DNA from: Myxococcales bacterium
GTDB lineage: Bacteria; Myxococcota_A; Polyangia; Fen-1088
Direction of reading: 5' to 3'
NCBI GenBank assembly: GCA_025350815.1
Contig: JANXXE010000006.1
Coordinates: forward strand, 60,662 to 124,661
DNA: 64,000 bases
The notes under the pieces: model-generated
Databases searched by the model: none
Seen by the model: the letters and a program-made list of their open reading frames with translations, nothing else
Told to the model about the DNA's origin: nothing
Shown here: positions 1 to 64,000 of the stretch, one piece after another
Layout: each line of letters opens with the position of its first letter
Position numbering within the stretch: the stretch's first letter is position 1
Made by a program: the position numbers and the translations under genes

Positions 1-404
1 TGGGCGGTCGGCGGACGCGGGGCCGAGACCGCGCGGGCGCGATCAGCGTCATCGACCACATCGAAGAACGGGGCCAGCTCGACGATTTCGCCCAGCCGCC
101 TCCAGGCCTGCCCGGTGCGCGAGATCTTGTCGTCGCGGGTGATCTTGCGTTCGATGATCCACTTTTGCAGCGACGTCAGATTGCGAAATCGATGCGACTG
201 GCCGTCAGCCGTCTCCAGCAACCAATCCGCGGGCGCCGGCGCACTTTCGGCTTCGGGAATGGGCGGCGGTGCGGTCGTCGCGGGCGCGCGCTTGACCAAG
301 AAGGTATGGCCGCATGCCGTGCACTGCACCGATGTGCCGGCCTCGCTGACGCTGTTGTTTTCGAGTTCATACTCGGTCCGACAGCGCTCGCAGCGAACGT
401 CCAT
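1..404 (-). CDS. Zinc-ribbon (MJ0042-like) plus GYF_2-like domain protein, N-terminal part (runs off the window start)
   Basis: Minus-strand reading from ATG at 404: MDVRCERCRTEYELENNSVSEAGTSVQCTACGHTFLVKRAP... has paired CxxC motifs, followed by W-rich GYF_2-like text (SLQKWIIERKITRDDKISRTGQAWRRLGEI). Not in the ORF track because no stop lies in the window. Confidence 0.75.
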   Translation of the reverse strand, partial: MDVRCERCRTEYELENNSVSEAGTSVQCTACGHTFLVKRAPATTAPPPIPEAESAPAPADWLLETADGQSHRFRNLTSLQKWIIERKITRDDKISRTGQAWRRLGEIVELAPFFDVVDDADRARAVSAPRPPTA

Positions 405-600
405 GGCTAGCCAACCGCCTTTTTAACACACAGGCGCAATGCCCGGATCACAGGGCAACGACGCGAGCGCCGCAATGCGCCTTGGCCGCATCGCCAACGG
501 CGAGGGCACCGGCGACTAACCCGCCCGGCGCCAAGGTCACATTGACTGCTGGGCCCGTGACTCTACGCAAGCCAGGCCCGTCCCGATGGTCGCTTGTGCT

Positions 601-1614
601 TCACGGCGGCAGGCAGCCGACGCGCTTGTCGGCGATCACCAGATCGTCGAACCAAACCTCGATGCCGTTCGGGCCTTCGTCGTGATCATGGTGAAGGCCA
701 AGCGTGAACGCCGAAGCACTGGGGACGACCCACGCGGTGCCGGCCACCCCGTCCCAGGTACGGGTGAAATGCTCGACCCCGTCAACCCATGTGCGCCACA
801 GGTTCTTCACACCATCCACCTCCCATTCCCAGCAGGCCCAGCGGCCGAAGGTGACCTCGGGTGCGGCCGCCGTCCGGTAGGACACGTGATCAGCCGACTT
901 GATGTCCGAATGGTAGATGGTCGTGGACAGTTGCTTGAAATTCGGCGCGCTTGGTTGTCCGTAGGGGAATCCTTCGTTTCCAATCTGAATGTTGACCCGG
1001 GTGGTGGTGTTGGGCAATACGCCGTCCACTCGAAACAGGTAGACGTTGTCGGACGCGGCCGGTGGTGCGTAATAGACGTACGCGCGCATGAAGAAACTGT
1101 TGTTCGCGGTCGGGAAGACCGGCTTGCCCAGGTTCATTTCACCGTCTGAATAGGCCTTCACCAGGCTTTTGACGTGAACAGAACTCTTACCGCCGCGGGG
1201 GCGCGTCTGGTCAACCGTTATCGTCCCACCGGCCAAATTGCGCACCCTGTACACCGGATTGAGCCCCGATTCGAAATCATCGCAAAACAGAACACCGGTT
1301 GCCGCGCCACAGGCCGTGGGGTTGAACAAGGCCGAGGGCGCGCCATCGCGTGCGGCGGCGGCATCGGCCGGCGGTGGTCCAGGGGGAGTCGGCGTGGCGG
1401 CGTCGGCCGCCGGCGGATCCACCGGCCGCTGGGTTGCACCACCGGCTGCATCCATGGACACCGGTGTCTGCCCGCCCAGTGTGGCCGCGTCGACTTCAAT
1501 GTCAGTCTTCGGGCCCGCGCCGGCGGTCGTGTCACTGCCAGACGGCATCTTTGACGCACACCCGGCCATGGCCAACACAACAGCCGCAGTTGCCAACATC
1601 GCGCGACAGGCCAT
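601..1614 (-). CDS. Secreted lipoprotein with a concanavalin/polysaccharide-lyase-like domain
   Basis: ORF 601..2109 has a plausible internal start MACRAMLATAAVVLAMAGCASK (lipobox), a DA/P-rich linker, then a beta-rich domain ending FDDLVIADKRVGCLPP. The upstream part of the ORF looks non-coding. Confidence 0.6.
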   Translation of the reverse strand: MACRAMLATAAVVLAMAGCASKMPSGSDTTAGAGPKTDIEVDAATLGGQTPVSMDAAGGATQRPVDPPAADAATPTPPGPPPADAAAARDGAPSALFNPTACGAATGVLFCDDFESGLNPVYRVRNLAGGTITVDQTRPRGGKSSVHVKSLVKAYSDGEMNLGKPVFPTANNSFFMRAYVYYAPPAASDNVYLFRVDGVLPNTTTRVNIQIGNEGFPYGQPSAPNFKQLSTTIYHSDIKSADHVSYRTAAAPEVTFGRWACWEWEVDGVKNLWRTWVDGVEHFTRTWDGVAGTAWVVPSASAFTLGLHHDHDEGPNGIEVWFDDLVIADKRVGCLPP

Positions 1615-1659
1615 ACGTCGACTATGCCACAGGGGCAAGAACGTCACAGCCGGACCGGG

Positions 1660-1848
1660 AATGGCCAGTGGGCCGACGTCGCTGTGTTCGACGCCGACAA
1701 GATCATCGACCACGCCACCTTCGACAAGCCGCACCAGTACGCCAGCGGCGTCGAGTACGTGATCGTGAACGGGGCGGTGGTATTGGACAGGGGCCGTCAC
1801 ACCGGGGCCCGCCCGGGGGCGATCCTGTACGGGCCGGGCAAGCGCTGA
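1660..1848 (+). pseudogene. C-terminal remnant of an N-acyl-D-amino-acid deacylase (amidohydrolase)
   Basis: Frame encodes ADVAVFDADKIIDHATFDKPHQYASGVEYVIVNGAVVLDRGRHTGARPGAILYGPGKR*, resembling the extreme C-terminus of D-aminoacylases. The rest of the enzyme is absent. Confidence 0.7.
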
Positions 1849-1892
1849 GATTGGTTCCACGCCGGGGTGGGGTATCGCGGCGCCTGCCTTGC

Positions 1893-2552
1893 TCAGGCAA
1901 GTCGGAGTGCGGCGACGAACAGTGTGAACCCCAGGAGAAAAACCACGCCCGATGCGATGGCCGGCCCCGTTCGCAGGCGCAAGCCGGCATCCAGGCCCTT
2001 GGCCACGAACGCCACCGCGGCCCCCAGCCACAAAGCAAGTCCCACAAAGACCAGCAGCACCGGCACCGCGGCGGGCCCCGGACGCCGGGACAACCGCTCG
2101 GCGTGCCACGCCTGCCGCGCCGCAGGCGATCCGCCCGGGCTGCCTTGCGCATCTTCGAGCAAGGCGTAAAGACGCGCCAGGCGCCCGTCGATGCGGGGCA
2201 ACCGCTCGGCGTGGGGCGTGTAGAAAGACCGCGTTCCCAACAGTGCCGCGCGCATGGCCTCAAGGGCCTGTCGCGCACTGGCCAGGTCGCCCGCCTTCTG
2301 CGCGGTCTCGGCCATGTCTTCCAGGGCATCAAGCGCGCGGCGAACAAAGGGACTTCCCGGCACGTACAGCCGGGCGGCATCGAGGTAACGGCGGCAGGCC
2401 TCGCGGTGATCGCCGCGTCGTTCGGCATCGTCCCCGGCGCGCACCGCCGCCCGCGAATCCCACAGCAGGCGCCCGACCAGTACCGCCAGCGCCGCGCACA
2501 CCAGCAACAGTGGCAGCACCAGGCGCGCGCGGCGGCCAGGCCCCTCAGACAA
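1893..2552 (-). CDS. Membrane-anchored TPR-like hypothetical protein
   Basis: 219 aa ORF with N- and C-terminal hydrophobic segments and TPR-like helices. It overlaps the start region with the stop of the permease gene by 8 bp. Confidence 0.6.
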   Translation of the reverse strand: MSEGPGRRARLVLPLLLVCAALAVLVGRLLWDSRAAVRAGDDAERRGDHREACRRYLDAARLYVPGSPFVRRALDALEDMAETAQKAGDLASARQALEAMRAALLGTRSFYTPHAERLPRIDGRLARLYALLEDAQGSPGGSPAARQAWHAERLSRRPGPAAVPVLLVFVGLALWLGAAVAFVAKGLDAGLRLRTGPAIASGVVFLLGFTLFVAALRLA

Positions 2553-3330
2553 AGTCGCGCTTCCGAAAGATCAGCATGGCGAGGATCAAGACCACCAGCG
2601 AATAGCCAAGACCATACAGCGTCGTCCAGATCATGTAGTCGGCGCCGACAAAGTCACGGTGGATGCTGGCCACCTGCGCACCCACGATCGCGCCCGACGG
2701 ATAGAACAGGTGCAGATTCGGCACGACCGTGCAGCCTGCTTCGAAAAGAATCCTGGCCACGCCCCCCGAAGCTTTACCCAGCGCGCGCAAGTCGGGCACG
2801 GCGCGGCCGACGATGAAGCAGCCGAGGGCGAAAAACCCCGACAGAAAAGGGCTGGAAAACGCCGAGAAAAATACCGCAATCGACGTCACGACGATGACGT
2901 TCAGGTACAGCAACCACAGCGCCTTGGCCATGGCCAGATCGAAGGACGCGTCCTGCGCCACCAGCGTCAGGCCAAGAACCAGACCCATCACCGCCAGTTG
3001 CACCGCCAGCGTCATCAGCATGCCCAGCCACTTGCCCAGGACGAACTCCCAGCGGTGCAGGGGCTTGGGCAAGATCGTGTAGACGGTCTTCAGATCCAGT
3101 TCCTTGTACAAGAGGTTCACGCCGACGAAGATCGCAATCAGAACGCCGAAGGCGTCAATCCCGAACAGCCCGACGTCGCGGGTCATGCGCACGTCTTCGT
3201 GCAGGGACAGGCTGCCGAGTGCAAGGGCCGAAAGAATCAGCAAGACGGCAAAGAACAGCAGGCTGTAGAGAATCTTGTTCCGCACGGCCTCGCGGAAGGT
3301 GTTGCGAGCGATGGCAAGAACGCGCCTCAT
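2545..3330 (-). CDS. ABC-2 type transporter permease
   Basis: 261 aa, six hydrophobic segments, MRRVLAIARNTFREAVRNKILYSLLFF typical of NosY/ABC-2 permeases; coupled to the ATPase gene. Confidence 0.85.
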   Translation of the reverse strand: MRRVLAIARNTFREAVRNKILYSLLFFAVLLILSALALGSLSLHEDVRMTRDVGLFGIDAFGVLIAIFVGVNLLYKELDLKTVYTILPKPLHRWEFVLGKWLGMLMTLAVQLAVMGLVLGLTLVAQDASFDLAMAKALWLLYLNVIVVTSIAVFFSAFSSPFLSGFFALGCFIVGRAVPDLRALGKASGGVARILFEAGCTVVPNLHLFYPSGAIVGAQVASIHRDFVGADYMIWTTLYGLGYSLVVLILAMLIFRKRDFV

Positions 3331-4250
3331 GCTTGTGCCGCCTCGCGAATGAAAAGATCTTCGAGGGATTCCTTGTGCGAGCTGACCGACAGCACATGCG
3401 CGCCGACCGCCAGAGCCGCCGACAAGAAGGCATCGACGTCGGTGCCTTCAGGCAGATTGACGGCCACCCCTTCGACGGCGCGGTGCTGACTGGCGCCAGC
3501 GGGCAGCGGCGGCAGTCCCTGTGCGCCCGGACGCAAGCACACCTCGGTCGACAGCAAACGCGCGGACAGAAGTTCGCCCAGCGGTCCGACGCTGCGAATC
3601 GTTCCCGCGAACACCATCGCCACGCGATCGCAGGTCAGCTCGACGTCGGTCAGGATGTGCGTGGAATAGAACACCGTGCGTCCCTCGGCGCGCAGTTCCA
3701 GGATCAGATCACGAATCTCCTTACGCCCTACGGGGTCGAGGCCGGTCATCGGCTCGTCGAAAACCACCAGCTCGGGCTCGCCCATCAGCGCCTGCGCGAT
3801 ACCCACCCTTTGCAGCATGCCCTTGGAGAATTTTCGCAGCGGCCTGCCGCGGGCGTGATCCAGGCCGACCCTGGATATCAACCGATCGCGCCGCTTGCGC
3901 CGTTCCACCGGCGGGACGTCCGACAGCGCCCCGACCAGATCCAGAAATTCCTCGGGCGAAAGGTAGTCATAAAAGTACGGCGTCTCGGGCAAGTACCCCA
4001 GCCGGCGCTTGGCCGCCAGGCTGGGCACCGGCAATCCGAAAACCTCGGCGCGCCCGCGCGTCGGGAACACCAGCCCCATCAACATCTTCAGGGTGGTCGT
4101 CTTTCCGGCGCCGTTCGGGCCCAGAAATCCGAAGACCTCACCCCGATTCACATCGAAGCCGACATCCCGAACCGCCTCCACACGCTTGCGAAAGAAACCC
4201 AGGCGAAAGGTCTTCGCCAGGGCGTCCGCGCGCATGACGACCTCGCTCAT
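3327..4250 (-). CDS. ABC transporter ATP-binding protein
   Basis: Walker A (GPNGAGKTTTLK), signature-like KFSKGMLQRVGIAQAL, Walker B LVVFDEPMTGLDP; start placed at MSEVVMRADALAKTF. Confidence 0.9.
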   Translation of the reverse strand: MSEVVMRADALAKTFRLGFFRKRVEAVRDVGFDVNRGEVFGFLGPNGAGKTTTLKMLMGLVFPTRGRAEVFGLPVPSLAAKRRLGYLPETPYFYDYLSPEEFLDLVGALSDVPPVERRKRRDRLISRVGLDHARGRPLRKFSKGMLQRVGIAQALMGEPELVVFDEPMTGLDPVGRKEIRDLILELRAEGRTVFYSTHILTDVELTCDRVAMVFAGTIRSVGPLGELLSARLLSTEVCLRPGAQGLPPLPAGASQHRAVEGVAVNLPEGTDVDAFLSAALAVGAHVLSVSSHKESLEDLFIREAAQA

Positions 4251-5257
4251 GGGGCGGCGGGGGCCATATGCCGCCGGTACCAGTAGACCGTGCGCAGCAG
4301 GCCTTCCTCCAGATCGACCTTCGGCTTGAACGACAGCAACTCCTTGGCCTTGTCGATGTTCGGAATGCGCAGCTCGACGTCGGCGTGGTTCCACGGCACG
4401 TGCTCGATGCGGGACGAACTCGACGTCAGGCGCAGGATTTCCTTGGCCAGCGTGTGGATGGTCAGCGTCGAGCGGGGATTGCCGATGTTGAACGCGTGGC
4501 CGACCGCCGCGTCCTTGGTCAGCGCCAGCAAGATTCCGTCGACGATGTCGTCCACGTAGCACCAGGCGCGAATTTGCGCGCCGTCGTTATGGACCTCGAT
4601 GGGCTCGCCGCGCAGGGCACGAACAATGAAATGGTGAACGGCGCCTTCACCCACCTGGCGCGGACCATAGATGTTGAAGGGGCGAATCGAACAGGTCGGC
4701 AGCCCGTACTGCTTCTGGTAATTCATGGCCAGATGTTCGGTGGCCAGTTTCGCGACGGCGTAGGTCCAGCGCGCCTCGCCGACTGCGCCCAGCGTCGTCG
4801 CATCCCATTCGGTGACGTTGTAGGCGTAGCGACCGAAGACCTCGCTGGTCGAAAAATCGATTACCCGCTTCATCCCGCCGGCGGCCAGCGCCGCTTCAAG
4901 CACGTTCAGCGTCCCCAGCAGCGACACCTTCATGGTGGTTACGGGATTCTTCAGCACCGTGTCGACGCCAGCTATGGAGGCCATATGCACGACGGCGTCG
5001 CAGCCGTCCATCGCCCGCCGCACCGCCTCGGCGTCCAGTACGTCGCCGACGATAAGCTTGACGTTCGGATGGCGATCGAGACCGGCGGGGCCCAGCGCGT
5101 TTCGCCGAAGCGTATCGAGGACGACGATCTCGTTGGTCGGCGCCAGCCGCTCGGCCAGGTGCGAGCCGATGAAACCGGCGCCCCCTGTCAGCAGAAGCCG
5201 GCGGCCCGAAAAAGGTGGAGGTCCGGCATCGTCCTGAGAACTCACGGTGCGCATCAT
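4247..5257 (-). CDS. NAD-dependent epimerase/dehydratase (UDP-glucuronate decarboxylase-like SDR)
   Basis: TGGAGFIGSHLAERL Rossmann motif, YAVAKLATEH (YxxxK), RPFNIYGPRQ. Confidence 0.85.
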   Translation of the reverse strand: MMRTVSSQDDAGPPPFSGRRLLLTGGAGFIGSHLAERLAPTNEIVVLDTLRRNALGPAGLDRHPNVKLIVGDVLDAEAVRRAMDGCDAVVHMASIAGVDTVLKNPVTTMKVSLLGTLNVLEAALAAGGMKRVIDFSTSEVFGRYAYNVTEWDATTLGAVGEARWTYAVAKLATEHLAMNYQKQYGLPTCSIRPFNIYGPRQVGEGAVHHFIVRALRGEPIEVHNDGAQIRAWCYVDDIVDGILLALTKDAAVGHAFNIGNPRSTLTIHTLAKEILRLTSSSSRIEHVPWNHADVELRIPNIDKAKELLSFKPKVDLEEGLLRTVYWYRRHMAPAAP

Positions 5258-5346
5258 ATCAAACGTGGCGGTCCGGGGTGGCCTGCCGTCATGACTGTCG
5301 GTGATCGGCGCCAAGTCGGCGCCAAGATGGTACTGTCGTCGGGCTC

Positions 5347-6927
5347 ATGGATGGACGACAGCGGCCCCGACGTGCGGGGGTCCTCATGCCGCTGTTTACG
5401 ATTCGCACCCCGTCGGGCTGGGGCCTGGGCGAGATCCCGGACCTCATTCCGTTTTGCCGGTGGGCGGCAAGGGCGGGATTCGCCGTCGTCAATCTGCTGC
5501 CCGTCAACGAAGTGACCGGCGGCGAGACCAGCCCGTACTCGGCGGCCACGGCGTTCGCCCTCGATCCCGCGTACCTGGGTCTGGATGCCTGTGAGGACTT
5601 TGCGGCGGTGGGGGGACAGGCGGCCCTTGCCGCCAGCGAGCGAGCGCAGCTCGACCACCTGGCGCAGTCACCGAACGTCGACTGGGAGGGCGTGCGCGGG
5701 CTCAAACAGCGGTCACTGGCGCTGGCGTTTGCGCATTTTCGACAGCACGAATGGGGCACTGGCAGCACGCGCGCGGCCGAACTGGCCCAGTTCGCCGCAC
5801 AGCAGTCGGGCTGGCTGGATGACTACGTGCTGTTCCGGGCGCTGCACGACCGGCAGCCGGCGGGCTGGCAGCAGTGGCCCGAACCTTTGCGACGACGAGA
5901 CAAGGTCGCCCTCGAACACGCTGGCCACATGCTGGGCGACACGCTGCTGTACCTGCGCTGGTGCCAGTGGTTGCTCGACGGACAATGGCGGCAGGCCCGG
6001 GCGGCCGCCCGTTCTTGCGGCGTCGCCCTGATGGGCGATTTACCATTCGTGGTGTCGGGCGACTCGGCGGACGTGTGGTCCCACCAGGGCGATTTCCATC
6101 TGGACCGGCGTGTGGGCACCCCCCCCGACGCCTTCAGCCAGGACGGCCAGGATTGGGGGCTGCCGGTGTTCAACTGGCAGGCCATGGGCGAAGGACAGTT
6201 CGCCTGGATGCGCGCCCGGGCCGCCCGCGCGGCGTCGCTGTACTCGCTGTACCGCGTGGACCACGTGATTGGCCTGTACCGCACGTACTACCGAACGGCC
6301 AGCAACGACGCAGGCTTCACCCCGGCAACGGAAACAGAGCAACTGCGTCTGGGCGAAACGGTCCTGGGCCTTTTCCATGACTCGGGCGAGGTGGTCGCCG
6401 AGGATCTGGGTTTGGTGCCAGACTTTCTTCGCCACTCGTTGAGCGCGCTCGGCATCCCGGGCTACCGCGTGCTGCGCTGGGAACGCGACGGGGAGGTGTA
6501 CCGAGATCCCGCCACGTGGCCCGAGCTTTCCGTTGCCACGACCGGCACCCACGACATCGAGACCAATGCTGAATGGTGGGACGCGCTGACCGTGCAGGGG
6601 CGCACGGCTGCGGGCCTTGTCCCGGGCCTGGGTGGGGTGGATGCGCAGGCGCCGTTTAGCCCCCGGGTTCGCGATGCCCTGCTCGCCGTCGTCTACAATG
6701 CCCCGTCCGATCTGGCGATCATCCCGATTCAGGACGCCCTTGGTAGCCGCGCGCGCATCAACGTGCCGGGGACCGTTGGACCTGGCAACTGGACTTACCG
6801 CCTGCCGGACAACGTCGGGGATCTGGAAAGCGACCACGCCACGACCGGCCGTCTGGCGGCGCTGGCCCGCAACAGTGGACGTGAAACTGTCGGTCGTGAA
6901 ACTGGCGCTTCGCCCGGACGGCTGTAA
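5347..6927 (+). CDS. malQ: 4-alpha-glucanotransferase (GH77)
   Basis: LFTIRTPSGWGLGEIPDL, RVDHVIGLYRTYY, VVAEDLGLVPDFLR, TTGTHDIETNAEWW. Confidence 0.85.
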   Translation: MDGRQRPRRAGVLMPLFTIRTPSGWGLGEIPDLIPFCRWAARAGFAVVNLLPVNEVTGGETSPYSAATAFALDPAYLGLDACEDFAAVGGQAALAASERAQLDHLAQSPNVDWEGVRGLKQRSLALAFAHFRQHEWGTGSTRAAELAQFAAQQSGWLDDYVLFRALHDRQPAGWQQWPEPLRRRDKVALEHAGHMLGDTLLYLRWCQWLLDGQWRQARAAARSCGVALMGDLPFVVSGDSADVWSHQGDFHLDRRVGTPPDAFSQDGQDWGLPVFNWQAMGEGQFAWMRARAARAASLYSLYRVDHVIGLYRTYYRTASNDAGFTPATETEQLRLGETVLGLFHDSGEVVAEDLGLVPDFLRHSLSALGIPGYRVLRWERDGEVYRDPATWPELSVATTGTHDIETNAEWWDALTVQGRTAAGLVPGLGGVDAQAPFSPRVRDALLAVVYNAPSDLAIIPIQDALGSRARINVPGTVGPGNWTYRLPDNVGDLESDHATTGRLAALARNSGRETVGRETGASPGRL

Positions 6928-6929
6928 AG

Positions 6930-8705
6930 ATGGCACCCATGCCAGAGGGATCTCCTCGTTTCCGACGCGACTTGACGGCCAATGGCATCCAGGCCGATGG
7001 GGTTGCCTACGTTGAAGTCACTGACAGGCGATCGGCGACCAGCTTTCGTCTGTACGATTTTGAACACACGGTTGCGCTGGCGCTTGATGGGCGCCCCCTG
7101 TCTGAGGTGGCTGCCGGCCTGCAACAGTCGTCGGGCCTGGATTTCACAGTCGAACAACTGGAAGGCTTTGTCGCTCACCTGGCCGAGCTGGGGTTCCTGG
7201 AAAGTGCGCCCGTGTCGGATCCCGACGAGATGGTGACACCCGTCCACGTGCTTGCCGACGAGCCGATGCCGCCACGCAATCCGGCGGCGGGATTCGAGCC
7301 CCGTGCGGACCGGGCACAAGGGATCGCCACTTCCGTCCCTGCGCCCCGCGCCGCTGCGTCCCCGCCCCACCCCGGCTTCAACGCCGAGGCCACCCAGGTC
7401 GCTGAGCCGTCGACGTCGTTCGCTTATCAAGATCTGGCCGCCGTCCCCCCGAAGAAGCCGGTTTTCGCGGCGCCGTCCACGCCACTGAGCATCGAGATCC
7501 CGCCACCCGAGGCCGAGACGGCCGACAACTCGTGGATGTCCGAGGTCTCGTCGTTGAGCACGGGCGACTCGGGTGTTACGGCGATGCCCGTCGCGGCGGC
7601 GGCCACCGCCAAACCCGCGGCCGCCAAGATCGCAACCGCGGCCCCCAGCGCCCCCGTCAAGGTGCCAGCTGCGCTGCCGGCCGGCGTGGCCGCACCACCG
7701 GGTAAGAAGTCGTCTTCAGCCGCTATCTACATCGTCGTCGCCCTGGTGGTGGCGGCTGTCGTCGCCTTCGTGCTGTTGCGGGGAAACTGGGCCCCCGAGG
7801 CGCCCGGCTTGCCGGTTCGCACCGTGATTCCCAGCCCAGGATCCGTTTACCGATGGTTCGATTCGCCCGGCCATGTGGCCCGGATCAGCGACCGGGCACC
7901 GACCTGGCCCCGGGCGGGGCGCGTCCTGATGGTCGCGGCTGCCGGAACTTCTTTTGGGGCGGGCGACGTACTGGGCCTGCTCGACAGCGGACGGCGCGCG
8001 CGCACCAACCTGAATCGCCAGCTCGAACGGCTTGCCTTTTACACCCAACTGCGCGCCACCATGCTGGCCGAGGGCAACCGCGCGGAGGCCCGCCAGGCGG
8101 AGCTGAAGATCGCGCTCAAGCGCAGGGCTGTCGACGAGGCCCGGTCCGATCTGGCGGCCTTTGGCATTGTCGCGACTTCATCCGGTGTGGTGGTCGAGCC
8201 GCTGGCGACGGTTGCCTTCGGCGTGCGCGCGGGACAGCCGGTGTTGCGCCTGAAGACCGGCATTCACCTCCAGGGCGAATTCGAACTGTCCGCCGACGAA
8301 GCGGCCAGCGCCCGTCAGCTCGGCTTCTGTCGCGTCGAGATCGAAGGCCGACCGCTCGACTGTGCCCTGGCCGACAACGAGGGCGACGCCACCCATGTCA
8401 GCGTCGACTTGCCCGCCGACGCGACGATCGCCACCAACGCCGTCGTGCGGCTTGCCAAGGCCCGATTCGATGCGGTTTATGCGATTCCGGCCGCCGCCGT
8501 CGTGCGCGTCGGGCGAACCGAGCGGGTCTTCGTCGCCGGGGCCACGGGCCGCGCCGAGATTCGTGCCATCGCCCTTGGCGACCGGATGCCCGGCGACGCC
8601 ATCGTGACCCAGGGCCTGGATCTAGGCGATGCGGTCATCGTGGACGTGCCGCCACAGCTGCGCCCGAACGCCCGCGTGCGCATCGCGGAGACGCGGCGCC
8701 AGTAA
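6930..8705 (+). CDS. HlyD/RND adaptor-like membrane protein with an N-terminal PqqD-like domain
   Basis: N-terminal ~90 aa PqqD-like, Ala/Pro-rich linker, single TM (IYIVVALVVAAVVAFVLL), then adaptor-like hairpin and barrel segments. Confidence 0.65.
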   Translation: MAPMPEGSPRFRRDLTANGIQADGVAYVEVTDRRSATSFRLYDFEHTVALALDGRPLSEVAAGLQQSSGLDFTVEQLEGFVAHLAELGFLESAPVSDPDEMVTPVHVLADEPMPPRNPAAGFEPRADRAQGIATSVPAPRAAASPPHPGFNAEATQVAEPSTSFAYQDLAAVPPKKPVFAAPSTPLSIEIPPPEAETADNSWMSEVSSLSTGDSGVTAMPVAAAATAKPAAAKIATAAPSAPVKVPAALPAGVAAPPGKKSSSAAIYIVVALVVAAVVAFVLLRGNWAPEAPGLPVRTVIPSPGSVYRWFDSPGHVARISDRAPTWPRAGRVLMVAAAGTSFGAGDVLGLLDSGRRARTNLNRQLERLAFYTQLRATMLAEGNRAEARQAELKIALKRRAVDEARSDLAAFGIVATSSGVVVEPLATVAFGVRAGQPVLRLKTGIHLQGEFELSADEAASARQLGFCRVEIEGRPLDCALADNEGDATHVSVDLPADATIATNAVVRLAKARFDAVYAIPAAAVVRVGRTERVFVAGATGRAEIRAIALGDRMPGDAIVTQGLDLGDAVIVDVPPQLRPNARVRIAETRRQ

Positions 8706-8726
8706 CACCCGTCGGGACGGCCGAAA

Positions 8727-9800
8727 TTACCGGTCTGCCGTCGGCAACCATTCGATGCGCCAGTCGGCGTAGCCCCGAATGGTCTTGCCAGGCGCAGCCA
8801 CCAGGAGATGGGCTTCCTTCTTCAACCCCCGGGCGTGCAGGTTGTGCGCGTCGGTCGAGCAGGTCTGGTTCTCCATGCAAAAGAAGGGCTTGGTGGGCGG
8901 CGTGTAGACGACCAGATGGGTGAACTCCGGCGAGCCCCCGAGGGTCACCCGCAGTCCCATGTCGCGCAGCTCGAAGGCCGGAATCGTCTTCGGCGTCAGT
9001 CCCAGATACACATCATCGAGGTCCAGGGCGGGTAACGGCGTCGGCTTGCGCATGTCGAAACGCGTCCCGGCCACCTGGTCCACCTTGCCGGTGGGCATGA
9101 CCTCGACCGATTCCATGTGCTCGGGCACCGGCACCTGCAAAAGAACGTCCTCGCGCTTGCCGGGGACTCGGAAGAAGGGATGCAACGCAAAACCAAAGGG
9201 CAGGGTGGTGCTGTCCTTGTTCTGCACCGCGAAGGCGATGTGCAGCCCCTGCTTGCCGAGCACGAAAGTGACGGTCAGCCGGCTCTTGATGGGAAAGTTT
9301 GGAAACTCGGGCTGTGCCGGATCCCAGTCGATAAACAGCTCGGCCGACGCGCCGGCACCCGTGGCACCCGTCGCGCCCATCTGCCAAGGGCGGCGCCTGA
9401 CCAGGCCGTGGATGAAGTTCTTCCCACCGTTGGTCGGCAGCGCAAATGATCGGCCCTCGAAGCCAAAGACCGAGCCCCGAACGCGGTTCGGCGTCGGAAA
9501 CAAGATCATTGTGCCGGCCTGGCCTTGCGCCAGCTTGGCCAGGTTGTCGGGTTGAACCAGCAATTCCTGCCCGCCGACCTTGAACGAAAACAGATTGGCC
9601 CCAGCCGCGGCCGAAACGCGCGCTTCGAGCTGGCGTCGGGGATGGGCCGCGTCCTGCGCGCGCAGCACGACGATGTCCGAGGCCGCAGCGGCGTCCTTCA
9701 CGACGTCGACCGAAAATGGCCCGGCGGCGGCGGTGCCATCTGCCCCTGCACCGGCCCTGAGCGAAATGGCCATCAACGCCCCAAGAACCAGGTTGGTCAT
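8727..9800 (-). CDS. Secreted aldose 1-epimerase-family protein
   Basis: Galactose mutarotase-like motifs (FPTPNRVRG, NFIHGLV, FALHPFFR); start placed at MTNLVLGALMAISLRAGAGA. Confidence 0.75.
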   Translation of the reverse strand: MTNLVLGALMAISLRAGAGADGTAAAGPFSVDVVKDAAAASDIVVLRAQDAAHPRRQLEARVSAAAGANLFSFKVGGQELLVQPDNLAKLAQGQAGTMILFPTPNRVRGSVFGFEGRSFALPTNGGKNFIHGLVRRRPWQMGATGATGAGASAELFIDWDPAQPEFPNFPIKSRLTVTFVLGKQGLHIAFAVQNKDSTTLPFGFALHPFFRVPGKREDVLLQVPVPEHMESVEVMPTGKVDQVAGTRFDMRKPTPLPALDLDDVYLGLTPKTIPAFELRDMGLRVTLGGSPEFTHLVVYTPPTKPFFCMENQTCSTDAHNLHARGLKKEAHLLVAAPGKTIRGYADWRIEWLPTADR

Positions 9801-9886
9801 GCGCGGAACTGTATCGCAGCCCCCGCGGTCGACCAATCGCCCGAATCGCGGCTGGCGCGATTGCGTATATAGTTCCACCCCAGTTC

Positions 9887-12001
9887 ATGAAGTACAGCGA
9901 GCCCCTGTCATTCTCGGTGGTCCGGATCTTTCCTCGGCCTGGCGTCCTCGCCGCGTTGGCCCTGCTGGCCGCGTGCTCCCGCAACAAGGCCACAGACGTT
10001 GCGACCTGCGTCGGCACAGCGGATCTGCCGGGGGTATGCCCTGGCCGCGGCGTTTACGACCAGCCCGTCACGGTGGAACTCGGCGCGCTGAAGCCCGGGG
10101 TCACGCTGAAATACACGCTGGACGGTACGGATCCATCGGCCAAAACAGGAACCAGCTACACCGTCCCGTTTGCTGTGAAGGGCGCACCCGGACGCGGCGT
10201 CGTCGTGTTGAAGGCCATCCTTATCAGCGGCGGCAAAGTGACAGGGCAACAGGCCGTTCACAGCTACGTTTTTCCCGAGTTCGTCATCCAACAACCCGCG
10301 CAACCCGCGGGCCTGCCCGCGATGTGGGGCAACCCGGCCAGCACGCTGGGTCGCGTCCCGGTCACCACTGCCGACTACGAGATGGATCCCAAAGTCGTCA
10401 CCCCCGACAACAAGAAGAAGGTCATCGCCGCACTCAAGGCCCTGCCGACCGTTTCATTGACGACCACGCCCGACAATCTGTGGAGTCCCGAAACCGGCAT
10501 CTACATGAACGAACAGGAATCCGGCCCAACCTGGGAGCGCCCCGCCTCGATGGAATTCTTTCTTCCGTCGGGAAAGAAGGGCGTCCAGGGCAACTGCGGC
10601 ATCAAGATTCAGGGCGGCAGCAGCGTCACGGAATGGAAATCACCCAAGCTGTCCATCGAGGCCAAATTCAAGAGCGCCTACGGACTGCCCAGGCTGACCT
10701 ACCCACTATTCGATGATCGCGGCGCGGTTTCGACCTTCAATACGTTGATCTTCGATGCGCACCTGAATCTGACCTGGATTCATCCGACCAGCGAAGATCA
10801 GCGATCGCGCGCCGTCTACATCCGCGACGCATACGTGGCGGACCTTCAGCGCGCCACAGATCCCCGGGGCCTCGGCGTCCACTACCGTTTCGTTCACCTG
10901 TTTCTCAACGGCCTTTACTGGGGTGTTTACGACCTGCACGAACGCCCCGACCAGCATTTCGCCGCTGACTACCTGGGTGGCGCCAGCACGGACTACGATG
11001 TCCTCAAACACGACGCCACCGTGCCGACCAACATCGTCAACGGCAACACCGACAATTTTCTCGCCATGTTCGAGCTGGCTTGCCCGGGGGCTGCACAGTG
11101 CCAGCCTGCCTGCCCGAACAGCCCCGTCTGTTCACCGGTCTGCCGCGGCGGCGCACCCTGCACAATTTCGGGCTGCCCCGCCTTCAACGAATGCCTGGGC
11201 CTGCGCGACGATCAGAAATACCAGCGGATCCAGAAGTACCTCGATATCGACGCCTTCATCAATTACATGATCGTTAACCTTTACGCCGACAATCAGGACT
11301 GGGACTACAGCAACTGGTACCTGGCAGGCAACATGAAGGTGCCGAGCCCGTTGTTTCGTTACTTCAGCTGGGACGCCGAGTGGACGCTGGCCGGGACGGG
11401 CTCGATCTTCGATTCCAGCATCGTCACCAACAACGGCAACGTGGCCAGCCCCGATTCCAGCTTTCACCGGTTGGTCAACAGCCTGCCGGGACCAAAGCCT
11501 CGGGAATTGTTTTATGCGCTGCTAGAAAATCCGGACTTCAAAACGCGCGTCAGCAAACGGGCCGACGAATTGCTGGTCAACCAGGGCGGGGCGTTGACCC
11601 CGGACAAGGCGAAGGCGCTTTTCGATGCCCGTCTGGCCGAATTCCGCCCGGCGGTGCTGGCCGAATCGGCCCGCTGGGGCGACCGGGTGCCGCGAACTTT
11701 CCCGCCGGGCTCTACGGATCCCTACGGTCCGACCGACTTCGAGGCCGAGGTCGACCGCCTTGAAACGACGTTCTTTCCCGAACGCTCGCGCATCGTGCGT
11801 GCCCAGATCGCGGCCGGCAAGCCACTGCCGCCCCAGCCCCCGGACGCTGGGGTCAACGATGACGCGGCCGCGCCGGATGCCGCCAGCGACACCGCCGCGC
11901 CGGACAGCGGCGCAGCTGACGCGGGCGTGGACGGCGGCAAGTTGGACGCTGCCACGGACCTGCACGTTGACGCCGCTGCGGGCGATCGCCCACAAGGCTG
12001 A
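9887..12001 (+). CDS. CotH kinase family protein with chitobiase/beta-hexosaminidase C-terminal-like N-terminal domain
   Basis: LKYTLDGTDPSAKTG (CHB_HEX_C-like), IKIQGGSS, FLNGLYWGVYDLHERPDQHFAADYLGG, SWDAEWTL; DA-rich C-terminal tail. Confidence 0.8.
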   Translation: MKYSEPLSFSVVRIFPRPGVLAALALLAACSRNKATDVATCVGTADLPGVCPGRGVYDQPVTVELGALKPGVTLKYTLDGTDPSAKTGTSYTVPFAVKGAPGRGVVVLKAILISGGKVTGQQAVHSYVFPEFVIQQPAQPAGLPAMWGNPASTLGRVPVTTADYEMDPKVVTPDNKKKVIAALKALPTVSLTTTPDNLWSPETGIYMNEQESGPTWERPASMEFFLPSGKKGVQGNCGIKIQGGSSVTEWKSPKLSIEAKFKSAYGLPRLTYPLFDDRGAVSTFNTLIFDAHLNLTWIHPTSEDQRSRAVYIRDAYVADLQRATDPRGLGVHYRFVHLFLNGLYWGVYDLHERPDQHFAADYLGGASTDYDVLKHDATVPTNIVNGNTDNFLAMFELACPGAAQCQPACPNSPVCSPVCRGGAPCTISGCPAFNECLGLRDDQKYQRIQKYLDIDAFINYMIVNLYADNQDWDYSNWYLAGNMKVPSPLFRYFSWDAEWTLAGTGSIFDSSIVTNNGNVASPDSSFHRLVNSLPGPKPRELFYALLENPDFKTRVSKRADELLVNQGGALTPDKAKALFDARLAEFRPAVLAESARWGDRVPRTFPPGSTDPYGPTDFEAEVDRLETTFFPERSRIVRAQIAAGKPLPPQPPDAGVNDDAAAPDAASDTAAPDSGAADAGVDGGKLDAATDLHVDAAAGDRPQG

Positions 12002-12013
12002 GTCTCGCCGCGC

Positions 12014-12232
12014 CTACAGCGCTTTGACGGCGCGAACCTTCAAAGTGGGCCCGGTCATGGCAAAAGACAGTGCCGCGCGGTCCACCGCTCCGTCGATCTC
12101 GACCCGGGCGCCGTTCCGGGTCAGCAATGGATCACCGCCGTCCAGCTCGTAGGTCGCGCCGTCGTCGGCCAGCAATTGAAAATGGCCGCCTTCCAGATCG
12201 CTGTGCCGGATCGTGCCGCGAAATTTCGCCAT
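12014..12232 (-). CDS. Small conserved-looking hypothetical protein
   Basis: 72 aa from MAKFRGTIRHSDLEGGHFQLLADDGATYELDGGD; OB/SH3-like small beta sequence. Confidence 0.55.
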   Translation of the reverse strand: MAKFRGTIRHSDLEGGHFQLLADDGATYELDGGDPLLTRNGARVEIDGAVDRAALSFAMTGPTLKVRAVKAL

Positions 12233-12266
12233 GGTCCGCGAATGATACGCCGGCCAACGGCGCGCG

Positions 12267-14369
12267 TCAGTTCTCTTGCCGCAGGTACCGCGGATCGACA
12301 ACCAGTGGCAGCTCGTAGGGGATGGCCGTGTACAGGTAACGATAGTGCGCGTAGATGCCGACCACGCGCTTGACGTATTCGCGGGTCTGCTCGAACGCAA
12401 TCAATTCGACGAATTCGTCCATCGGGTGCTGCCCGTGCCGGTCACACCAGCGCATCATCGCGCCTGCGCCCGCATTGTAGGAACCCGCCGCCAGGGGCAC
12501 TTGCTCGCGGAACTTCTTGTACAAGGATCCAATGTACGTGGCGCCCAGCCGCACGTTCACCTCGGGTTCATACAACTGGTCCCCGAAGAATTCCTGTCCC
12601 GAGTCCGCCGCAATCTGCCGGGCGGTCGTCGGAATCATCTGCAACAGGCCGCGCGCATCCGCGTATGAAACCTCGCCGGGGGAATAGCCAGATTCCTTGC
12701 GCATGATCGCGTACAGGAACAGATCGGGGTTGCCGGCTGGCGGCCCGTACGCGTCGACCAGCTCGTGGTAGGCGCGCGGATACGCCGCTTCCCAGACAAT
12801 CCGGGCGGCACCCTGGGGCGCGGCAGCCAGTGCCGGGGCCCCGCGCACCTCGGCCAGCTGATAGGCGCGATGAAAGCCGTTCATGCGCGGGTAGCGATCG
12901 AAAAGCAGGGCCAACGTCTGGTCGGCGCCATGGCGCTTGAACAGTCCCGACTCTTGGCGGCCAAGCTCTGCCCCCGCCTCGTCGGTCAGACCGGCCGCGG
13001 CCAGTTCGTCGGCGCGCGCCACCGCCGGATCCCGCACAAGGGCCGCCTTGATGAAGTCAGGCGCCCCGTCGCGCGCGACCAGTGAAATGCCTGGATCCGC
13101 TCCGGCCGCCTGCAGACGCGCACGGGCCAGCAACCCATAGTGGGAAAGCGGCCAGCGCTGGGCACAGGCCCGCAACAAGGTCAGCGCCTCGTCCGTCCGT
13201 CCGGCCTTGGCGGCGATGCGCGCCCGCCAGTACAAGACGCGTTTTGCAGCGTCGCTGTCACCTGAACCGCCGCCGACCAGCCGCGCGTACCGCGCCAGCG
13301 CCTCGGCCGCGTCCGTGGTTTCGTTTAGAAGAAAGTGGGCAAAGGCCAGATACCAGGCGGCATCGTCCACGAACGGGCTACGGGGAAAGCGCGCCAGGGT
13401 CGCGCGCAAACCTGGCAGTGATTCCCGGTAGCGACCCCGATTGAAGTCCAGCCACCCCGACAGAAACTGCGCCTCGGCGGCCCATTTCGAGCGCGGGAAC
13501 TGTTCGACCACCTGGTGGTAGCCGGCGATGGCGGCGTCATCCTGGTCAGCGCGCGACAGCGCCCGGGCGCCGTGAAAGGCCGCCCACGCCGCGGATTCGC
13601 CTTTGAGGCGCGACACCGCCCCCAGCAGCAGCCGGGCAGCGAGGGGATAGTCCCGCCGCATGCGGTACTTCACCCGGCCCAGCTCAAAGTCGCGCTCCGC
13701 AGCGAGATCCGCGGGCAAATCGGCGGCGGCCAACTTGTCGAGCTCGTCGTGGGCTTCTTGATACTGCCGGCCTTCGGCCAAAATCGCCGCGCGCTTCAAA
13801 CGGTCCTTGGGTGAGTCCGCCGTGGCTGCATCAGTCGGACCGGAAACCGACGCCTGGCCAAGTGCCCGGGCACGGCGGGCGGCTTCATCCGCCAATGGGT
13901 GCGCCGGCAATTCCATGTGGATGGCCCAGAACAGCCGATGGGCTTCGGCGCCGTCCGCCAGCTCAGCCAGATGAAATCGGGCCACGCCGACGTCCACATC
14001 ATCGGGCACGGCCTTCTTCTTCAGCAACGCGCGATAGGCCGCACCGGCCGCGCGCCTATCCCCGGCCGCCCACTGACAGTCCGCCGCCCGCCACCCGGCC
14101 ACGGACGCAAACCGCGAGCCCTTGAGCTGCGCCAGCGCCGCAAAAGCCGCGCGCGCCTGGGCCAAAGCGCCCGTATAGAAGAAACTTTCGCCCGAAAAAT
14201 ACAGCACGATGTCGCGGTTCAGGGGCAGGCGCGCGCCCAGGCCATCGAGGACGCGGGCCGCCTGGGCATAGTCACCGGCCCGGAAGGCACGCTGGCCGGC
14301 GGCCAGTTGCGCCACCGCGAAGGAGGGCGTGGACGCCACCGCGGCGACCAGGAAAAGGGCGGCCAACAT
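12267..14369 (-). CDS. Soluble lytic murein transglycosylase (Slt-like, TPR-rich)
   Basis: C-terminal IMRKESGYSPGEVSYADARGLLQMIPTTA and GSYNAGAGAMMRW; TPR repeats upstream; signal peptide. Confidence 0.88.
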   Translation of the reverse strand: MLAALFLVAAVASTPSFAVAQLAAGQRAFRAGDYAQAARVLDGLGARLPLNRDIVLYFSGESFFYTGALAQARAAFAALAQLKGSRFASVAGWRAADCQWAAGDRRAAGAAYRALLKKKAVPDDVDVGVARFHLAELADGAEAHRLFWAIHMELPAHPLADEAARRARALGQASVSGPTDAATADSPKDRLKRAAILAEGRQYQEAHDELDKLAAADLPADLAAERDFELGRVKYRMRRDYPLAARLLLGAVSRLKGESAAWAAFHGARALSRADQDDAAIAGYHQVVEQFPRSKWAAEAQFLSGWLDFNRGRYRESLPGLRATLARFPRSPFVDDAAWYLAFAHFLLNETTDAAEALARYARLVGGGSGDSDAAKRVLYWRARIAAKAGRTDEALTLLRACAQRWPLSHYGLLARARLQAAGADPGISLVARDGAPDFIKAALVRDPAVARADELAAAGLTDEAGAELGRQESGLFKRHGADQTLALLFDRYPRMNGFHRAYQLAEVRGAPALAAAPQGAARIVWEAAYPRAYHELVDAYGPPAGNPDLFLYAIMRKESGYSPGEVSYADARGLLQMIPTTARQIAADSGQEFFGDQLYEPEVNVRLGATYIGSLYKKFREQVPLAAGSYNAGAGAMMRWCDRHGQHPMDEFVELIAFEQTREYVKRVVGIYAHYRYLYTAIPYELPLVVDPRYLRQEN

Positions 14370-14503
14370 CGAGGGCGGATCTTACGCCCGAAACCTTCGC
14401 CGGGCGGCGCCGATGTCTTTGCCGCCGCGATTGACCGCGATTGCCTTTCGATGCGATACGCATGCGAGGGCGACACGCGGTACAGGCCAAGGAGGACATC
14501 GTC

Positions 14504-14968
14504 ATGGGCAGCGTCAACAAAGTCATCTTGATTGGGAACCTGGGGGCCGATCCCGAGTTGAAGTACACGCCAAGCAACCGACCGGTGTGCAACCTCAGCA
14601 TTGCCACCAACGAAGTTTTCAAGGACAAGAGCGGCGCACGGCAAGAGCGCACCGAATGGCACCGCGTGACGGTGTGGAGCGAGCAGGCCGAGAACTGCGC
14701 GAAGTACCTGGCCAAGGGCCGCATGGCTTATATCGAGGGCCGGTTGCAGACGCGGTCGTGGGACGACAAGGAAGGCAAGAAACGCTACAGCACAGAGATT
14801 GTCGCTGACCGCGTGGTCTTCCTGGGCGGTGGCGGCCCGGGCGAAGGCGGGGCCCGACGCCCCGGCGGCGCCGGCGGCAAGACCTGGGGCGAGGAATCCG
14901 GCCCAGCACCCACCGAGCCCACCGAAGCGGGCGGCCCGCCCCCCGGCGACGACGATATTCCGTTCTAG
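14504..14968 (+). CDS. ssb: Single-stranded DNA-binding protein
   Basis: [37 protein letters not shown], acidic tail ending DDDIPF. Confidence 0.95.
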
Positions 14969-15095
14969 CCGGCGGGCCGCTGGCGTTCTGGCCGCTTCGG
15001 AACCACCAAAATCACGCGCTTTACCTGCGACGCGGCGTTTGCCCTTGCCGAAACCGGGGCCAGTGGGGTCCAATCCCCTACCACTGGGAGGATCC

Positions 15096-16943
15096 ATGTT
15101 CTCAAGACCCTGGTTTTGCTCGTTCGGGATCGCGCTGTGTTCGGTCTCGCTTGGCTTCGGCTGCAATGGATCCTCGCAGCCAGGGGTGGCCGGCGGCACT
15201 GACGGGGGCACTGATCGACCGTCGGGCGTGGGCGCCTTTGACGCAACCCAAGGCGTCAAGCCTGACACCAGCAGCGTGCTGGGGACGATGGACGCCAAGC
15301 CTCCCGTTGAAGCCGGCCCCGACCGTCCCCCACCCGAGATCAGCGCCCAGGCCAAGCGCATCGTTCCGGGGCGCGCGCGCCTGCTGGGCGGTGGCCTTTC
15401 GAGCTGCAGCAACCAGGTTCCCGCGTCGGGCAACGGCGATCGCTGGTGCGTCTACAGCCAACCCGGCGATTCACTGGGCGCAACCGAGTTGTGGGTCATC
15501 AACCTGACCAAGGCCGTCGCGGGAACGGTCAAATGCGACAACACGGATCCCAACTGCCGGAGGCTCAGCACGACCTTGTGGACGGGTCAGCCCGGCGGCG
15601 GGCCCGCCTATCCGCTGTCCGATCGCTTCGACGGTGACACCCTGATCTTTCACGCGGACGCCCTGTCCGCACAGACCGACCTGTACCGGGGTCCCGTCTA
15701 CGCGTGGCGCCCCGGGTGGCAGAAGCCGCGCAAGATCACAGGCCAGAACGGAATCTTGTGCACGGGCCATGGCCGGGCCGAGGTGGCCTGGTGCATCGAC
15801 AACATCAGCCCCGACACCGTGATGCCGACGCAGTTCGATATCACGGCGGGGCCGCTCTCCGATTCGGACATGACCGTGTTACCGAAGATTGCGCGGATCA
15901 CGCCCACTCGCAGCAACGACGCCAGGCAGTGGCGGGCGACCTTCAACCGCAGTGGCGACTACTTCGCCTACTCGACCGGCGGCGCGGTTATCGCCGAAAA
16001 GGAAGCTCTTTACGTTCTCAAGACGGCCGACGCAGGCAAGCCCGATATGTATACCAAGATTGGCGACGACATTTCGCGCTGGCTCATATCGAACAACTCG
16101 CAGCGCATCTATTACTACAAGAAGTACAACTACGACGTCGACGGCAGCCCCGCCGGAAATTTGACGGTCGCGGACTTGCCGCTGGGCAACAACGAGCGGA
16201 CCCTTGTGGGCAAGGTGGGCGCGTTCTTGCTTCTGAACGACGGGACGGACGCCGACCTCGGGCTCGGCATATTCCAGAATGTCGTGGTCGGGAAGGGCGA
16301 TTTGAAGTTCATGAAGGACATAACCAAGCCCGACCAGTTGGTCACGGTTGCTACCAACATCGCCGGTGCGACCCTGTCGCGGGACCTGCGCTTCACCATG
16401 TTCGCCAAGGACTTCGACGACACCACGGGAACGTCGGACGCGTTCATCGCGAAGAATGACGGCTCGGGACAGTGCACGCTGACGACCGCGTTGACCACGG
16501 ATTCCAGCTTCGGGGCGCCCTTCAACCCGGGCTCGGGCCTCGCGTTCTGGGCCGACAAGGTCGACTCCGATCTGGGTCTGGGCGAAGGGTGGCTGGCCAG
16601 CCCGGACAACTGCGGCGGCAAGAAGAAGTTCGCGACCAATGTGGATTTCTGGTTCACGGTCGGCGATCAGGGCCTCATCTACACGGACGAGGGAGACGGC
16701 GACGTCGCCAACCTCAAGTACGCGACCACGCCCGGCGGCAAGGAATGGGTCACCAGCAACATCGTCCGGGTTCAGGATCAGATTGGCCGCATATTCGCCC
16801 TGACCCTGCCCAACTACGACACGGCCGTGTTCACCATCGGAAACGGTGGGTCTGATCGAGTCGGAATCTACGCGTACAGTGCATTCGCCCTGGGCACGCC
16901 TGCGGACGCTGGGGCTCGCGATACGGCCGGCACCGATCGTTAA
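15096..16943 (+). CDS. Lipoprotein, beta-propeller-like hypothetical
   Basis: MFSRPWFCSFGIALCSVSLGFGCNG signal/lipobox; repetitive beta-strand pattern; the upstream portion of ORF 14799 overlaps ssb and is rejected. Confidence 0.65.
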   Translation: MFSRPWFCSFGIALCSVSLGFGCNGSSQPGVAGGTDGGTDRPSGVGAFDATQGVKPDTSSVLGTMDAKPPVEAGPDRPPPEISAQAKRIVPGRARLLGGGLSSCSNQVPASGNGDRWCVYSQPGDSLGATELWVINLTKAVAGTVKCDNTDPNCRRLSTTLWTGQPGGGPAYPLSDRFDGDTLIFHADALSAQTDLYRGPVYAWRPGWQKPRKITGQNGILCTGHGRAEVAWCIDNISPDTVMPTQFDITAGPLSDSDMTVLPKIARITPTRSNDARQWRATFNRSGDYFAYSTGGAVIAEKEALYVLKTADAGKPDMYTKIGDDISRWLISNNSQRIYYYKKYNYDVDGSPAGNLTVADLPLGNNERTLVGKVGAFLLLNDGTDADLGLGIFQNVVVGKGDLKFMKDITKPDQLVTVATNIAGATLSRDLRFTMFAKDFDDTTGTSDAFIAKNDGSGQCTLTTALTTDSSFGAPFNPGSGLAFWADKVDSDLGLGEGWLASPDNCGGKKKFATNVDFWFTVGDQGLIYTDEGDGDVANLKYATTPGGKEWVTSNIVRVQDQIGRIFALTLPNYDTAVFTIGNGGSDRVGIYAYSAFALGTPADAGARDTAGTDR

Positions 16944-17012
16944 GTCAGGGCGACAACGCTCGGTCGCGTTCTTTGCCTGATACCGGGCGCTTGGGTATGA
17001 TCGGGCAACTCC

Positions 17013-17933
17013 GTGTTGCGCGCGTCTGTATCCTTCGTGGTGGCGGTTGTTCCGCTGTGTCTGCCGGTGGCAAGCGGCGGCAGCGATGACGCCAGCTTTC
17101 GATGGCGTTTGCCACGACCAGACGACGATGCGCCGCTGACGGCCACCGCACCGCATATCCCGCCTGCGGCGCGACCCTTCCACACCCCGGTCGAGCCGGG
17201 CCCCCCGCTGCGCGAGATCGTGTTTTCCTTCGACGATGGACCAGACCTGCAGGGGACGCCGGCCGTGATGGCGGAACTGGACCGCCGGGGCCTCAAGGGG
17301 ATCTTCTTCGTCAACGGACGGCACATGGTGGGCAACCGCCCCGATGACCTGGCCCGCCGCGAACTGGTTCGCACCCTGGCCAGCCACGGCCACCTTGTCG
17401 CCAACCATGGCTTTTCACACAAGAACCTGTGCCGCATGCCCGAGGCCCTGATTCCCGAGGTCGACGGCAATGCCGAAATTATCGCGCATGCGACAGGCAT
17501 AAGGCCCGAGCTGTTCCGGTCACCCTACGGCGCCCGCTGCCCCGGCCTTAGCCGCGCCCTGGCCGAACGCGAGCTGATTTCCGTCGGCTGGGATCTGGAC
17601 CCGCAGGACTGGCGCAACGGACGGCGGGACAACATCGTTGACTACGTGGCGACCCACCTGCGCCGCCTGAACAAGCGCGCCATCTTGCTGTTGCACGACA
17701 CTCATCCCGCGGCGGTTCGCGCCCTGCCGCGCATACTGGACTGGATCGACGCCGAAAATCAGCGCGTCGCGGGCGTGGGCGGCATCCCCATCCGCGTGCG
17801 TGACTATGGCTTTTTCTTTCCCGGCCGCGAACTGCCGCCCACGGGCCTGGGGCCGATCGTGTCTGACCTGACCGCGTCGCTGACGATGCTGCCCGGGATT
17901 GCCCTGGCGCAGGATCGCCTGGGTCTGCGCTAG
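17013..17933 (+). CDS. Polysaccharide deacetylase family protein (NodB-like)
   Basis: VFSFDDGPDLQGTPAVMAELDRRGLKGIFFVNG, NHGFSHKNL, FRSPYG, ILLLHDTHP. Confidence 0.9.
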   Translation: MLRASVSFVVAVVPLCLPVASGGSDDASFRWRLPRPDDDAPLTATAPHIPPAARPFHTPVEPGPPLREIVFSFDDGPDLQGTPAVMAELDRRGLKGIFFVNGRHMVGNRPDDLARRELVRTLASHGHLVANHGFSHKNLCRMPEALIPEVDGNAEIIAHATGIRPELFRSPYGARCPGLSRALAERELISVGWDLDPQDWRNGRRDNIVDYVATHLRRLNKRAILLLHDTHPAAVRALPRILDWIDAENQRVAGVGGIPIRVRDYGFFFPGRELPPTGLGPIVSDLTASLTMLPGIALAQDRLGLR

Positions 17934-17948
17934 CGACAAAACCCCGTC

Positions 17949-18980
17949 ATGTTTCTGATTCGCGGCGCCGTCGAGGGGGATCTGGATGCGCTGGAACGCA
18001 TCGCGCGGCACCTGGATTCGGTGAACCTGCCGAACGATCGGGCGCGCCTGGCCCAGACGGTGGAACGGTCCGGCAAGTCACTCGCGGGCAAGATTGAACA
18101 CCCCCGGCGCGAGCTGCTGTTCGTCCTGGTCGAATACGACCCCGCGCGCCTCGGCGGCGAGCAGGTGATCGGGACGTCCATGATCTTCGCCCAACACGGT
18201 AGCCGCCGCGCGCCCCACACATTTTTCGATGTGATTGAAGAGGAACGCTACAGCGAGACGCTGGACCGGCATTTTCACCACCAAGTCCTGCGAATTGGCT
18301 ACAACTACCAGGGCCTGACCGAGCTCGGCGGCCTGGTCCTGCTGCCGGAATACCGGGGCCATGCCGAACAACTGGGCAAGTCCCTGTCGTTCGTGCGTTT
18401 CCTGTACGTGGCCCAGCACCGCGAGATCTTTTGCGATCAGATGCTGTCCGAACTGATGCCGCCCCTGCAAGCCGACGGAACCAGCCTGCTGTGGGAGGCG
18501 CTGGGCCGCAATTTCACCGGCCTGTCGTACCAGGAGGCCGACAGGCTGTCGCGAGAGAACAAGGAATTCATCCGCGCGCTGTTTCCTCAGGATCCCATCT
18601 ATGCGTCGGTGTTGCCGCCGGCCGCGCGGGCATTGATTGGCCAGGTCGGCCCCCACACCAAGGGCGTCGAGACCATGCTGCGACGAATCGGTTTTTCGTA
18701 CGCGCACCGCATTGACCCCTTTGATGGCGGGCCGCACTTTCAGGCGAACACCGACGAGGTCACGTTGGTCAAGAACTCGCGCCGGGTGTCGGTCGCGGGC
18801 GTCACTGACGACGACACCGGCGAGATGGCGTTGGTTTCGCTGGATCTGACGACCGAGCCTTACTTCCGCGCGGTCCGCACCGCGGTCAGCGTCGGGTCCG
18901 GTGGTGTCGTGCTGGGAAAGGCCGCCGCCGCCGCGCTGGGCGTGGCAGTGGGCGACGTCGTGGGACTGTTGCCGCTATAG
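17949..18980 (+). CDS. astA: Arginine N-succinyltransferase
   Basis: FLIRGAVEGDLDALERIA..., GYNYQGLTELGGLVLLPEYRGHAEQLGKSLSFVRFLY, FQANTDEVTLVKNSR. Confidence 0.88.
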   Translation: MFLIRGAVEGDLDALERIARHLDSVNLPNDRARLAQTVERSGKSLAGKIEHPRRELLFVLVEYDPARLGGEQVIGTSMIFAQHGSRRAPHTFFDVIEEERYSETLDRHFHHQVLRIGYNYQGLTELGGLVLLPEYRGHAEQLGKSLSFVRFLYVAQHREIFCDQMLSELMPPLQADGTSLLWEALGRNFTGLSYQEADRLSRENKEFIRALFPQDPIYASVLPPAARALIGQVGPHTKGVETMLRRIGFSYAHRIDPFDGGPHFQANTDEVTLVKNSRRVSVAGVTDDDTGEMALVSLDLTTEPYFRAVRTAVSVGSGGVVLGKAAAAALGVAVGDVVGLLPL

Positions 18981-18993
18981 TGGGACGGAACCC

Positions 18994-20409
18994 ATGTCCG
19001 CGACCGTGCTGATCGTCGATGACGAAAAGAACATCCGTCGAACCGTGTGTATGGTTCTGGAAGGCGAGGGCTTTACTGTCGAGGAAGCGGCCAGTGGCGA
19101 AGAGGCGTTGGCCCGCCTGCCCGACATTGGCGCTGACGTTGTCATCCTGGACGTGCAGTTGTCCGGGATTTCGGGTCTTGAGGTTCTGGACACCCTGAAG
19201 CGACCCGGCGCCGTGGATCCGACACCGACGGTGATCATGATGTCAGGGCATGCGACCCTGGCGGACGCGGTGCGGGCGGTCAAGGCGGGCGCGTACGACT
19301 TCATCGAGAAGCCGCTTGACCGTGAACGTCTGATCGTCACGCTTCGCAACGCCCTGGAACGCCACGCCATGGCGCGCGAGGTCGAGGGGCTGCGCGCCCT
19401 GACCGAGGGACGCTGGGAGATGGTCGGGAAAAGCGCCGCGATGGCCGCCCTGTTCGCCCAAATCGCCAAGGTCGCGCCCACGCGAACGCGGGTGCTGATC
19501 ACCGGGGAATCGGGCACTGGCAAGGAACTGATCGCGCGCGCCCTGCACCGGGAAAGTGCCCTGCGGCACCGGCCGTTTATCAAGGTGAACTGCGCGGCGA
19601 TCCCACCCGAACTGATCGAATCCGAGCTATTCGGCCACGAGCGCGGTGCCTTCACGGGCGCGACCGCACGCAAAAAAGGCCTGTTCGAGCTGGCCGACGG
19701 CGGCACCATCTTCCTGGACGAGGTGGGCGACATGATCGTCTCGGCCCAGGCAAAAGTCTTGCGCGTGCTGCAATCGGGCGAGTTCACGCGGGTCGGCGGC
19801 GAGCAGACCTTGAAGGTCGATGTGCGGGTGCTGGCCGCCACCAACCGAGAATTGACGGCCGCGGTGGCCGCAGGGCAGTTTCGCGAGGATCTGTATTTTC
19901 GGCTGGCCGTGGTCCCGCTGCGGGCGCCGGCCCTGCGCGATCGCGCCGAAGACATTTCCATTTTGTGTGGCGCCTTCGTCGAGGGCACGTGCCGGGAAAA
20001 CGGCATGAAGCTGAAAACCATTTCCCCGGAGGCGCTGCAGATCCTGGCGGCCTACCAGTGGCCGGGCAATGTGCGCGAGCTTCGCAACGTCATCGAACGC
20101 CTGGTGATCCTGTCGGAGGAAAGCATCGGCGTCGGCGATCTGCCAGAGGAGATCGCGGCCGAGGTGGCGCGGCAGGCCCGTCCGCCCACGGTGCTTGACC
20201 CGTTCGAGCTGCCGGCCGAGGCCAAGTCGCTGGCGCTGCGGGAGTTTCGCGACTTGCTCGAGCGCCAGTACATCCGCGCCAAGCTGGATGAAAATGGCTG
20301 GAATATTTCGCGCACGGCGCTGTTACTTGGCATCGAACGGACGAACCTGCACAAAAAGATGCGCACGCTGGGCCTGAGCCGCGACGGGCGGGACGGCCGC
20401 GACGACTGA
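18994..20409 (+). CDS. Sigma-54-dependent response regulator (NtrC family)
   Basis: Receiver domain (LIVDDEKNIRRT, VVILDVQLSG), AAA+ GESGTGKELIARALH, GAFTGA loop, C-terminal Fis-type HTH. Confidence 0.95.
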   Translation: MSATVLIVDDEKNIRRTVCMVLEGEGFTVEEAASGEEALARLPDIGADVVILDVQLSGISGLEVLDTLKRPGAVDPTPTVIMMSGHATLADAVRAVKAGAYDFIEKPLDRERLIVTLRNALERHAMAREVEGLRALTEGRWEMVGKSAAMAALFAQIAKVAPTRTRVLITGESGTGKELIARALHRESALRHRPFIKVNCAAIPPELIESELFGHERGAFTGATARKKGLFELADGGTIFLDEVGDMIVSAQAKVLRVLQSGEFTRVGGEQTLKVDVRVLAATNRELTAAVAAGQFREDLYFRLAVVPLRAPALRDRAEDISILCGAFVEGTCRENGMKLKTISPEALQILAAYQWPGNVRELRNVIERLVILSEESIGVGDLPEEIAAEVARQARPPTVLDPFELPAEAKSLALREFRDLLERQYIRAKLDENGWNISRTALLLGIERTNLHKKMRTLGLSRDGRDGRDD

Positions 20410-20471
20410 CCGAACGGTAGGCGCCGGTCGCCCTTCCGTGTTACCTATATGAAACCAGGAAGGCGGAGATC

Positions 20472-20996
20472 TTGATTCACGCTACGAGCCCACTAGCGAA
20501 GCCGGTTGTGAACAGCGCTGTAAAGGCGACCAGTGCGCGCCTTGAAAAGATGCTGAGCAGCAGCGCGGCCTATCGCAAGGTGGAAAACGGCCTCTACGTC
20601 ATCAAGCAGGGCTCGACCATCGTGATGATCAGCGTGCACCCCTGGAAGGCGACGCACGCCATCGTCAGACTGGTCGCCCAGTTGGTGAAGGGCGTCACGA
20701 TGGAAGTGCCACTGGCGCTTGAGTTGCTGGAATTGAACGCGCTGCTGCGCTTTGGCGCCTTTGCCTTCGTGCCGGCGGGTGACGTGATCGTCTTTTCTCA
20801 CACGCTTTTGGATCGCGAGCTGTCCGATCAGGAAGAATTCATGGATACCGTTCGCGACTTTGCGATCGTCGCCGACGATTACGACGATCGCATCGCGGCC
20901 CGTTACGGCGGGCAGACCATGCAGGAACTTCTCGAAGAAGGCGTGGTCGAGCACCTGCGCACCGGGCACGAGAAGCACCACTTTCTCAAGACATAG
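20472..20996 (+). CDS. YbjN/type III chaperone-like fold protein
   Basis: 174 aa, TTG start; central VIKQGSTIVMISVHPWK...MEVPLALELLELNALLRFGAFAF. Confidence 0.55.
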   Translation: MIHATSPLAKPVVNSAVKATSARLEKMLSSSAAYRKVENGLYVIKQGSTIVMISVHPWKATHAIVRLVAQLVKGVTMEVPLALELLELNALLRFGAFAFVPAGDVIVFSHTLLDRELSDQEEFMDTVRDFAIVADDYDDRIAARYGGQTMQELLEEGVVEHLRTGHEKHHFLKT

Positions 20997-22161
20997 CGAC
21001 AATCCGCGCGACAAGCCGCGCGCAGCCCTCGTCGAAAGTTGCGGGGTCCGTCAGGAGGCTGACGACCAGCGTCGCGCCCAGCGACAGGTCGAAAAAATAG
21101 CCGGGCTGTACCAGCACCCCGTCGTCTACAAGCAGCCGGCAGGCCCAGTCCTCGTCGGAAAGGGTTTGCGGGACACGAACGATGGCGGACCAGCCACCTT
21201 CGGCGGGCAGCAAAGTGCAAGGTGCCGACGGCAGGATGCGCGTGGCGAGCGCGGCCCGATTGCGGGCAACCCGGGCTGCGATTTGGCTGCGAATGCCGGC
21301 GCCCAGTTCCAGGAGGCGCGGCAGGCCAAGCTGCACGGGCGTCGCGGCCGACAGATAGGCGTCGGACACCAGTTCCAGGGCCCCAAGGGCGTGCCGGACG
21401 GGCTTGTCGGGGCCAAACGCCGTCAGCCAACCCAGCTTGAGCTGCGGCAGACCGGAACCCTTGGACAGTCCCCCCAGCACAAAAGTCACGACGCCCGGTG
21501 GAGGACACGCGGCGACAGTTCGGACCGCATCCAGGCCAACCACGCCCGGGTAGTCCGCGAATACCTCGTCGACGATCAGACTCAGGTCGTGGCGCCGAGC
21601 GAGATCGCCGAGTGCCTGGAGATCAGCCGCCGAGATGAACGACCCTGTTGGGTTGTTGGGGTTCACCACCACAAGGACGCGCGCCCCGGCCGGGTCCAGG
21701 CTGGAAGAATCAATGTGCCACTGTCCGTCGAAGAACAGCCGGTAAGGTCGCGGCTGCAGGCCGTCCAAAGCCGCGAGGTGGTCGAAGAGCGGGTAGCTTG
21801 GCTGGGGAACCAGCACAACGTCACCGGGATCACACAACATCTTGAACAGCAGCGAATACGACTCGCTGGAGCTGGCGGTGATGGCGACACAGTCGGGCGA
21901 CGCAGACACGCCACGACGGGCGTGGTCCGCCGCCACCGCCGCGCGCGCGACGAATAGGCCCAGGGCCGCAGGGCGGTAGTGGGTCAGGCCCGCGGGGGCC
22001 AGGGCGGCCGCCAGGTCATCGGCCGGGTAGACCAGCCCGACGGTCGTTGGGTTGGCGACAGTTAAATCCAAAAGGGGGACGCCCGTCGCGCGCTGTTGGG
22101 TCTGTAGCCGCGCGAGTGGATTTTCTGGACTCGACCAGGGCAGGCGGCGCGACAGACGCAC
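20986..22161 (-). CDS. Pyridoxal-phosphate-dependent aminotransferase (class I/II)
   Basis: VNPNNPTGSFISAADLQAL, LSKGSGLPQLKLGW; the probable GTG start overlaps the preceding gene's TAG by 1 bp. Confidence 0.88.
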   Translation of the reverse strand: MRLSRRLPWSSPENPLARLQTQQRATGVPLLDLTVANPTTVGLVYPADDLAAALAPAGLTHYRPAALGLFVARAAVAADHARRGVSASPDCVAITASSSESYSLLFKMLCDPGDVVLVPQPSYPLFDHLAALDGLQPRPYRLFFDGQWHIDSSSLDPAGARVLVVVNPNNPTGSFISAADLQALGDLARRHDLSLIVDEVFADYPGVVGLDAVRTVAACPPPGVVTFVLGGLSKGSGLPQLKLGWLTAFGPDKPVRHALGALELVSDAYLSAATPVQLGLPRLLELGAGIRSQIAARVARNRAALATRILPSAPCTLLPAEGGWSAIVRVPQTLSDEDWACRLLVDDGVLVQPGYFFDLSLGATLVVSLLTDPATFDEGCARLVARIVAMS

Positions 22162-22928
22162 TACAGGCGCCCGATGTCCTGCGCGCGCACCCAACCCTCA
22201 AGACCATTGGCGAGTTGAATCCGCACCCAGTCCTGGTCTTCCTCCAGCAAGCGGACGCGCAGGCCGGCGTGCAGCTCGAAGCTGGTCCGGTAGTTGGGAT
22301 CGGCGCCTTCTTTGACGGCGACGGCATTGGGCAAAACGACGCCAAAGGGAATGCGGTCGAGAACGATTCGACCCAACAGCAACACGCCCGCCAGGGTCGC
22401 AGTGACACCGACGAGGGCGGCGCCCGCACTTAAGGCCGGCCTCGTGTCGTCGGCGGCGCGACGGCGCGCGAACAGCAAAGCGAAAAGTGCGAGATACAGG
22501 CTCACGAACAGCCAGGTTTGGGCGGACGGGCTGAGGTAGGTGACGATGCGAATCCAGGCCGGCTCACGCTCGGCGCCCTCGACCTTGTCGCGCGTGCCGC
22601 GGTCAATCGCCTTGCGCGCCTGCGCCAGATTGAAACGAGCGTCCTCGTCGTCTGGTTCCAGCGTCAGCGCCCGTTCGAAGGCCCAGATGGTGCGACCAAG
22701 ATTGCCCTGTCGATAGTGCGCGACGCCCAGGTTGTAATAGAGATCGGCCGACACGACACCCTGCCTGTCAAGCTGCTCGTAGGCACCGGATGCCGCCGGA
22801 TAGTCGCCGCGAAAGTAGGCGTCGTTGCCGCGCTTCCACGCATCATCGATGACGTCCGCCCGGGCGCCGTGCCTGTCTGCCGCCAGAAGCGCCAACGCGA
22901 CAACCACCAGAACGACAGGGCGCCTCAT
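22161..22928 (-). CDS. TPR plus SH3-like protein (BatE-like)
   Basis: Signal peptide, TPRs (YYNLGVAHYRQGNLGRTIWAFERAL), two TMs, C-terminal bacterial SH3-like segment. Confidence 0.75.
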   Translation of the reverse strand: MRRPVVLVVVALALLAADRHGARADVIDDAWKRGNDAYFRGDYPAASGAYEQLDRQGVVSADLYYNLGVAHYRQGNLGRTIWAFERALTLEPDDEDARFNLAQARKAIDRGTRDKVEGAEREPAWIRIVTYLSPSAQTWLFVSLYLALFALLFARRRAADDTRPALSAGAALVGVTATLAGVLLLGRIVLDRIPFGVVLPNAVAVKEGADPNYRTSFELHAGLRVRLLEEDQDWVRIQLANGLEGWVRAQDIGRL

Positions 22929-24808
22929 GCCGCCCCCCCACGCCCGGGCTTGACCTTCTCCATTTGCAAGATGATCTCGCCTGAACGTTCGAGCGCCGAG
23001 CGCATGGTCTCCTGGTCGGCGCCGCCGGGGGCAAAGCGGGCGTGGTCGCAGCCGTCGAGTTCGGCCATGATCCGATCCGTCAGATCGACGGGCAGACCAC
23101 TTGAGCCCAGGCCGTGGCGAACCTCGTCCCGCGACAACCCGGTCACGGTTCTTTCAAGCTGCGCCGCCAGAACCTCGCGCAGAACGCGATCGATCTCGAT
23201 GAAGAAGGGCGCGGCGCGGCCGGCCTGCATATGTGCCTCGGCCGCACCCAGGCGGCGACGGACCAAACGCCGCAGTTTCCGTCGTCGGCCCCGGTCGGAT
23301 TCGTGGGACAGGCGCTGCCGCACCCGACCCGTGAGGACGGTGATGAACAGGGCCAGGGGCGGAAAGGCAAGGACGCCGACAAATACCCGCGATCGATAGA
23401 ACGTGGTGCCCAGATCGCGGCGCAGGGTGGGACGCGCGCGCGGCGGCCGGATCTCGGCCGGCAGAAGATTCTCGACGACGGCGCCGGGCCGCACCGGCGT
23501 TCCAGCCTTGCTAGGGACGGTTGCGGCAGCAGTTCCGACCTCGCCGACGACTTCCACCCGCAACGGCGGGCTTTTCTCGACGACGTAGGTCTTGGTCGCC
23601 GGGTCGAAGAATGGCAGCTCGAAAGCCGGGATGATCGTCGTGCCACCCCGTTCTGGCAAAAGCAGGTACTCGACGGTCTTGCGCCCGCCGACGACGTCGC
23701 CCGGTTCGATCACCAGCGACGTCTTGGGGTCGTAGCCTTTCCAGCCGTCGAGCGGCGGCAACTTCGGCGGTACCAACTTGCGCAGATTTCCCGTACCCGA
23801 GACGACGACGGTCACTGTTACCGCCTCGCCCACTGCCACACGTTCACGATCGACGCGCGCGCTGATCCCCAGATGCCCCACGCTGGCGGAATCCAAGCCA
23901 GCCGGACGTCCCGCGGCCGGCAGCGGCAGGGCCTCGATAAGCACCGGCTCGGCCTTCAGACGCTCGGTCCGGGCCGTCGAGCCGAAAAAATCCACCTGCG
24001 AAATTTCGGATTCCAGCGGACTCACCGTCAGGCGCCCCGGGGCCAGCGGAAACAGCGCCTTCCTCATCAGCGGCGCGACCAGGTAATTGTGCCCCTGATA
24101 CGCCTCCTGCGTCAGCGACAGGCCGCGCGTGTTGGCGGGCAGGGGAATGTCTTCGGTCCAGAAGCCATCGGTGTGCGGCTCGACGGTGGTCTGATATTTG
24201 TCCTGGCGTTCCGTGAGGTACAGGTACCAGACGACCGTCACCTGCTCGCCGACGTAGGCTGTGGTCTTATCGGGACGCGCCAACACGAAACTGCCGCTGG
24301 GGGCGGAATCCGCCGGGACGGGATCGGGGTGCCCGAACAGCGACGGGGGCAAGCCCGGAATCCGGCGGCGCGACCGCGCGGGTGGCGCCATTGCCGCGTC
24401 GCCGACCGCGATGGTGACAGTGCCGGTTCGCAACTCGCGCCCGCCGGTGCGAATCCGCGCCGGGGCAATCGTCAGCGTGCCCTTCTGCATCGGCTGCAGG
24501 TCGTAGCGCCAGCTAAAGACCGTCTGCATGGAGGTGCCGCCGCCACCCAGTTGCAACTGCGTGGACTGACTGGGGCTTTCGCCCAAAAGTCGGAACCCGC
24601 GAAAGTCGGGGCGCTGGTAGGCGGGCTCCTCGCCACCGGCCTGAGACAACGTCACCTCGTAGACGAAGGTCTCGTTCAAGCCGACCGTCGTCCGATCGAC
24701 GCGGGCCTGAAAGGACGGCGCCTGGCCCCAGGCGCGTGGCGCGACCAGGAACGCCAGGCTGAACAACAGCCCCGCGAAACCCCAGCGTTGATCGTGTCTG
24801 CGCATCAC
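22925..24808 (-). CDS. BatD family protein
   Basis: Signal peptide, FQARVDRTTVGLNETFVYEVTLSQAGGEEPAYQRPDFRGFRLL and later BatD-like beta domains; TM plus cytosolic tail. Confidence 0.85.
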   Translation of the reverse strand: MMRRHDQRWGFAGLLFSLAFLVAPRAWGQAPSFQARVDRTTVGLNETFVYEVTLSQAGGEEPAYQRPDFRGFRLLGESPSQSTQLQLGGGGTSMQTVFSWRYDLQPMQKGTLTIAPARIRTGGRELRTGTVTIAVGDAAMAPPARSRRRIPGLPPSLFGHPDPVPADSAPSGSFVLARPDKTTAYVGEQVTVVWYLYLTERQDKYQTTVEPHTDGFWTEDIPLPANTRGLSLTQEAYQGHNYLVAPLMRKALFPLAPGRLTVSPLESEISQVDFFGSTARTERLKAEPVLIEALPLPAAGRPAGLDSASVGHLGISARVDRERVAVGEAVTVTVVVSGTGNLRKLVPPKLPPLDGWKGYDPKTSLVIEPGDVVGGRKTVEYLLLPERGGTTIIPAFELPFFDPATKTYVVEKSPPLRVEVVGEVGTAAATVPSKAGTPVRPGAVVENLLPAEIRPPRARPTLRRDLGTTFYRSRVFVGVLAFPPLALFITVLTGRVRQRLSHESDRGRRRKLRRLVRRRLGAAEAHMQAGRAAPFFIEIDRVLREVLAAQLERTVTGLSRDEVRHGLGSSGLPVDLTDRIMAELDGCDHARFAPGGADQETMRSALERSGEIILQMEKVKPGRGGAA

Positions 24809-24814
24809 GGGCGT

Positions 24815-25573
24815 TTACCAGTCCTTCGCCGGGGGTTGCCTGCGCACGGCGCGCAGCCTCGCACGTTCTTGCTCAAGCGCCTTGGGGCTGCGTTCGAGAC
24901 TGTCGAGGACGGCGTCGATCTCGCTCGGCTCGGCCGGCTTATCGGGGGGCGGTGGTGCCTGTTTCTGCTCGGGGCTCTGGGCCGGATCCTTCTTGGCAGG
25001 GTCGTCTTTGGCGTCTTTTTGCTCCGGCTTCTGCTGGTCTTTTTTGTCTGGGTCCTTTTTGTCTTCCTTTTTGTCTTGGTCTTTCTTTTTGTCTTGGTCC
25101 TTTTTGTCGTCCTTTTTGTTTTTGTCGTCTTTCTGCTTGTCCGCGTCCTTCTTCTTCTTGAGGGCCAGCTCCAGGTTCCATTTGGCCCGCACATCGCCGG
25201 GATCGAGCGCCAACGACCGCTTGTAGGCCTCGACCGCCTCGCTGAATTTCTCTGCTTTGAAGAAGCTGTTGCCCAGGTTGTAGAAGGCGGTGGCCTTGAG
25301 CGGCACGCTTTTGGCCTCGGTTGCGCGCAAGAACTCGCTCGTCGCCTCGTCGTGCCGGGACAGCGCCGACAAGGCGACGCCCCGGTTGAAATGCGCACCC
25401 GCCTCGCCCGGCAGCTCTTTGACGGCCTGATCGTAATGCGGCAGCGCCTGCTCGGCCTTGCCCGCCTTCATCTGTGCATTCCCGTCCTGCACGGCGCGGT
25501 TGGGGCTGTGTAAAACGTCCACGCCCAGCAGAAGCGGCAGCGCGGCGACAACGCCCAACCAGCGCTGGGTCAT
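24815..25573 (-). CDS. TPR protein (BatC-like) with Lys/Asp/Gln-rich tail
   Basis: TPRs (HFNRGVALSALSRHDEATSEFLRA; FYNLGNSFFKAEKFSEAVEAYKRSLALDPGDV), then KKKKDADKQKDDKNKKDDKKDQDKK... Confidence 0.8.
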   Translation of the reverse strand: MTQRWLGVVAALPLLLGVDVLHSPNRAVQDGNAQMKAGKAEQALPHYDQAVKELPGEAGAHFNRGVALSALSRHDEATSEFLRATEAKSVPLKATAFYNLGNSFFKAEKFSEAVEAYKRSLALDPGDVRAKWNLELALKKKKDADKQKDDKNKKDDKKDQDKKKDQDKKEDKKDPDKKDQQKPEQKDAKDDPAKKDPAQSPEQKQAPPPPDKPAEPSEIDAVLDSLERSPKALEQERARLRAVRRQPPAKDW

Positions 25574-26589
25574 CGATTCCCCCGCTTTCGCTCGCTGGCG
25601 CAGGCCTCGCCGACCAGCAGCAGGAACGCCGGCAGCAGCAAGATCTCGAACACCTCGTCATACTGCTTGACCAGACGGGCGTCGTTCTCGGTGCGCTTGA
25701 GGCCCATCAGGGACGCCTCGACCGCCTCCACGCCGAACCGCTTCGGGTCGGTGCGCAGGTATTCCCCCCCCGTCTTGAGTGCGATTTGCGACAGCGTGTC
25801 CTCGGCCAGGCGCGACGTGACGTACTTGCCCTCGCTGTCTTTTATATATCCGACGACCGTGCCGTCTTCGTTGACCTCGGGTATCAGCTCGCCCGACCGT
25901 GATCCGATGCCCACGGTGTAGACCTTGATACCCAGGCGCGCGGCTTCATCGGCCACGGCCAAGGGCTCGCTTTCCGTGTCTTCGCCATCGGTCAGCAGCA
26001 GGATGACCTGCGCCCGCGTGGCGCCACCCTTTGCCCGCAGACGGACCAATTGGTCGACCGCCACCTTCAACGCGCGGCCAATCGCCGTACCGCCGACGGG
26101 CATATCCACCGGGCCCAGATCGCGCCAAAACAACTTCACCGCTGCGTAGTCCGTGGTGGGTGGGTAGGTCAGCGTCTCGCCCGCAAAGGCGACCAGGCCG
26201 ATTCGATCGCCGGCCAGATGGTCCATCAGCCGTTCCAGTTCTCGCTTGGCGCGTTCGAGCCGGGACGGGTACACGTCACGCGCCAGCATCGACTTCGAGA
26301 AGTCGAGCGCAACCACCAGGTCGAGACCGCGCTGTCGTTCCAGTTTCGCGCGCCCGCCCGCCTGCGGACGCGACAACGCCAGGACCATCAGGATGACAGC
26401 GGTTACAAGATACGCGGCCCGGAGGGCCTTGCGCGCCACCGACGTCGACGCCGTCATGCGACCAATCAGGGACGCCGTGCCCAGTTGCTGCAGCAGGCGT
26501 CTGCGACGTGTGAATGCCAACACATAGGCCAGGACCAGCGCCGGCACGGTCAACAACAACCACAGCAGCTGGGGATGGGCCAGACGCAT
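25570..26589 (-). CDS. VWA domain membrane protein (BatB-like)
   Basis: MIDAS VALDFSKSM, LLTDGEDTES; flanking TMs. Confidence 0.88.
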   Translation of the reverse strand: MRLAHPQLLWLLLTVPALVLAYVLAFTRRRRLLQQLGTASLIGRMTASTSVARKALRAAYLVTAVILMVLALSRPQAGGRAKLERQRGLDLVVALDFSKSMLARDVYPSRLERAKRELERLMDHLAGDRIGLVAFAGETLTYPPTTDYAAVKLFWRDLGPVDMPVGGTAIGRALKVAVDQLVRLRAKGGATRAQVILLLTDGEDTESEPLAVADEAARLGIKVYTVGIGSRSGELIPEVNEDGTVVGYIKDSEGKYVTSRLAEDTLSQIALKTGGEYLRTDPKRFGVEAVEASLMGLKRTENDARLVKQYDEVFEILLLPAFLLLVGEACASERKRGNR

Positions 26590-27695
26590 CAGGGCAGCCT
26601 TCGAAAGCGCGTGAGGCGCAGCAGGATCTCGACCAGCAGGATCAAGAACGCGGGAAGGACAAAGCGCGGGTAAAGCTCGGCGTACAGAACGCCGCGATCC
26701 TTCAGGCGGGACTTTTCCAGCTCTTCCAGGATGTTCTGAAATCGCTGGGCCAGGGCGCGCGTGTCACTGGCGAGGTAGGGCGTACCGCCGGTCATCGTCG
26801 CGATTTGTTCCAGCAGCTTGGGATTCACCGGGTAGCGCTGGCGGGCAGCCCCGGCGCGGGTCGGTTCATCCGAGCTTCCGTTGTCACCGGCCAGAATCGT
26901 GTAGACCTTGACGCCCAGCTTTTGCGCGTAGCCTGCCGCCTGCAGCGGCGAAATATTTCCGGCGTTGTTGTCGCCATCGGTAAGAAGAATGATGACCTTC
27001 GAACGCGCATCCGACTTGCGCAGCCGCGCCAACGCCACGCCCAGCCCGTTGCCGATCGCAGTGCCCTTGCCGTCGATGATGCCAAGGTGCAACTCGGCCA
27101 ACATCCGCAGATAGGCGCCGTGGTCCAGCGTCAGGGGAATGTGCGTGTAGGCGTCGTGACCGAAAATGACCAGCCCCAAACGATCAGAGGGGCGCCGGCG
27201 CACGAAATCCTGGATGACCGCCTTGGCCGCCTCCAGCCGATTCGGCAGCAGGTCGGACTCCTCCATCGAGCCCGACAGATCCAGCGCCAGCACGATGTCG
27301 ATGCCTTCTAGTTCGATGTCGCTGTCCACGCGCGAGGTCTGCGGCCGCGCCAGGGCGACGCCGGTCAAGACCACCACCAGCAGGCGCAGAACCAGGGGCA
27401 GATGCTGCAGGCGGGCGACCAGACCCCGCTTGCGATGGCCAAGCTCGGTCGCACGCGAATGAACCAGCACCGCGCGCCGGGCGCCCGCCTGAAGGACGCC
27501 GGCCCACAGCACCAGCGCCAGGGCCAGGGGCAGCAACGCCAGGGCGTACGGGTGCGCGAAGCGGAAATTCTCGGCATCGCGCAGATACCAAAGGTAGGCC
27601 AGCGCGGCCGGCAGGAACGCGACCGCCAGCAGACCGAACGGGATGCGGCCCCGGGGCGACGAAAGCGGTAGCCGCCGTTCGGGCACCTCAGCCAC
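26589..27695 (-). CDS. VWA domain membrane protein (BatA-like)
   Basis: MIDAS LALDLSGSMEESD, LLTDGDNNAG; flanking TMs. Confidence 0.88.
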   Translation of the reverse strand: MAEVPERRLPLSSPRGRIPFGLLAVAFLPAALAYLWYLRDAENFRFAHPYALALLPLALALVLWAGVLQAGARRAVLVHSRATELGHRKRGLVARLQHLPLVLRLLVVVLTGVALARPQTSRVDSDIELEGIDIVLALDLSGSMEESDLLPNRLEAAKAVIQDFVRRRPSDRLGLVIFGHDAYTHIPLTLDHGAYLRMLAELHLGIIDGKGTAIGNGLGVALARLRKSDARSKVIILLTDGDNNAGNISPLQAAGYAQKLGVKVYTILAGDNGSSDEPTRAGAARQRYPVNPKLLEQIATMTGGTPYLASDTRALAQRFQNILEELEKSRLKDRGVLYAELYPRFVLPAFLILLVEILLRLTRFRRLP

Positions 27696-28686
27696 CGGTC
27701 GACTCCCTCAAGGCGGTTGCCCCCAGGGCGGCAGGCGGCGCGATCTGGGGGCGCGTGCCCTCGACGATGCGTATCGCGGTCTCGAGGGCACCCCGGGCCT
27801 CGGTGATCGTGGGTGACACCTTCGCGAACTTGACCAGATCGCAGGCCCACAGCCACGACGACACCTCGCCCATCACCAGTGACAGGGAGCCGCCGGCCGA
27901 GCGGCGCAGCTCGGACACCAGTTCCTCTGTGGTCAGCTCCAGCGAGTCGAAACCAAAGCGCGCGCCCAGATATTCACGAATGATCTCGGACAGCGCGAAC
28001 GTGAACGGCCGCAGGTCTCCGCCCTCGGGAAACCCGGACGCCCCCAGCCGATCCAGGCGCTCCAGCGCCACCTCGTGCGGCGGGCGGCGTGGCGGCGCCG
28101 GACGCTGGCTGGCGCGCGCCTTCCAGCGTTTGCGAATGATGAGCCCGACGATGCCGCCCAGCGCGGCCACCACCAGACCCGCGGCGATGTACACCACCAA
28201 CAGGTTGCGCTCCAGCACGGGAACCGGTTCGGCGTTGTCTTTCAACGCGGGCTCGGACTCGTTGGCCAGAAGGCTGACGATCTTGATCGGAACGGGCGCC
28301 GTGTGGGCCGTCAAGACGTCGCCGCCCTTGCCCAGGTAGGTCACGTCCAGCGGGGGCAGGGTGACATCACCGGGCTCATAGGCCGCCACCGACAACACGA
28401 ACTCGCGGCGCATCTTGCCGTCGCCGAGATCCTTCTCCTCGTCCTTGCGATCGAGCAGAGAAAACGGCGCCAGGTCCAGTGTGCCGGAGCTTGGCAAATT
28501 GATGGGCGTTCCGACTGGCCCGATCGCGCTAACGGTGACAGCAATGGGGTCTCCCACCCGCGCCTCGGACTTGTCCGCCCGCACCGTCACCGTCGGCGCG
28601 TCCGCACTTGGTATCGGCTGCCCGGCAGTCGCAGCGTCCAGCCCCACGGCCGACAGCCAGGCTGTCAGCGCCACGCCGAGGTTCAA
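27688..28686 (-). CDS. Membrane protein of the Bat operon (BatD-N/DUF4381-like)
   Basis: Signal peptide, BatD-like beta domain (VTVRADKSEARVGDPIAVTVSAIG), one TM, cytosolic helical domain. Confidence 0.65.
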   Translation of the reverse strand: MNLGVALTAWLSAVGLDAATAGQPIPSADAPTVTVRADKSEARVGDPIAVTVSAIGPVGTPINLPSSGTLDLAPFSLLDRKDEEKDLGDGKMRREFVLSVAAYEPGDVTLPPLDVTYLGKGGDVLTAHTAPVPIKIVSLLANESEPALKDNAEPVPVLERNLLVVYIAAGLVVAALGGIVGLIIRKRWKARASQRPAPPRRPPHEVALERLDRLGASGFPEGGDLRPFTFALSEIIREYLGARFGFDSLELTTEELVSELRRSAGGSLSLVMGEVSSWLWACDLVKFAKVSPTITEARGALETAIRIVEGTRPQIAPPAALGATALRESTGG

Positions 28687-29567
28687 TGCCGCAACCTCCG
28701 CGCCCGCGCCTCGAAGAAGCTGGTCAGGGCAGGCAAGTAAGGCCTGTCCGTGCGGACTGAGATCGGATCGAGAGACAACCGCCGGAACAATGACTCGCGC
28801 GCCTCGCGTCGACGCTGGACGTCCTGCGCGAAGGCGCGGCCCTCGGGCCCTGACGTATCGAAAACAACGACCTCGCCGGTCTCGGGATCCATGAGATCGA
28901 CCAGGCCCAGCGATGGCAGAGCCTCTTCCAGCGGATCGGTGACGGTCACCGGGACCAGATCGTGCCGACCGGCGGCAATGCGCAGGGCGCGGTCATACTG
29001 CCCGGCCGGTGCCAGGAAATCGGACACCAGGAACGCCACCGCCCGCCGACGGGCGATGCGCCCCAAAAATTCCAGCCCGACGCCAATGTGCGTGCGCGGC
29101 GAGCGCGGCTCGAACGACAGGATTTCGCTGATGACGCGCAGGACGTGCTTCTTGCCCTTCTTCGGCGGCACGAAGCGCTCGACCTCGTCCGTGAAGATGA
29201 TCAGACCCACGCGATCGTTGTTGCGAATCGCCGAGAACGCGAGGATGGCCGCCAGCTCGGCCGCCAGCTCGCGCTTCTCTTGATCCCGCGAGCCGAATCG
29301 CCCCGACGCCGACATGTCCACCAGCAGCAGCACGGTCATCTCGCGCTCTTCGGTGAACAGCTTGACGTAGACCTCGTTCATGCGCGCCGACACGTTCCAG
29401 TCGATCAGGCGGATGTCGTCGCCCGGCATGTACTCGCGCACCTCGGAAAACGCGATGCCGCTGCCCTTGAAGACAGAATGGTACTGCCCGGCCATGCGAT
29501 CCCGCACCAGCCGCTCGGTGACGATCTCGATCTTGCGGATCTTCTTGAGCAGCTCCCGCGTCAGCAT
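28683..29567 (-). CDS. DUF58 domain protein
   Basis: GSGIAFSEVREYMPGDDIRLIDWNVSARMNEVYVKLFTEEREMTVLLLVDMSASG. Confidence 0.92.
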   Translation of the reverse strand: MLTRELLKKIRKIEIVTERLVRDRMAGQYHSVFKGSGIAFSEVREYMPGDDIRLIDWNVSARMNEVYVKLFTEEREMTVLLLVDMSASGRFGSRDQEKRELAAELAAILAFSAIRNNDRVGLIIFTDEVERFVPPKKGKKHVLRVISEILSFEPRSPRTHIGVGLEFLGRIARRRAVAFLVSDFLAPAGQYDRALRIAAGRHDLVPVTVTDPLEEALPSLGLVDLMDPETGEVVVFDTSGPEGRAFAQDVQRRREARESLFRRLSLDPISVRTDRPYLPALTSFFEARARRLRH

Positions 29568-29570
29568 CGT

Positions 29571-30554
<984 letters not shown>

Positions 30555-30710
30555 GGCACCACCTTGTTGGGCATTCGCGCTTTGACCGCGCGACGCGCCC
30601 CTAGAACTACCCGGATGCGTGGGTTATTTCCAGTAAGCCGACCGCAGCGCCGCAACGCTGTCGGTTCGCCGCCTTGACAGAGCCCGCCACCGTGCACTAG
30701 TCCTGTCAGC

Positions 30711-30911
30711 ATGAGCCGCGACGAGGACGCCAAGAATACCCGCCTTTTCGACCGTCGAACGGTCGAGCGAAACATCAAGAAGGGCCTCATCACCCGCAAG
30801 GACTATGACAAGTACTTGAAGGCGCTGGGCGACGCCGCCGAGAAGGCCGCGACGATCGAGGAAGACGATCCCGGCTCGACGCTTGAGATGCCGCAAGCAT
30901 CTTCCAACTAG
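30711..30911 (+). CDS. Small charged hypothetical protein
   Basis: 66 aa MSRDEDAKNTRLFDRRTVERNIKKGLITRKDYDKYLKALGDAAEKAATIEEDD; codon pattern plausible and adjacent to the DUF1844 gene. Confidence 0.6.
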   Translation: MSRDEDAKNTRLFDRRTVERNIKKGLITRKDYDKYLKALGDAAEKAATIEEDDPGSTLEMPQASSN

Positions 30912-30959
30912 CTTCCAACTAGCGCTTCTTGCCAGCCGCCCCTGCGAAGACAACCGGCG

Positions 30960-31364
30960 ATGTCCACATCTTCACGCGATCCGGACGACAAGGGCGGCGG
31001 TTTCACGGTCAGCGACCGCCGGGCGTTTACCGAGACCGGCGAGTCGCGCCCCGAATCGTCTGAGACCAAGCCCGCGTCCAAGACGCCCCCGCCACCCGCG
31101 TCGCGCGATGGACGGGTCTTGCCACCGGTCGACTTTCACACCTTCATCATTTCACTCGGCTCGTCCGCCCTGTTGCACCTGGGCGAAATCGAACGCCCCG
31201 AAGGCGGGGCCACAAAGGATCTGGTCATGGCCAAGCACACCATCGACCTTCTTGAAATGCTTCACGGCAAGACCAAGGGCAACCTGACCTCGAACGAGGA
31301 AAAGCTTTTGGAAAGCCTGCTTTACGATCTGCGGCTGCGCTATATCGAGGCTGCCAAAACCTAG
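30960..31364 (+). CDS. DUF1844 domain protein
   Basis: LPPVDFHTFIISLGSSALLHLGEIERPEGGATKDLVMAKHTIDLLEMLHGKTKGNLTSNEEKLLESLLYDLRLRYIE. Confidence 0.85.
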   Translation: MSTSSRDPDDKGGGFTVSDRRAFTETGESRPESSETKPASKTPPPPASRDGRVLPPVDFHTFIISLGSSALLHLGEIERPEGGATKDLVMAKHTIDLLEMLHGKTKGNLTSNEEKLLESLLYDLRLRYIEAAKT

Positions 31365-33148
31365 ATTCGCAGAAGCTGGACACGGATTCCGCCGTTCGAC
31401 AGGGCGGCACGGTTTTTCACCGGCAATCCCAACGCCTTGTCGGCGGCCCTGTCCGCGACGACGATTCCGGCACCCCAGCCCGCAAAACGCGCCCGCAGAA
31501 CGCGCCCGATGTCCCGCGCCACCTGTGTACCGGCGTTGCGGCTACCCAGGCGCCGCCCATAAGGGGGATTGAGCAACACCAACCCGGCCGGCCCCGGGGC
31601 TGGACGATCGCCAAACGCGGCAGCTTCGAAATGCACGTGCGGCAGCAAGCCCGCGCGCTCGGCGTTGCGCCGGGCGGTTTCGACCAGCCGCGCGTCACGG
31701 TCGGAAGCGAAGATCGGCGCGGGCGGCCGGTCCTTGATGGCGGCGCGCGCCTCATCGAGCAGCCTTTGCCACAAGTCAGCGTCGTGGCAGCGCCAGGTCT
31801 GAAAGGCGAAGGACCGCCCCAGCCCGGGCGCCCGGCCAAGGGCGATCGTGCACGCCTCCAGCGCGATGGTACCGGCGCCGCACATCGGATCGACAAAGGG
31901 CAGCGCCGGATCGTATTCGCACAGCGCCAGCAAGCCCGCCGCCAGTGTTTCGCGCAACGGCGCCTTGCCCGCCTCCAGGCGCCAGCCCCGCCGGTGCAGA
32001 AGCTCGCCCGAGGAATCGAGGCTGACCATCCACTGGTCCTGATCACCCCGAATCAGAATGCGGGTCGCGGCTGTATCGGGCTCGTCGCCGTCATCTGGGC
32101 CTGCGGTCGCAGCCGAGGGCAGGTCGCCCACACGATCCCCAATTCCCAGTGCCACGGTCTCGCCTATCGCACCTGTGTGGTACAGGCGGCTGCTGCTGGC
32201 CGACGCGCTGATCTTGATTGGGCGGTCGGTGGGCAAGAAAGCATCCCAGCGCAGGTCAGCAATCAAGCGGCGCAGCTTGGCGAACTCGCGCGCCTTGCCG
32301 CCGCCCAGGCGCAACAGCACGCGGCTTGCCACACGCAAGCCCAGATTCGCGCGCATGCCAACCTCAAGCGGCCCCGAAAACGAGACGCCTCCGGGCACCG
32401 TGCGCACCTGGGTCACCCCGGGCAGGCGCGCGACCTCGTCCTTGAGGGGCGCCTCAAGTCCGGGCGCCGCAACCGCGAACCACGCCTGCGCGGTGCCCAC
32501 GACATCCAGTGACCGCCCCTGACGCTTGCGGCCTGGCCGCGGCTTTTGTCCCCGGCTTTCCCCCGGCGCCGGCAGGCGCGCGCTGCGACCGGCAAAGCGT
32601 AGGTGCAGCAGGATTTCGACGGTGCCACTGCCACCCGCGACCGGCGAATCGATGTGTCCGACGATCGCGAAACCCAGCGCCGTCGCCTTCGTCGTGAACT
32701 GTTCCAGCGCCCGCGCGCGCAGGGCCGGGTCCGACACGTCGCCACCTTTCACCTCGTGCGGCGGCAGCTCGAACTGCGGCTTCAGCAGCACGATACCCTC
32801 GGCGCCGTCGCGCAGCCGGAACGCCAGCCCGCGCAGCATATTGCGCGCAGCCACGAAGCTGACGTCCACCGAGAAGAAATCAAAAGGCCCGGGCGCCACC
32901 GACAGCGACAATGTTTTCCAGTCGGTCTTCTCCAGGACCGTGACGCGCGCGTCGCTTCTGAGACTTGTGTGCAACTGCCCGTGACCCACGTCCACCGCCG
33001 TGACATTGACGGCCCCGTGGCGTAGCAACGCTGCGGTGAATCCCCCCGTCGAAGCCCCCACGTCCACCGCGCGCGCACCTGTCACCGCCGCGCCGAGGCC
33101 AAAGCGCTCGAGCGCCGCTTCGAGTTTCAGTCCACCCCGGCCCGGCAT
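31361..33148 (-). CDS. Fusion: TlyA-like (FtsJ/RrmJ-fold) methyltransferase plus THUMP/RlmL-like methyltransferase
   Basis: N-terminal MPGRGGLKLEAALERFG...AVDVGASTGGFTAALLRHGA...VDVSFVAARNML...LLKPQFE (TlyA without S4); C-terminal VAAPGLEAPLKDEVARLPGV... FVDPMCGAGTIALEA... LVLLNPPYGRRLG (COG0116-like), all in one frame. Confidence 0.85.
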   Translation of the reverse strand: MPGRGGLKLEAALERFGLGAAVTGARAVDVGASTGGFTAALLRHGAVNVTAVDVGHGQLHTSLRSDARVTVLEKTDWKTLSLSVAPGPFDFFSVDVSFVAARNMLRGLAFRLRDGAEGIVLLKPQFELPPHEVKGGDVSDPALRARALEQFTTKATALGFAIVGHIDSPVAGGSGTVEILLHLRFAGRSARLPAPGESRGQKPRPGRKRQGRSLDVVGTAQAWFAVAAPGLEAPLKDEVARLPGVTQVRTVPGGVSFSGPLEVGMRANLGLRVASRVLLRLGGGKAREFAKLRRLIADLRWDAFLPTDRPIKISASASSSRLYHTGAIGETVALGIGDRVGDLPSAATAGPDDGDEPDTAATRILIRGDQDQWMVSLDSSGELLHRRGWRLEAGKAPLRETLAAGLLALCEYDPALPFVDPMCGAGTIALEACTIALGRAPGLGRSFAFQTWRCHDADLWQRLLDEARAAIKDRPPAPIFASDRDARLVETARRNAERAGLLPHVHFEAAAFGDRPAPGPAGLVLLNPPYGRRLGSRNAGTQVARDIGRVLRARFAGWGAGIVVADRAADKALGLPVKNRAALSNGGIRVQLLRI

Positions 33149-33291
33149 GCGCCGGCACTGTACTATGCCGTCCCCGTTGGCCGCCCCGGTTCGCCCCCGG
33201 GTTGGCGCCCTGGCTTTGCGACGGGCCCCCCCGCATGATACGACGCTGGCCCGGGGCGACGGCCGTCCCGCCACAGGAGTCACGAGCCAAA

Positions 33292-36200
33292 ATGCGTAAG
33301 TTCGAGCGCGTCCTGGTCGCCAATCGCAGCGAGATCGCCATCCGCGTGTTCCGTGCGTGCACGGAACTGGGCATTCGCACACTCGGGGTCTTCAGCAAGG
33401 AAGACCGCAGCGCCCTTCACCGGTACAAGGCGGACGAAACCTACGCGCTGAACGAGGCGCTGGACCCGATCAAGGCCTATCTCGATATCCCCGGCATCGT
33501 CGCCATCGCGAAGCGCCACCGCGCCGATGCCATCCATCCCGGTTATGGCTTTCTGTCCGAGAACGCCGACTTCGCCCGCGCCTGCGAGGCCGCAGGAATT
33601 ACGTTCATAGGCCCGCCTGCGCGCGTTCTTGAATTGATGGGCGACAAGGTCGCCGCACGCCACCAGGCGGAAAAGCTGGGCATTCCGGTCGTTCCAGGGG
33701 CCGCAGCGGCGCTACCGAATCCAGACGCCGCCGCCACGTACGCGCGACAAATCGGTTACCCCGTGATCCTGAAAGCCTCGTTTGGCGGGGGTGGCCGGGG
33801 CATGCGTGTCTGCCGTGCCGAGCCCGAACTGCGCGAATCTTTCCTGCAGGCCGAACGTGAGGCCACCGCCGCTTTCGGGCGCGGCGAGATCTTCCTGGAG
33901 AAGTACATCGAGAGCCCCAAGCACATCGAGGTGCAGGTGCTGGCCGACGCCCACGGGCACACGGTCCATCTGTTCGAGCGCGACTGCTCGGTGCAGCGGC
34001 GCCACCAGAAGGTCATCGAGGTAGCGCCCGCGCCGAACCTGGACCCCGCCCTGCGCGCGAAGCTGTGCGAGGAAGCCGTCAGTCTGGCGTCCGCCGTGGG
34101 CTACGTGAACGCAGGCACGGTCGAGTTTCTGGTCGACGCCCGTGGCAGCCACTACTTCATCGAGATGAACCCGCGCATCCAGGTCGAGCACACGGTGTCC
34201 GAGATGGTCACCGGCATCGATCTGGTCAAATGCCAGTTGCGCGTGGCCGAAGGCCACTCGCTTGAGAGCCCCGAGGTCGGCATCCGCTCGCAAAGCGACG
34301 TGTCTTTGCGCGGCTTCGCGCTGCAGTGCCGGATCACGACCGAGGATCCGACCAATGGTTTCATTCCTGACTACGGCCGTATCAGCCACTACCGATCGGC
34401 GGCGGGCTTCGGCATTCGGCTCGACGCCGGCACCGCCTTTTCGGGCGCGATCATCACGCCGTTCTACGATTCGATGCTGGTCAAGGTCTGCGCCTCGGGC
34501 CTCAACTTCGAGGAGGCCTGTCGCAAGATGGATCGGGCGCTGGCCGAGTGGCGCGTCCGCGGCGTGCGCACGAACCTGCCGTTTTTGCGCAACGTCGTCA
34601 ACCACCCGCGCTTCCGCGCCGGCGACGCCACCACGACCTTCATCGCCGACACCCCTGAACTGCTAACCTTCAAGGAACGTTTCGACCGCGCCACGAAGAT
34701 CCTTCAGTTCGTCGGCGACGTCAGCGTCAACGGCAACCCCGAGGTCAAGGGCGCGAAGCCCAAGAACCTGCGCAAAGCGGTGATCCCGCCGCACGACGCC
34801 GACGGTCCGCTGCCCCAGGGCTCGCGCGATCTGTGGAAAAAGCTTGGCACCGAAAAATTCTGCGCGTGGATTCGCGATCAGAAGCCGCTGCTGCTCACCG
34901 ACACCACGCTCAGGGACGCCCACCAGTCTTTGCTGGCCACGCGCCTGCGAACCTACGACATGACCCGCGTGGCGCCCGCGATGGCGCGCAACCTGTCCGG
35001 CCTGTTTTCACTCGAGATGTGGGGCGGCGCGACCTTCGACGTGGCGATGCGTTTTCTGCACGAAGATCCGTGGGAGCGCCTGACGCTGCTGCGCCGCCAG
35101 ATACCGAACATCCTGTTTCAGATGCTGCTCCGGGGCGCCAACGCCGTCGGATACACGAACTATCCGGATACGGTCGTGCGCCGCTTCGTCGAGGAATCCG
35201 CGAAGGCCGGGATGGACATCTTTCGCGTGTTCGACTCGCTTAATTGGTTGCCCGGGATCCTGCCGGCGCTGCAAATGGTGCGCGAGGCGGGCGGCATTGC
35301 TGAGGCCTCGATTTGCTACACCGGCGACATCGACGATCCGGCCCGCGACCGCTACGACCTTGGCTACTACGTGAAGCTGGCCAAGGAGCTTGAGCGCAAC
35401 GGCGCGCACATCCTGGGCATCAAGGACATGGCGGGTCTGCTGCGTCCCTTCGCCGCGCGGCGCCTGGTAAAAGCCCTGCGCGACGAGGTCAGCCTGCCCA
35501 TCCACCTGCACACCCACGACACGGCGGGCGTACAGGCGGCGACCCTGCTGTTTGCGGCCGAGGCGGGTGTCAACATCGCCGACGCCGCCTTTGGTGCGCT
35601 GTCGGGCCTGACGTCGCAGCCCAATCTGGAATCGCTGGTCGCGGCATTGCAACGCCAGCCGCGCGACACCGGTCTCGACTTCGACCAGTTGCTGCAGTTC
35701 AGTTACTACTGGGAAGAAGTTCGGAACTACTACAGCGCCTTCGAAAGCGGCCTGAAATCCCCCACCGCGGATGTGTACATCCACGAGATCCCGGGCGGCC
35801 AGTACAGCAACCTGCGCCCGCAGGCGGAATCCCTCGGCCTCGGTCACCGGATTCCCGAACTCAAGCGCATGTACGCGGTGGCCAACGAGATGCTGGGCGA
35901 CATCGTCAAGGTCACGCCGTCGTCGAAGATGGTGGGCGACCTGGCGCTGTTCATGCTGACGAATAACCTGACGCCCAAGGAAGTCCTTGAGCGCGGCCGG
36001 GAGCTGACCTTCCCCGAATCCGTCATCAGCTACTTCGCCGGGGACATCGGCCAGCCACCCGGTGGCTTTCCGGCGCGTCTGTCGGAAGTCGTCCTCAAAG
36101 GCCGCAAGGCTTTGACCGGGCGCCCCGGGGACGCCCTGCCACCGGTGGATTTCGAGGCTGTTCGCCGAACCTTGGAAGCCAAGATTGGCCGGCCGGCAAG

Positions 36201-36729
36201 CGATCAGGACGTCATGTCCTACTTGATGTATCCGAAGGTCTTCACCGACTTCGCCGGCTACCTGAAGAAGTACAGCGACACCACGATGGTGCCGACCGAC
36301 GTCAAGTTCTACGGCCTCAAAAAAGGCGAAGAAACCGAGATCGAGATCGAGACCGGCAAGACGCTGTTCATTCGCCTGGTCGCCATCAGCGAGCCCAACG
36401 AGCACGGCGTCCGAACCCTGTTTTTCGACCTCAACGGCCACCCGCGCGAGGTCCAGGTGCTGGACAAGGACTTTGGCGTGGAAGTCGCCGCCCGCCCCAA
36501 GGCGGATCGCGACAACCTGCACCACCTGGGCGCGCCCATGCCGGGTTTGGTCATCGATGTGAAGGTGAAGCCCGGACAAGAGGTCAAAGAGCAGGACCAG
36601 TTGGTCGTTCTCGAAGCCATGAAGATGGAAATGACGCTGGCCAGCCCCCTGGCGGGGGTCATCAAGGAGATCCACGCGAAGCCCAAGGATCGTGTGGAGG
36701 CAGGCGATCTGCTGATCGTCTTCCAGTAG
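33292..36729 (+). CDS. pyc: Pyruvate carboxylase
   Basis: Biotin carboxylase domain from MRKFERVLVANRSEIAIRVFRACTELG, carboxyltransferase TDTTLRDAHQSLLATRLRTYDM, biotin motif LEAMKMEMTL at the C-terminus. Confidence 0.95.
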   Translation: MRKFERVLVANRSEIAIRVFRACTELGIRTLGVFSKEDRSALHRYKADETYALNEALDPIKAYLDIPGIVAIAKRHRADAIHPGYGFLSENADFARACEAAGITFIGPPARVLELMGDKVAARHQAEKLGIPVVPGAAAALPNPDAAATYARQIGYPVILKASFGGGGRGMRVCRAEPELRESFLQAEREATAAFGRGEIFLEKYIESPKHIEVQVLADAHGHTVHLFERDCSVQRRHQKVIEVAPAPNLDPALRAKLCEEAVSLASAVGYVNAGTVEFLVDARGSHYFIEMNPRIQVEHTVSEMVTGIDLVKCQLRVAEGHSLESPEVGIRSQSDVSLRGFALQCRITTEDPTNGFIPDYGRISHYRSAAGFGIRLDAGTAFSGAIITPFYDSMLVKVCASGLNFEEACRKMDRALAEWRVRGVRTNLPFLRNVVNHPRFRAGDATTTFIADTPELLTFKERFDRATKILQFVGDVSVNGNPEVKGAKPKNLRKAVIPPHDADGPLPQGSRDLWKKLGTEKFCAWIRDQKPLLLTDTTLRDAHQSLLATRLRTYDMTRVAPAMARNLSGLFSLEMWGGATFDVAMRFLHEDPWERLTLLRRQIPNILFQMLLRGANAVGYTNYPDTVVRRFVEESAKAGMDIFRVFDSLNWLPGILPALQMVREAGGIAEASICYTGDIDDPARDRYDLGYYVKLAKELERNGAHILGIKDMAGLLRPFAARRLVKALRDEVSLPIHLHTHDTAGVQAATLLFAAEAGVNIADAAFGALSGLTSQPNLESLVAALQRQPRDTGLDFDQLLQFSYYWEEVRNYYSAFESGLKSPTADVYIHEIPGGQYSNLRPQAESLGLGHRIPELKRMYAVANEMLGDIVKVTPSSKMVGDLALFMLTNNLTPKEVLERGRELTFPESVISYFAGDIGQPPGGFPARLSEVVLKGRKALTGRPGDALPPVDFEAVRRTLEAKIGRPASDQDVMSYLMYPKVFTDFAGYLKKYSDTTMVPTDVKFYGLKKGEETEIEIETGKTLFIRLVAISEPNEHGVRTLFFDLNGHPREVQVLDKDFGVEVAARPKADRDNLHHLGAPMPGLVIDVKVKPGQEVKEQDQLVVLEAMKMEMTLASPLAGVIKEIHAKPKDRVEAGDLLIVFQ

Positions 36730-36769
36730 AAAGTTCGGTGGCCCGGGCAGGCCAGTCTATGATCCGCGC

Positions 36770-38098
36770 ATGAAAGCTTCGCGCATCGGCCACAGGTGGC
36801 GGGCCCACGCCCTCAGCGGGGTCGGACTTCTTGTCGCGTGGCCGGCCCTCGCGCAGACCACCCAGGCACCGCCGCCACCACCACCGATACCTGCCCCTGC
36901 GCCGGTTGTCGCGCCCGCTCCCCCGCAGCCCGCACCGGAGGAGCCACCGCCGGCGTTGCCAGCCATCGAAGCGACCCGCGTGGATCATATCGAGACCCGC
37001 TTGGTGGCGGTCGAAAAGGAGGAGGCCCGTCTGGGTGCAGCCGCCGAAAAGTTGGATCGCCTCAAGGTCAGCGGCTACGTGCAGGCCCGCTACCAGTGGC
37101 ACGAGGACGCGACCTTTGGTGTCGACGGCAACAACCAACCCCTTGAAACCTCGCGCTTCTATATCCGGCGGGCCCGCATGAAGACAGTCTACAGCGGGAA
37201 GAACGCCGAGTACCTGGTGCAGATAGGCAGTGGCGGTGGTCCGGTGACCCTCAGCGACGCTGAGGCGACCCTGGTGGACACCTGGACACCTGTGGGCCTG
37301 CGGCTAACCTTGGGGCAGTTCAAAGTACCCTTCGGTTTCGAAATCGGCCAACCTGCCTCAGAAATCGAGTTGCCCGAGCGCACCTTGCTTGAGCGATCCC
37401 TCTTTCCGGGCGAGCGGGATCGGGGCCTTCGCCTGACCGGGCACTACCAGGAGCTGCGTTTTTCGGCCGCGCTCATCAACGGCAACGGTGTGGTCGATCC
37501 CATCTACACCACCTACGACCAGACCAGCTTCAAGGATCTGGTGGCGCGCGTCGGCGCCGACTTTCGCATTTTGGTTCTGGGCGTTTCCGGCTACTACGGC
37601 CACGCCCTCAAAACAACGCTCGGCAAACCGGGCACCGCCGCAGGACCCGGGACCGCGGCCAGCTACGCTCGCGTCCGACGTGTTCGCCTGGGGGCTGACG
37701 CTCAGCTGTACTTCAGAACGCCCCACGTGGGCAGGCTGATCATCCGTGGCGAGCTGGTTTTGGCCCACGACACGTCGCTCGCCTTCTCGGGTACGCCCGC
37801 CGACAGTTGCGGAAGCCAGCAGACGCTCGGCTGGTATGCAACGGTGGTCCAAAACGTGGGCGAACGCTTCGGCGTCGCGTTGCGCGTCGACCAGTACGAT
37901 CCGAACCGCGGGCTCAATGACACCTGTGCGCAGTATGCGGCGTCAGAGCAGGATCGTGTGACCACGCTGGGCGCCTCGTTTTTGTTCTATATCTCGGAAA
38001 ACCTACGCACGATGCTGGCGTACGAGCACCTCGCCGAACAGGCGCCCACCGTTCCCGGCAACGACATCGTGACGGTGCAGATGCAGGCGAAGTTCTAA
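36770..38098 (+). CDS. Phosphate-selective porin-like (OprO/OprP family) outer-membrane protein
   Basis: Signal peptide, Pro-rich segment, KVSGYVQARYQWHEDA, beta-barrel pattern ending in F (MQAKF). Confidence 0.8.
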   Translation: MKASRIGHRWRAHALSGVGLLVAWPALAQTTQAPPPPPPIPAPAPVVAPAPPQPAPEEPPPALPAIEATRVDHIETRLVAVEKEEARLGAAAEKLDRLKVSGYVQARYQWHEDATFGVDGNNQPLETSRFYIRRARMKTVYSGKNAEYLVQIGSGGGPVTLSDAEATLVDTWTPVGLRLTLGQFKVPFGFEIGQPASEIELPERTLLERSLFPGERDRGLRLTGHYQELRFSAALINGNGVVDPIYTTYDQTSFKDLVARVGADFRILVLGVSGYYGHALKTTLGKPGTAAGPGTAASYARVRRVRLGADAQLYFRTPHVGRLIIRGELVLAHDTSLAFSGTPADSCGSQQTLGWYATVVQNVGERFGVALRVDQYDPNRGLNDTCAQYAASEQDRVTTLGASFLFYISENLRTMLAYEHLAEQAPTVPGNDIVTVQMQAKF

Positions 38099-38589
38099 CC
38101 GGGCCCGGCGGCGTCTGGCGAGGTTCCGTCAGAGGCGCTGTCGCCTCCGGCGTCCATGCCGGCGTCCATGCCGCCGTCCCGCCCGGCATCGACGCCTGCG
38201 TCCGCTCGCGCGGGCGCGTCGACCGCCGCGGCATCCGGTTCCAACCTATCGCAAGGCGTGGTGTTACCCCCGCACTGCTGCCAGACGCCAAGAAAACAAC
38301 AGTAATCCTGGGTCATGTCGTAGGCGTTCTGCCCCAAAACACACTGGCCGACGACGTACGTGCAGGTGGCTATCGCGTTTTCCCGGGGACAGCCCGACCC
38401 GATGGTGGGCGGTCCGTTTCCGCACATGTTGGAGGGTGGGTCGGCATCCGGGAACAGAACACCGCCGTCAAAGCCGCCCAGGGACTCCCGTGACGGCGTG
38501 CTGGGGTCGCCCTCGAAGCAGGCCGCGCCCAGAAGGGCAATGCAGCTCGCCAGCGCGAACCCGGGGGCGTTCTTCAAGATGCCGCCCAC
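38095..38589 (-). CDS. Cys-containing lipoprotein with DAG-repeat C-terminus
   Basis: LLGAACFEGD lipobox; tail ADAGVDAGRDGGMDAGMDAGGDSASD. Confidence 0.6.
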   Translation of the reverse strand: MGGILKNAPGFALASCIALLGAACFEGDPSTPSRESLGGFDGGVLFPDADPPSNMCGNGPPTIGSGCPRENAIATCTYVVGQCVLGQNAYDMTQDYCCFLGVWQQCGGNTTPCDRLEPDAAAVDAPARADAGVDAGRDGGMDAGMDAGGDSASDGTSPDAAGPG

Positions 38590-39248
38590 TCGGGGCGAAA
38601 TGCGTCTGCCACCTGGCGGCCTGCCGCCGTGCGATCGGGCGCGCGATCCACGTCAGCTATCACCGCTGCCGCGTTGGCGCCGGCCGCGACCACCAGGGCC
38701 ACCCGTTGCCGTGTGATGCCGCCGATGGCGACCACCGGGATGGCCACACGCTCGCACACCTGTCGCAACGATTCGATTCCCACGACCGGGTCCGGCCTGT
38801 CCTTGCTGGTCGTCGGAAAGACCGGCCCGAAGCCGATGTAGTCGGCGCCGCCCTCGACTGCCGCCACCGCCTGGGCCAGGTTGTGGGTCGACACCCCAAT
38901 CAACAACCGGGACCCACCGGGGGCCGTTGCCAAGACCTGGCGGGCATCCGCAAGCGGCAAGTCCTCCTGGCCCAGATGCACAATGTCCGCACCCACAGCC
39001 AGGGCCACGTCCAGTCGATCGTTCACGCAGAACGGTACCCCGGCGGCACGGCACAGGGGCGCAAGCCGCGCAGAAATTGCCTGCATCGCGATCGCCGGCG
39101 CGCCTTTGGCCCGCAGCTGCAAACAACAAGGATGCGCAGCCAGCAGGGCGCGGGCCCGGTCGAGGGCGTGGTCCTGCCCGCCGGCCGCAAGCGCCGCCTC
39201 GGTCAAGTCTAGGATGGCGTAATAACCACGAAGCGCAAACGCGCCCAT
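38574..39248 (-). CDS. thiE: Thiamine-phosphate synthase
   Basis: LQLRAKGAP, CVNDRLDVALAVGADIVHLGQEDLP, IGVSTHNLAQAVAAVEGGADYIGFGPVFPTTSK, VAIGGI. Confidence 0.92.
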   Translation of the reverse strand: MGAFALRGYYAILDLTEAALAAGGQDHALDRARALLAAHPCCLQLRAKGAPAIAMQAISARLAPLCRAAGVPFCVNDRLDVALAVGADIVHLGQEDLPLADARQVLATAPGGSRLLIGVSTHNLAQAVAAVEGGADYIGFGPVFPTTSKDRPDPVVGIESLRQVCERVAIPVVAIGGITRQRVALVVAAGANAAAVIADVDRAPDRTAAGRQVADAFRPEWAAS

Positions 39249-39290
39249 ACCCTTACACTATAGGCGCCCGACCGCTGCGAGGCCACCTGG

Positions 39291-41297
39291 ATGCCAACCC
39301 CTTTCAAGCTAAAGACGGATTTGCGGCCCACCGGCGACCAGCCCCGGGCCATCGACGAGCTCACCCAGGGCATCCAGCGCGGCGATCCCGCACAAGTCTT
39401 GCTTGGAATCACCGGCAGCGGCAAGACTTTCACGGTCGCCAACGTTGTCGAACGCATCGGCCGCCCGACGCTGGTCATGGCACACAACAAGACCCTGGCG
39501 CACCAGCTTTACGGTGAGTTCAAAGAACTCTTCCCGGACAACGCCATCCACTATTTCGTCAGTTACTACGACTACTACCAGCCTGAAGCCTATGTGCCCT
39601 CGACGGACACGTTCATCGAGAAGGACTCGCTTATCAACGAAGAGATCGATCGCATGCGCCACGCAGCCACCTATGCCTTGCTCACCCGTCGCGACGTTTT
39701 GATCGTGGCCTCGGTGTCCTGCATTTACGGCATCGGCGCCGCCGAGGCCTATCTCGGCATGAAGATCGACCTCGCCGTGGGCGTCGAGGTGCGGCGCGAC
39801 GCTGTGCTGCGCCGCCTGGTGGAAATCCAGTACGACCGCAACGACGTCGACTTTTCGCGCGGTACCTTCCGGGTGCGTGGCGACGTGGTCGAAATTTTCC
39901 CGGCCTACGAGCGCGAAAAGGCCATCCGCATCGAATGGTTCGGCGACGAGATCGAGACCATCGCCGAAGTCGATCCGCTGCGCGGCAAGGTTTTGCGCAA
40001 GCTCGACGAGGTCTCAATCTTCCCCGGCTCGCATTACGTGACCCCGCGCGATCGCCTGGTGTCGGCCATGACCGGCATAAAGAACGAGCTGCGGGAACGT
40101 CTGGTGGATCTCAAGGCCGCCAACAAGCTGGTCGAGGAGCAGCGCCTGTCCCAGCGAACGCTCTACGACCTTGAAATGCTGGAGCAGATGGGTCGGTGCA
40201 AGGGCATCGAGAACTACTCGCGCCACCTGTCCGGGCGCGCCCCGGGCGAGCCGCCGCCCACGCTGCTCGACTACTTTCCCGAGGACTACTTGCTGTTCGT
40301 CGACGAATCGCACCAGACGGTGTCGCAGCTCGGCTCCATGTCGAAGGGGGACCGCTCACGCAAGGAGACTTTGGTGGATTTCGGTTTTCGCCTTCCGTCG
40401 GCACTGGACAACCGCCCGCTGCGCTTCGAGGAATGGGAACAGCGCGCCCAGCAGGTGGTGTTCGTGTCGGCCACGCCGGCCGAATACGAGCTTTCGCGCG
40501 CGCAGGGTGTGGTGGTGCAACAGATTATCCGCCCGACCGGTCTGCTTGATCCCGAAATCGAGATACGGCCGGTGGCCTCGCAGGTCGACGACTTGCTGGG
40601 CGAGATTCGCGAGCGTGTGCGCGCAGGCGAGCGCGTCCTCGTCACCACCTTGACCAAGCGCATGGCAGAGGACTTGACCGAGTACTACAGCGAACTTGGC
40701 GTCCGCGTGCGCTATCTGCACTCGGACATCGATACTCTCGAGCGCATCGACATCCTGCGCGACCTACGGCTGGGCGAGTTCGATGTGTTGGTGGGCATCA
40801 ATCTTCTGCGCGAGGGGCTCGACTTGCCCGAGGTGTCGCTGGTAGCGATTCTCGACGCTGACAAAGAAGGCTTTCTGCGCTCGGCCCGCTCGCTGATCCA
40901 GACCATCGGCCGCGCCGCGCGCAACATCCGTGGCCGGGTGATCATGTACGCTGATCGCCACACCGACTCGATGAAAAGGGCCATCGAAGAGACCACCCGG
41001 CGCCGCGCCTTGCAGGAGGCCCACAACCGTGAGCACGGCATCACCCCGAAGACCATTCAGAAGGCGATCCACGACTACAGCGGCACGGCGCAGGACGATT
41101 TCGTCGATCTTACCAAGCTGGCGCTGCCCAAGAAGGACAAGAAAGGGCGAAGGGACATTCCCGCAGACGAGCTGCCGCGAATCATCTCGGCGCTGAAGAA
41201 GGAAATGTTCGACCTGTCGGAGGACCTTGAATTCGAGAAGGCGGCGGCCATTCGCGACCGCATCAAGGAACTCGAAGACCTGGCCCTCGTGATCTAG
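39291..41297 (+). CDS. uvrB: UvrABC system protein B
   Basis: [40 protein letters not shown]-terminal UVR motif. Confidence 0.97.
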
Positions 41298-41908
41298 AGG
41301 CGTCGATAGGCCAGGCGCCAGATGCGCGAGCCGTCTGACTCGCACTGACGCTCGCGGCGCGACCGCGCCGAAAAGGGGCTCTGCCGCAAGAACGTCCAGG
41401 GCGCGATGACGTTCGCGAAAAATCCGTCGCCTTCGGTCTCCAGCGCCGCCATCGCGTCGAGCGCCAGATCGAAGATGTCCGTTGCTACGTGGACCTCGCC
41501 ATCTGTGGCCAGGGCCCGGTGCAGCTCCAGGGTCAGGCCGGGCGCCATTACCCGTCGCTTGTGCTGTTTCGACTTCCACCACGGATCGGGGAAGTACAGA
41601 TAAAAGCGGCGCACCTGGCCGGGCCCGAACAGCCGCGGCAAATCCACGGAGATATTGGCGAAGACGCTGCGAACATTGGCCAGGCCCTCGCGCTGGCATT
41701 CTTCGTTCGCCTTGGCCACGAGATCGCGTCGGATCTCGACGCCCACGTAACTGGTGCCCGGATCTTCCCTGGCACGATCCATCAGAAAGTAGGCCTCGGC
41801 CGACCCAAGCTCCACCTCAACCGGCGAGCCCACCGGGAAGGCCAGCGGCTCGATCGGAATCTCGAAGAAGTTCGACTTCAGCGGATTGACGTGCTGCCGG
41901 ATCCGCAC
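41294..41908 (-). CDS. trmB: tRNA (guanine-N7)-methyltransferase
   Basis: [45 protein letters not shown]. Confidence 0.92.
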
Positions 41909-41917
41909 CGGGCCCCC

Positions 41918-42562
41918 CTACTGGGGAACCTTCTGCCAGTCCTCGAGAAACTTCTTCAAGCCCGAGTCGGTCAGCGGGTGCTTGAGCAGCTGCTGTATGA
42001 CGGCAAACGGAATCGTCGACACGTGGGCCCCGCACATCGCCGCCTCGACCAGGTGAATAGGATTGCGTACCGACGCCACCAGCACCTCGGTCTGCAAGCC
42101 GTAGTTCTTGTAGATCGTCACGATCTGGCGAATCAGGTCCATCCCATTGTGGGCGATGTCGTCCAGGCGCCCGACGAACGGAGAGATGTACGTCGCACCC
42201 GCCTTCGCCGCCAGCAAGGCCTGAATCGGGGAAAAGCACAGGGTGACGTTGGTCTTGATGCCTTCTTCAGAGCAGCGGCGGACGGCCTTCAGTCCCTCGC
42301 CGATCAATGGAATCTTCACGACGACGTTCTTGGCCACCTTGGCCAACTCGTGCGCCTCCTTCATCATGCCGGCGGCATCCAGCGACACCACCTCCGCGCT
42401 GACCGGACCCTTGACGGCCTCGCAGATTTCAACCAGCACATCGCGGAACTTCCGGCCGCTCTTCGCGACCAGCGACGGATTCGTCGTGACCCCGTCAATG
42501 ATGCCCTGGTCCGCGCATTCCCTGATTTCCGCGATGTTCGCGCTGTCGATGAATAGCTTCAT
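41918..42562 (-). CDS. Transaldolase / fructose-6-phosphate aldolase family
   Basis: [68 protein letters not shown]. Confidence 0.93.
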
Positions 42563-42837
42563 TTTCCTTCCTCGTTGATCAATGCGATCTCCCACGCGTC
42601 CGAAACAAGATGGCCGTCGCCCCCATCCGAGAATGGTCGTCCGTCGGCGCCCAGGGGCTCGGGCCGGGATCGTTGACCGCCGCGCTCTGACGACTGCGTG
42701 AGACGCTGCAGCGAATCCACGAGGGCCGTGTCCGCGCGCAGTCGGTTGCGCAGCTGCGCGGCCTGCTCAGCCAGATCTTCCAGCCGCAGGCGCGACTCCT
42801 GCACCCGCCCGAACAGCTCGGAGAGACGCTCAACCAT
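42559..42837 (-). CDS. Small coiled-coil hypothetical protein
   Basis: [46 protein letters not shown] heptad-like; 4 bp overlap with the transaldolase start. Confidence 0.55.
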
Positions 42838-42860
42838 GGGCGAAGGCTACCACAGCAGCA

Positions 42861-44516
42861 TTACCCGGACCCATGGCCGACGCGCTTCTTTTCGAGGTGG
42901 TTGACCAGCAACTGCTGCAGGATGCCAATCAGGTAGCTGGTGAGCGTGTAGATGGCCAGGCCCGCCGGCAAGAACAGCGAGAAGCCGGTGAACATGATGG
43001 GCATCATGATCGACATCATCTTCTGCTGCTGCGGATCGGCGCCCGCCGGCGACATGCGCATCTGAAAGGACATCACGCCACCCATTAACAACGGGCTGAT
43101 GAAGTAGGGATCCCGCGACGACAGATCGTGGATGTAACCGAGGAAATCCGCGCGATATAGCTCGACCGAATAGTTCAGGGTCGAAAACAGCGCGATCCAG
43201 ATCGGCATCTGGATGAGGCTGGGCAAGCAGCCGCCCAGTGGCGAGACGCCATGGGTTTTGTACATGTTCATGGTCTCGGCACCCAGACGCTGCCGGTCGT
43301 TTTCGTGCTTCTTGCGCAACTCGGCCATCTTCGGCGCCAGCTTCTGCATGCGCTTGCCCGACATCAGCGCCCGCTGCGTCGGGTAGAAGGTCAGCAGCTT
43401 GACGAAGATGGTCAGCAAGATGATCGCGAAGCCCCAGTTGCCGACGAAATGCTGGAAGGTCTTCAGCAGGTACAGCAGCGGACGCGACAAAACGGCGAAG
43501 GTGACGTTGACGACCTTGGACAGGTGCGACTCTTGCCCGCCCGGGTTGACCTGGTCGAGATCGCTCGTGTATTTCGGACCGGCGAAGACGTCGAACCCGT
43601 AACCTGTCGTCCCACCGGGGGGCACCGTGCGGCTGGCGAATGATAGGAAGGCCTCGCCGGTCACGGCATCTGTCGCCCGGCGGCCGCACTTGCGCTCCTG
43701 CGCGGGGGTCTCGGGGTGGGGTACGAGGGCAATCGCGAAGAACTTCTCGTCGGAGGCGACCCAGCGAACGTCGCCGACCTTTTCGTCCGATTCCTTCAAT
43801 AAGGCCTCGATGGACGATCGGGCTGGGCTCTCGTTGGCGTAGCACACCATCTCGGCCACATTGGCCGACGCATAGTCGAGAAAGCCACCGCCCTTCTTCG
43901 CGGGATCCTGGGTGCCATAGACGTGAACGGCGAGACTTTCGCTGACCGGTTTGTCGGTCTTGTTCTGGATCACGATCTCGAGGCCCAGGCGAAAGCGCTG
44001 CGGCAGCGCACGGTAGCGCTTCTCGACCGCCACCATGTCCGTCTCGGCCCGAAAGGTCACGGCGTCCGCGGCGGGACGCGAAACGGTCCACGCCACCGTG
44101 TCGGGCAGAATGAAATCAGCCTTTGGAAAGGTCACCCGCAAGGGCGCGATTTGCGGTTTGACGTTCCGGATGAGTTCGATGCCGCTTTCGGGCTCGCCCT
44201 TCTTCAACAGGAACTTGGCGTCCTTCAGCTTCACCTGCCGAAGGACCCCGCCCAGACTCGACAGCTCGAAGCGAGCCTGGGGCGTCTCCAGCGTCACCAC
44301 CTCCTCGGCGGCGGTCGGGCTGGCAAGGGCCTCCGCGGCGACGTAGCCCGCAGCAGGCGCCACGCCCATCGAAGGCAGTGATCCGGTGGGGGAGTCTAGC
44401 GCCCGTCCAATCGTCCCCGGCTGGGTGACTCCGGGCGTGGGCGGCGGGAAGATCTTCCACCACACCAAAAGGATGCCCATACACAATCCGACCGCGAGCA
44501 GAAGACGCTTCTCCAT
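42861..44516 (-). CDS. yidC: Membrane protein insertase YidC
   Basis: MEKRLLLAVGLCMGILLVWW, periplasmic domain, GNWGFAIILLTIFVKLLTFYPTQRALMSGKRMQKLAPKM, PSLIQMPIWIALFSTL. Confidence 0.95.
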   Translation of the reverse strand: MEKRLLLAVGLCMGILLVWWKIFPPPTPGVTQPGTIGRALDSPTGSLPSMGVAPAAGYVAAEALASPTAAEEVVTLETPQARFELSSLGGVLRQVKLKDAKFLLKKGEPESGIELIRNVKPQIAPLRVTFPKADFILPDTVAWTVSRPAADAVTFRAETDMVAVEKRYRALPQRFRLGLEIVIQNKTDKPVSESLAVHVYGTQDPAKKGGGFLDYASANVAEMVCYANESPARSSIEALLKESDEKVGDVRWVASDEKFFAIALVPHPETPAQERKCGRRATDAVTGEAFLSFASRTVPPGGTTGYGFDVFAGPKYTSDLDQVNPGGQESHLSKVVNVTFAVLSRPLLYLLKTFQHFVGNWGFAIILLTIFVKLLTFYPTQRALMSGKRMQKLAPKMAELRKKHENDRQRLGAETMNMYKTHGVSPLGGCLPSLIQMPIWIALFSTLNYSVELYRADFLGYIHDLSSRDPYFISPLLMGGVMSFQMRMSPAGADPQQQKMMSIMMPIMFTGFSLFLPAGLAIYTLTSYLIGILQQLLVNHLEKKRVGHGSG

Positions 44517-44531
44517 GGTCCGCCCTTCTGT

Positions 44532-44843
44532 TTAGCGCGCCCCGGACGGGGTCGATTCGTACGGGCGTGGACTTCGTCGCAAGGGAGCGGGATCGAAGCC
44601 GCCTCGCGAGAAGGGGTGGCAACGGGCCACGCGCCTGAACGTGAGCCAGATCCCATGTAGCGATCCCCATTCGCAGATTGCGTCCTGAGCGTAGTGCGAG
44701 CAGGTCGGATGGAATCGGCACACCGAACCGATGGCAGGCGCCAGGGCCGCACGGTAAGCGCGCAGCAGCCACACCAGCAAACGTGCACCGGTCGCACGTG
44801 CCGGCGTTTGATTCATCAGGGTGATCCTAATCGGGACGCTCAT
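44532..44843 (-). CDS. yidD: Membrane protein insertion efficiency factor YidD
   Basis: LLRAYRAALAPAIGSVCRFHPTCSHYAQDAICEWGSLHGIWLTFRRVARCHPFSRGGFDP; start codon choice uncertain. Confidence 0.93.
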   Translation of the reverse strand: MSVPIRITLMNQTPARATGARLLVWLLRAYRAALAPAIGSVCRFHPTCSHYAQDAICEWGSLHGIWLTFRRVARCHPFSRGGFDPAPLRRSPRPYESTPSGAR

Positions 44844-45202
44844 CGGTTCTTCACCCGCCGAAGCAAGCCGCGTAGTTCGTCAGCCGTCAGGGCATAGCCA
44901 GCCGTGGCCGCCGCGGGTCGGGCCACAACAACAAGGTCCGTCTGGGCAGGCGCGGCTGTGCTCATGCGGCGGAAACTCTCGCGCAGCCAGCGCTTCACCC
45001 GGTTGCGGGTCACCGCGTTGCCGACCTTCTTGCTTACGGTGACGCCCAGACGCGCATTGCGTGTTTCTGCCCCGGCCGCCCGGGGCAGGGCGAACAAAAG
45101 ATAGTGACCCGCCGAATGGCACCGTCCACGACCTTGCACGGCCAGGTAGTCGGCCCGTCGCGTGACTCGCTCGGGGCGGCGAAACCCCTCGGTGCGGGCC
45201 AC
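44840..45202 (-). CDS. rnpA: Ribonuclease P protein component
   Basis: RLGVTVSKKVGNAVTRNRVKRWLRESFR motif. Confidence 0.93.
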   Translation of the reverse strand: MARTEGFRRPERVTRRADYLAVQGRGRCHSAGHYLLFALPRAAGAETRNARLGVTVSKKVGNAVTRNRVKRWLRESFRRMSTAAPAQTDLVVVARPAAATAGYALTADELRGLLRRVKNR

Positions 45203-45206
45203 AGGT

Positions 45207-45356
45207 CTACTTCTTCGTCAGACTGACGGTCAGGAGCTTGCGACCTTTGCGGCGGCGGCGGCGCAACACTTCGCGCCCTCCGGGAGTCTTCATGCGCTTG
45301 CGAAAGCCATGGGTTCTTTTCCGGCTCTTACGATGGGGCTGATATGTCCGCTTCAC
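45207..45356 (-). CDS. rpmH: 50S ribosomal protein L34
   Basis: GTG start; reads (M)[48 protein letters not shown]. Not in the supplied ORF track (short). Confidence 0.95.
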
Positions 45357-46157
45357 GAGATCCTCCGGCTTTCCTGCGCAGTGGGACCAGGTGAACTAGC
45401 ACCCCGCCGGCGCGGTGTCAACGCTCGACCCTCACGAACCTGGCGCAACCAAGGGGCGGCTGTATTCGGCGTGCGTCTTTTGGTTGCCTTTCCTTGCCTT
45501 TCCTTGCACTCCCCGACGCCTGTGTTCTTCACTCACCTGTGGGACAGTTTCTCGACGGTGAATGTCCTTGGCGTGCTGGCCTGCCCCCAGCACAGGCGCG
45601 TTAGGAAAATTCTCCGACGGAGAACAGAAGGGATGACAACCTTTGTCGCTTTGCCACCGTCGACGATGTAGCGATCGTTGTCCTCCTGAATATTTCGCCC
45701 CGTCGGAAAATTGACGCTTGCGGCAGCCTCAAGCGCGCCAAGCCGCATGGCATGCGGCTTTGGCACGCACGAAGCGAGATCCACGCAGTGCTTTCCTCTT
45801 CTTCGCGGCGACCATTTCTTGCCGCGAGGAAACCGCTGCGATCTCATAGGGTTTGGCGTCGGTCACGTCACGGCTCCGGGGTCGCCCCAACCTGATGTGG
45901 ATTGCCAAAAAAAAAATTTCTGTCGGCTTTTCAAGATCTTCCGCGTCATGGGATCTCTTCCCTTGCCGGTATCGGCGCAGCTTTGATACAGAAACAGCCC
46001 GCTGGTTTTGTCCTGCACTCTGGGACAAGCCACGGGGAGAATCTTTCGCTACCGATTCGGGCCGGAGGTGTGTGGTGCTGTTGATAGAAAGGGGGAATCG
46101 GTGCGCAAGTGCCTGCGACTTCGTGTGTTTTTCTATGGCCAGACCTGTGGATAAAAA
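45357..46157. other. Candidate oriC / dnaA upstream region
   Basis: About 800 bp without a convincing CDS between divergent rpmH and dnaA; TGTGGATAA at 46146-46154, TGTGGATTG at 45896, A10 tract at 45907-45916, several inverted repeats. Confidence 0.6.
46146..46154 (+). promoter_or_regulatory. DnaA box (perfect TGTGGATAA)
   Basis: Exact match to the reverse complement of TTATCCACA, 3 bp upstream of the dnaA ATG. Confidence 0.8.
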
Positions 46158-47519
46158 ATGATCGAACTATGGACTGAGGCGGTCCGGTCTATCGAGCCGA
46201 AGGTCAAGCCGAGTCATCGGGACCTGTGGTTGCGACCAATCGAATGCCTCCGCCTGTCGGAAGGCAAGATCGTCTTGCGCGCGCCGAATCGCTATCACAA
46301 AGAATGGTTCGAAGACCATTTCTTGCCCTCCATCCTTGAAGATCTCCAGGCCCGCTCTGGCCGGACATATGAAGTCCAGTTCGAGATCGCCGAGGAGACC
46401 GCCGTTCGTACGCCGCCCCCGGTGGCCTTCCCGCAGCCGTCCATCGAGACGCGGCCGGTTGCCAGCAAGCCCTCGCGCGATCTGGACCTTCGGTACACCT
46501 TCGACAAGTTTGTTGTCGGACCGACGAACCAATTCGCGCACGCGGCGGCTCGAATGGTCGCCGAGGCCCCCGCGTCCAAGTGGAATCCTCTGTTCATCTA
46601 CGGGGGTGTCGGTCTGGGTAAGACGCACCTGCTGCATGCCGTGGGGCAGGAAATTGCGCGGCAACACCCGGACTGGCACATCGCCTTCGTCACCTGCGAG
46701 CGGTTCGTCACCGATTTTATCGGCTCCATGATGAACCAGAAGCGCCAGGGTGGCGTCAGCTTGATGGAGGAATTCCGCACGCGCTACCGAGAGACGCCCG
46801 ACGTTCTTTTGGTCGACGACATCCAATTTTTGTCGAACAAAGACAGCTCTCAGGATGAATTCTTTCATACGTTCAACGCGCTTCATCACGCGCACAAGCA
46901 AATCGTTCTGACCTGCGACAAGCTTCCCGGCGAGCTTCCCGGTCTCGAGGATCGACTGCGCAGCCGTTTCACCTGGGGCCTGATTGCCGAGGTCTGCCAC
47001 CCGGATCTCGAGACGCGGGTCGCCATCCTCAAGCGCAAGGCTGAGATCGATCAGGTCGAGTTGAGCGACGAGGTTGCCCTTTACCTGGGCGCCCACGTCA
47101 AATCGAACGTCCGAGAACTTGAGGGGGCGCTTCTTCGGCTGGCGGCCCGGGCCTCGATTGAAGCTCGGCCCATCACGAAGGAGCTTGCCCAGGAGACTCT
47201 GCAGAAGTTCCTCGCAAGTGCCCCGACCGGTCTCACTGTCGAGGCGATCCAGCGCGAAGCTGCGGCTTACTTCGACGTGAAGCTTCATGACCTCAAGGGC
47301 CCCAAGCGACACCGCGCGGTCGCTCACCCGCGCATGGTCGCGATGTACCTGGCACGGCGACTTACGTCTATGAGTTATCCCGAAATCGGCAGTCGATTTG
47401 GCGGCAAGGACCACTCAACCGTCATCAGCGCTGTCCGTAAAATTGAACGGCTCTACGCGCAGGATCCAAGCCTGCGCAGCGTGATCAACACGCTTGAGAG
47501 CCACCTGCGCGAACCGTAG
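46158..47519 (+). CDS. dnaA: Chromosomal replication initiator protein DnaA
   Basis: NPLFIYGGVGLGKTHLLHAVG, DVLLVDDIQFLSNKDSSQDEFFHTFN, domain IV HPRMVAMYLARRLTSMSYPEIGSRFGGKDHSTVISAVRKIE. Confidence 0.97.
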   Translation: MIELWTEAVRSIEPKVKPSHRDLWLRPIECLRLSEGKIVLRAPNRYHKEWFEDHFLPSILEDLQARSGRTYEVQFEIAEETAVRTPPPVAFPQPSIETRPVASKPSRDLDLRYTFDKFVVGPTNQFAHAAARMVAEAPASKWNPLFIYGGVGLGKTHLLHAVGQEIARQHPDWHIAFVTCERFVTDFIGSMMNQKRQGGVSLMEEFRTRYRETPDVLLVDDIQFLSNKDSSQDEFFHTFNALHHAHKQIVLTCDKLPGELPGLEDRLRSRFTWGLIAEVCHPDLETRVAILKRKAEIDQVELSDEVALYLGAHVKSNVRELEGALLRLAARASIEARPITKELAQETLQKFLASAPTGLTVEAIQREAAAYFDVKLHDLKGPKRHRAVAHPRMVAMYLARRLTSMSYPEIGSRFGGKDHSTVISAVRKIERLYAQDPSLRSVINTLESHLREP

Positions 47520-47904
47520 CCCAGTCGCTGCGCTATTATCGGGGTCCGTTCCGGCCCGGGCGATGTCCAAGGCAGTGTCCGAGGCAGTGTCCGAGGCAGT
47601 GTAGCGCCGTTTCTGCGCCGGTGGTCTCTCGACCAGGTAGGGGATGAATCTGTGGGAAAGTCTGTGTGTAACCCAGCCGAACGGCCGCCCCTGACTCTGT
47701 CACCCATCCCTCAGTTCCTAGTCCGCCCATTTCTCCACAGGCAAAAGACCTCCGTCACCGACGGTAATTCATATCCGTCAACGTTCCCACAGGCCCTATT
47801 ACCTACTACTTCTTTAGACAATTCATTCTTTATAGAAAGAGGGAGGCGTGAGAATGTTGCCAGGTTCCGCAGACGCGAGGCGACCAGATAGAAGAGGGTG
47901 AGCA
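47520..47904. promoter_or_regulatory. dnaA-dnaN intergenic region with DnaA-box-like motifs and AT-rich stretch (alternative oriC candidate)
   Basis: TTCTCCACA at 47731 (1 mismatch to TTATCCACA), TGTGGGAAA at 47651, AT-rich about 47797-47840, hairpins. Confidence 0.45.
47564..47599 (+). repeat. 12-bp direct tandem repeat x3
   Basis: TGTCCAAGGCAG TGTCCGAGGCAG TGTCCGAGGCAG immediately downstream of the dnaA stop. Confidence 0.9.
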
Positions 47905-49008
47905 ATGGATTTTAAGATCGACAAGAACCAGCTTCTCCGCGGGCTGTACCTCGCCGCGGGAATCGCAGACAGAAAAAGCACGATGCCTATCCTGGCAAAC
48001 GTGCTGATTCGTACAGATGGAAAAGATCGAATCCTGTGCGCTGCGACCGATCTCACCGTTGCCGTGATGGCGACCCTGCCAGCGAAGGTCGAAAAGGACG
48101 GCGGCCTGACGGTCACGGCCCGACAGTTCTTCGAGATCGTAAAGGGCCTATCGGGTGAGGAAGTCCACCTGCGCCGGTCCGAGCAGAACTGGGCGGATAT
48201 TCGCTCTGGTCGAGCCGAGTTCAAGGTTGTGGGGATGGCCGAGCGGGACTACCCGAAGCTGCCCGCAGTGTCCGAAGCAGAGATGTTCAAGGTCGATTCC
48301 CCGACGCTGCTGGACATGATCAGCAAGACCATATTTTCTGTCTCTCTGGACGAAACGCGGCAACACCTTGCGGGTGTCTTGTTCGAATCGGACGGAAACG
48401 AAGCGCGGATGATATCGACCGACGGACACCGGCTGTCGAAGGTGGGACGCAAATTGCCGGGAGGACCCAAACTGGCGGCCGGGGTCCTGATCCCACGAAA
48501 AGGCGTGGTGGAGATTCGCAGGGTCCTCGAAGGACGCCAGACGCCCTGCGAGGTGGGCGTGCAGCAGGGCCATTTTGTGGTGCGCGCTGACGACGTGGCG
48601 CTTTCGGTCAAACTGAGCGACGGACAGTTCCCCCCCTACGATCAGGTCATTCCTAAAGATAACGACCGAACGCTAACGGTTGAGAGGAACGAATTGCTGG
48701 AGGCGTTGCGACGGGTGTCCATCATGGCGTCGGACAAGACCTGGGGCATTCGCCTGGGCCTCGACAAGGGCAAGCTGTCAATCGAGGCGGACAACCCGGA
48801 TCTGGGAAACGCACGCGAGAAGCTGGACGTAGCGTACAAGGGCGTCGCGGTTCAAGTGGGGTTCAATGCGCGTTATTTCATCGAACTTCTGACCGAGATG
48901 GGCTCTCGGGAGGTCCGGGTGGAGATTGCCGGGGAGTTGGATCCCGCAATCATCCGGCCGGCAGATGGCACTGATTATCTGGGTGTCATCATGCCGATGA
49001 GGCTCTAG
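47905..49008 (+). CDS. dnaN: DNA polymerase III subunit beta
   Basis: MDFKIDKNQLLRGLYLAAGIADRKSTMPILANVLI... to ...YLGVIMPMRL. Confidence 0.97.
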   Translation: MDFKIDKNQLLRGLYLAAGIADRKSTMPILANVLIRTDGKDRILCAATDLTVAVMATLPAKVEKDGGLTVTARQFFEIVKGLSGEEVHLRRSEQNWADIRSGRAEFKVVGMAERDYPKLPAVSEAEMFKVDSPTLLDMISKTIFSVSLDETRQHLAGVLFESDGNEARMISTDGHRLSKVGRKLPGGPKLAAGVLIPRKGVVEIRRVLEGRQTPCEVGVQQGHFVVRADDVALSVKLSDGQFPPYDQVIPKDNDRTLTVERNELLEALRRVSIMASDKTWGIRLGLDKGKLSIEADNPDLGNAREKLDVAYKGVAVQVGFNARYFIELLTEMGSREVRVEIAGELDPAIIRPADGTDYLGVIMPMRL

Positions 49009-49025
49009 CTTCTGTTGCGACCGCG

Positions 49026-50138
49026 GTGAGGCTGCGCGCGATTCGCATCCGCGGCTGGCGGAATCTGGAGACGGTAACGTTCAGCCCCGGACCGCGTGTC
49101 ACCGTCTTCCATGGTGACAATGGTCAGGGAAAGACCAATTTTCTAGAGGCCGCGTATTTCTTGGCGGAGTTTCGATCCTGGAGGACGAAGACGGCTCCCG
49201 ACCTGGTTCAGTGGGGGCAGCAGGCCGCCCGGCTTGACGGTCAGGTGGAGGTGGGTGGGCTCGATCGAAAGGTCGAGATCGAAGTGGCCGGTGGTCGCAA
49301 GACCACGCGCGTTGACGGAAAGACGGCACGGCGGGACGCGACAAGCCTGCGCGGTTTGGCGGTCGTGCTCTTCGTGCCGGAGGATCTGCAATTGCCGCGG
49401 GCCGCCCCGGCAGCGCGTCGGGCTTTCGTCGACAGGTCCATATTCGGTGTCGACCGAGGCTACTACGCCGAGGCTCTTGCGTATCAGAGGGTCCTGCGCA
49501 GTCGCAACGCCATCCTTCGGCAGGGCTTAGCGGATGGGACCCTGCTTGACACCTACGATGACCAGCTGGCGCGGCTCGGCGCGCGTTTGGTGGTTCGGCG
49601 TCGGGATGTTGTGTCCGCCCTTCGCCCGCGGGTCGAAGCGTTGTTCGAGCGCATCCATGGGCCCCTGTCGGCGGAGATCCGATACCACGGGCACGCCGAG
49701 GTGGAGAAAGCCGAGGGCGAGAGCGGCGTCGAGTCCGCTCTTGCCGAGGGGCTGCGAACCCGCAGGGGGCTTGATCAGCGACGGCGCTTCACAGGCTTTG
49801 GGCCACATACCGACGATCTGGCGATTCGACTCGACGGGCGGCTGGCAGTGGAGCACGGCTCTCAGGGGCAGTTGCGGTCGTTGGTGCTGGCGATGAAACT
49901 TGCCGAGCTCGCGTATGTGCATGAGGCGCTTGGCGAGGCACCCATTCTTCTTCTGGATGATGTCGCCAGCGAGCTCGATCAACGACGACGACAGCAGCTA
50001 TTCGAGACCATCGCGGGTCTGCCCGGCCAAACCTTCATCACCGTGACCGATAGAACCTTTGTGCCGCAGCTACCAGGGCGAGAGGATTTTTCGGTTGTCG
50101 CAGGACGGCTTGCGCCCGGCGGACCCGGTGCCCCGTGA
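49026..50138 (+). CDS. recF: DNA replication and repair protein RecF
   Basis: GDNGQGKTNFLEAAYFLA, GSQGQLRSLVLAMKLAEL, ILLLDDVASELDQRRR; GTG start. Confidence 0.95.
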   Translation: MRLRAIRIRGWRNLETVTFSPGPRVTVFHGDNGQGKTNFLEAAYFLAEFRSWRTKTAPDLVQWGQQAARLDGQVEVGGLDRKVEIEVAGGRKTTRVDGKTARRDATSLRGLAVVLFVPEDLQLPRAAPAARRAFVDRSIFGVDRGYYAEALAYQRVLRSRNAILRQGLADGTLLDTYDDQLARLGARLVVRRRDVVSALRPRVEALFERIHGPLSAEIRYHGHAEVEKAEGESGVESALAEGLRTRRGLDQRRRFTGFGPHTDDLAIRLDGRLAVEHGSQGQLRSLVLAMKLAELAYVHEALGEAPILLLDDVASELDQRRRQQLFETIAGLPGQTFITVTDRTFVPQLPGREDFSVVAGRLAPGGPGAP

Positions 50139-50181
50139 AAGCAGGGCCTTTTTGCTTTACTCGCCCTGAAAATGGTGCTAG

Positions 50182-52794
<2,613 letters not shown>

Positions 52795-52838
52795 AGCGGG
52801 GCCGCCGGCGCCTTGGTTCGCGGGGGGCCCCGGGGTGA

Positions 52839-53303
52839 TTAGGCGCGAATGTTCTGAACGATCGCCATGTTCATCTGGTGGATGCTGTTGAGCATTTGCG
52901 TCAGCAAATTGTTCATCTCGGAGATGTGCTCGATCTTGGATTGCAGCTGAAGCATCCCCTGCTTGGACTCAAGGACGGCCGGCGGAATGGCACCAGCCCG
53001 GACTTCGCGCATCATGTCGTCAGGGCTCAGCTTCATGAAGGCCTCGGCCGTGAGCGTCGGTTTGGCGCCTGGTCCGTCGGTGGCGGACGGGGGCGCCCCG
53101 GGGTCAGCGGTGGGTTTGGCGCCGGCGGGTGAGCCAGCGGGAAGCTCGACGAGGTCGGGCAGTCTGGCCACGGGGCCAGCGGCGGAGCCCGCGATCGCGC
53201 CCACGTCGCCCAGGGCGTGTGCGATTCCCTCACGGGCGGCAGCCGACACGTGATGGGCGGCATCGGCGGTTTTGTGAAAGAAACCCGCGACGGCATCGGG
53301 CAT
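52839..53303 (-). CDS. Helical protein with a T3SS needle/inner-rod-like C-terminus
   Basis: MPDAVAGFFHKTADAAHHV...LQLQSKIEHISEMNNLLTQMLNSIHQMNMAIVQNIRA*; the C-terminus resembles PrgI/MxiH-type ends. Confidence 0.5.
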   Translation of the reverse strand: MPDAVAGFFHKTADAAHHVSAAAREGIAHALGDVGAIAGSAAGPVARLPDLVELPAGSPAGAKPTADPGAPPSATDGPGAKPTLTAEAFMKLSPDDMMREVRAGAIPPAVLESKQGMLQLQSKIEHISEMNNLLTQMLNSIHQMNMAIVQNIRA

Positions 53304-53305
53304 GG

Positions 53306-53716
53306 CTAGCGAGCCTCCGCGACAATGGCCATCATGCGAGGGCGCGCGGGTGCGCGTGGCTTCGTGGAGGCGGCGGCGCCCAGGATCTGGGCCCGCATCG
53401 CGACGAGCTTGGCTTGTCCTGGCTCGAAGCGCAGGCCGCATTCGACCTGCACGAGAGCCTCATTAGACCGGCCCAGCTTCTGAAGGACTGCCGCGTAGAG
53501 CGAATAGGCCCACCAGTAACGATGGTCAGCGGCGAGCAATCCCTTGCAGAGGATCTCGGCGTCGGCGAGGCGGCCAGCCTGGTACAGGCAGTAGGCCTTG
53601 GCCATGGCCTGATCGAGCACCTCCGGGGGAATCCCAAGGATGGCCCGCATGGGGGTGTTTTCGAGGAATCTGTCGGCGGCGGTCGTGGCCGTGGATCGGA
53701 AGCGTGCAGTGGACAT
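53306..53716 (-). CDS. TPR protein, SycD/LcrH- or needle-chaperone-like
   Basis: MRAILGIPPEVLDQAMAKAYCLYQAGRLADAEILCKGLLAADHRYWWAYSLYAAVLQKLGRSNEALVQVECGL; pattern of type III TPR chaperones. Confidence 0.6.
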   Translation of the reverse strand: MSTARFRSTATTAADRFLENTPMRAILGIPPEVLDQAMAKAYCLYQAGRLADAEILCKGLLAADHRYWWAYSLYAAVLQKLGRSNEALVQVECGLRFEPGQAKLVAMRAQILGAAASTKPRAPARPRMMAIVAEAR

Positions 53717-53898
53717 GGCGGGCTCCTTTGTTCTGCCTGGTGCTTTTTCGTTGCAGGCAAGGAGTCTTCGGCGCCGTGTTCCAGCGGTTGCGGCAGAAAC
53801 AAGAAAACCCCGGTCGGTTTTTCCGGCCAAGCCTGTCCACGAGGGGCCGCGCCGTCAACCGGGGCGTGTCGAAAACCACCGGAGTTTCCCGAGCGAGA

Positions 53899-54618
53899 TC
53901 ACGGCAGGCGTGCGCCGGCCACCTTCAAGACCGCACCGCCCTCGCAGCCGAAGGATATGGAGCGGCGTATGGTGCCGCTGACAACGTCATCCTGGAAGGT
54001 AAGCGACCAGCGGTAATCGGTTGACCAGGTGTCGCCGCCTTGATCCCACCCGCCACGCTCGGCGATCTCTGCGTAGCATGCGCCGTTGCTGAAAACGGCA
54101 GACACTTGGTAGCGAGTGAAGGGAGGCTGCCTCTTGTCGCGACCTTCCACCTGCACCGTCAGGCCATTTCCGCGGGAGCACGAAGCGATGGATAGGACGG
54201 TTGTTTCCTTCGTTGAACAAACAGGATTTGCCCCCGTGGGCGCCGGTCCATACGACAAGGTCCACCGCCCCTCCGGGACGCAGCTCTTGCAGGTTTCTGC
54301 CGCCCTGGCACAACGTGAAACGAACGATACAGGTGCGGCTCCGGCGTCAGCGGTGTCCACGTCGATGTCGCCAACGGGCACGCAGGCGTCGCCGGATTTC
54401 GCGGCATCACCCGGGGACACATCGACGGATGCCGACTCGGCGGCCGCGTCCTTGGAACCGGAAACATCGCCGCCCCCCACATCCGCCGCAGCGTCCATTC
54501 CGGCTGGCTGGGCACCGTCCAGTGATCGCTTCTCCTTCCCTCTACCGCAGGCACCTGCCTGAATGATGACAACGACAAAGAGCAGGCGGCTCACCTCGAT
54601 ATGTCCACGGCTAAGCAT
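53899..54618 (-). CDS. Hypothetical lipoprotein with DA-rich linker
   Basis: LLFVVVIIQAGACGRGKE lipobox, DAAADVGGGDVSGSKDAAAESASVDV linker, Cys-containing beta domain. Confidence 0.6.
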   Translation of the reverse strand: MLSRGHIEVSRLLFVVVIIQAGACGRGKEKRSLDGAQPAGMDAAADVGGGDVSGSKDAAAESASVDVSPGDAAKSGDACVPVGDIDVDTADAGAAPVSFVSRCARAAETCKSCVPEGRWTLSYGPAPTGANPVCSTKETTVLSIASCSRGNGLTVQVEGRDKRQPPFTRYQVSAVFSNGACYAEIAERGGWDQGGDTWSTDYRWSLTFQDDVVSGTIRRSISFGCEGGAVLKVAGARLP

Positions 54619-54654
54619 CACGACCTCACTTCGGCAGGTTCTTGTGCATCCTTC

Positions 54655-55082
54655 GCACCTGACCCACGGAGAACTCACGCAGGAACTGCAGCTGAAGCTG
54701 CCGTTCTATGGCAGCCGAAAACTGGCTCTCGAACTTCGCGGTGAAGGCGTGCTCATCAACCGTACATCCCGATGGCCTGGGGATTCGGCTACCTGGTCGC
54801 GATCATCGACTGGATCTCGCGGCGCGTGCTGGCCTGGCGGCTTTCAAACAGCCTTGACACCAGATTCTGCGTCGACGCTCTTGAGGAGGCGCTGGAAAAA
54901 ATTCGGACTGCCAGTCATCTTCAACACCGACCAGGGATCCCAATTCACGCCGGATGATTTCACGAAGCCGTTGATCGATCAGGGCGTCAAGGTCAGCATG
55001 GACGGGAAAGGCCGCTGCATCGACAACATCTTCGTCGAGCGGCTGTGGCGGTCGCTCAAGTACGAGGAGGTCTATTTGGAAG
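54655..55082 (+). pseudogene. IS3-family transposase (OrfB, DDE integrase core) remnant, internally deleted and frameshifted
   Basis: LPFYGSRKLALELRGEGVLINR (frame 2), then YIPMAWGFGYLVAIIDWISRRVLAWRLSNSLDTRFCVDALEEALEK (frame 1), then KKFGLPVIFNTDQGSQFTPDDFTKPLIDQGVKVSMDGKGRCIDNIFVERLWRSLKYEEVYL (frame 2). Confidence 0.88.
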
Positions 55083-55088
55083 AACGGA

Positions 55089-55580
55089 CTAGCAGGCGAA
55101 GATCCGGTCGAGCTTCTCCTCGATCTTGACTTCTTTTGACTTGGTGGCGACGGCGATCTCCTTTACGAGAAGCGTGCGCGCGGTGTCGAGCATCTTGCGT
55201 TCGCCAAACGACAATTCCTTGTCGCCCTTGAGCCGCTGGAGGTCACGGAGCACCTCGGCGATTTCGAACACTGAACCCGTCTTGATCTTTTCCATGTATT
55301 CCCGATACCGGCGGTTCCAGGTCTGGCCTTCGACGGCGACGTCGCGGCTCTTGAGAATCTCGAAAACCTCGTCCACTTCCTCCGCGCGGATGAGCTCGCG
55401 CAGCCCCACGGCCGCCGCATTCCGCGTCGGGATCATGATCTTCATCCCGTTGTCGAGAATCTTGAGGATGTAGAAGGTCTGCTTGCTCGACGAAATCTCC
55501 CGGGTCTCGATTCCCATCACCTGTGCCACGCCGTGGGCTGGGTATACGGCTAGATCTCCCACGCAGAAATTTGGCTCCAT
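55089..55580 (-). CDS. CarD/CdnL-type transcriptional regulator
   Basis: FCVGDLAVYPAHGVAQVMGIETREISSSKQTFYILKILDNGMKIMIPT..., WNRRYREYMEKIKTGSVFEIAEVLRDL. Confidence 0.93.
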   Translation of the reverse strand: MEPNFCVGDLAVYPAHGVAQVMGIETREISSSKQTFYILKILDNGMKIMIPTRNAAAVGLRELIRAEEVDEVFEILKSRDVAVEGQTWNRRYREYMEKIKTGSVFEIAEVLRDLQRLKGDKELSFGERKMLDTARTLLVKEIAVATKSKEVKIEEKLDRIFAC

Positions 55581-55733
55581 TTTACCTTTGCTCCTGAGGG
55601 TGTAGAGTGTGAGCCCGGTCGGCTCCGAAGCGGGCGAACTCTAGCATGCAGGTATGGTCCGGTCAATGCGGAATCGTTGAGTCGACCGTATTTGATGCAA
55701 GGTAACGTACTGTTTGCGGTCTCGATTTGCTGT

Positions 55734-57242
55734 TCAGGATTGGGAAACCCGGCGCAGGTATTCGAAGATCGTCAGAACGCCGAAACCGGTCCCGCCTTTC
55801 GACTGATGGTCGAAGTCTTTGTCGGCAGTGGATGGACCGGCAAGATCGACGTGAATCCAGGGTGTGTCGCCGACGAACTCTCTGAGAAAAAGACCGGCGG
55901 TCAGAGCGCCACCCCAGCGTTCGCCGGTGTTCTTCAGGTCCGCGACATCGGACTTGAGCTGTTGGAGGAGTCTGTCGGGCAGCGGCAGTTTCCACATCTC
56001 TTCGCCCGCCGCTGCTGCCGCAGCGAGCCATTCGGAGCACAGTGCGTCGTTGTTGGTCATGACGCCCGCAGTGTGGGGGCCGAGGGCGACCATGCACGCA
56101 CCGGTGAGAGTTGCGAAGTCAAGGATCGCGGTCGGGGCGAGGTCCAGCCCGTACGAGATGGCGTCAGCGAGGGTCAGCCGCCCCTCGGCGTCGGTGTTGT
56201 TGATTTCGACGGTCTTGCCGGCCTTCGACCGAAGCACATCGCCTAGCTTGTAGGCCCGGCCGGAGGGCATGTTCTCCGTGCAGGCGGCGAGCGCATGAAC
56301 TTCGATCGGCAGGCGCTGGTGCGCCACCGCCGACATGACCGAAAGGACGGCGGCGGCGCCAGCCATGTCGGTCTTCATGTCCAACATGCCGTCGTTGGGT
56401 TTGAGCGACAGGCCTCCGGAGTCAAAGGTCACACCCTTGCCGACGAGGATGATGCGTTTCTTGGCGCCTTCTGGTCGCCAGCTGAGGTGAATGAAGCGGG
56501 GCTCTTCCGTGCTGCCCTGGGCGACCGCGAGGAACAGGCCCATGTTCTTGTCCCGACATTCCTTGGGCCCCAGAACTGTGATGTCCAGATGGAATTGGTC
56601 AGCGAGATCGCGCGCGGCGGAAGCCAGTTGCGTGGGCGTCAGGTAGCCGGCCGGTTCGTTGACGAGATCGCGTGCCCGCATCACGGCCTCCGCCAGGATG
56701 GTGCCGCGGGAGATGGCCGACGCCACGTCTGGAACCAAAGGAGCCGCTTCGAGCAGAAGGTCGACTTGGCTGAGCGTGCGGGGTGCGCGTTTTTCCGGCG
56801 AGATGTACCGGTCGAAATGGTACCCGCCAAGAAGGGCTCCTTCGGTCAGGAACTGGACTGCAATCATCACTGCGGAAACGTCCGTGCCGAGGAGGTGCGA
56901 GGGCACAAGAAGGGCCACGTTGGCGGCGCCCGCGCTGTGCGCGACGCGGGCCGCCCGGGCGGCAAAGGCGCGAAGGGCGGGTGGGTTGGCCGCCGTCTGC
57001 CGGCCGAGGCCCAGAAGAGCCAGGCGGCGAGATGGCAGTCGATCCTGGGTGTGCAAGGTAAGGAGCTGGCCGGCTGACCCGTCAAAGCGCTCGTCCGCGA
57101 TCGCCCGCAGGAGGGAGCCGCCAAGAGCATGATCGAGCGCCAGCAGTGAGGGGTCCCGCGCGAGCGTCGCCTGGTCGCAGGCGATGGCGAGAAGGTCGGC
57201 CGTGGCCTTGCGGGGGTCGTCGGCGGACAGGGAGAGCTGCAA
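55734..57242 (-). CDS. pepA: Leucyl aminopeptidase (M17)
   Basis: LVGKGVTFDSGGLSLKP, MKTDMAGAAAVL, NTDAEGRLTLADAISYG. Confidence 0.95.
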   Translation of the reverse strand: MQLSLSADDPRKATADLLAIACDQATLARDPSLLALDHALGGSLLRAIADERFDGSAGQLLTLHTQDRLPSRRLALLGLGRQTAANPPALRAFAARAARVAHSAGAANVALLVPSHLLGTDVSAVMIAVQFLTEGALLGGYHFDRYISPEKRAPRTLSQVDLLLEAAPLVPDVASAISRGTILAEAVMRARDLVNEPAGYLTPTQLASAARDLADQFHLDITVLGPKECRDKNMGLFLAVAQGSTEEPRFIHLSWRPEGAKKRIILVGKGVTFDSGGLSLKPNDGMLDMKTDMAGAAAVLSVMSAVAHQRLPIEVHALAACTENMPSGRAYKLGDVLRSKAGKTVEINNTDAEGRLTLADAISYGLDLAPTAILDFATLTGACMVALGPHTAGVMTNNDALCSEWLAAAAAAGEEMWKLPLPDRLLQQLKSDVADLKNTGERWGGALTAGLFLREFVGDTPWIHVDLAGPSTADKDFDHQSKGGTGFGVLTIFEYLRRVSQS

Positions 57243-57332
57243 GGCGGGATATATTAGAGGGCAAAGTGCCTGAATTCAAGAGGTTTCTGTTGACAGGGTG
57301 GTCGGGCGCCAGTAGCGTCGTGACCTGACGCC

Positions 57333-57896
57333 ATGGCGGCTTCGAAGACTAAGAAGGCTGGGGGACGACACCGAGGTGGCACGAAGGCGAGATCCCCGAA
57401 GGGTGCAGCTAGGCGCTCACGGGCCGCCAAGGCGGCTGGTAGGGTCGGCAAGGTGACGAAGACGACGACGAAGACCACGACGAAGACCACGACGAAGGCC
57501 ACGACGAAGGCGACGACGAAGGCGACGGTAGTAAAGAAGCCGGCGGTCAAGGCGGAACTGAAGAAGGCCGCCGTAGCGGGGGAAGGGAAGAAGTCGCTGA
57601 CTGGCAAAGCGGTGCCGATGCGCGACAAAACGCCTGCGGCCAGCAAGACGCCTGTGGTCAGCAAGACTGTGCTCAGCAAGACGGCTGCGACACTCGTGAA
57701 GGGCCGGGCTGACGGGGGCGCCGTCCCCGAGGGGTTTGCCACGGGGCAGGTACCGCCCAGGGAGGCGTCGAAGCTGCTGGAAGTGCCGTTGAGGCGGTTT
57801 GAAGGGGCTCCGCCGGCCGGAGTTTACCAGGTTGTGCCGAGCGACCGCGGGCCACCGCCACCGCTGCCCACGCCGATAGCCAGTTTTATATTCTGA
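57333..57896 (+). CDS. Lys/Ala/Thr-rich histone H1-like basic protein
   Basis: MAASKTKKAGGRHRGGTKARSPKGAARRSRAAKAAGRVGKVTKTTTKTTTKTTTKATTKATTKATVVKKPAVKAELKKAA; ends 23 bp before jag on the same strand. Confidence 0.65.
   Translation: MAASKTKKAGGRHRGGTKARSPKGAARRSRAAKAAGRVGKVTKTTTKTTTKTTTKATTKATTKATVVKKPAVKAELKKAAVAGEGKKSLTGKAVPMRDKTPAASKTPVVSKTVLSKTAATLVKGRADGGAVPEGFATGQVPPREASKLLEVPLRRFEGAPPAGVYQVVPSDRGPPPPLPTPIASFIF
57465..57524 (+). repeat. 12-bp coding tandem repeat x5 (ACGACGAAGRCC-type)
   Basis: acgacgaagacc x2, acgacgaaggcc, acgacgaaggcg x2; encodes a TTKT/TTKA tetrapeptide repeat. Confidence 0.9.
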
Positions 57897-57919
57897 GTCT
57901 CAAAAGAGGAGCAAGAGAG

Positions 57920-58408
57920 ATGACCGACAGCGCCGCTTGGGCCGAGCAACGAGAAAGCGCCGCGGGCGTTTTGCGGGATATTTTGGACCGCATGGGCGTC
58001 GACGCGGAAGTGAGTGCGTTCGACGATGGGGAGAGGATCATCCTGGACGCGCACGGGTCCGAGTCCGGTCTGGTCATCGGGAAGAAGGGGTCAACCCTGG
58101 ACGCCCTGCAGTACCTGGTGAATCGGATCGTGTTCAAAAAGCCCGGCGAGAGGGCCATGGTCGTTGTCGATGCCGAAGGCTACAGAGGCCGACGGGAGGA
58201 TTCGCTGGCAGATCTGGCGAAGCGGCTGGCCGAGAAGGCGGAGCGTTCGGGGCGACCTGTTCCTGTCGAGCCGATGAGTGCACACGACAGACGGATTGTT
58301 CACGTGACGCTCGCGGATCATCCGGGAGTCACGACCGAGTCGGAGGGGGAGGGCATGATGCGGCGGGTGGTGATTTTCCCGAAGGCGCCAGTCGCGGAAG
58401 CTATTTAG
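57920..58408 (+). CDS. jag: KH/R3H RNA-binding protein Jag (KhpB, SpoIIIJ-associated)
   Basis: GLVIGKKGSTLDALQYLVNRIVFK (KH), VPVEPMSAHDRRIVHVTLADHPGVTTESEGEGMMRRVVI (R3H). Confidence 0.92.
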   Translation: MTDSAAWAEQRESAAGVLRDILDRMGVDAEVSAFDDGERIILDAHGSESGLVIGKKGSTLDALQYLVNRIVFKKPGERAMVVVDAEGYRGRREDSLADLAKRLAEKAERSGRPVPVEPMSAHDRRIVHVTLADHPGVTTESEGEGMMRRVVIFPKAPVAEAI

Positions 58409-59138
58409 GGTACCTGGGCCCAAAGGCGGCGGCGAAGAGGCTGTCGGTAGTTACAGCTTGGGCAAAGGCAGCAGCGAGCTGATCGGGATCTGTTGAGAGG
58501 ATATAGGGCAGGATGCCCAGGGGCGTGACGCCGGTGAGGGAGGTTATGAGGGCCGCGTTCGAGGCCTGATCGGGGGTGGGTGAGGGACTGGTGTTGACGA
58601 GGATGAGGCCCGCGAGGGGAATGTCGCGGCGGCGGATTTCGGCTATCGCGAGGGCTGTGTGGTTGACGGTGCCGAGGGAGTTTCGCGCGATGAGAAGCAG
58701 AGGCAGGCCGAGGGCGGTGGCAATTTGGGCGCTGGTAAGGTCGGCCCCGTAGGGGGTCAACAAACCGCCCGCGGATTCGACCAGCAGGGGGGAGCCGCCT
58801 CGGGCGAGGTGAGCGGCGGCAGCGAGCACGGCTGTGAGAGTGATGGTGGTGCCAACGAGGGCAGCGGCAGCGGCCGGCGCGAGGGGTGCCGCGAAGGAGA
58901 ACGGACAGATCTCCGCAAGGGCGAGGTCGGTTCGCCCCGCAGCGATGCGGAGCCGTTCGGCGTCACGGGGCAAGGGGTCGGCATCCGTCTCGGCGGGTTT
59001 GAAGGGGACAAACGATTGCCCTCGTTGCAGGCAGAGGCGCAAGAGGGCGCAGCCGACCGTCGTCTTGCCGACAGCGGTGTCAGTGCCGGCCAGGAAGATG
59101 CCTCGGAAGCCGTGCGGCATGGGACTTGGGTTAGGCAT
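58401..59138 (-). CDS. bioD: Dethiobiotin synthase
   Basis: GIFLAGTDTAVGKTTVGCALLRL, FKPAETDADP, VESAGGLLTPYG. Confidence 0.93.
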   Translation of the reverse strand: MPNPSPMPHGFRGIFLAGTDTAVGKTTVGCALLRLCLQRGQSFVPFKPAETDADPLPRDAERLRIAAGRTDLALAEICPFSFAAPLAPAAAAALVGTTITLTAVLAAAAHLARGGSPLLVESAGGLLTPYGADLTSAQIATALGLPLLLIARNSLGTVNHTALAIAEIRRRDIPLAGLILVNTSPSPTPDQASNAALITSLTGVTPLGILPYILSTDPDQLAAAFAQAVTTDSLFAAAFGPRYPK

Positions 59139-59152
59139 GGCCTGGGGGCGGC

Positions 59153-60346
59153 TTAGACGGAGGGTGGCGCGGGGTGGGGTAGGGCCAGGGCGCCGAACGC
59201 GCGGGTTAAGAGGCGGATGTCTTGGGGCTCGTGGGCGGCGGACACCGTTGCGCGGAGGCGGGCGGTGCCTTCCGGGACGGTGGGCGGTCGGATGGCCTGC
59301 AGGAAGATGCCCTCGGCCCGCAAGCGGGCGGATGCGGCGAGGGCCGCCTGATCTGTGCCGAGGAGGATCGGGAAGATGGCCGTGGAGATCACCGAAGGGG
59401 AGCGATGGGGTGTTGTGATGGCGCCCAGTTCCCGTATGTGGTCGTGCAGGCGGGATCGCAGGCGATCCCCCTCGGTAGAGCGGATGATGGCCAGGGCGGC
59501 CAAGGCGGCCGCAGCGACTGGTGGGGGTGGGGCGGTGGTGAAGAGGAAGGTGCGCGCCCGATTGACGAGCGTGGTGCGCAGAGTGTGGGAGCCGGACACG
59601 AATCCCCCAGATGAACCGAAGGCTTTGCCGAGGGTGCCGATGAGGACGTCAGGGCGGACGCCGAAATGCGGGCAAAAGCCGCGGCCGCCGGGTCCTAGAG
59701 CGCCGAGGGCATGAGCCTCGTCGACAATCAGGGCCGCGCTGTGCCGGCCGGCGAGGGCGGCGAGATCGGCGAGCGGTGCCACGTCGCCGTCCATGCTAAA
59801 GGCCGATTCCGTCACAATGAAGCGGCGGCGAAAGGAGGGTGCGGCTGGTGCGCCAAGGGCCCCTGACAGGGCCGCGAGATCGAGGTGGGGGTAGACGACC
59901 ACGGTGGCGCGGGACAGGCGGCATCCGTCGACGATGCTGGCGTGGTTGGCGGCGTCCGAGAGGATAAGATCGTTGGGGCCGGCCAGGGCCGTGATGACAC
60001 CGATGTTCGCCTGGTATCCGGTGGGAAAGAGCAGCGTGGCTGGTCTGTCCAAGAATGAGGCCAAGGCTGCCTCAAGCTCGCGGTGTTCCGGGAAGTCGCC
60101 GGAGACAAGACGGGCGGCGCCGGCGCCGAAGCCAGAACGACGGGCTGATTCCGACGCGGCGGTCAGCAGTGACGGGTGGCAGGCAAGGCCAAGGTAGTCG
60201 TTTGACGAGAACGAAACGAGAGCCTGGCCGGCAACTTGCGTGTGGACTCGGGAGTTTCCGGCGTGAGCGGGGCAGCTGCGCAGTCGGTGGGCCGCCTCCA
60301 AGGCAGTCAGATCAGATTGCAGCGCTTGTTCGAATGTACCGAGCAT
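59153..60346 (-). CDS. bioF: 8-amino-7-oxononanoate synthase
   Basis: FSSNDYLGLACHPSLL, FPTGYQANIGVITALAG, DEAHALGALGPGGRG, GTLGKAFGSSGGFVSG. Confidence 0.92.
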   Translation of the reverse strand: MLGTFEQALQSDLTALEAAHRLRSCPAHAGNSRVHTQVAGQALVSFSSNDYLGLACHPSLLTAASESARRSGFGAGAARLVSGDFPEHRELEAALASFLDRPATLLFPTGYQANIGVITALAGPNDLILSDAANHASIVDGCRLSRATVVVYPHLDLAALSGALGAPAAPSFRRRFIVTESAFSMDGDVAPLADLAALAGRHSAALIVDEAHALGALGPGGRGFCPHFGVRPDVLIGTLGKAFGSSGGFVSGSHTLRTTLVNRARTFLFTTAPPPPVAAAALAALAIIRSTEGDRLRSRLHDHIRELGAITTPHRSPSVISTAIFPILLGTDQAALAASARLRAEGIFLQAIRPPTVPEGTARLRATVSAAHEPQDIRLLTRAFGALALPHPAPPSV

Positions 60347-60415
60347 CGGCCAGACGTTAGGTGGACCTGCCAAGGGTGTCAAAAGGGAGGTGAGACCCGC
60401 GCGGCGAGCGAGGAT

Positions 60416-60431
60416 TGTTTCACGTGGAACA
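60416..60431 (+). promoter_or_regulatory. parS-like centromere site
   Basis: TGTTTCACGTGGAACA (minus strand TGTTCCACGTGAAACA), 15/16 to canonical TGTTTCACGTGAAACA; overlaps the rsmG TGA. Confidence 0.85.
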
Positions 60432-61073
60432 TTGGGCGAGGAAGACCCCAAGGACCCGCCTTCGACCGTCTGCCAGTACGTAGGCCCTTGTAGCCGATGG
60501 CGGCGGCGAGATCCCTGCCATCCCGTCGTCCGTGCCGAAGACGATGACACGGCCGCCCGGGGTCACGAGACCCGCCCCGATTGCAAGCCACTCGGCCGGT
60601 GGGAAGGTCGCGCGCGACAGCGCGGCGTCAAACGCCGGGTCCGCGGCAATCGCCTCGACCCGGGCAGCCCGAATCTCGACATTCGCAAGACCCAACTCCC
60701 GGACGATGGTGCGAAGAAAGGCCACGCGCTTGGCCCGTGGCTCGACCAGCGTCACTCGACAGTTGGGGCAAAGTACGGCAAACGGAATCGCCGGAAGTCC
60801 GCCGCCTGAACCAACGTCGACAACGCGGCATGGCGTCGTCAACACAGCGGCCAGAGCGAAGGAATCCGGGAGATGCTCGGCGACGAGATCTGCCTCCGAG
60901 CCCGGGCCCGTCAAGTTGATGTGGCTGTTCCAGTGCCGCAACCTATTGAAATATAGCGACAACATCAGCTGCTGGTCTTCGGTCAGGGAAAATCCCGAGC
61001 CCTTTGCGACGCGTTGAAGCGACTCGCTCAGGGACTTCGGGCTTGACCGACCGTCGGCAGCTCCGCGGCTCAC
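60420..61073 (-). CDS. rsmG: 16S rRNA (guanine-N7)-methyltransferase
   Basis: YFNRLRHWNSHINLTGPGSEADLVAEHLPDSFAL, VVDVGSGGGLPAIPFAVLCPNCRVTLVEPRAKRVAFLR. Confidence 0.93.
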   Translation of the reverse strand: MSRGAADGRSSPKSLSESLQRVAKGSGFSLTEDQQLMLSLYFNRLRHWNSHINLTGPGSEADLVAEHLPDSFALAAVLTTPCRVVDVGSGGGLPAIPFAVLCPNCRVTLVEPRAKRVAFLRTIVRELGLANVEIRAARVEAIAADPAFDAALSRATFPPAEWLAIGAGLVTPGGRVIVFGTDDGMAGISPPPSATRAYVLADGRRRVLGVFLAQCST

Positions 61074-61235
61074 GACGGACCACCAGAACGAGCATTGTTG
61101 CAGTAAGCTACATTACTATTTCCGACGCCCAACGAATTCTCTCCGAGGATCCGCCGGCGCCGAATTCCACGAAGGAAATTAAAGGGATCCAAGTTTGCCG
61201 CCGAATGTCGGTGGCGATATAGTCGCTCGGCGGAC

Positions 61236-63710
61236 GTGGGTATGCAGACCGGGGGAACCAAGCACAGTCTCCTTCTCGTGGATGGCGATCCGAACAGCCT
61301 TCGGGTGCTGGACGTGAGTCTCAAGAAGGCAGGTTTCCAGGTTACCGCCACCACCAGCGCAGCGGAGGCCCTCGCGGCTCTCGAAATCGCCGTACCCGAC
61401 CTGATCATCTCCGACACCCATATGACCGAGATGGATGGCTTCGAGCTCTGCCGTCGCATCAAGGAACGTCCCGAGTGGTCCAAGATCTCGTTCATCTTTT
61501 TATCCGGCCACAAGTCCATCGAGGCCAAGGTGCGCGGGCTGGAGCTGGGCGTCGAGGACTACCTTACCAAGCCCATCTATATAAAGGAGATCACGACGCG
61601 CGTGCGCATGTTGCTTCAGCGGCAGCAGCGCGAGCGGCTTGAGTCAAGTCGGGAAGGACGTACCAAGTTCTCGGGCCAGCTGACCGACATCGGTGTCATC
61701 GACCTGGTGCAGACCATCGAGGTCAACCGCAAGTCCGGCATCATTCACATTCAGAGTCGCGAGAATCGAAAGGGGGCGATCTACTTTCGCGACGGCAAGG
61801 TCATCGACGCGGAAGTCGGACGCCTCTCGGGTCCGGATGCCCTCTACCGGTTGTTCTCCTGGTCGGAGGGTTTGTTCGAGGTCGAATTCAAAAGCATTCG
61901 CCGCAAGGACATCATCGAGCTGTCACAGCAGGCCCTGCTGATGGAGGGCATGCGGCGCCTCGACGAGTGGACGCACCTGCTCGACACGTTGCCGCCGCTT
62001 GAAACAGTCTTCGAGGTCGACTACCAGCTGTTGGCCAAGCGTCTGGCCGAGATCCCGGACGAGGTCAATCGGATCCTGCGCCTGTTCGACGGTCGCCGCT
62101 CGCTGGCGCAAGTGATCGACGACTGCGATTTTCCCGATCTCGAGGCCCTTTCAATCATTGGCCGTCTGCACGGGGTCAGTGTCATCTACGAGTCCCACGC
62201 CGCGCACGCCCAGGACGCACCGACGGTCGTCAAGGGCCCCGATCCGGGCGCTGAACGGCTGGACCGCTGGTTGGCCCGCGGGGACTCGACCCAGGTCGGC
62301 CCGACCGACGGCGGGCACGCCGAAGTCCCCGAAGCCGTCGACGACATCTCGGCCGACGAGCCCGGGCGGGCGGAGGAAGATTTCGGCGAAGTGCGCACAG
62401 CGGCCGGTGCGGTCGATCCACGACTGTCGGAGCCCGAAGGTTTGCCCGAACCCGATCCGCAGGAAGCGTCGGGCTGGCCGGCCGATTTTCTGTCGGGTCC
62501 CGAGGCTGACGATGCCGGCGCCCTCCCCGTGGCCGCTTCCGCCAGTCCGGGCGTCGATGGGTTGGAACTGGAGGACGGCCCCGCGGCCGAAGCGCCTGCC
62601 GATGTGGTCAGCGATGGCTCCGACTTGTCTGAACCGGTACAAGGGGCCCCCACGCCACGGGCAGCTACGCTGCACGGCCATCCGCAGCTCGCGGCGACCT
62701 TCGGCGAGGATTTGTTCGCCGATGAAGGGGTCTCCGAAGAAGCGCTGTTTTCCGATCCGCCGCCCACCACGGGTGGTAACCAGCCACTGACAGGTATCGG
62801 CGCCGTCGCCAGCAACCGACCAGTCGTCGCCCAGACCGAGGGCGCCGCCGGAGCCGCATCCGAGATGGGCGCAGCGGGCCCCGACGTAGCGGGATCGCAG
62901 GCTGCCCTCGCCGCCATGGTCGGCCGTCCCAACGACGTGGACACATTGACCAGCACCGAAATGGCCGCGGAGCTGGGCCTGCCGTCGAATCGCCGGCCGC
63001 TGCTGATTGCCGTCGGCGTTGTCGGAGTCGCCGGTGTCTTGTTTGCCCTGTCGAAGGCCCAGATAGGACCCTTCGGCGTGGCCCACAAACCGGTAGTCAC
63101 CGCAGCGGCGCCCGGCCCGAAGAAGGTGGTTGTCCCCGTCGAGCCCGATGCCGCCCCGATAACAGCGCCGTCGCCAGCGCCGTCGCCGCCCGTCGTGGCC
63201 AAGACACCTTCCGCCGCTGTTGCACAGGTGCCGCCCTCGCCCCCGGTCTCCGCGCCGTCACCCGCCAAGCCGCCCGCGTTGCCCGTCCGCCCATCGGTGG
63301 CGTCCGTACCGTCCGTGCCCGTCGCGGCGAAGGTCGTCCCCGAGGCGCCGCCTGCGTCGGATTTCCCCGCGGCGAAAGCCACGTGTCGAAAGGCTTATGA
63401 GAGCCGCAAGTACAAGGACATTGTCCTCGCCTGCAAGCGGGCCCTGGAGATCAAAGCGGATGCGGCTGACGTCATGGTGATGCTGGCCCACGCCGAGCTG
63501 GATCGGGGGCGCGCGGGCCAGGCGCTTGCCTGGGCCACCAAGGCGGCCGCCGCGGATCCGAATCTCGCCGAGGCATATGTATTCATCGGCGGTGCGGAAC
63601 AAGAGGCTGGCCGGCGCCGTGAGGCCAAGGACGCGTACAAGAAATACCTTGAGCTTGCGCCCAAAGGGCAGTATGCGAACGATGTTCGGGCCATCATTGG
63701 GGGCCTCTAA
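61236..63710 (+). CDS. Response regulator receiver plus DUF4388 (PATAN-like) plus TM plus TPR multidomain protein
   Basis: LLLVDGDPNSLRVLDVSLKKAGFQV receiver; SGQLTDIGVIDLVQTIEVNRKSGIIHI... DUF4388; TM LLIAVGVVGVAGVLFAL; C-terminal TPR. Confidence 0.85.
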   Translation: MGMQTGGTKHSLLLVDGDPNSLRVLDVSLKKAGFQVTATTSAAEALAALEIAVPDLIISDTHMTEMDGFELCRRIKERPEWSKISFIFLSGHKSIEAKVRGLELGVEDYLTKPIYIKEITTRVRMLLQRQQRERLESSREGRTKFSGQLTDIGVIDLVQTIEVNRKSGIIHIQSRENRKGAIYFRDGKVIDAEVGRLSGPDALYRLFSWSEGLFEVEFKSIRRKDIIELSQQALLMEGMRRLDEWTHLLDTLPPLETVFEVDYQLLAKRLAEIPDEVNRILRLFDGRRSLAQVIDDCDFPDLEALSIIGRLHGVSVIYESHAAHAQDAPTVVKGPDPGAERLDRWLARGDSTQVGPTDGGHAEVPEAVDDISADEPGRAEEDFGEVRTAAGAVDPRLSEPEGLPEPDPQEASGWPADFLSGPEADDAGALPVAASASPGVDGLELEDGPAAEAPADVVSDGSDLSEPVQGAPTPRAATLHGHPQLAATFGEDLFADEGVSEEALFSDPPPTTGGNQPLTGIGAVASNRPVVAQTEGAAGAASEMGAAGPDVAGSQAALAAMVGRPNDVDTLTSTEMAAELGLPSNRRPLLIAVGVVGVAGVLFALSKAQIGPFGVAHKPVVTAAAPGPKKVVVPVEPDAAPITAPSPAPSPPVVAKTPSAAVAQVPPSPPVSAPSPAKPPALPVRPSVASVPSVPVAAKVVPEAPPASDFPAAKATCRKAYESRKYKDIVLACKRALEIKADAADVMVMLAHAELDRGRAGQALAWATKAAAADPNLAEAYVFIGGAEQEAGRRREAKDAYKKYLELAPKGQYANDVRAIIGGL

Positions 63711-63731
63711 CGCTCGTCATCTGTTCTTGCC

Positions 63732-64000
63732 GTGCTGGTTCTTGGCCTCGAAACTTCCTGCGATGAGACGGCGGCGGCTGTTGTCGAAGACGGACGACAC
63801 GTCCTGTCCGACATAGTCGCGTCGCAGGTGCTGGTGCATGCAGAGTACGGCGGCGTGGTACCCGAGGTGGCATCCCGCCAGCACTTGGCGACGGTCGTGC
63901 CCGTAATCCGCCGCGCGGTGAGCGCTGCTGGGATAGAATTTCGCGCCCTCGACGGCATAGCTGTCACCTGCGGCCCGGGTCTGGTGGGCGCGCTGCTGGT
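63732..64000 (+). CDS. tsaD: tRNA N6-adenosine threonylcarbamoyltransferase, N-terminal part (runs off the window end)
   Basis: GTG start reading [59 protein letters not shown]...[13 protein letters not shown]. Confidence 0.93.

Follow-up and report, generated by a model that had tools for sequence, protein, structure and literature searches.

Does a gene that joins two ribosomal RNA methyltransferases in one frame encode an enzyme with two activities, and would it act on the sites for which these families are known or on others? The question is raised by a locus in a 64,000-nucleotide stretch of DNA of a Myxococcales bacterium (contig JANXXE010000006.1, positions 60,662 to 124,661), hereafter called the window. 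The original prediction described there a TlyA-like methyltransferase lacking its S4 RNA-binding domain, followed by an RlmL-like methyltransferase whose THUMP domain might have taken over the role of S4 in a bifunctional modifier of ribosomal RNA. Here, we show that the fusion is real, conserved and under selection in both halves, and we argue that it probably adds to, rather than replaces, the canonical enzymes of these bacteria.

Results

One frame encodes two methyltransferase modules

On the reverse strand, 595 codons run without any stop from an ATG at 33148 to a TAG at 31361, encoding a TlyA-like 2'-O-methyltransferase without S4 and an RlmL-type (RlmL_1st/THUMP/UPF0020) methyltransferase. 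The suggested domain search confirmed the single-frame fusion, since Pfam finds FtsJ at residues 4-185 (E 7e-27), RlmL_1st at 224-278 (E 2e-15) and UPF0020 at 387-588 (E 2e-40). All the motifs cited in the original prediction are found in the protein, no stop or frameshift separates the domains, and the joint recurs in 16 genomes. When phmmer is run against solved structures, TlyA matches residues 3-186 and RlmL proteins (3k0b and E. coli 3v97) match residues 222-593. The protein can be divided into a TlyA-like FtsJ domain (residues 1-190, positions 32579-33148, from Pfam and alignment), a variable linker of low model confidence (residues 191-221, 32486-32578) and an RlmL-type module (residues 222-595, 31361-32485, from Pfam, structure-library and profile matches), all on the reverse strand. 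We found no C-terminal RlmK (m7G2069) domain, the UPF0020 match already reaching residue 588 of 595. The NCBIfam scores lie below the equivalog cut-offs for both TlyA (117 of 250 bits; 112 of 185.8 bits for the subfamily cut-off, also below) and RlmKL (240 of 466 bits). Hence, "TlyA" and "RlmL" are used here as family-level names only.

The fusion gene is convergent with a DUF1844 gene on the forward strand (30960-31364), and the stop codons of the two overlap by four bases. In relatives this arrangement is not kept.

The TlyA-like half has lost S4 and kept its active site

The absence of S4 before the GGLKLEAAL motif was borne out. Pfam detects no S4 domain in the 595-residue protein, nor in the longer open frame that extends beyond the ATG to 33382 and overruns the start of a divergent pyruvate carboxylase gene near 33292. 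In most fused copies an in-frame stop lies at most about 15 codons 5' of the GGxKL motif, where the S4 region is found in the canonical TlyAs of these genomes. A hidden upstream S4 domain is ruled out by these stops and by the lack of a Pfam match. The SAM-binding residues, whose lack would have spoken against the predicted enzyme, are in place: the GASTG motif (residues 31-35) is intact. Alignment to the Mycobacterium tuberculosis TlyA structures matches K8, D95, K123 and E178 of the fusion with K69, D154, K182 and E238, the catalytic tetrad of that enzyme (PMC3072309). K-D-K-E is the tetrad typical of ribose 2'-O-methyltransferases. In vivo, Bacillus subtilis TlyA depends on its K-D-K residues and its SAM motif (PMC12805891).

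The RlmL half carries a probable diverged THUMP region

The assignment of the second half to a THUMP-bearing RlmL held in part. RlmL_1st, detected in all members checked, UPF0020 and the NPPY motif of guanine N2-methyltransferases (residues 527-530) support RlmL, and in a profile alignment N527 falls on N309 of E. coli RlmL, whose replacement by alanine abolishes m2G2445 (PMC11194073). Yet Pfam THUMP has no match in the window protein or in its ten named relatives; a diverged THUMP, at about residues 280-385, is instead indicated by the fold and by profile-profile alignment to RlmLs, which covers this region. The fusion protein of one genome, G094, does have a Pfam-type THUMP match.

The structure prediction that had been called for finds both folds in one model. 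Built with ten relatives, the AlphaFold2 model has a mean pLDDT of 81 and a pTM of 0.61, too low to trust how the halves are placed with respect to each other, and pLDDT drops below 50 at linker residues 200-213. With Foldseek, its C-terminal part matches 3k0b (E 2.8e-32, TM 0.87 of the target) and E. coli RlmLK (E 7.5e-32), whereas the N-terminal part matches TlyA 3hp7 (E 5.6e-17) and 7s0s, the M. tuberculosis TlyA on the 50S subunit (E 2.5e-13).

The fusion is conserved across four families

The proposed survey of homologs showed that this architecture is conserved: it is found in 16 species-level genomes of four Myxococcota families, namely 12 of the 18 genomes of the window genome's own family (f1), G132 and G135 of f20, G094 of f22 and G552 of f69, the last on the same contig as the named record L053 (UBA9160; gapped, 5.4 kb). 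In G094 the frame is 704 residues long and a far longer, repetitive linker of low complexity (AKPSTGAKPSAKAS) separates the halves (L161:5254-7365 / G094:C128). The named records are metagenome-assembled genomes of uncultured Myxococcales or Myxococcota, some of them filed as Proteobacteria or Deltaproteobacteria; they were scanned with a clade-specific pattern, and the fusion may also occur in other phyla. It was absent from the viral contigs and plasmids searched. All close matches of the TlyA half lie inside a fused frame in our samples of 318 genomes of the class and 379 of the phylum, where no stand-alone S4-less TlyA of the fusion clade was found.

Some genomes of f1 differ. G004 (L025 / G004:C213) has the RlmL half only, its frame resuming at "..HLRFGGRP..LPKPGERR" directly downstream of an unrelated gene resembling those of Cys-rich secreted proteins; either a natural domain loss or a misjoin would account for this. 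In G002 (L172 / G002:C3) an unfused RlmL-type gene with a long branch, divergent from pyruvate carboxylase, sits where the window has the fusion. G012 has a fragment only, at a contig end, and no fusion-type gene was found in G010, G013 and G014; these four assemblies are incomplete (74-88% complete). The fusion is retained while its gene neighbours change across the family. A conserved operon was considered as a functional clue and rejected, as neighbours are not conserved except for the divergent pyruvate carboxylase, also present in G002.

In 12 of 12 aligned fusion proteins, the K-D-K-E tetrad, the SAM motif and NPPY are identical. Among close pairs, dN/dS is 0.07-0.24 in the TlyA half, 0.15-0.33 in the RlmL half and 0.21-0.43 in the linker, which also has the highest dN of the three regions. 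Hence purifying selection acts on both domains and, at the level of sequence, the expectation that both active sites are kept was upheld. Outside this alignment, the copy of G132 (L056 / G132:C394) has an Arg at the position of the catalytic K182 and a very long branch, and its TlyA half is possibly inactive.

Canonical enzymes coexist with the fusion

The window genome also encodes a canonical TlyA with S4 and FtsJ domains, on contig C132. The contig is only 4 kb long and the Pfam S4 match is weak (18 of 22.8 bits), but canonical TlyA is also present in the other genomes of f1 that were examined. Contig C43 carries another RlmL, which has a THUMP domain and is of the E. coli/Listeria type, and contig C137 a third FtsJ-family gene, which has the best family score and is probably RlmE. 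As the genome carries a canonical TlyA as well as an E. coli-type RlmL, the fusion is an addition and not a replacement.

Phylogenies set both halves apart from these enzymes. In a tree with 40 canonical TlyAs of Myxococcota and those of M. tuberculosis and Lactococcus, the 15 fused TlyA halves included are recovered as a single clade (support 100/100). RlmL sequences fall into two subfamilies, with support of 100/99 to 100/100 for the split. E. coli RlmL and the Listeria protein belong to the first, as does the additional, unfused RlmL of the f1 genomes; the other unites the fusions with unfused paralogs from other Myxococcota and with two alphaproteobacterial genes, the latter placed by a quick tree that resolves the subfamily boundary less well. 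By these trees, this second subfamily, which lies near alphaproteobacterial "class I SAM-dependent RNA methyltransferases", differs from E. coli RlmL. Two genes of the RlmL type are present in many Myxococcota.

The history of the fusion is not simple, because the fused RlmL halves do not form a single clade if G094 is among them (AU p 0.006); without G094 a single clade is compatible with the data (AU p 0.13). The pattern would fit either one ancient fusion followed by losses or the attachment of the same TlyA module more than once.

Discussion

The sites implied by the original prediction, the cytidines of TlyA and G2445, were not borne out: canonical TlyA and a second RlmL are present, and the fused RlmL belongs to another subfamily. 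Canonical TlyA makes 23S C1920 and 16S C1409 less likely targets of the fusion, and the E. coli-type RlmL makes 23S G2445 less likely too. The retention of canonical enzymes, together with the placement of the fused halves in separate clades, leads us to infer new sites. The fusion is an extra two-domain enzyme, and C1920/C1409 and G2445 are probably not its targets, or not its only ones. We estimate at about 0.6 the probability that it is a bifunctional RNA methyltransferase, combining 2'-O and N2-guanine activities and, within the genomes searched, confined to some Myxococcota. That both halves are active is suggested by their invariant catalytic residues and by the selection acting on them. 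Counting against this reading, the TlyA half seems dispensable in places (G004 and G002 have the RlmL part only), G132 has the Arg noted above, Pfam THUMP goes undetected in the window protein and, with G094 included, the RlmL halves do not share one clade.

How might such an enzyme work? The RlmL_1st/THUMP module would dock the protein on assembling large-subunit rRNA, and the RlmL module would bind RNA and methylate the N2 of a guanine, while the flexible linker would bring the tethered TlyA-like domain to a nearby ribose for 2'-O-methylation. A single chain would in this way couple two modifications, a 2'-O-methyl and an N2-methylguanosine, on the model of E. coli RlmKL (m7G2069 and m2G2445), and the two sites would probably be additional ones. 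In the sampled genomes the S4-less TlyA clade is never found without the RlmL module, which is consistent with the idea that this module, RlmL_1st and a diverged THUMP, may supply RNA binding instead of S4. Judging from family membership, the substrate is probably pre-50S rRNA. The complete scheme, with coupled 2'-O-methyl and m2G at novel positions and an RlmL/THUMP module that redirects an S4-less TlyA-type enzyme, is more tentative, and we put it forward as possible rather than probable.

Alternatively, the TlyA-like half might be a non-enzymatic module, for RNA binding or as an assembly chaperone, on an N2-guanine methyltransferase. The copies lacking this half in G004 and G002 and the K182 to Arg change in G132 would fit, as would the methylation-independent role of RlmL in 50S assembly (PMC11194073). 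But we think this unlikely: the complete tetrad and the SAM motif are invariant in the 12 aligned copies, and in dN/dS the TlyA half roughly equals or falls below the RlmL half. A substrate among tRNAs instead of rRNA is a slightly weaker candidate. THUMP plus UPF0020 is also the architecture of the tRNA m2G6 enzymes Trm14/TrmN, which give significant fold matches, and Trm14 is matched in NCBIfam. Nevertheless, RlmL-type matches are far stronger (240 versus 82 bits in NCBIfam; E 2.8e-32 for 3k0b versus 7e-20 for Trm14/TrmN with Foldseek), RlmL_1st is found in all members and TlyA enzymes modify ribosomal RNA, so that we infer a ribosomal rather than a transfer RNA substrate. A redundant backup for C1920 and/or G2445 is improbable even though each half can still be assigned to its family, TlyA or RlmL, given the canonical TlyA of the f1 genomes examined, the long, fully supported branches that part fused from canonical halves and the loss of the S4 domain of TlyA. 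Finally, an assembly chimera or sequencing artefact is scarcely credible, for while the relatives with named records are metagenome-assembled genomes and the L053 gene is gapped, the same joint in sixteen species-level genomes, amid different neighbours and with selection on both halves, rules out a frameshift, chimera or chance joint.

If the fusion is indeed bifunctional, it offers a natural experiment on the gain of sites by rRNA methyltransferases: S4 has been lost, a different RNA-binding module is present on the same polypeptide and the original enzyme persists. Two extra modifications would be expected in the RNA of Myxococcota, and annotating such genes plainly as TlyA or RlmL would misassign their sites. 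It also marks an RlmL subfamily common to Myxococcota and Alphaproteobacteria and distinct from E. coli RlmL.

We found no fusion of TlyA with RlmL, or of TlyA with THUMP, in the literature searched, which covered few subscription journals. With TlyA, whose structures are its best solved relatives, the fusion shares the FtsJ/Rossmann domain, GASTG and the K-D-K-E tetrad, but it lacks S4, is joined to RlmL and forms a clade apart from all sampled canonical TlyAs, including those of M. tuberculosis and Lactococcus. RlmM (23S Cm2498) is a THUMP-bearing 2'-O-methyltransferase, so that THUMP is able to serve an FtsJ-type enzyme. Yet RlmM has a single activity and no UPF0020, its matches to the fusion are weak (also with Foldseek), and the fused TlyA half is far nearer to TlyA (117 versus 23 bits in NCBIfam). 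Trm14/TrmN share the THUMP plus UPF0020 fold, but match much less well than RlmL and have no TlyA half. A working parallel is E. coli RlmKL (YcbY), which shares RlmL_1st, the THUMP-region and UPF0020 fold and NPPY, and is likewise a fusion of two rRNA methyltransferases, whose halves work one after the other, on m7G2069 and m2G2445, and which unwinds helix 74 (PMC11194073). Two-enzyme fusions of this kind are thus already known, and the pairing is what differs: in E. coli the partner is RlmK (m7G2069), at the C-terminus, whereas here it is a TlyA-like 2'-O enzyme at the N-terminus, joined to an RlmL half of the other subfamily.
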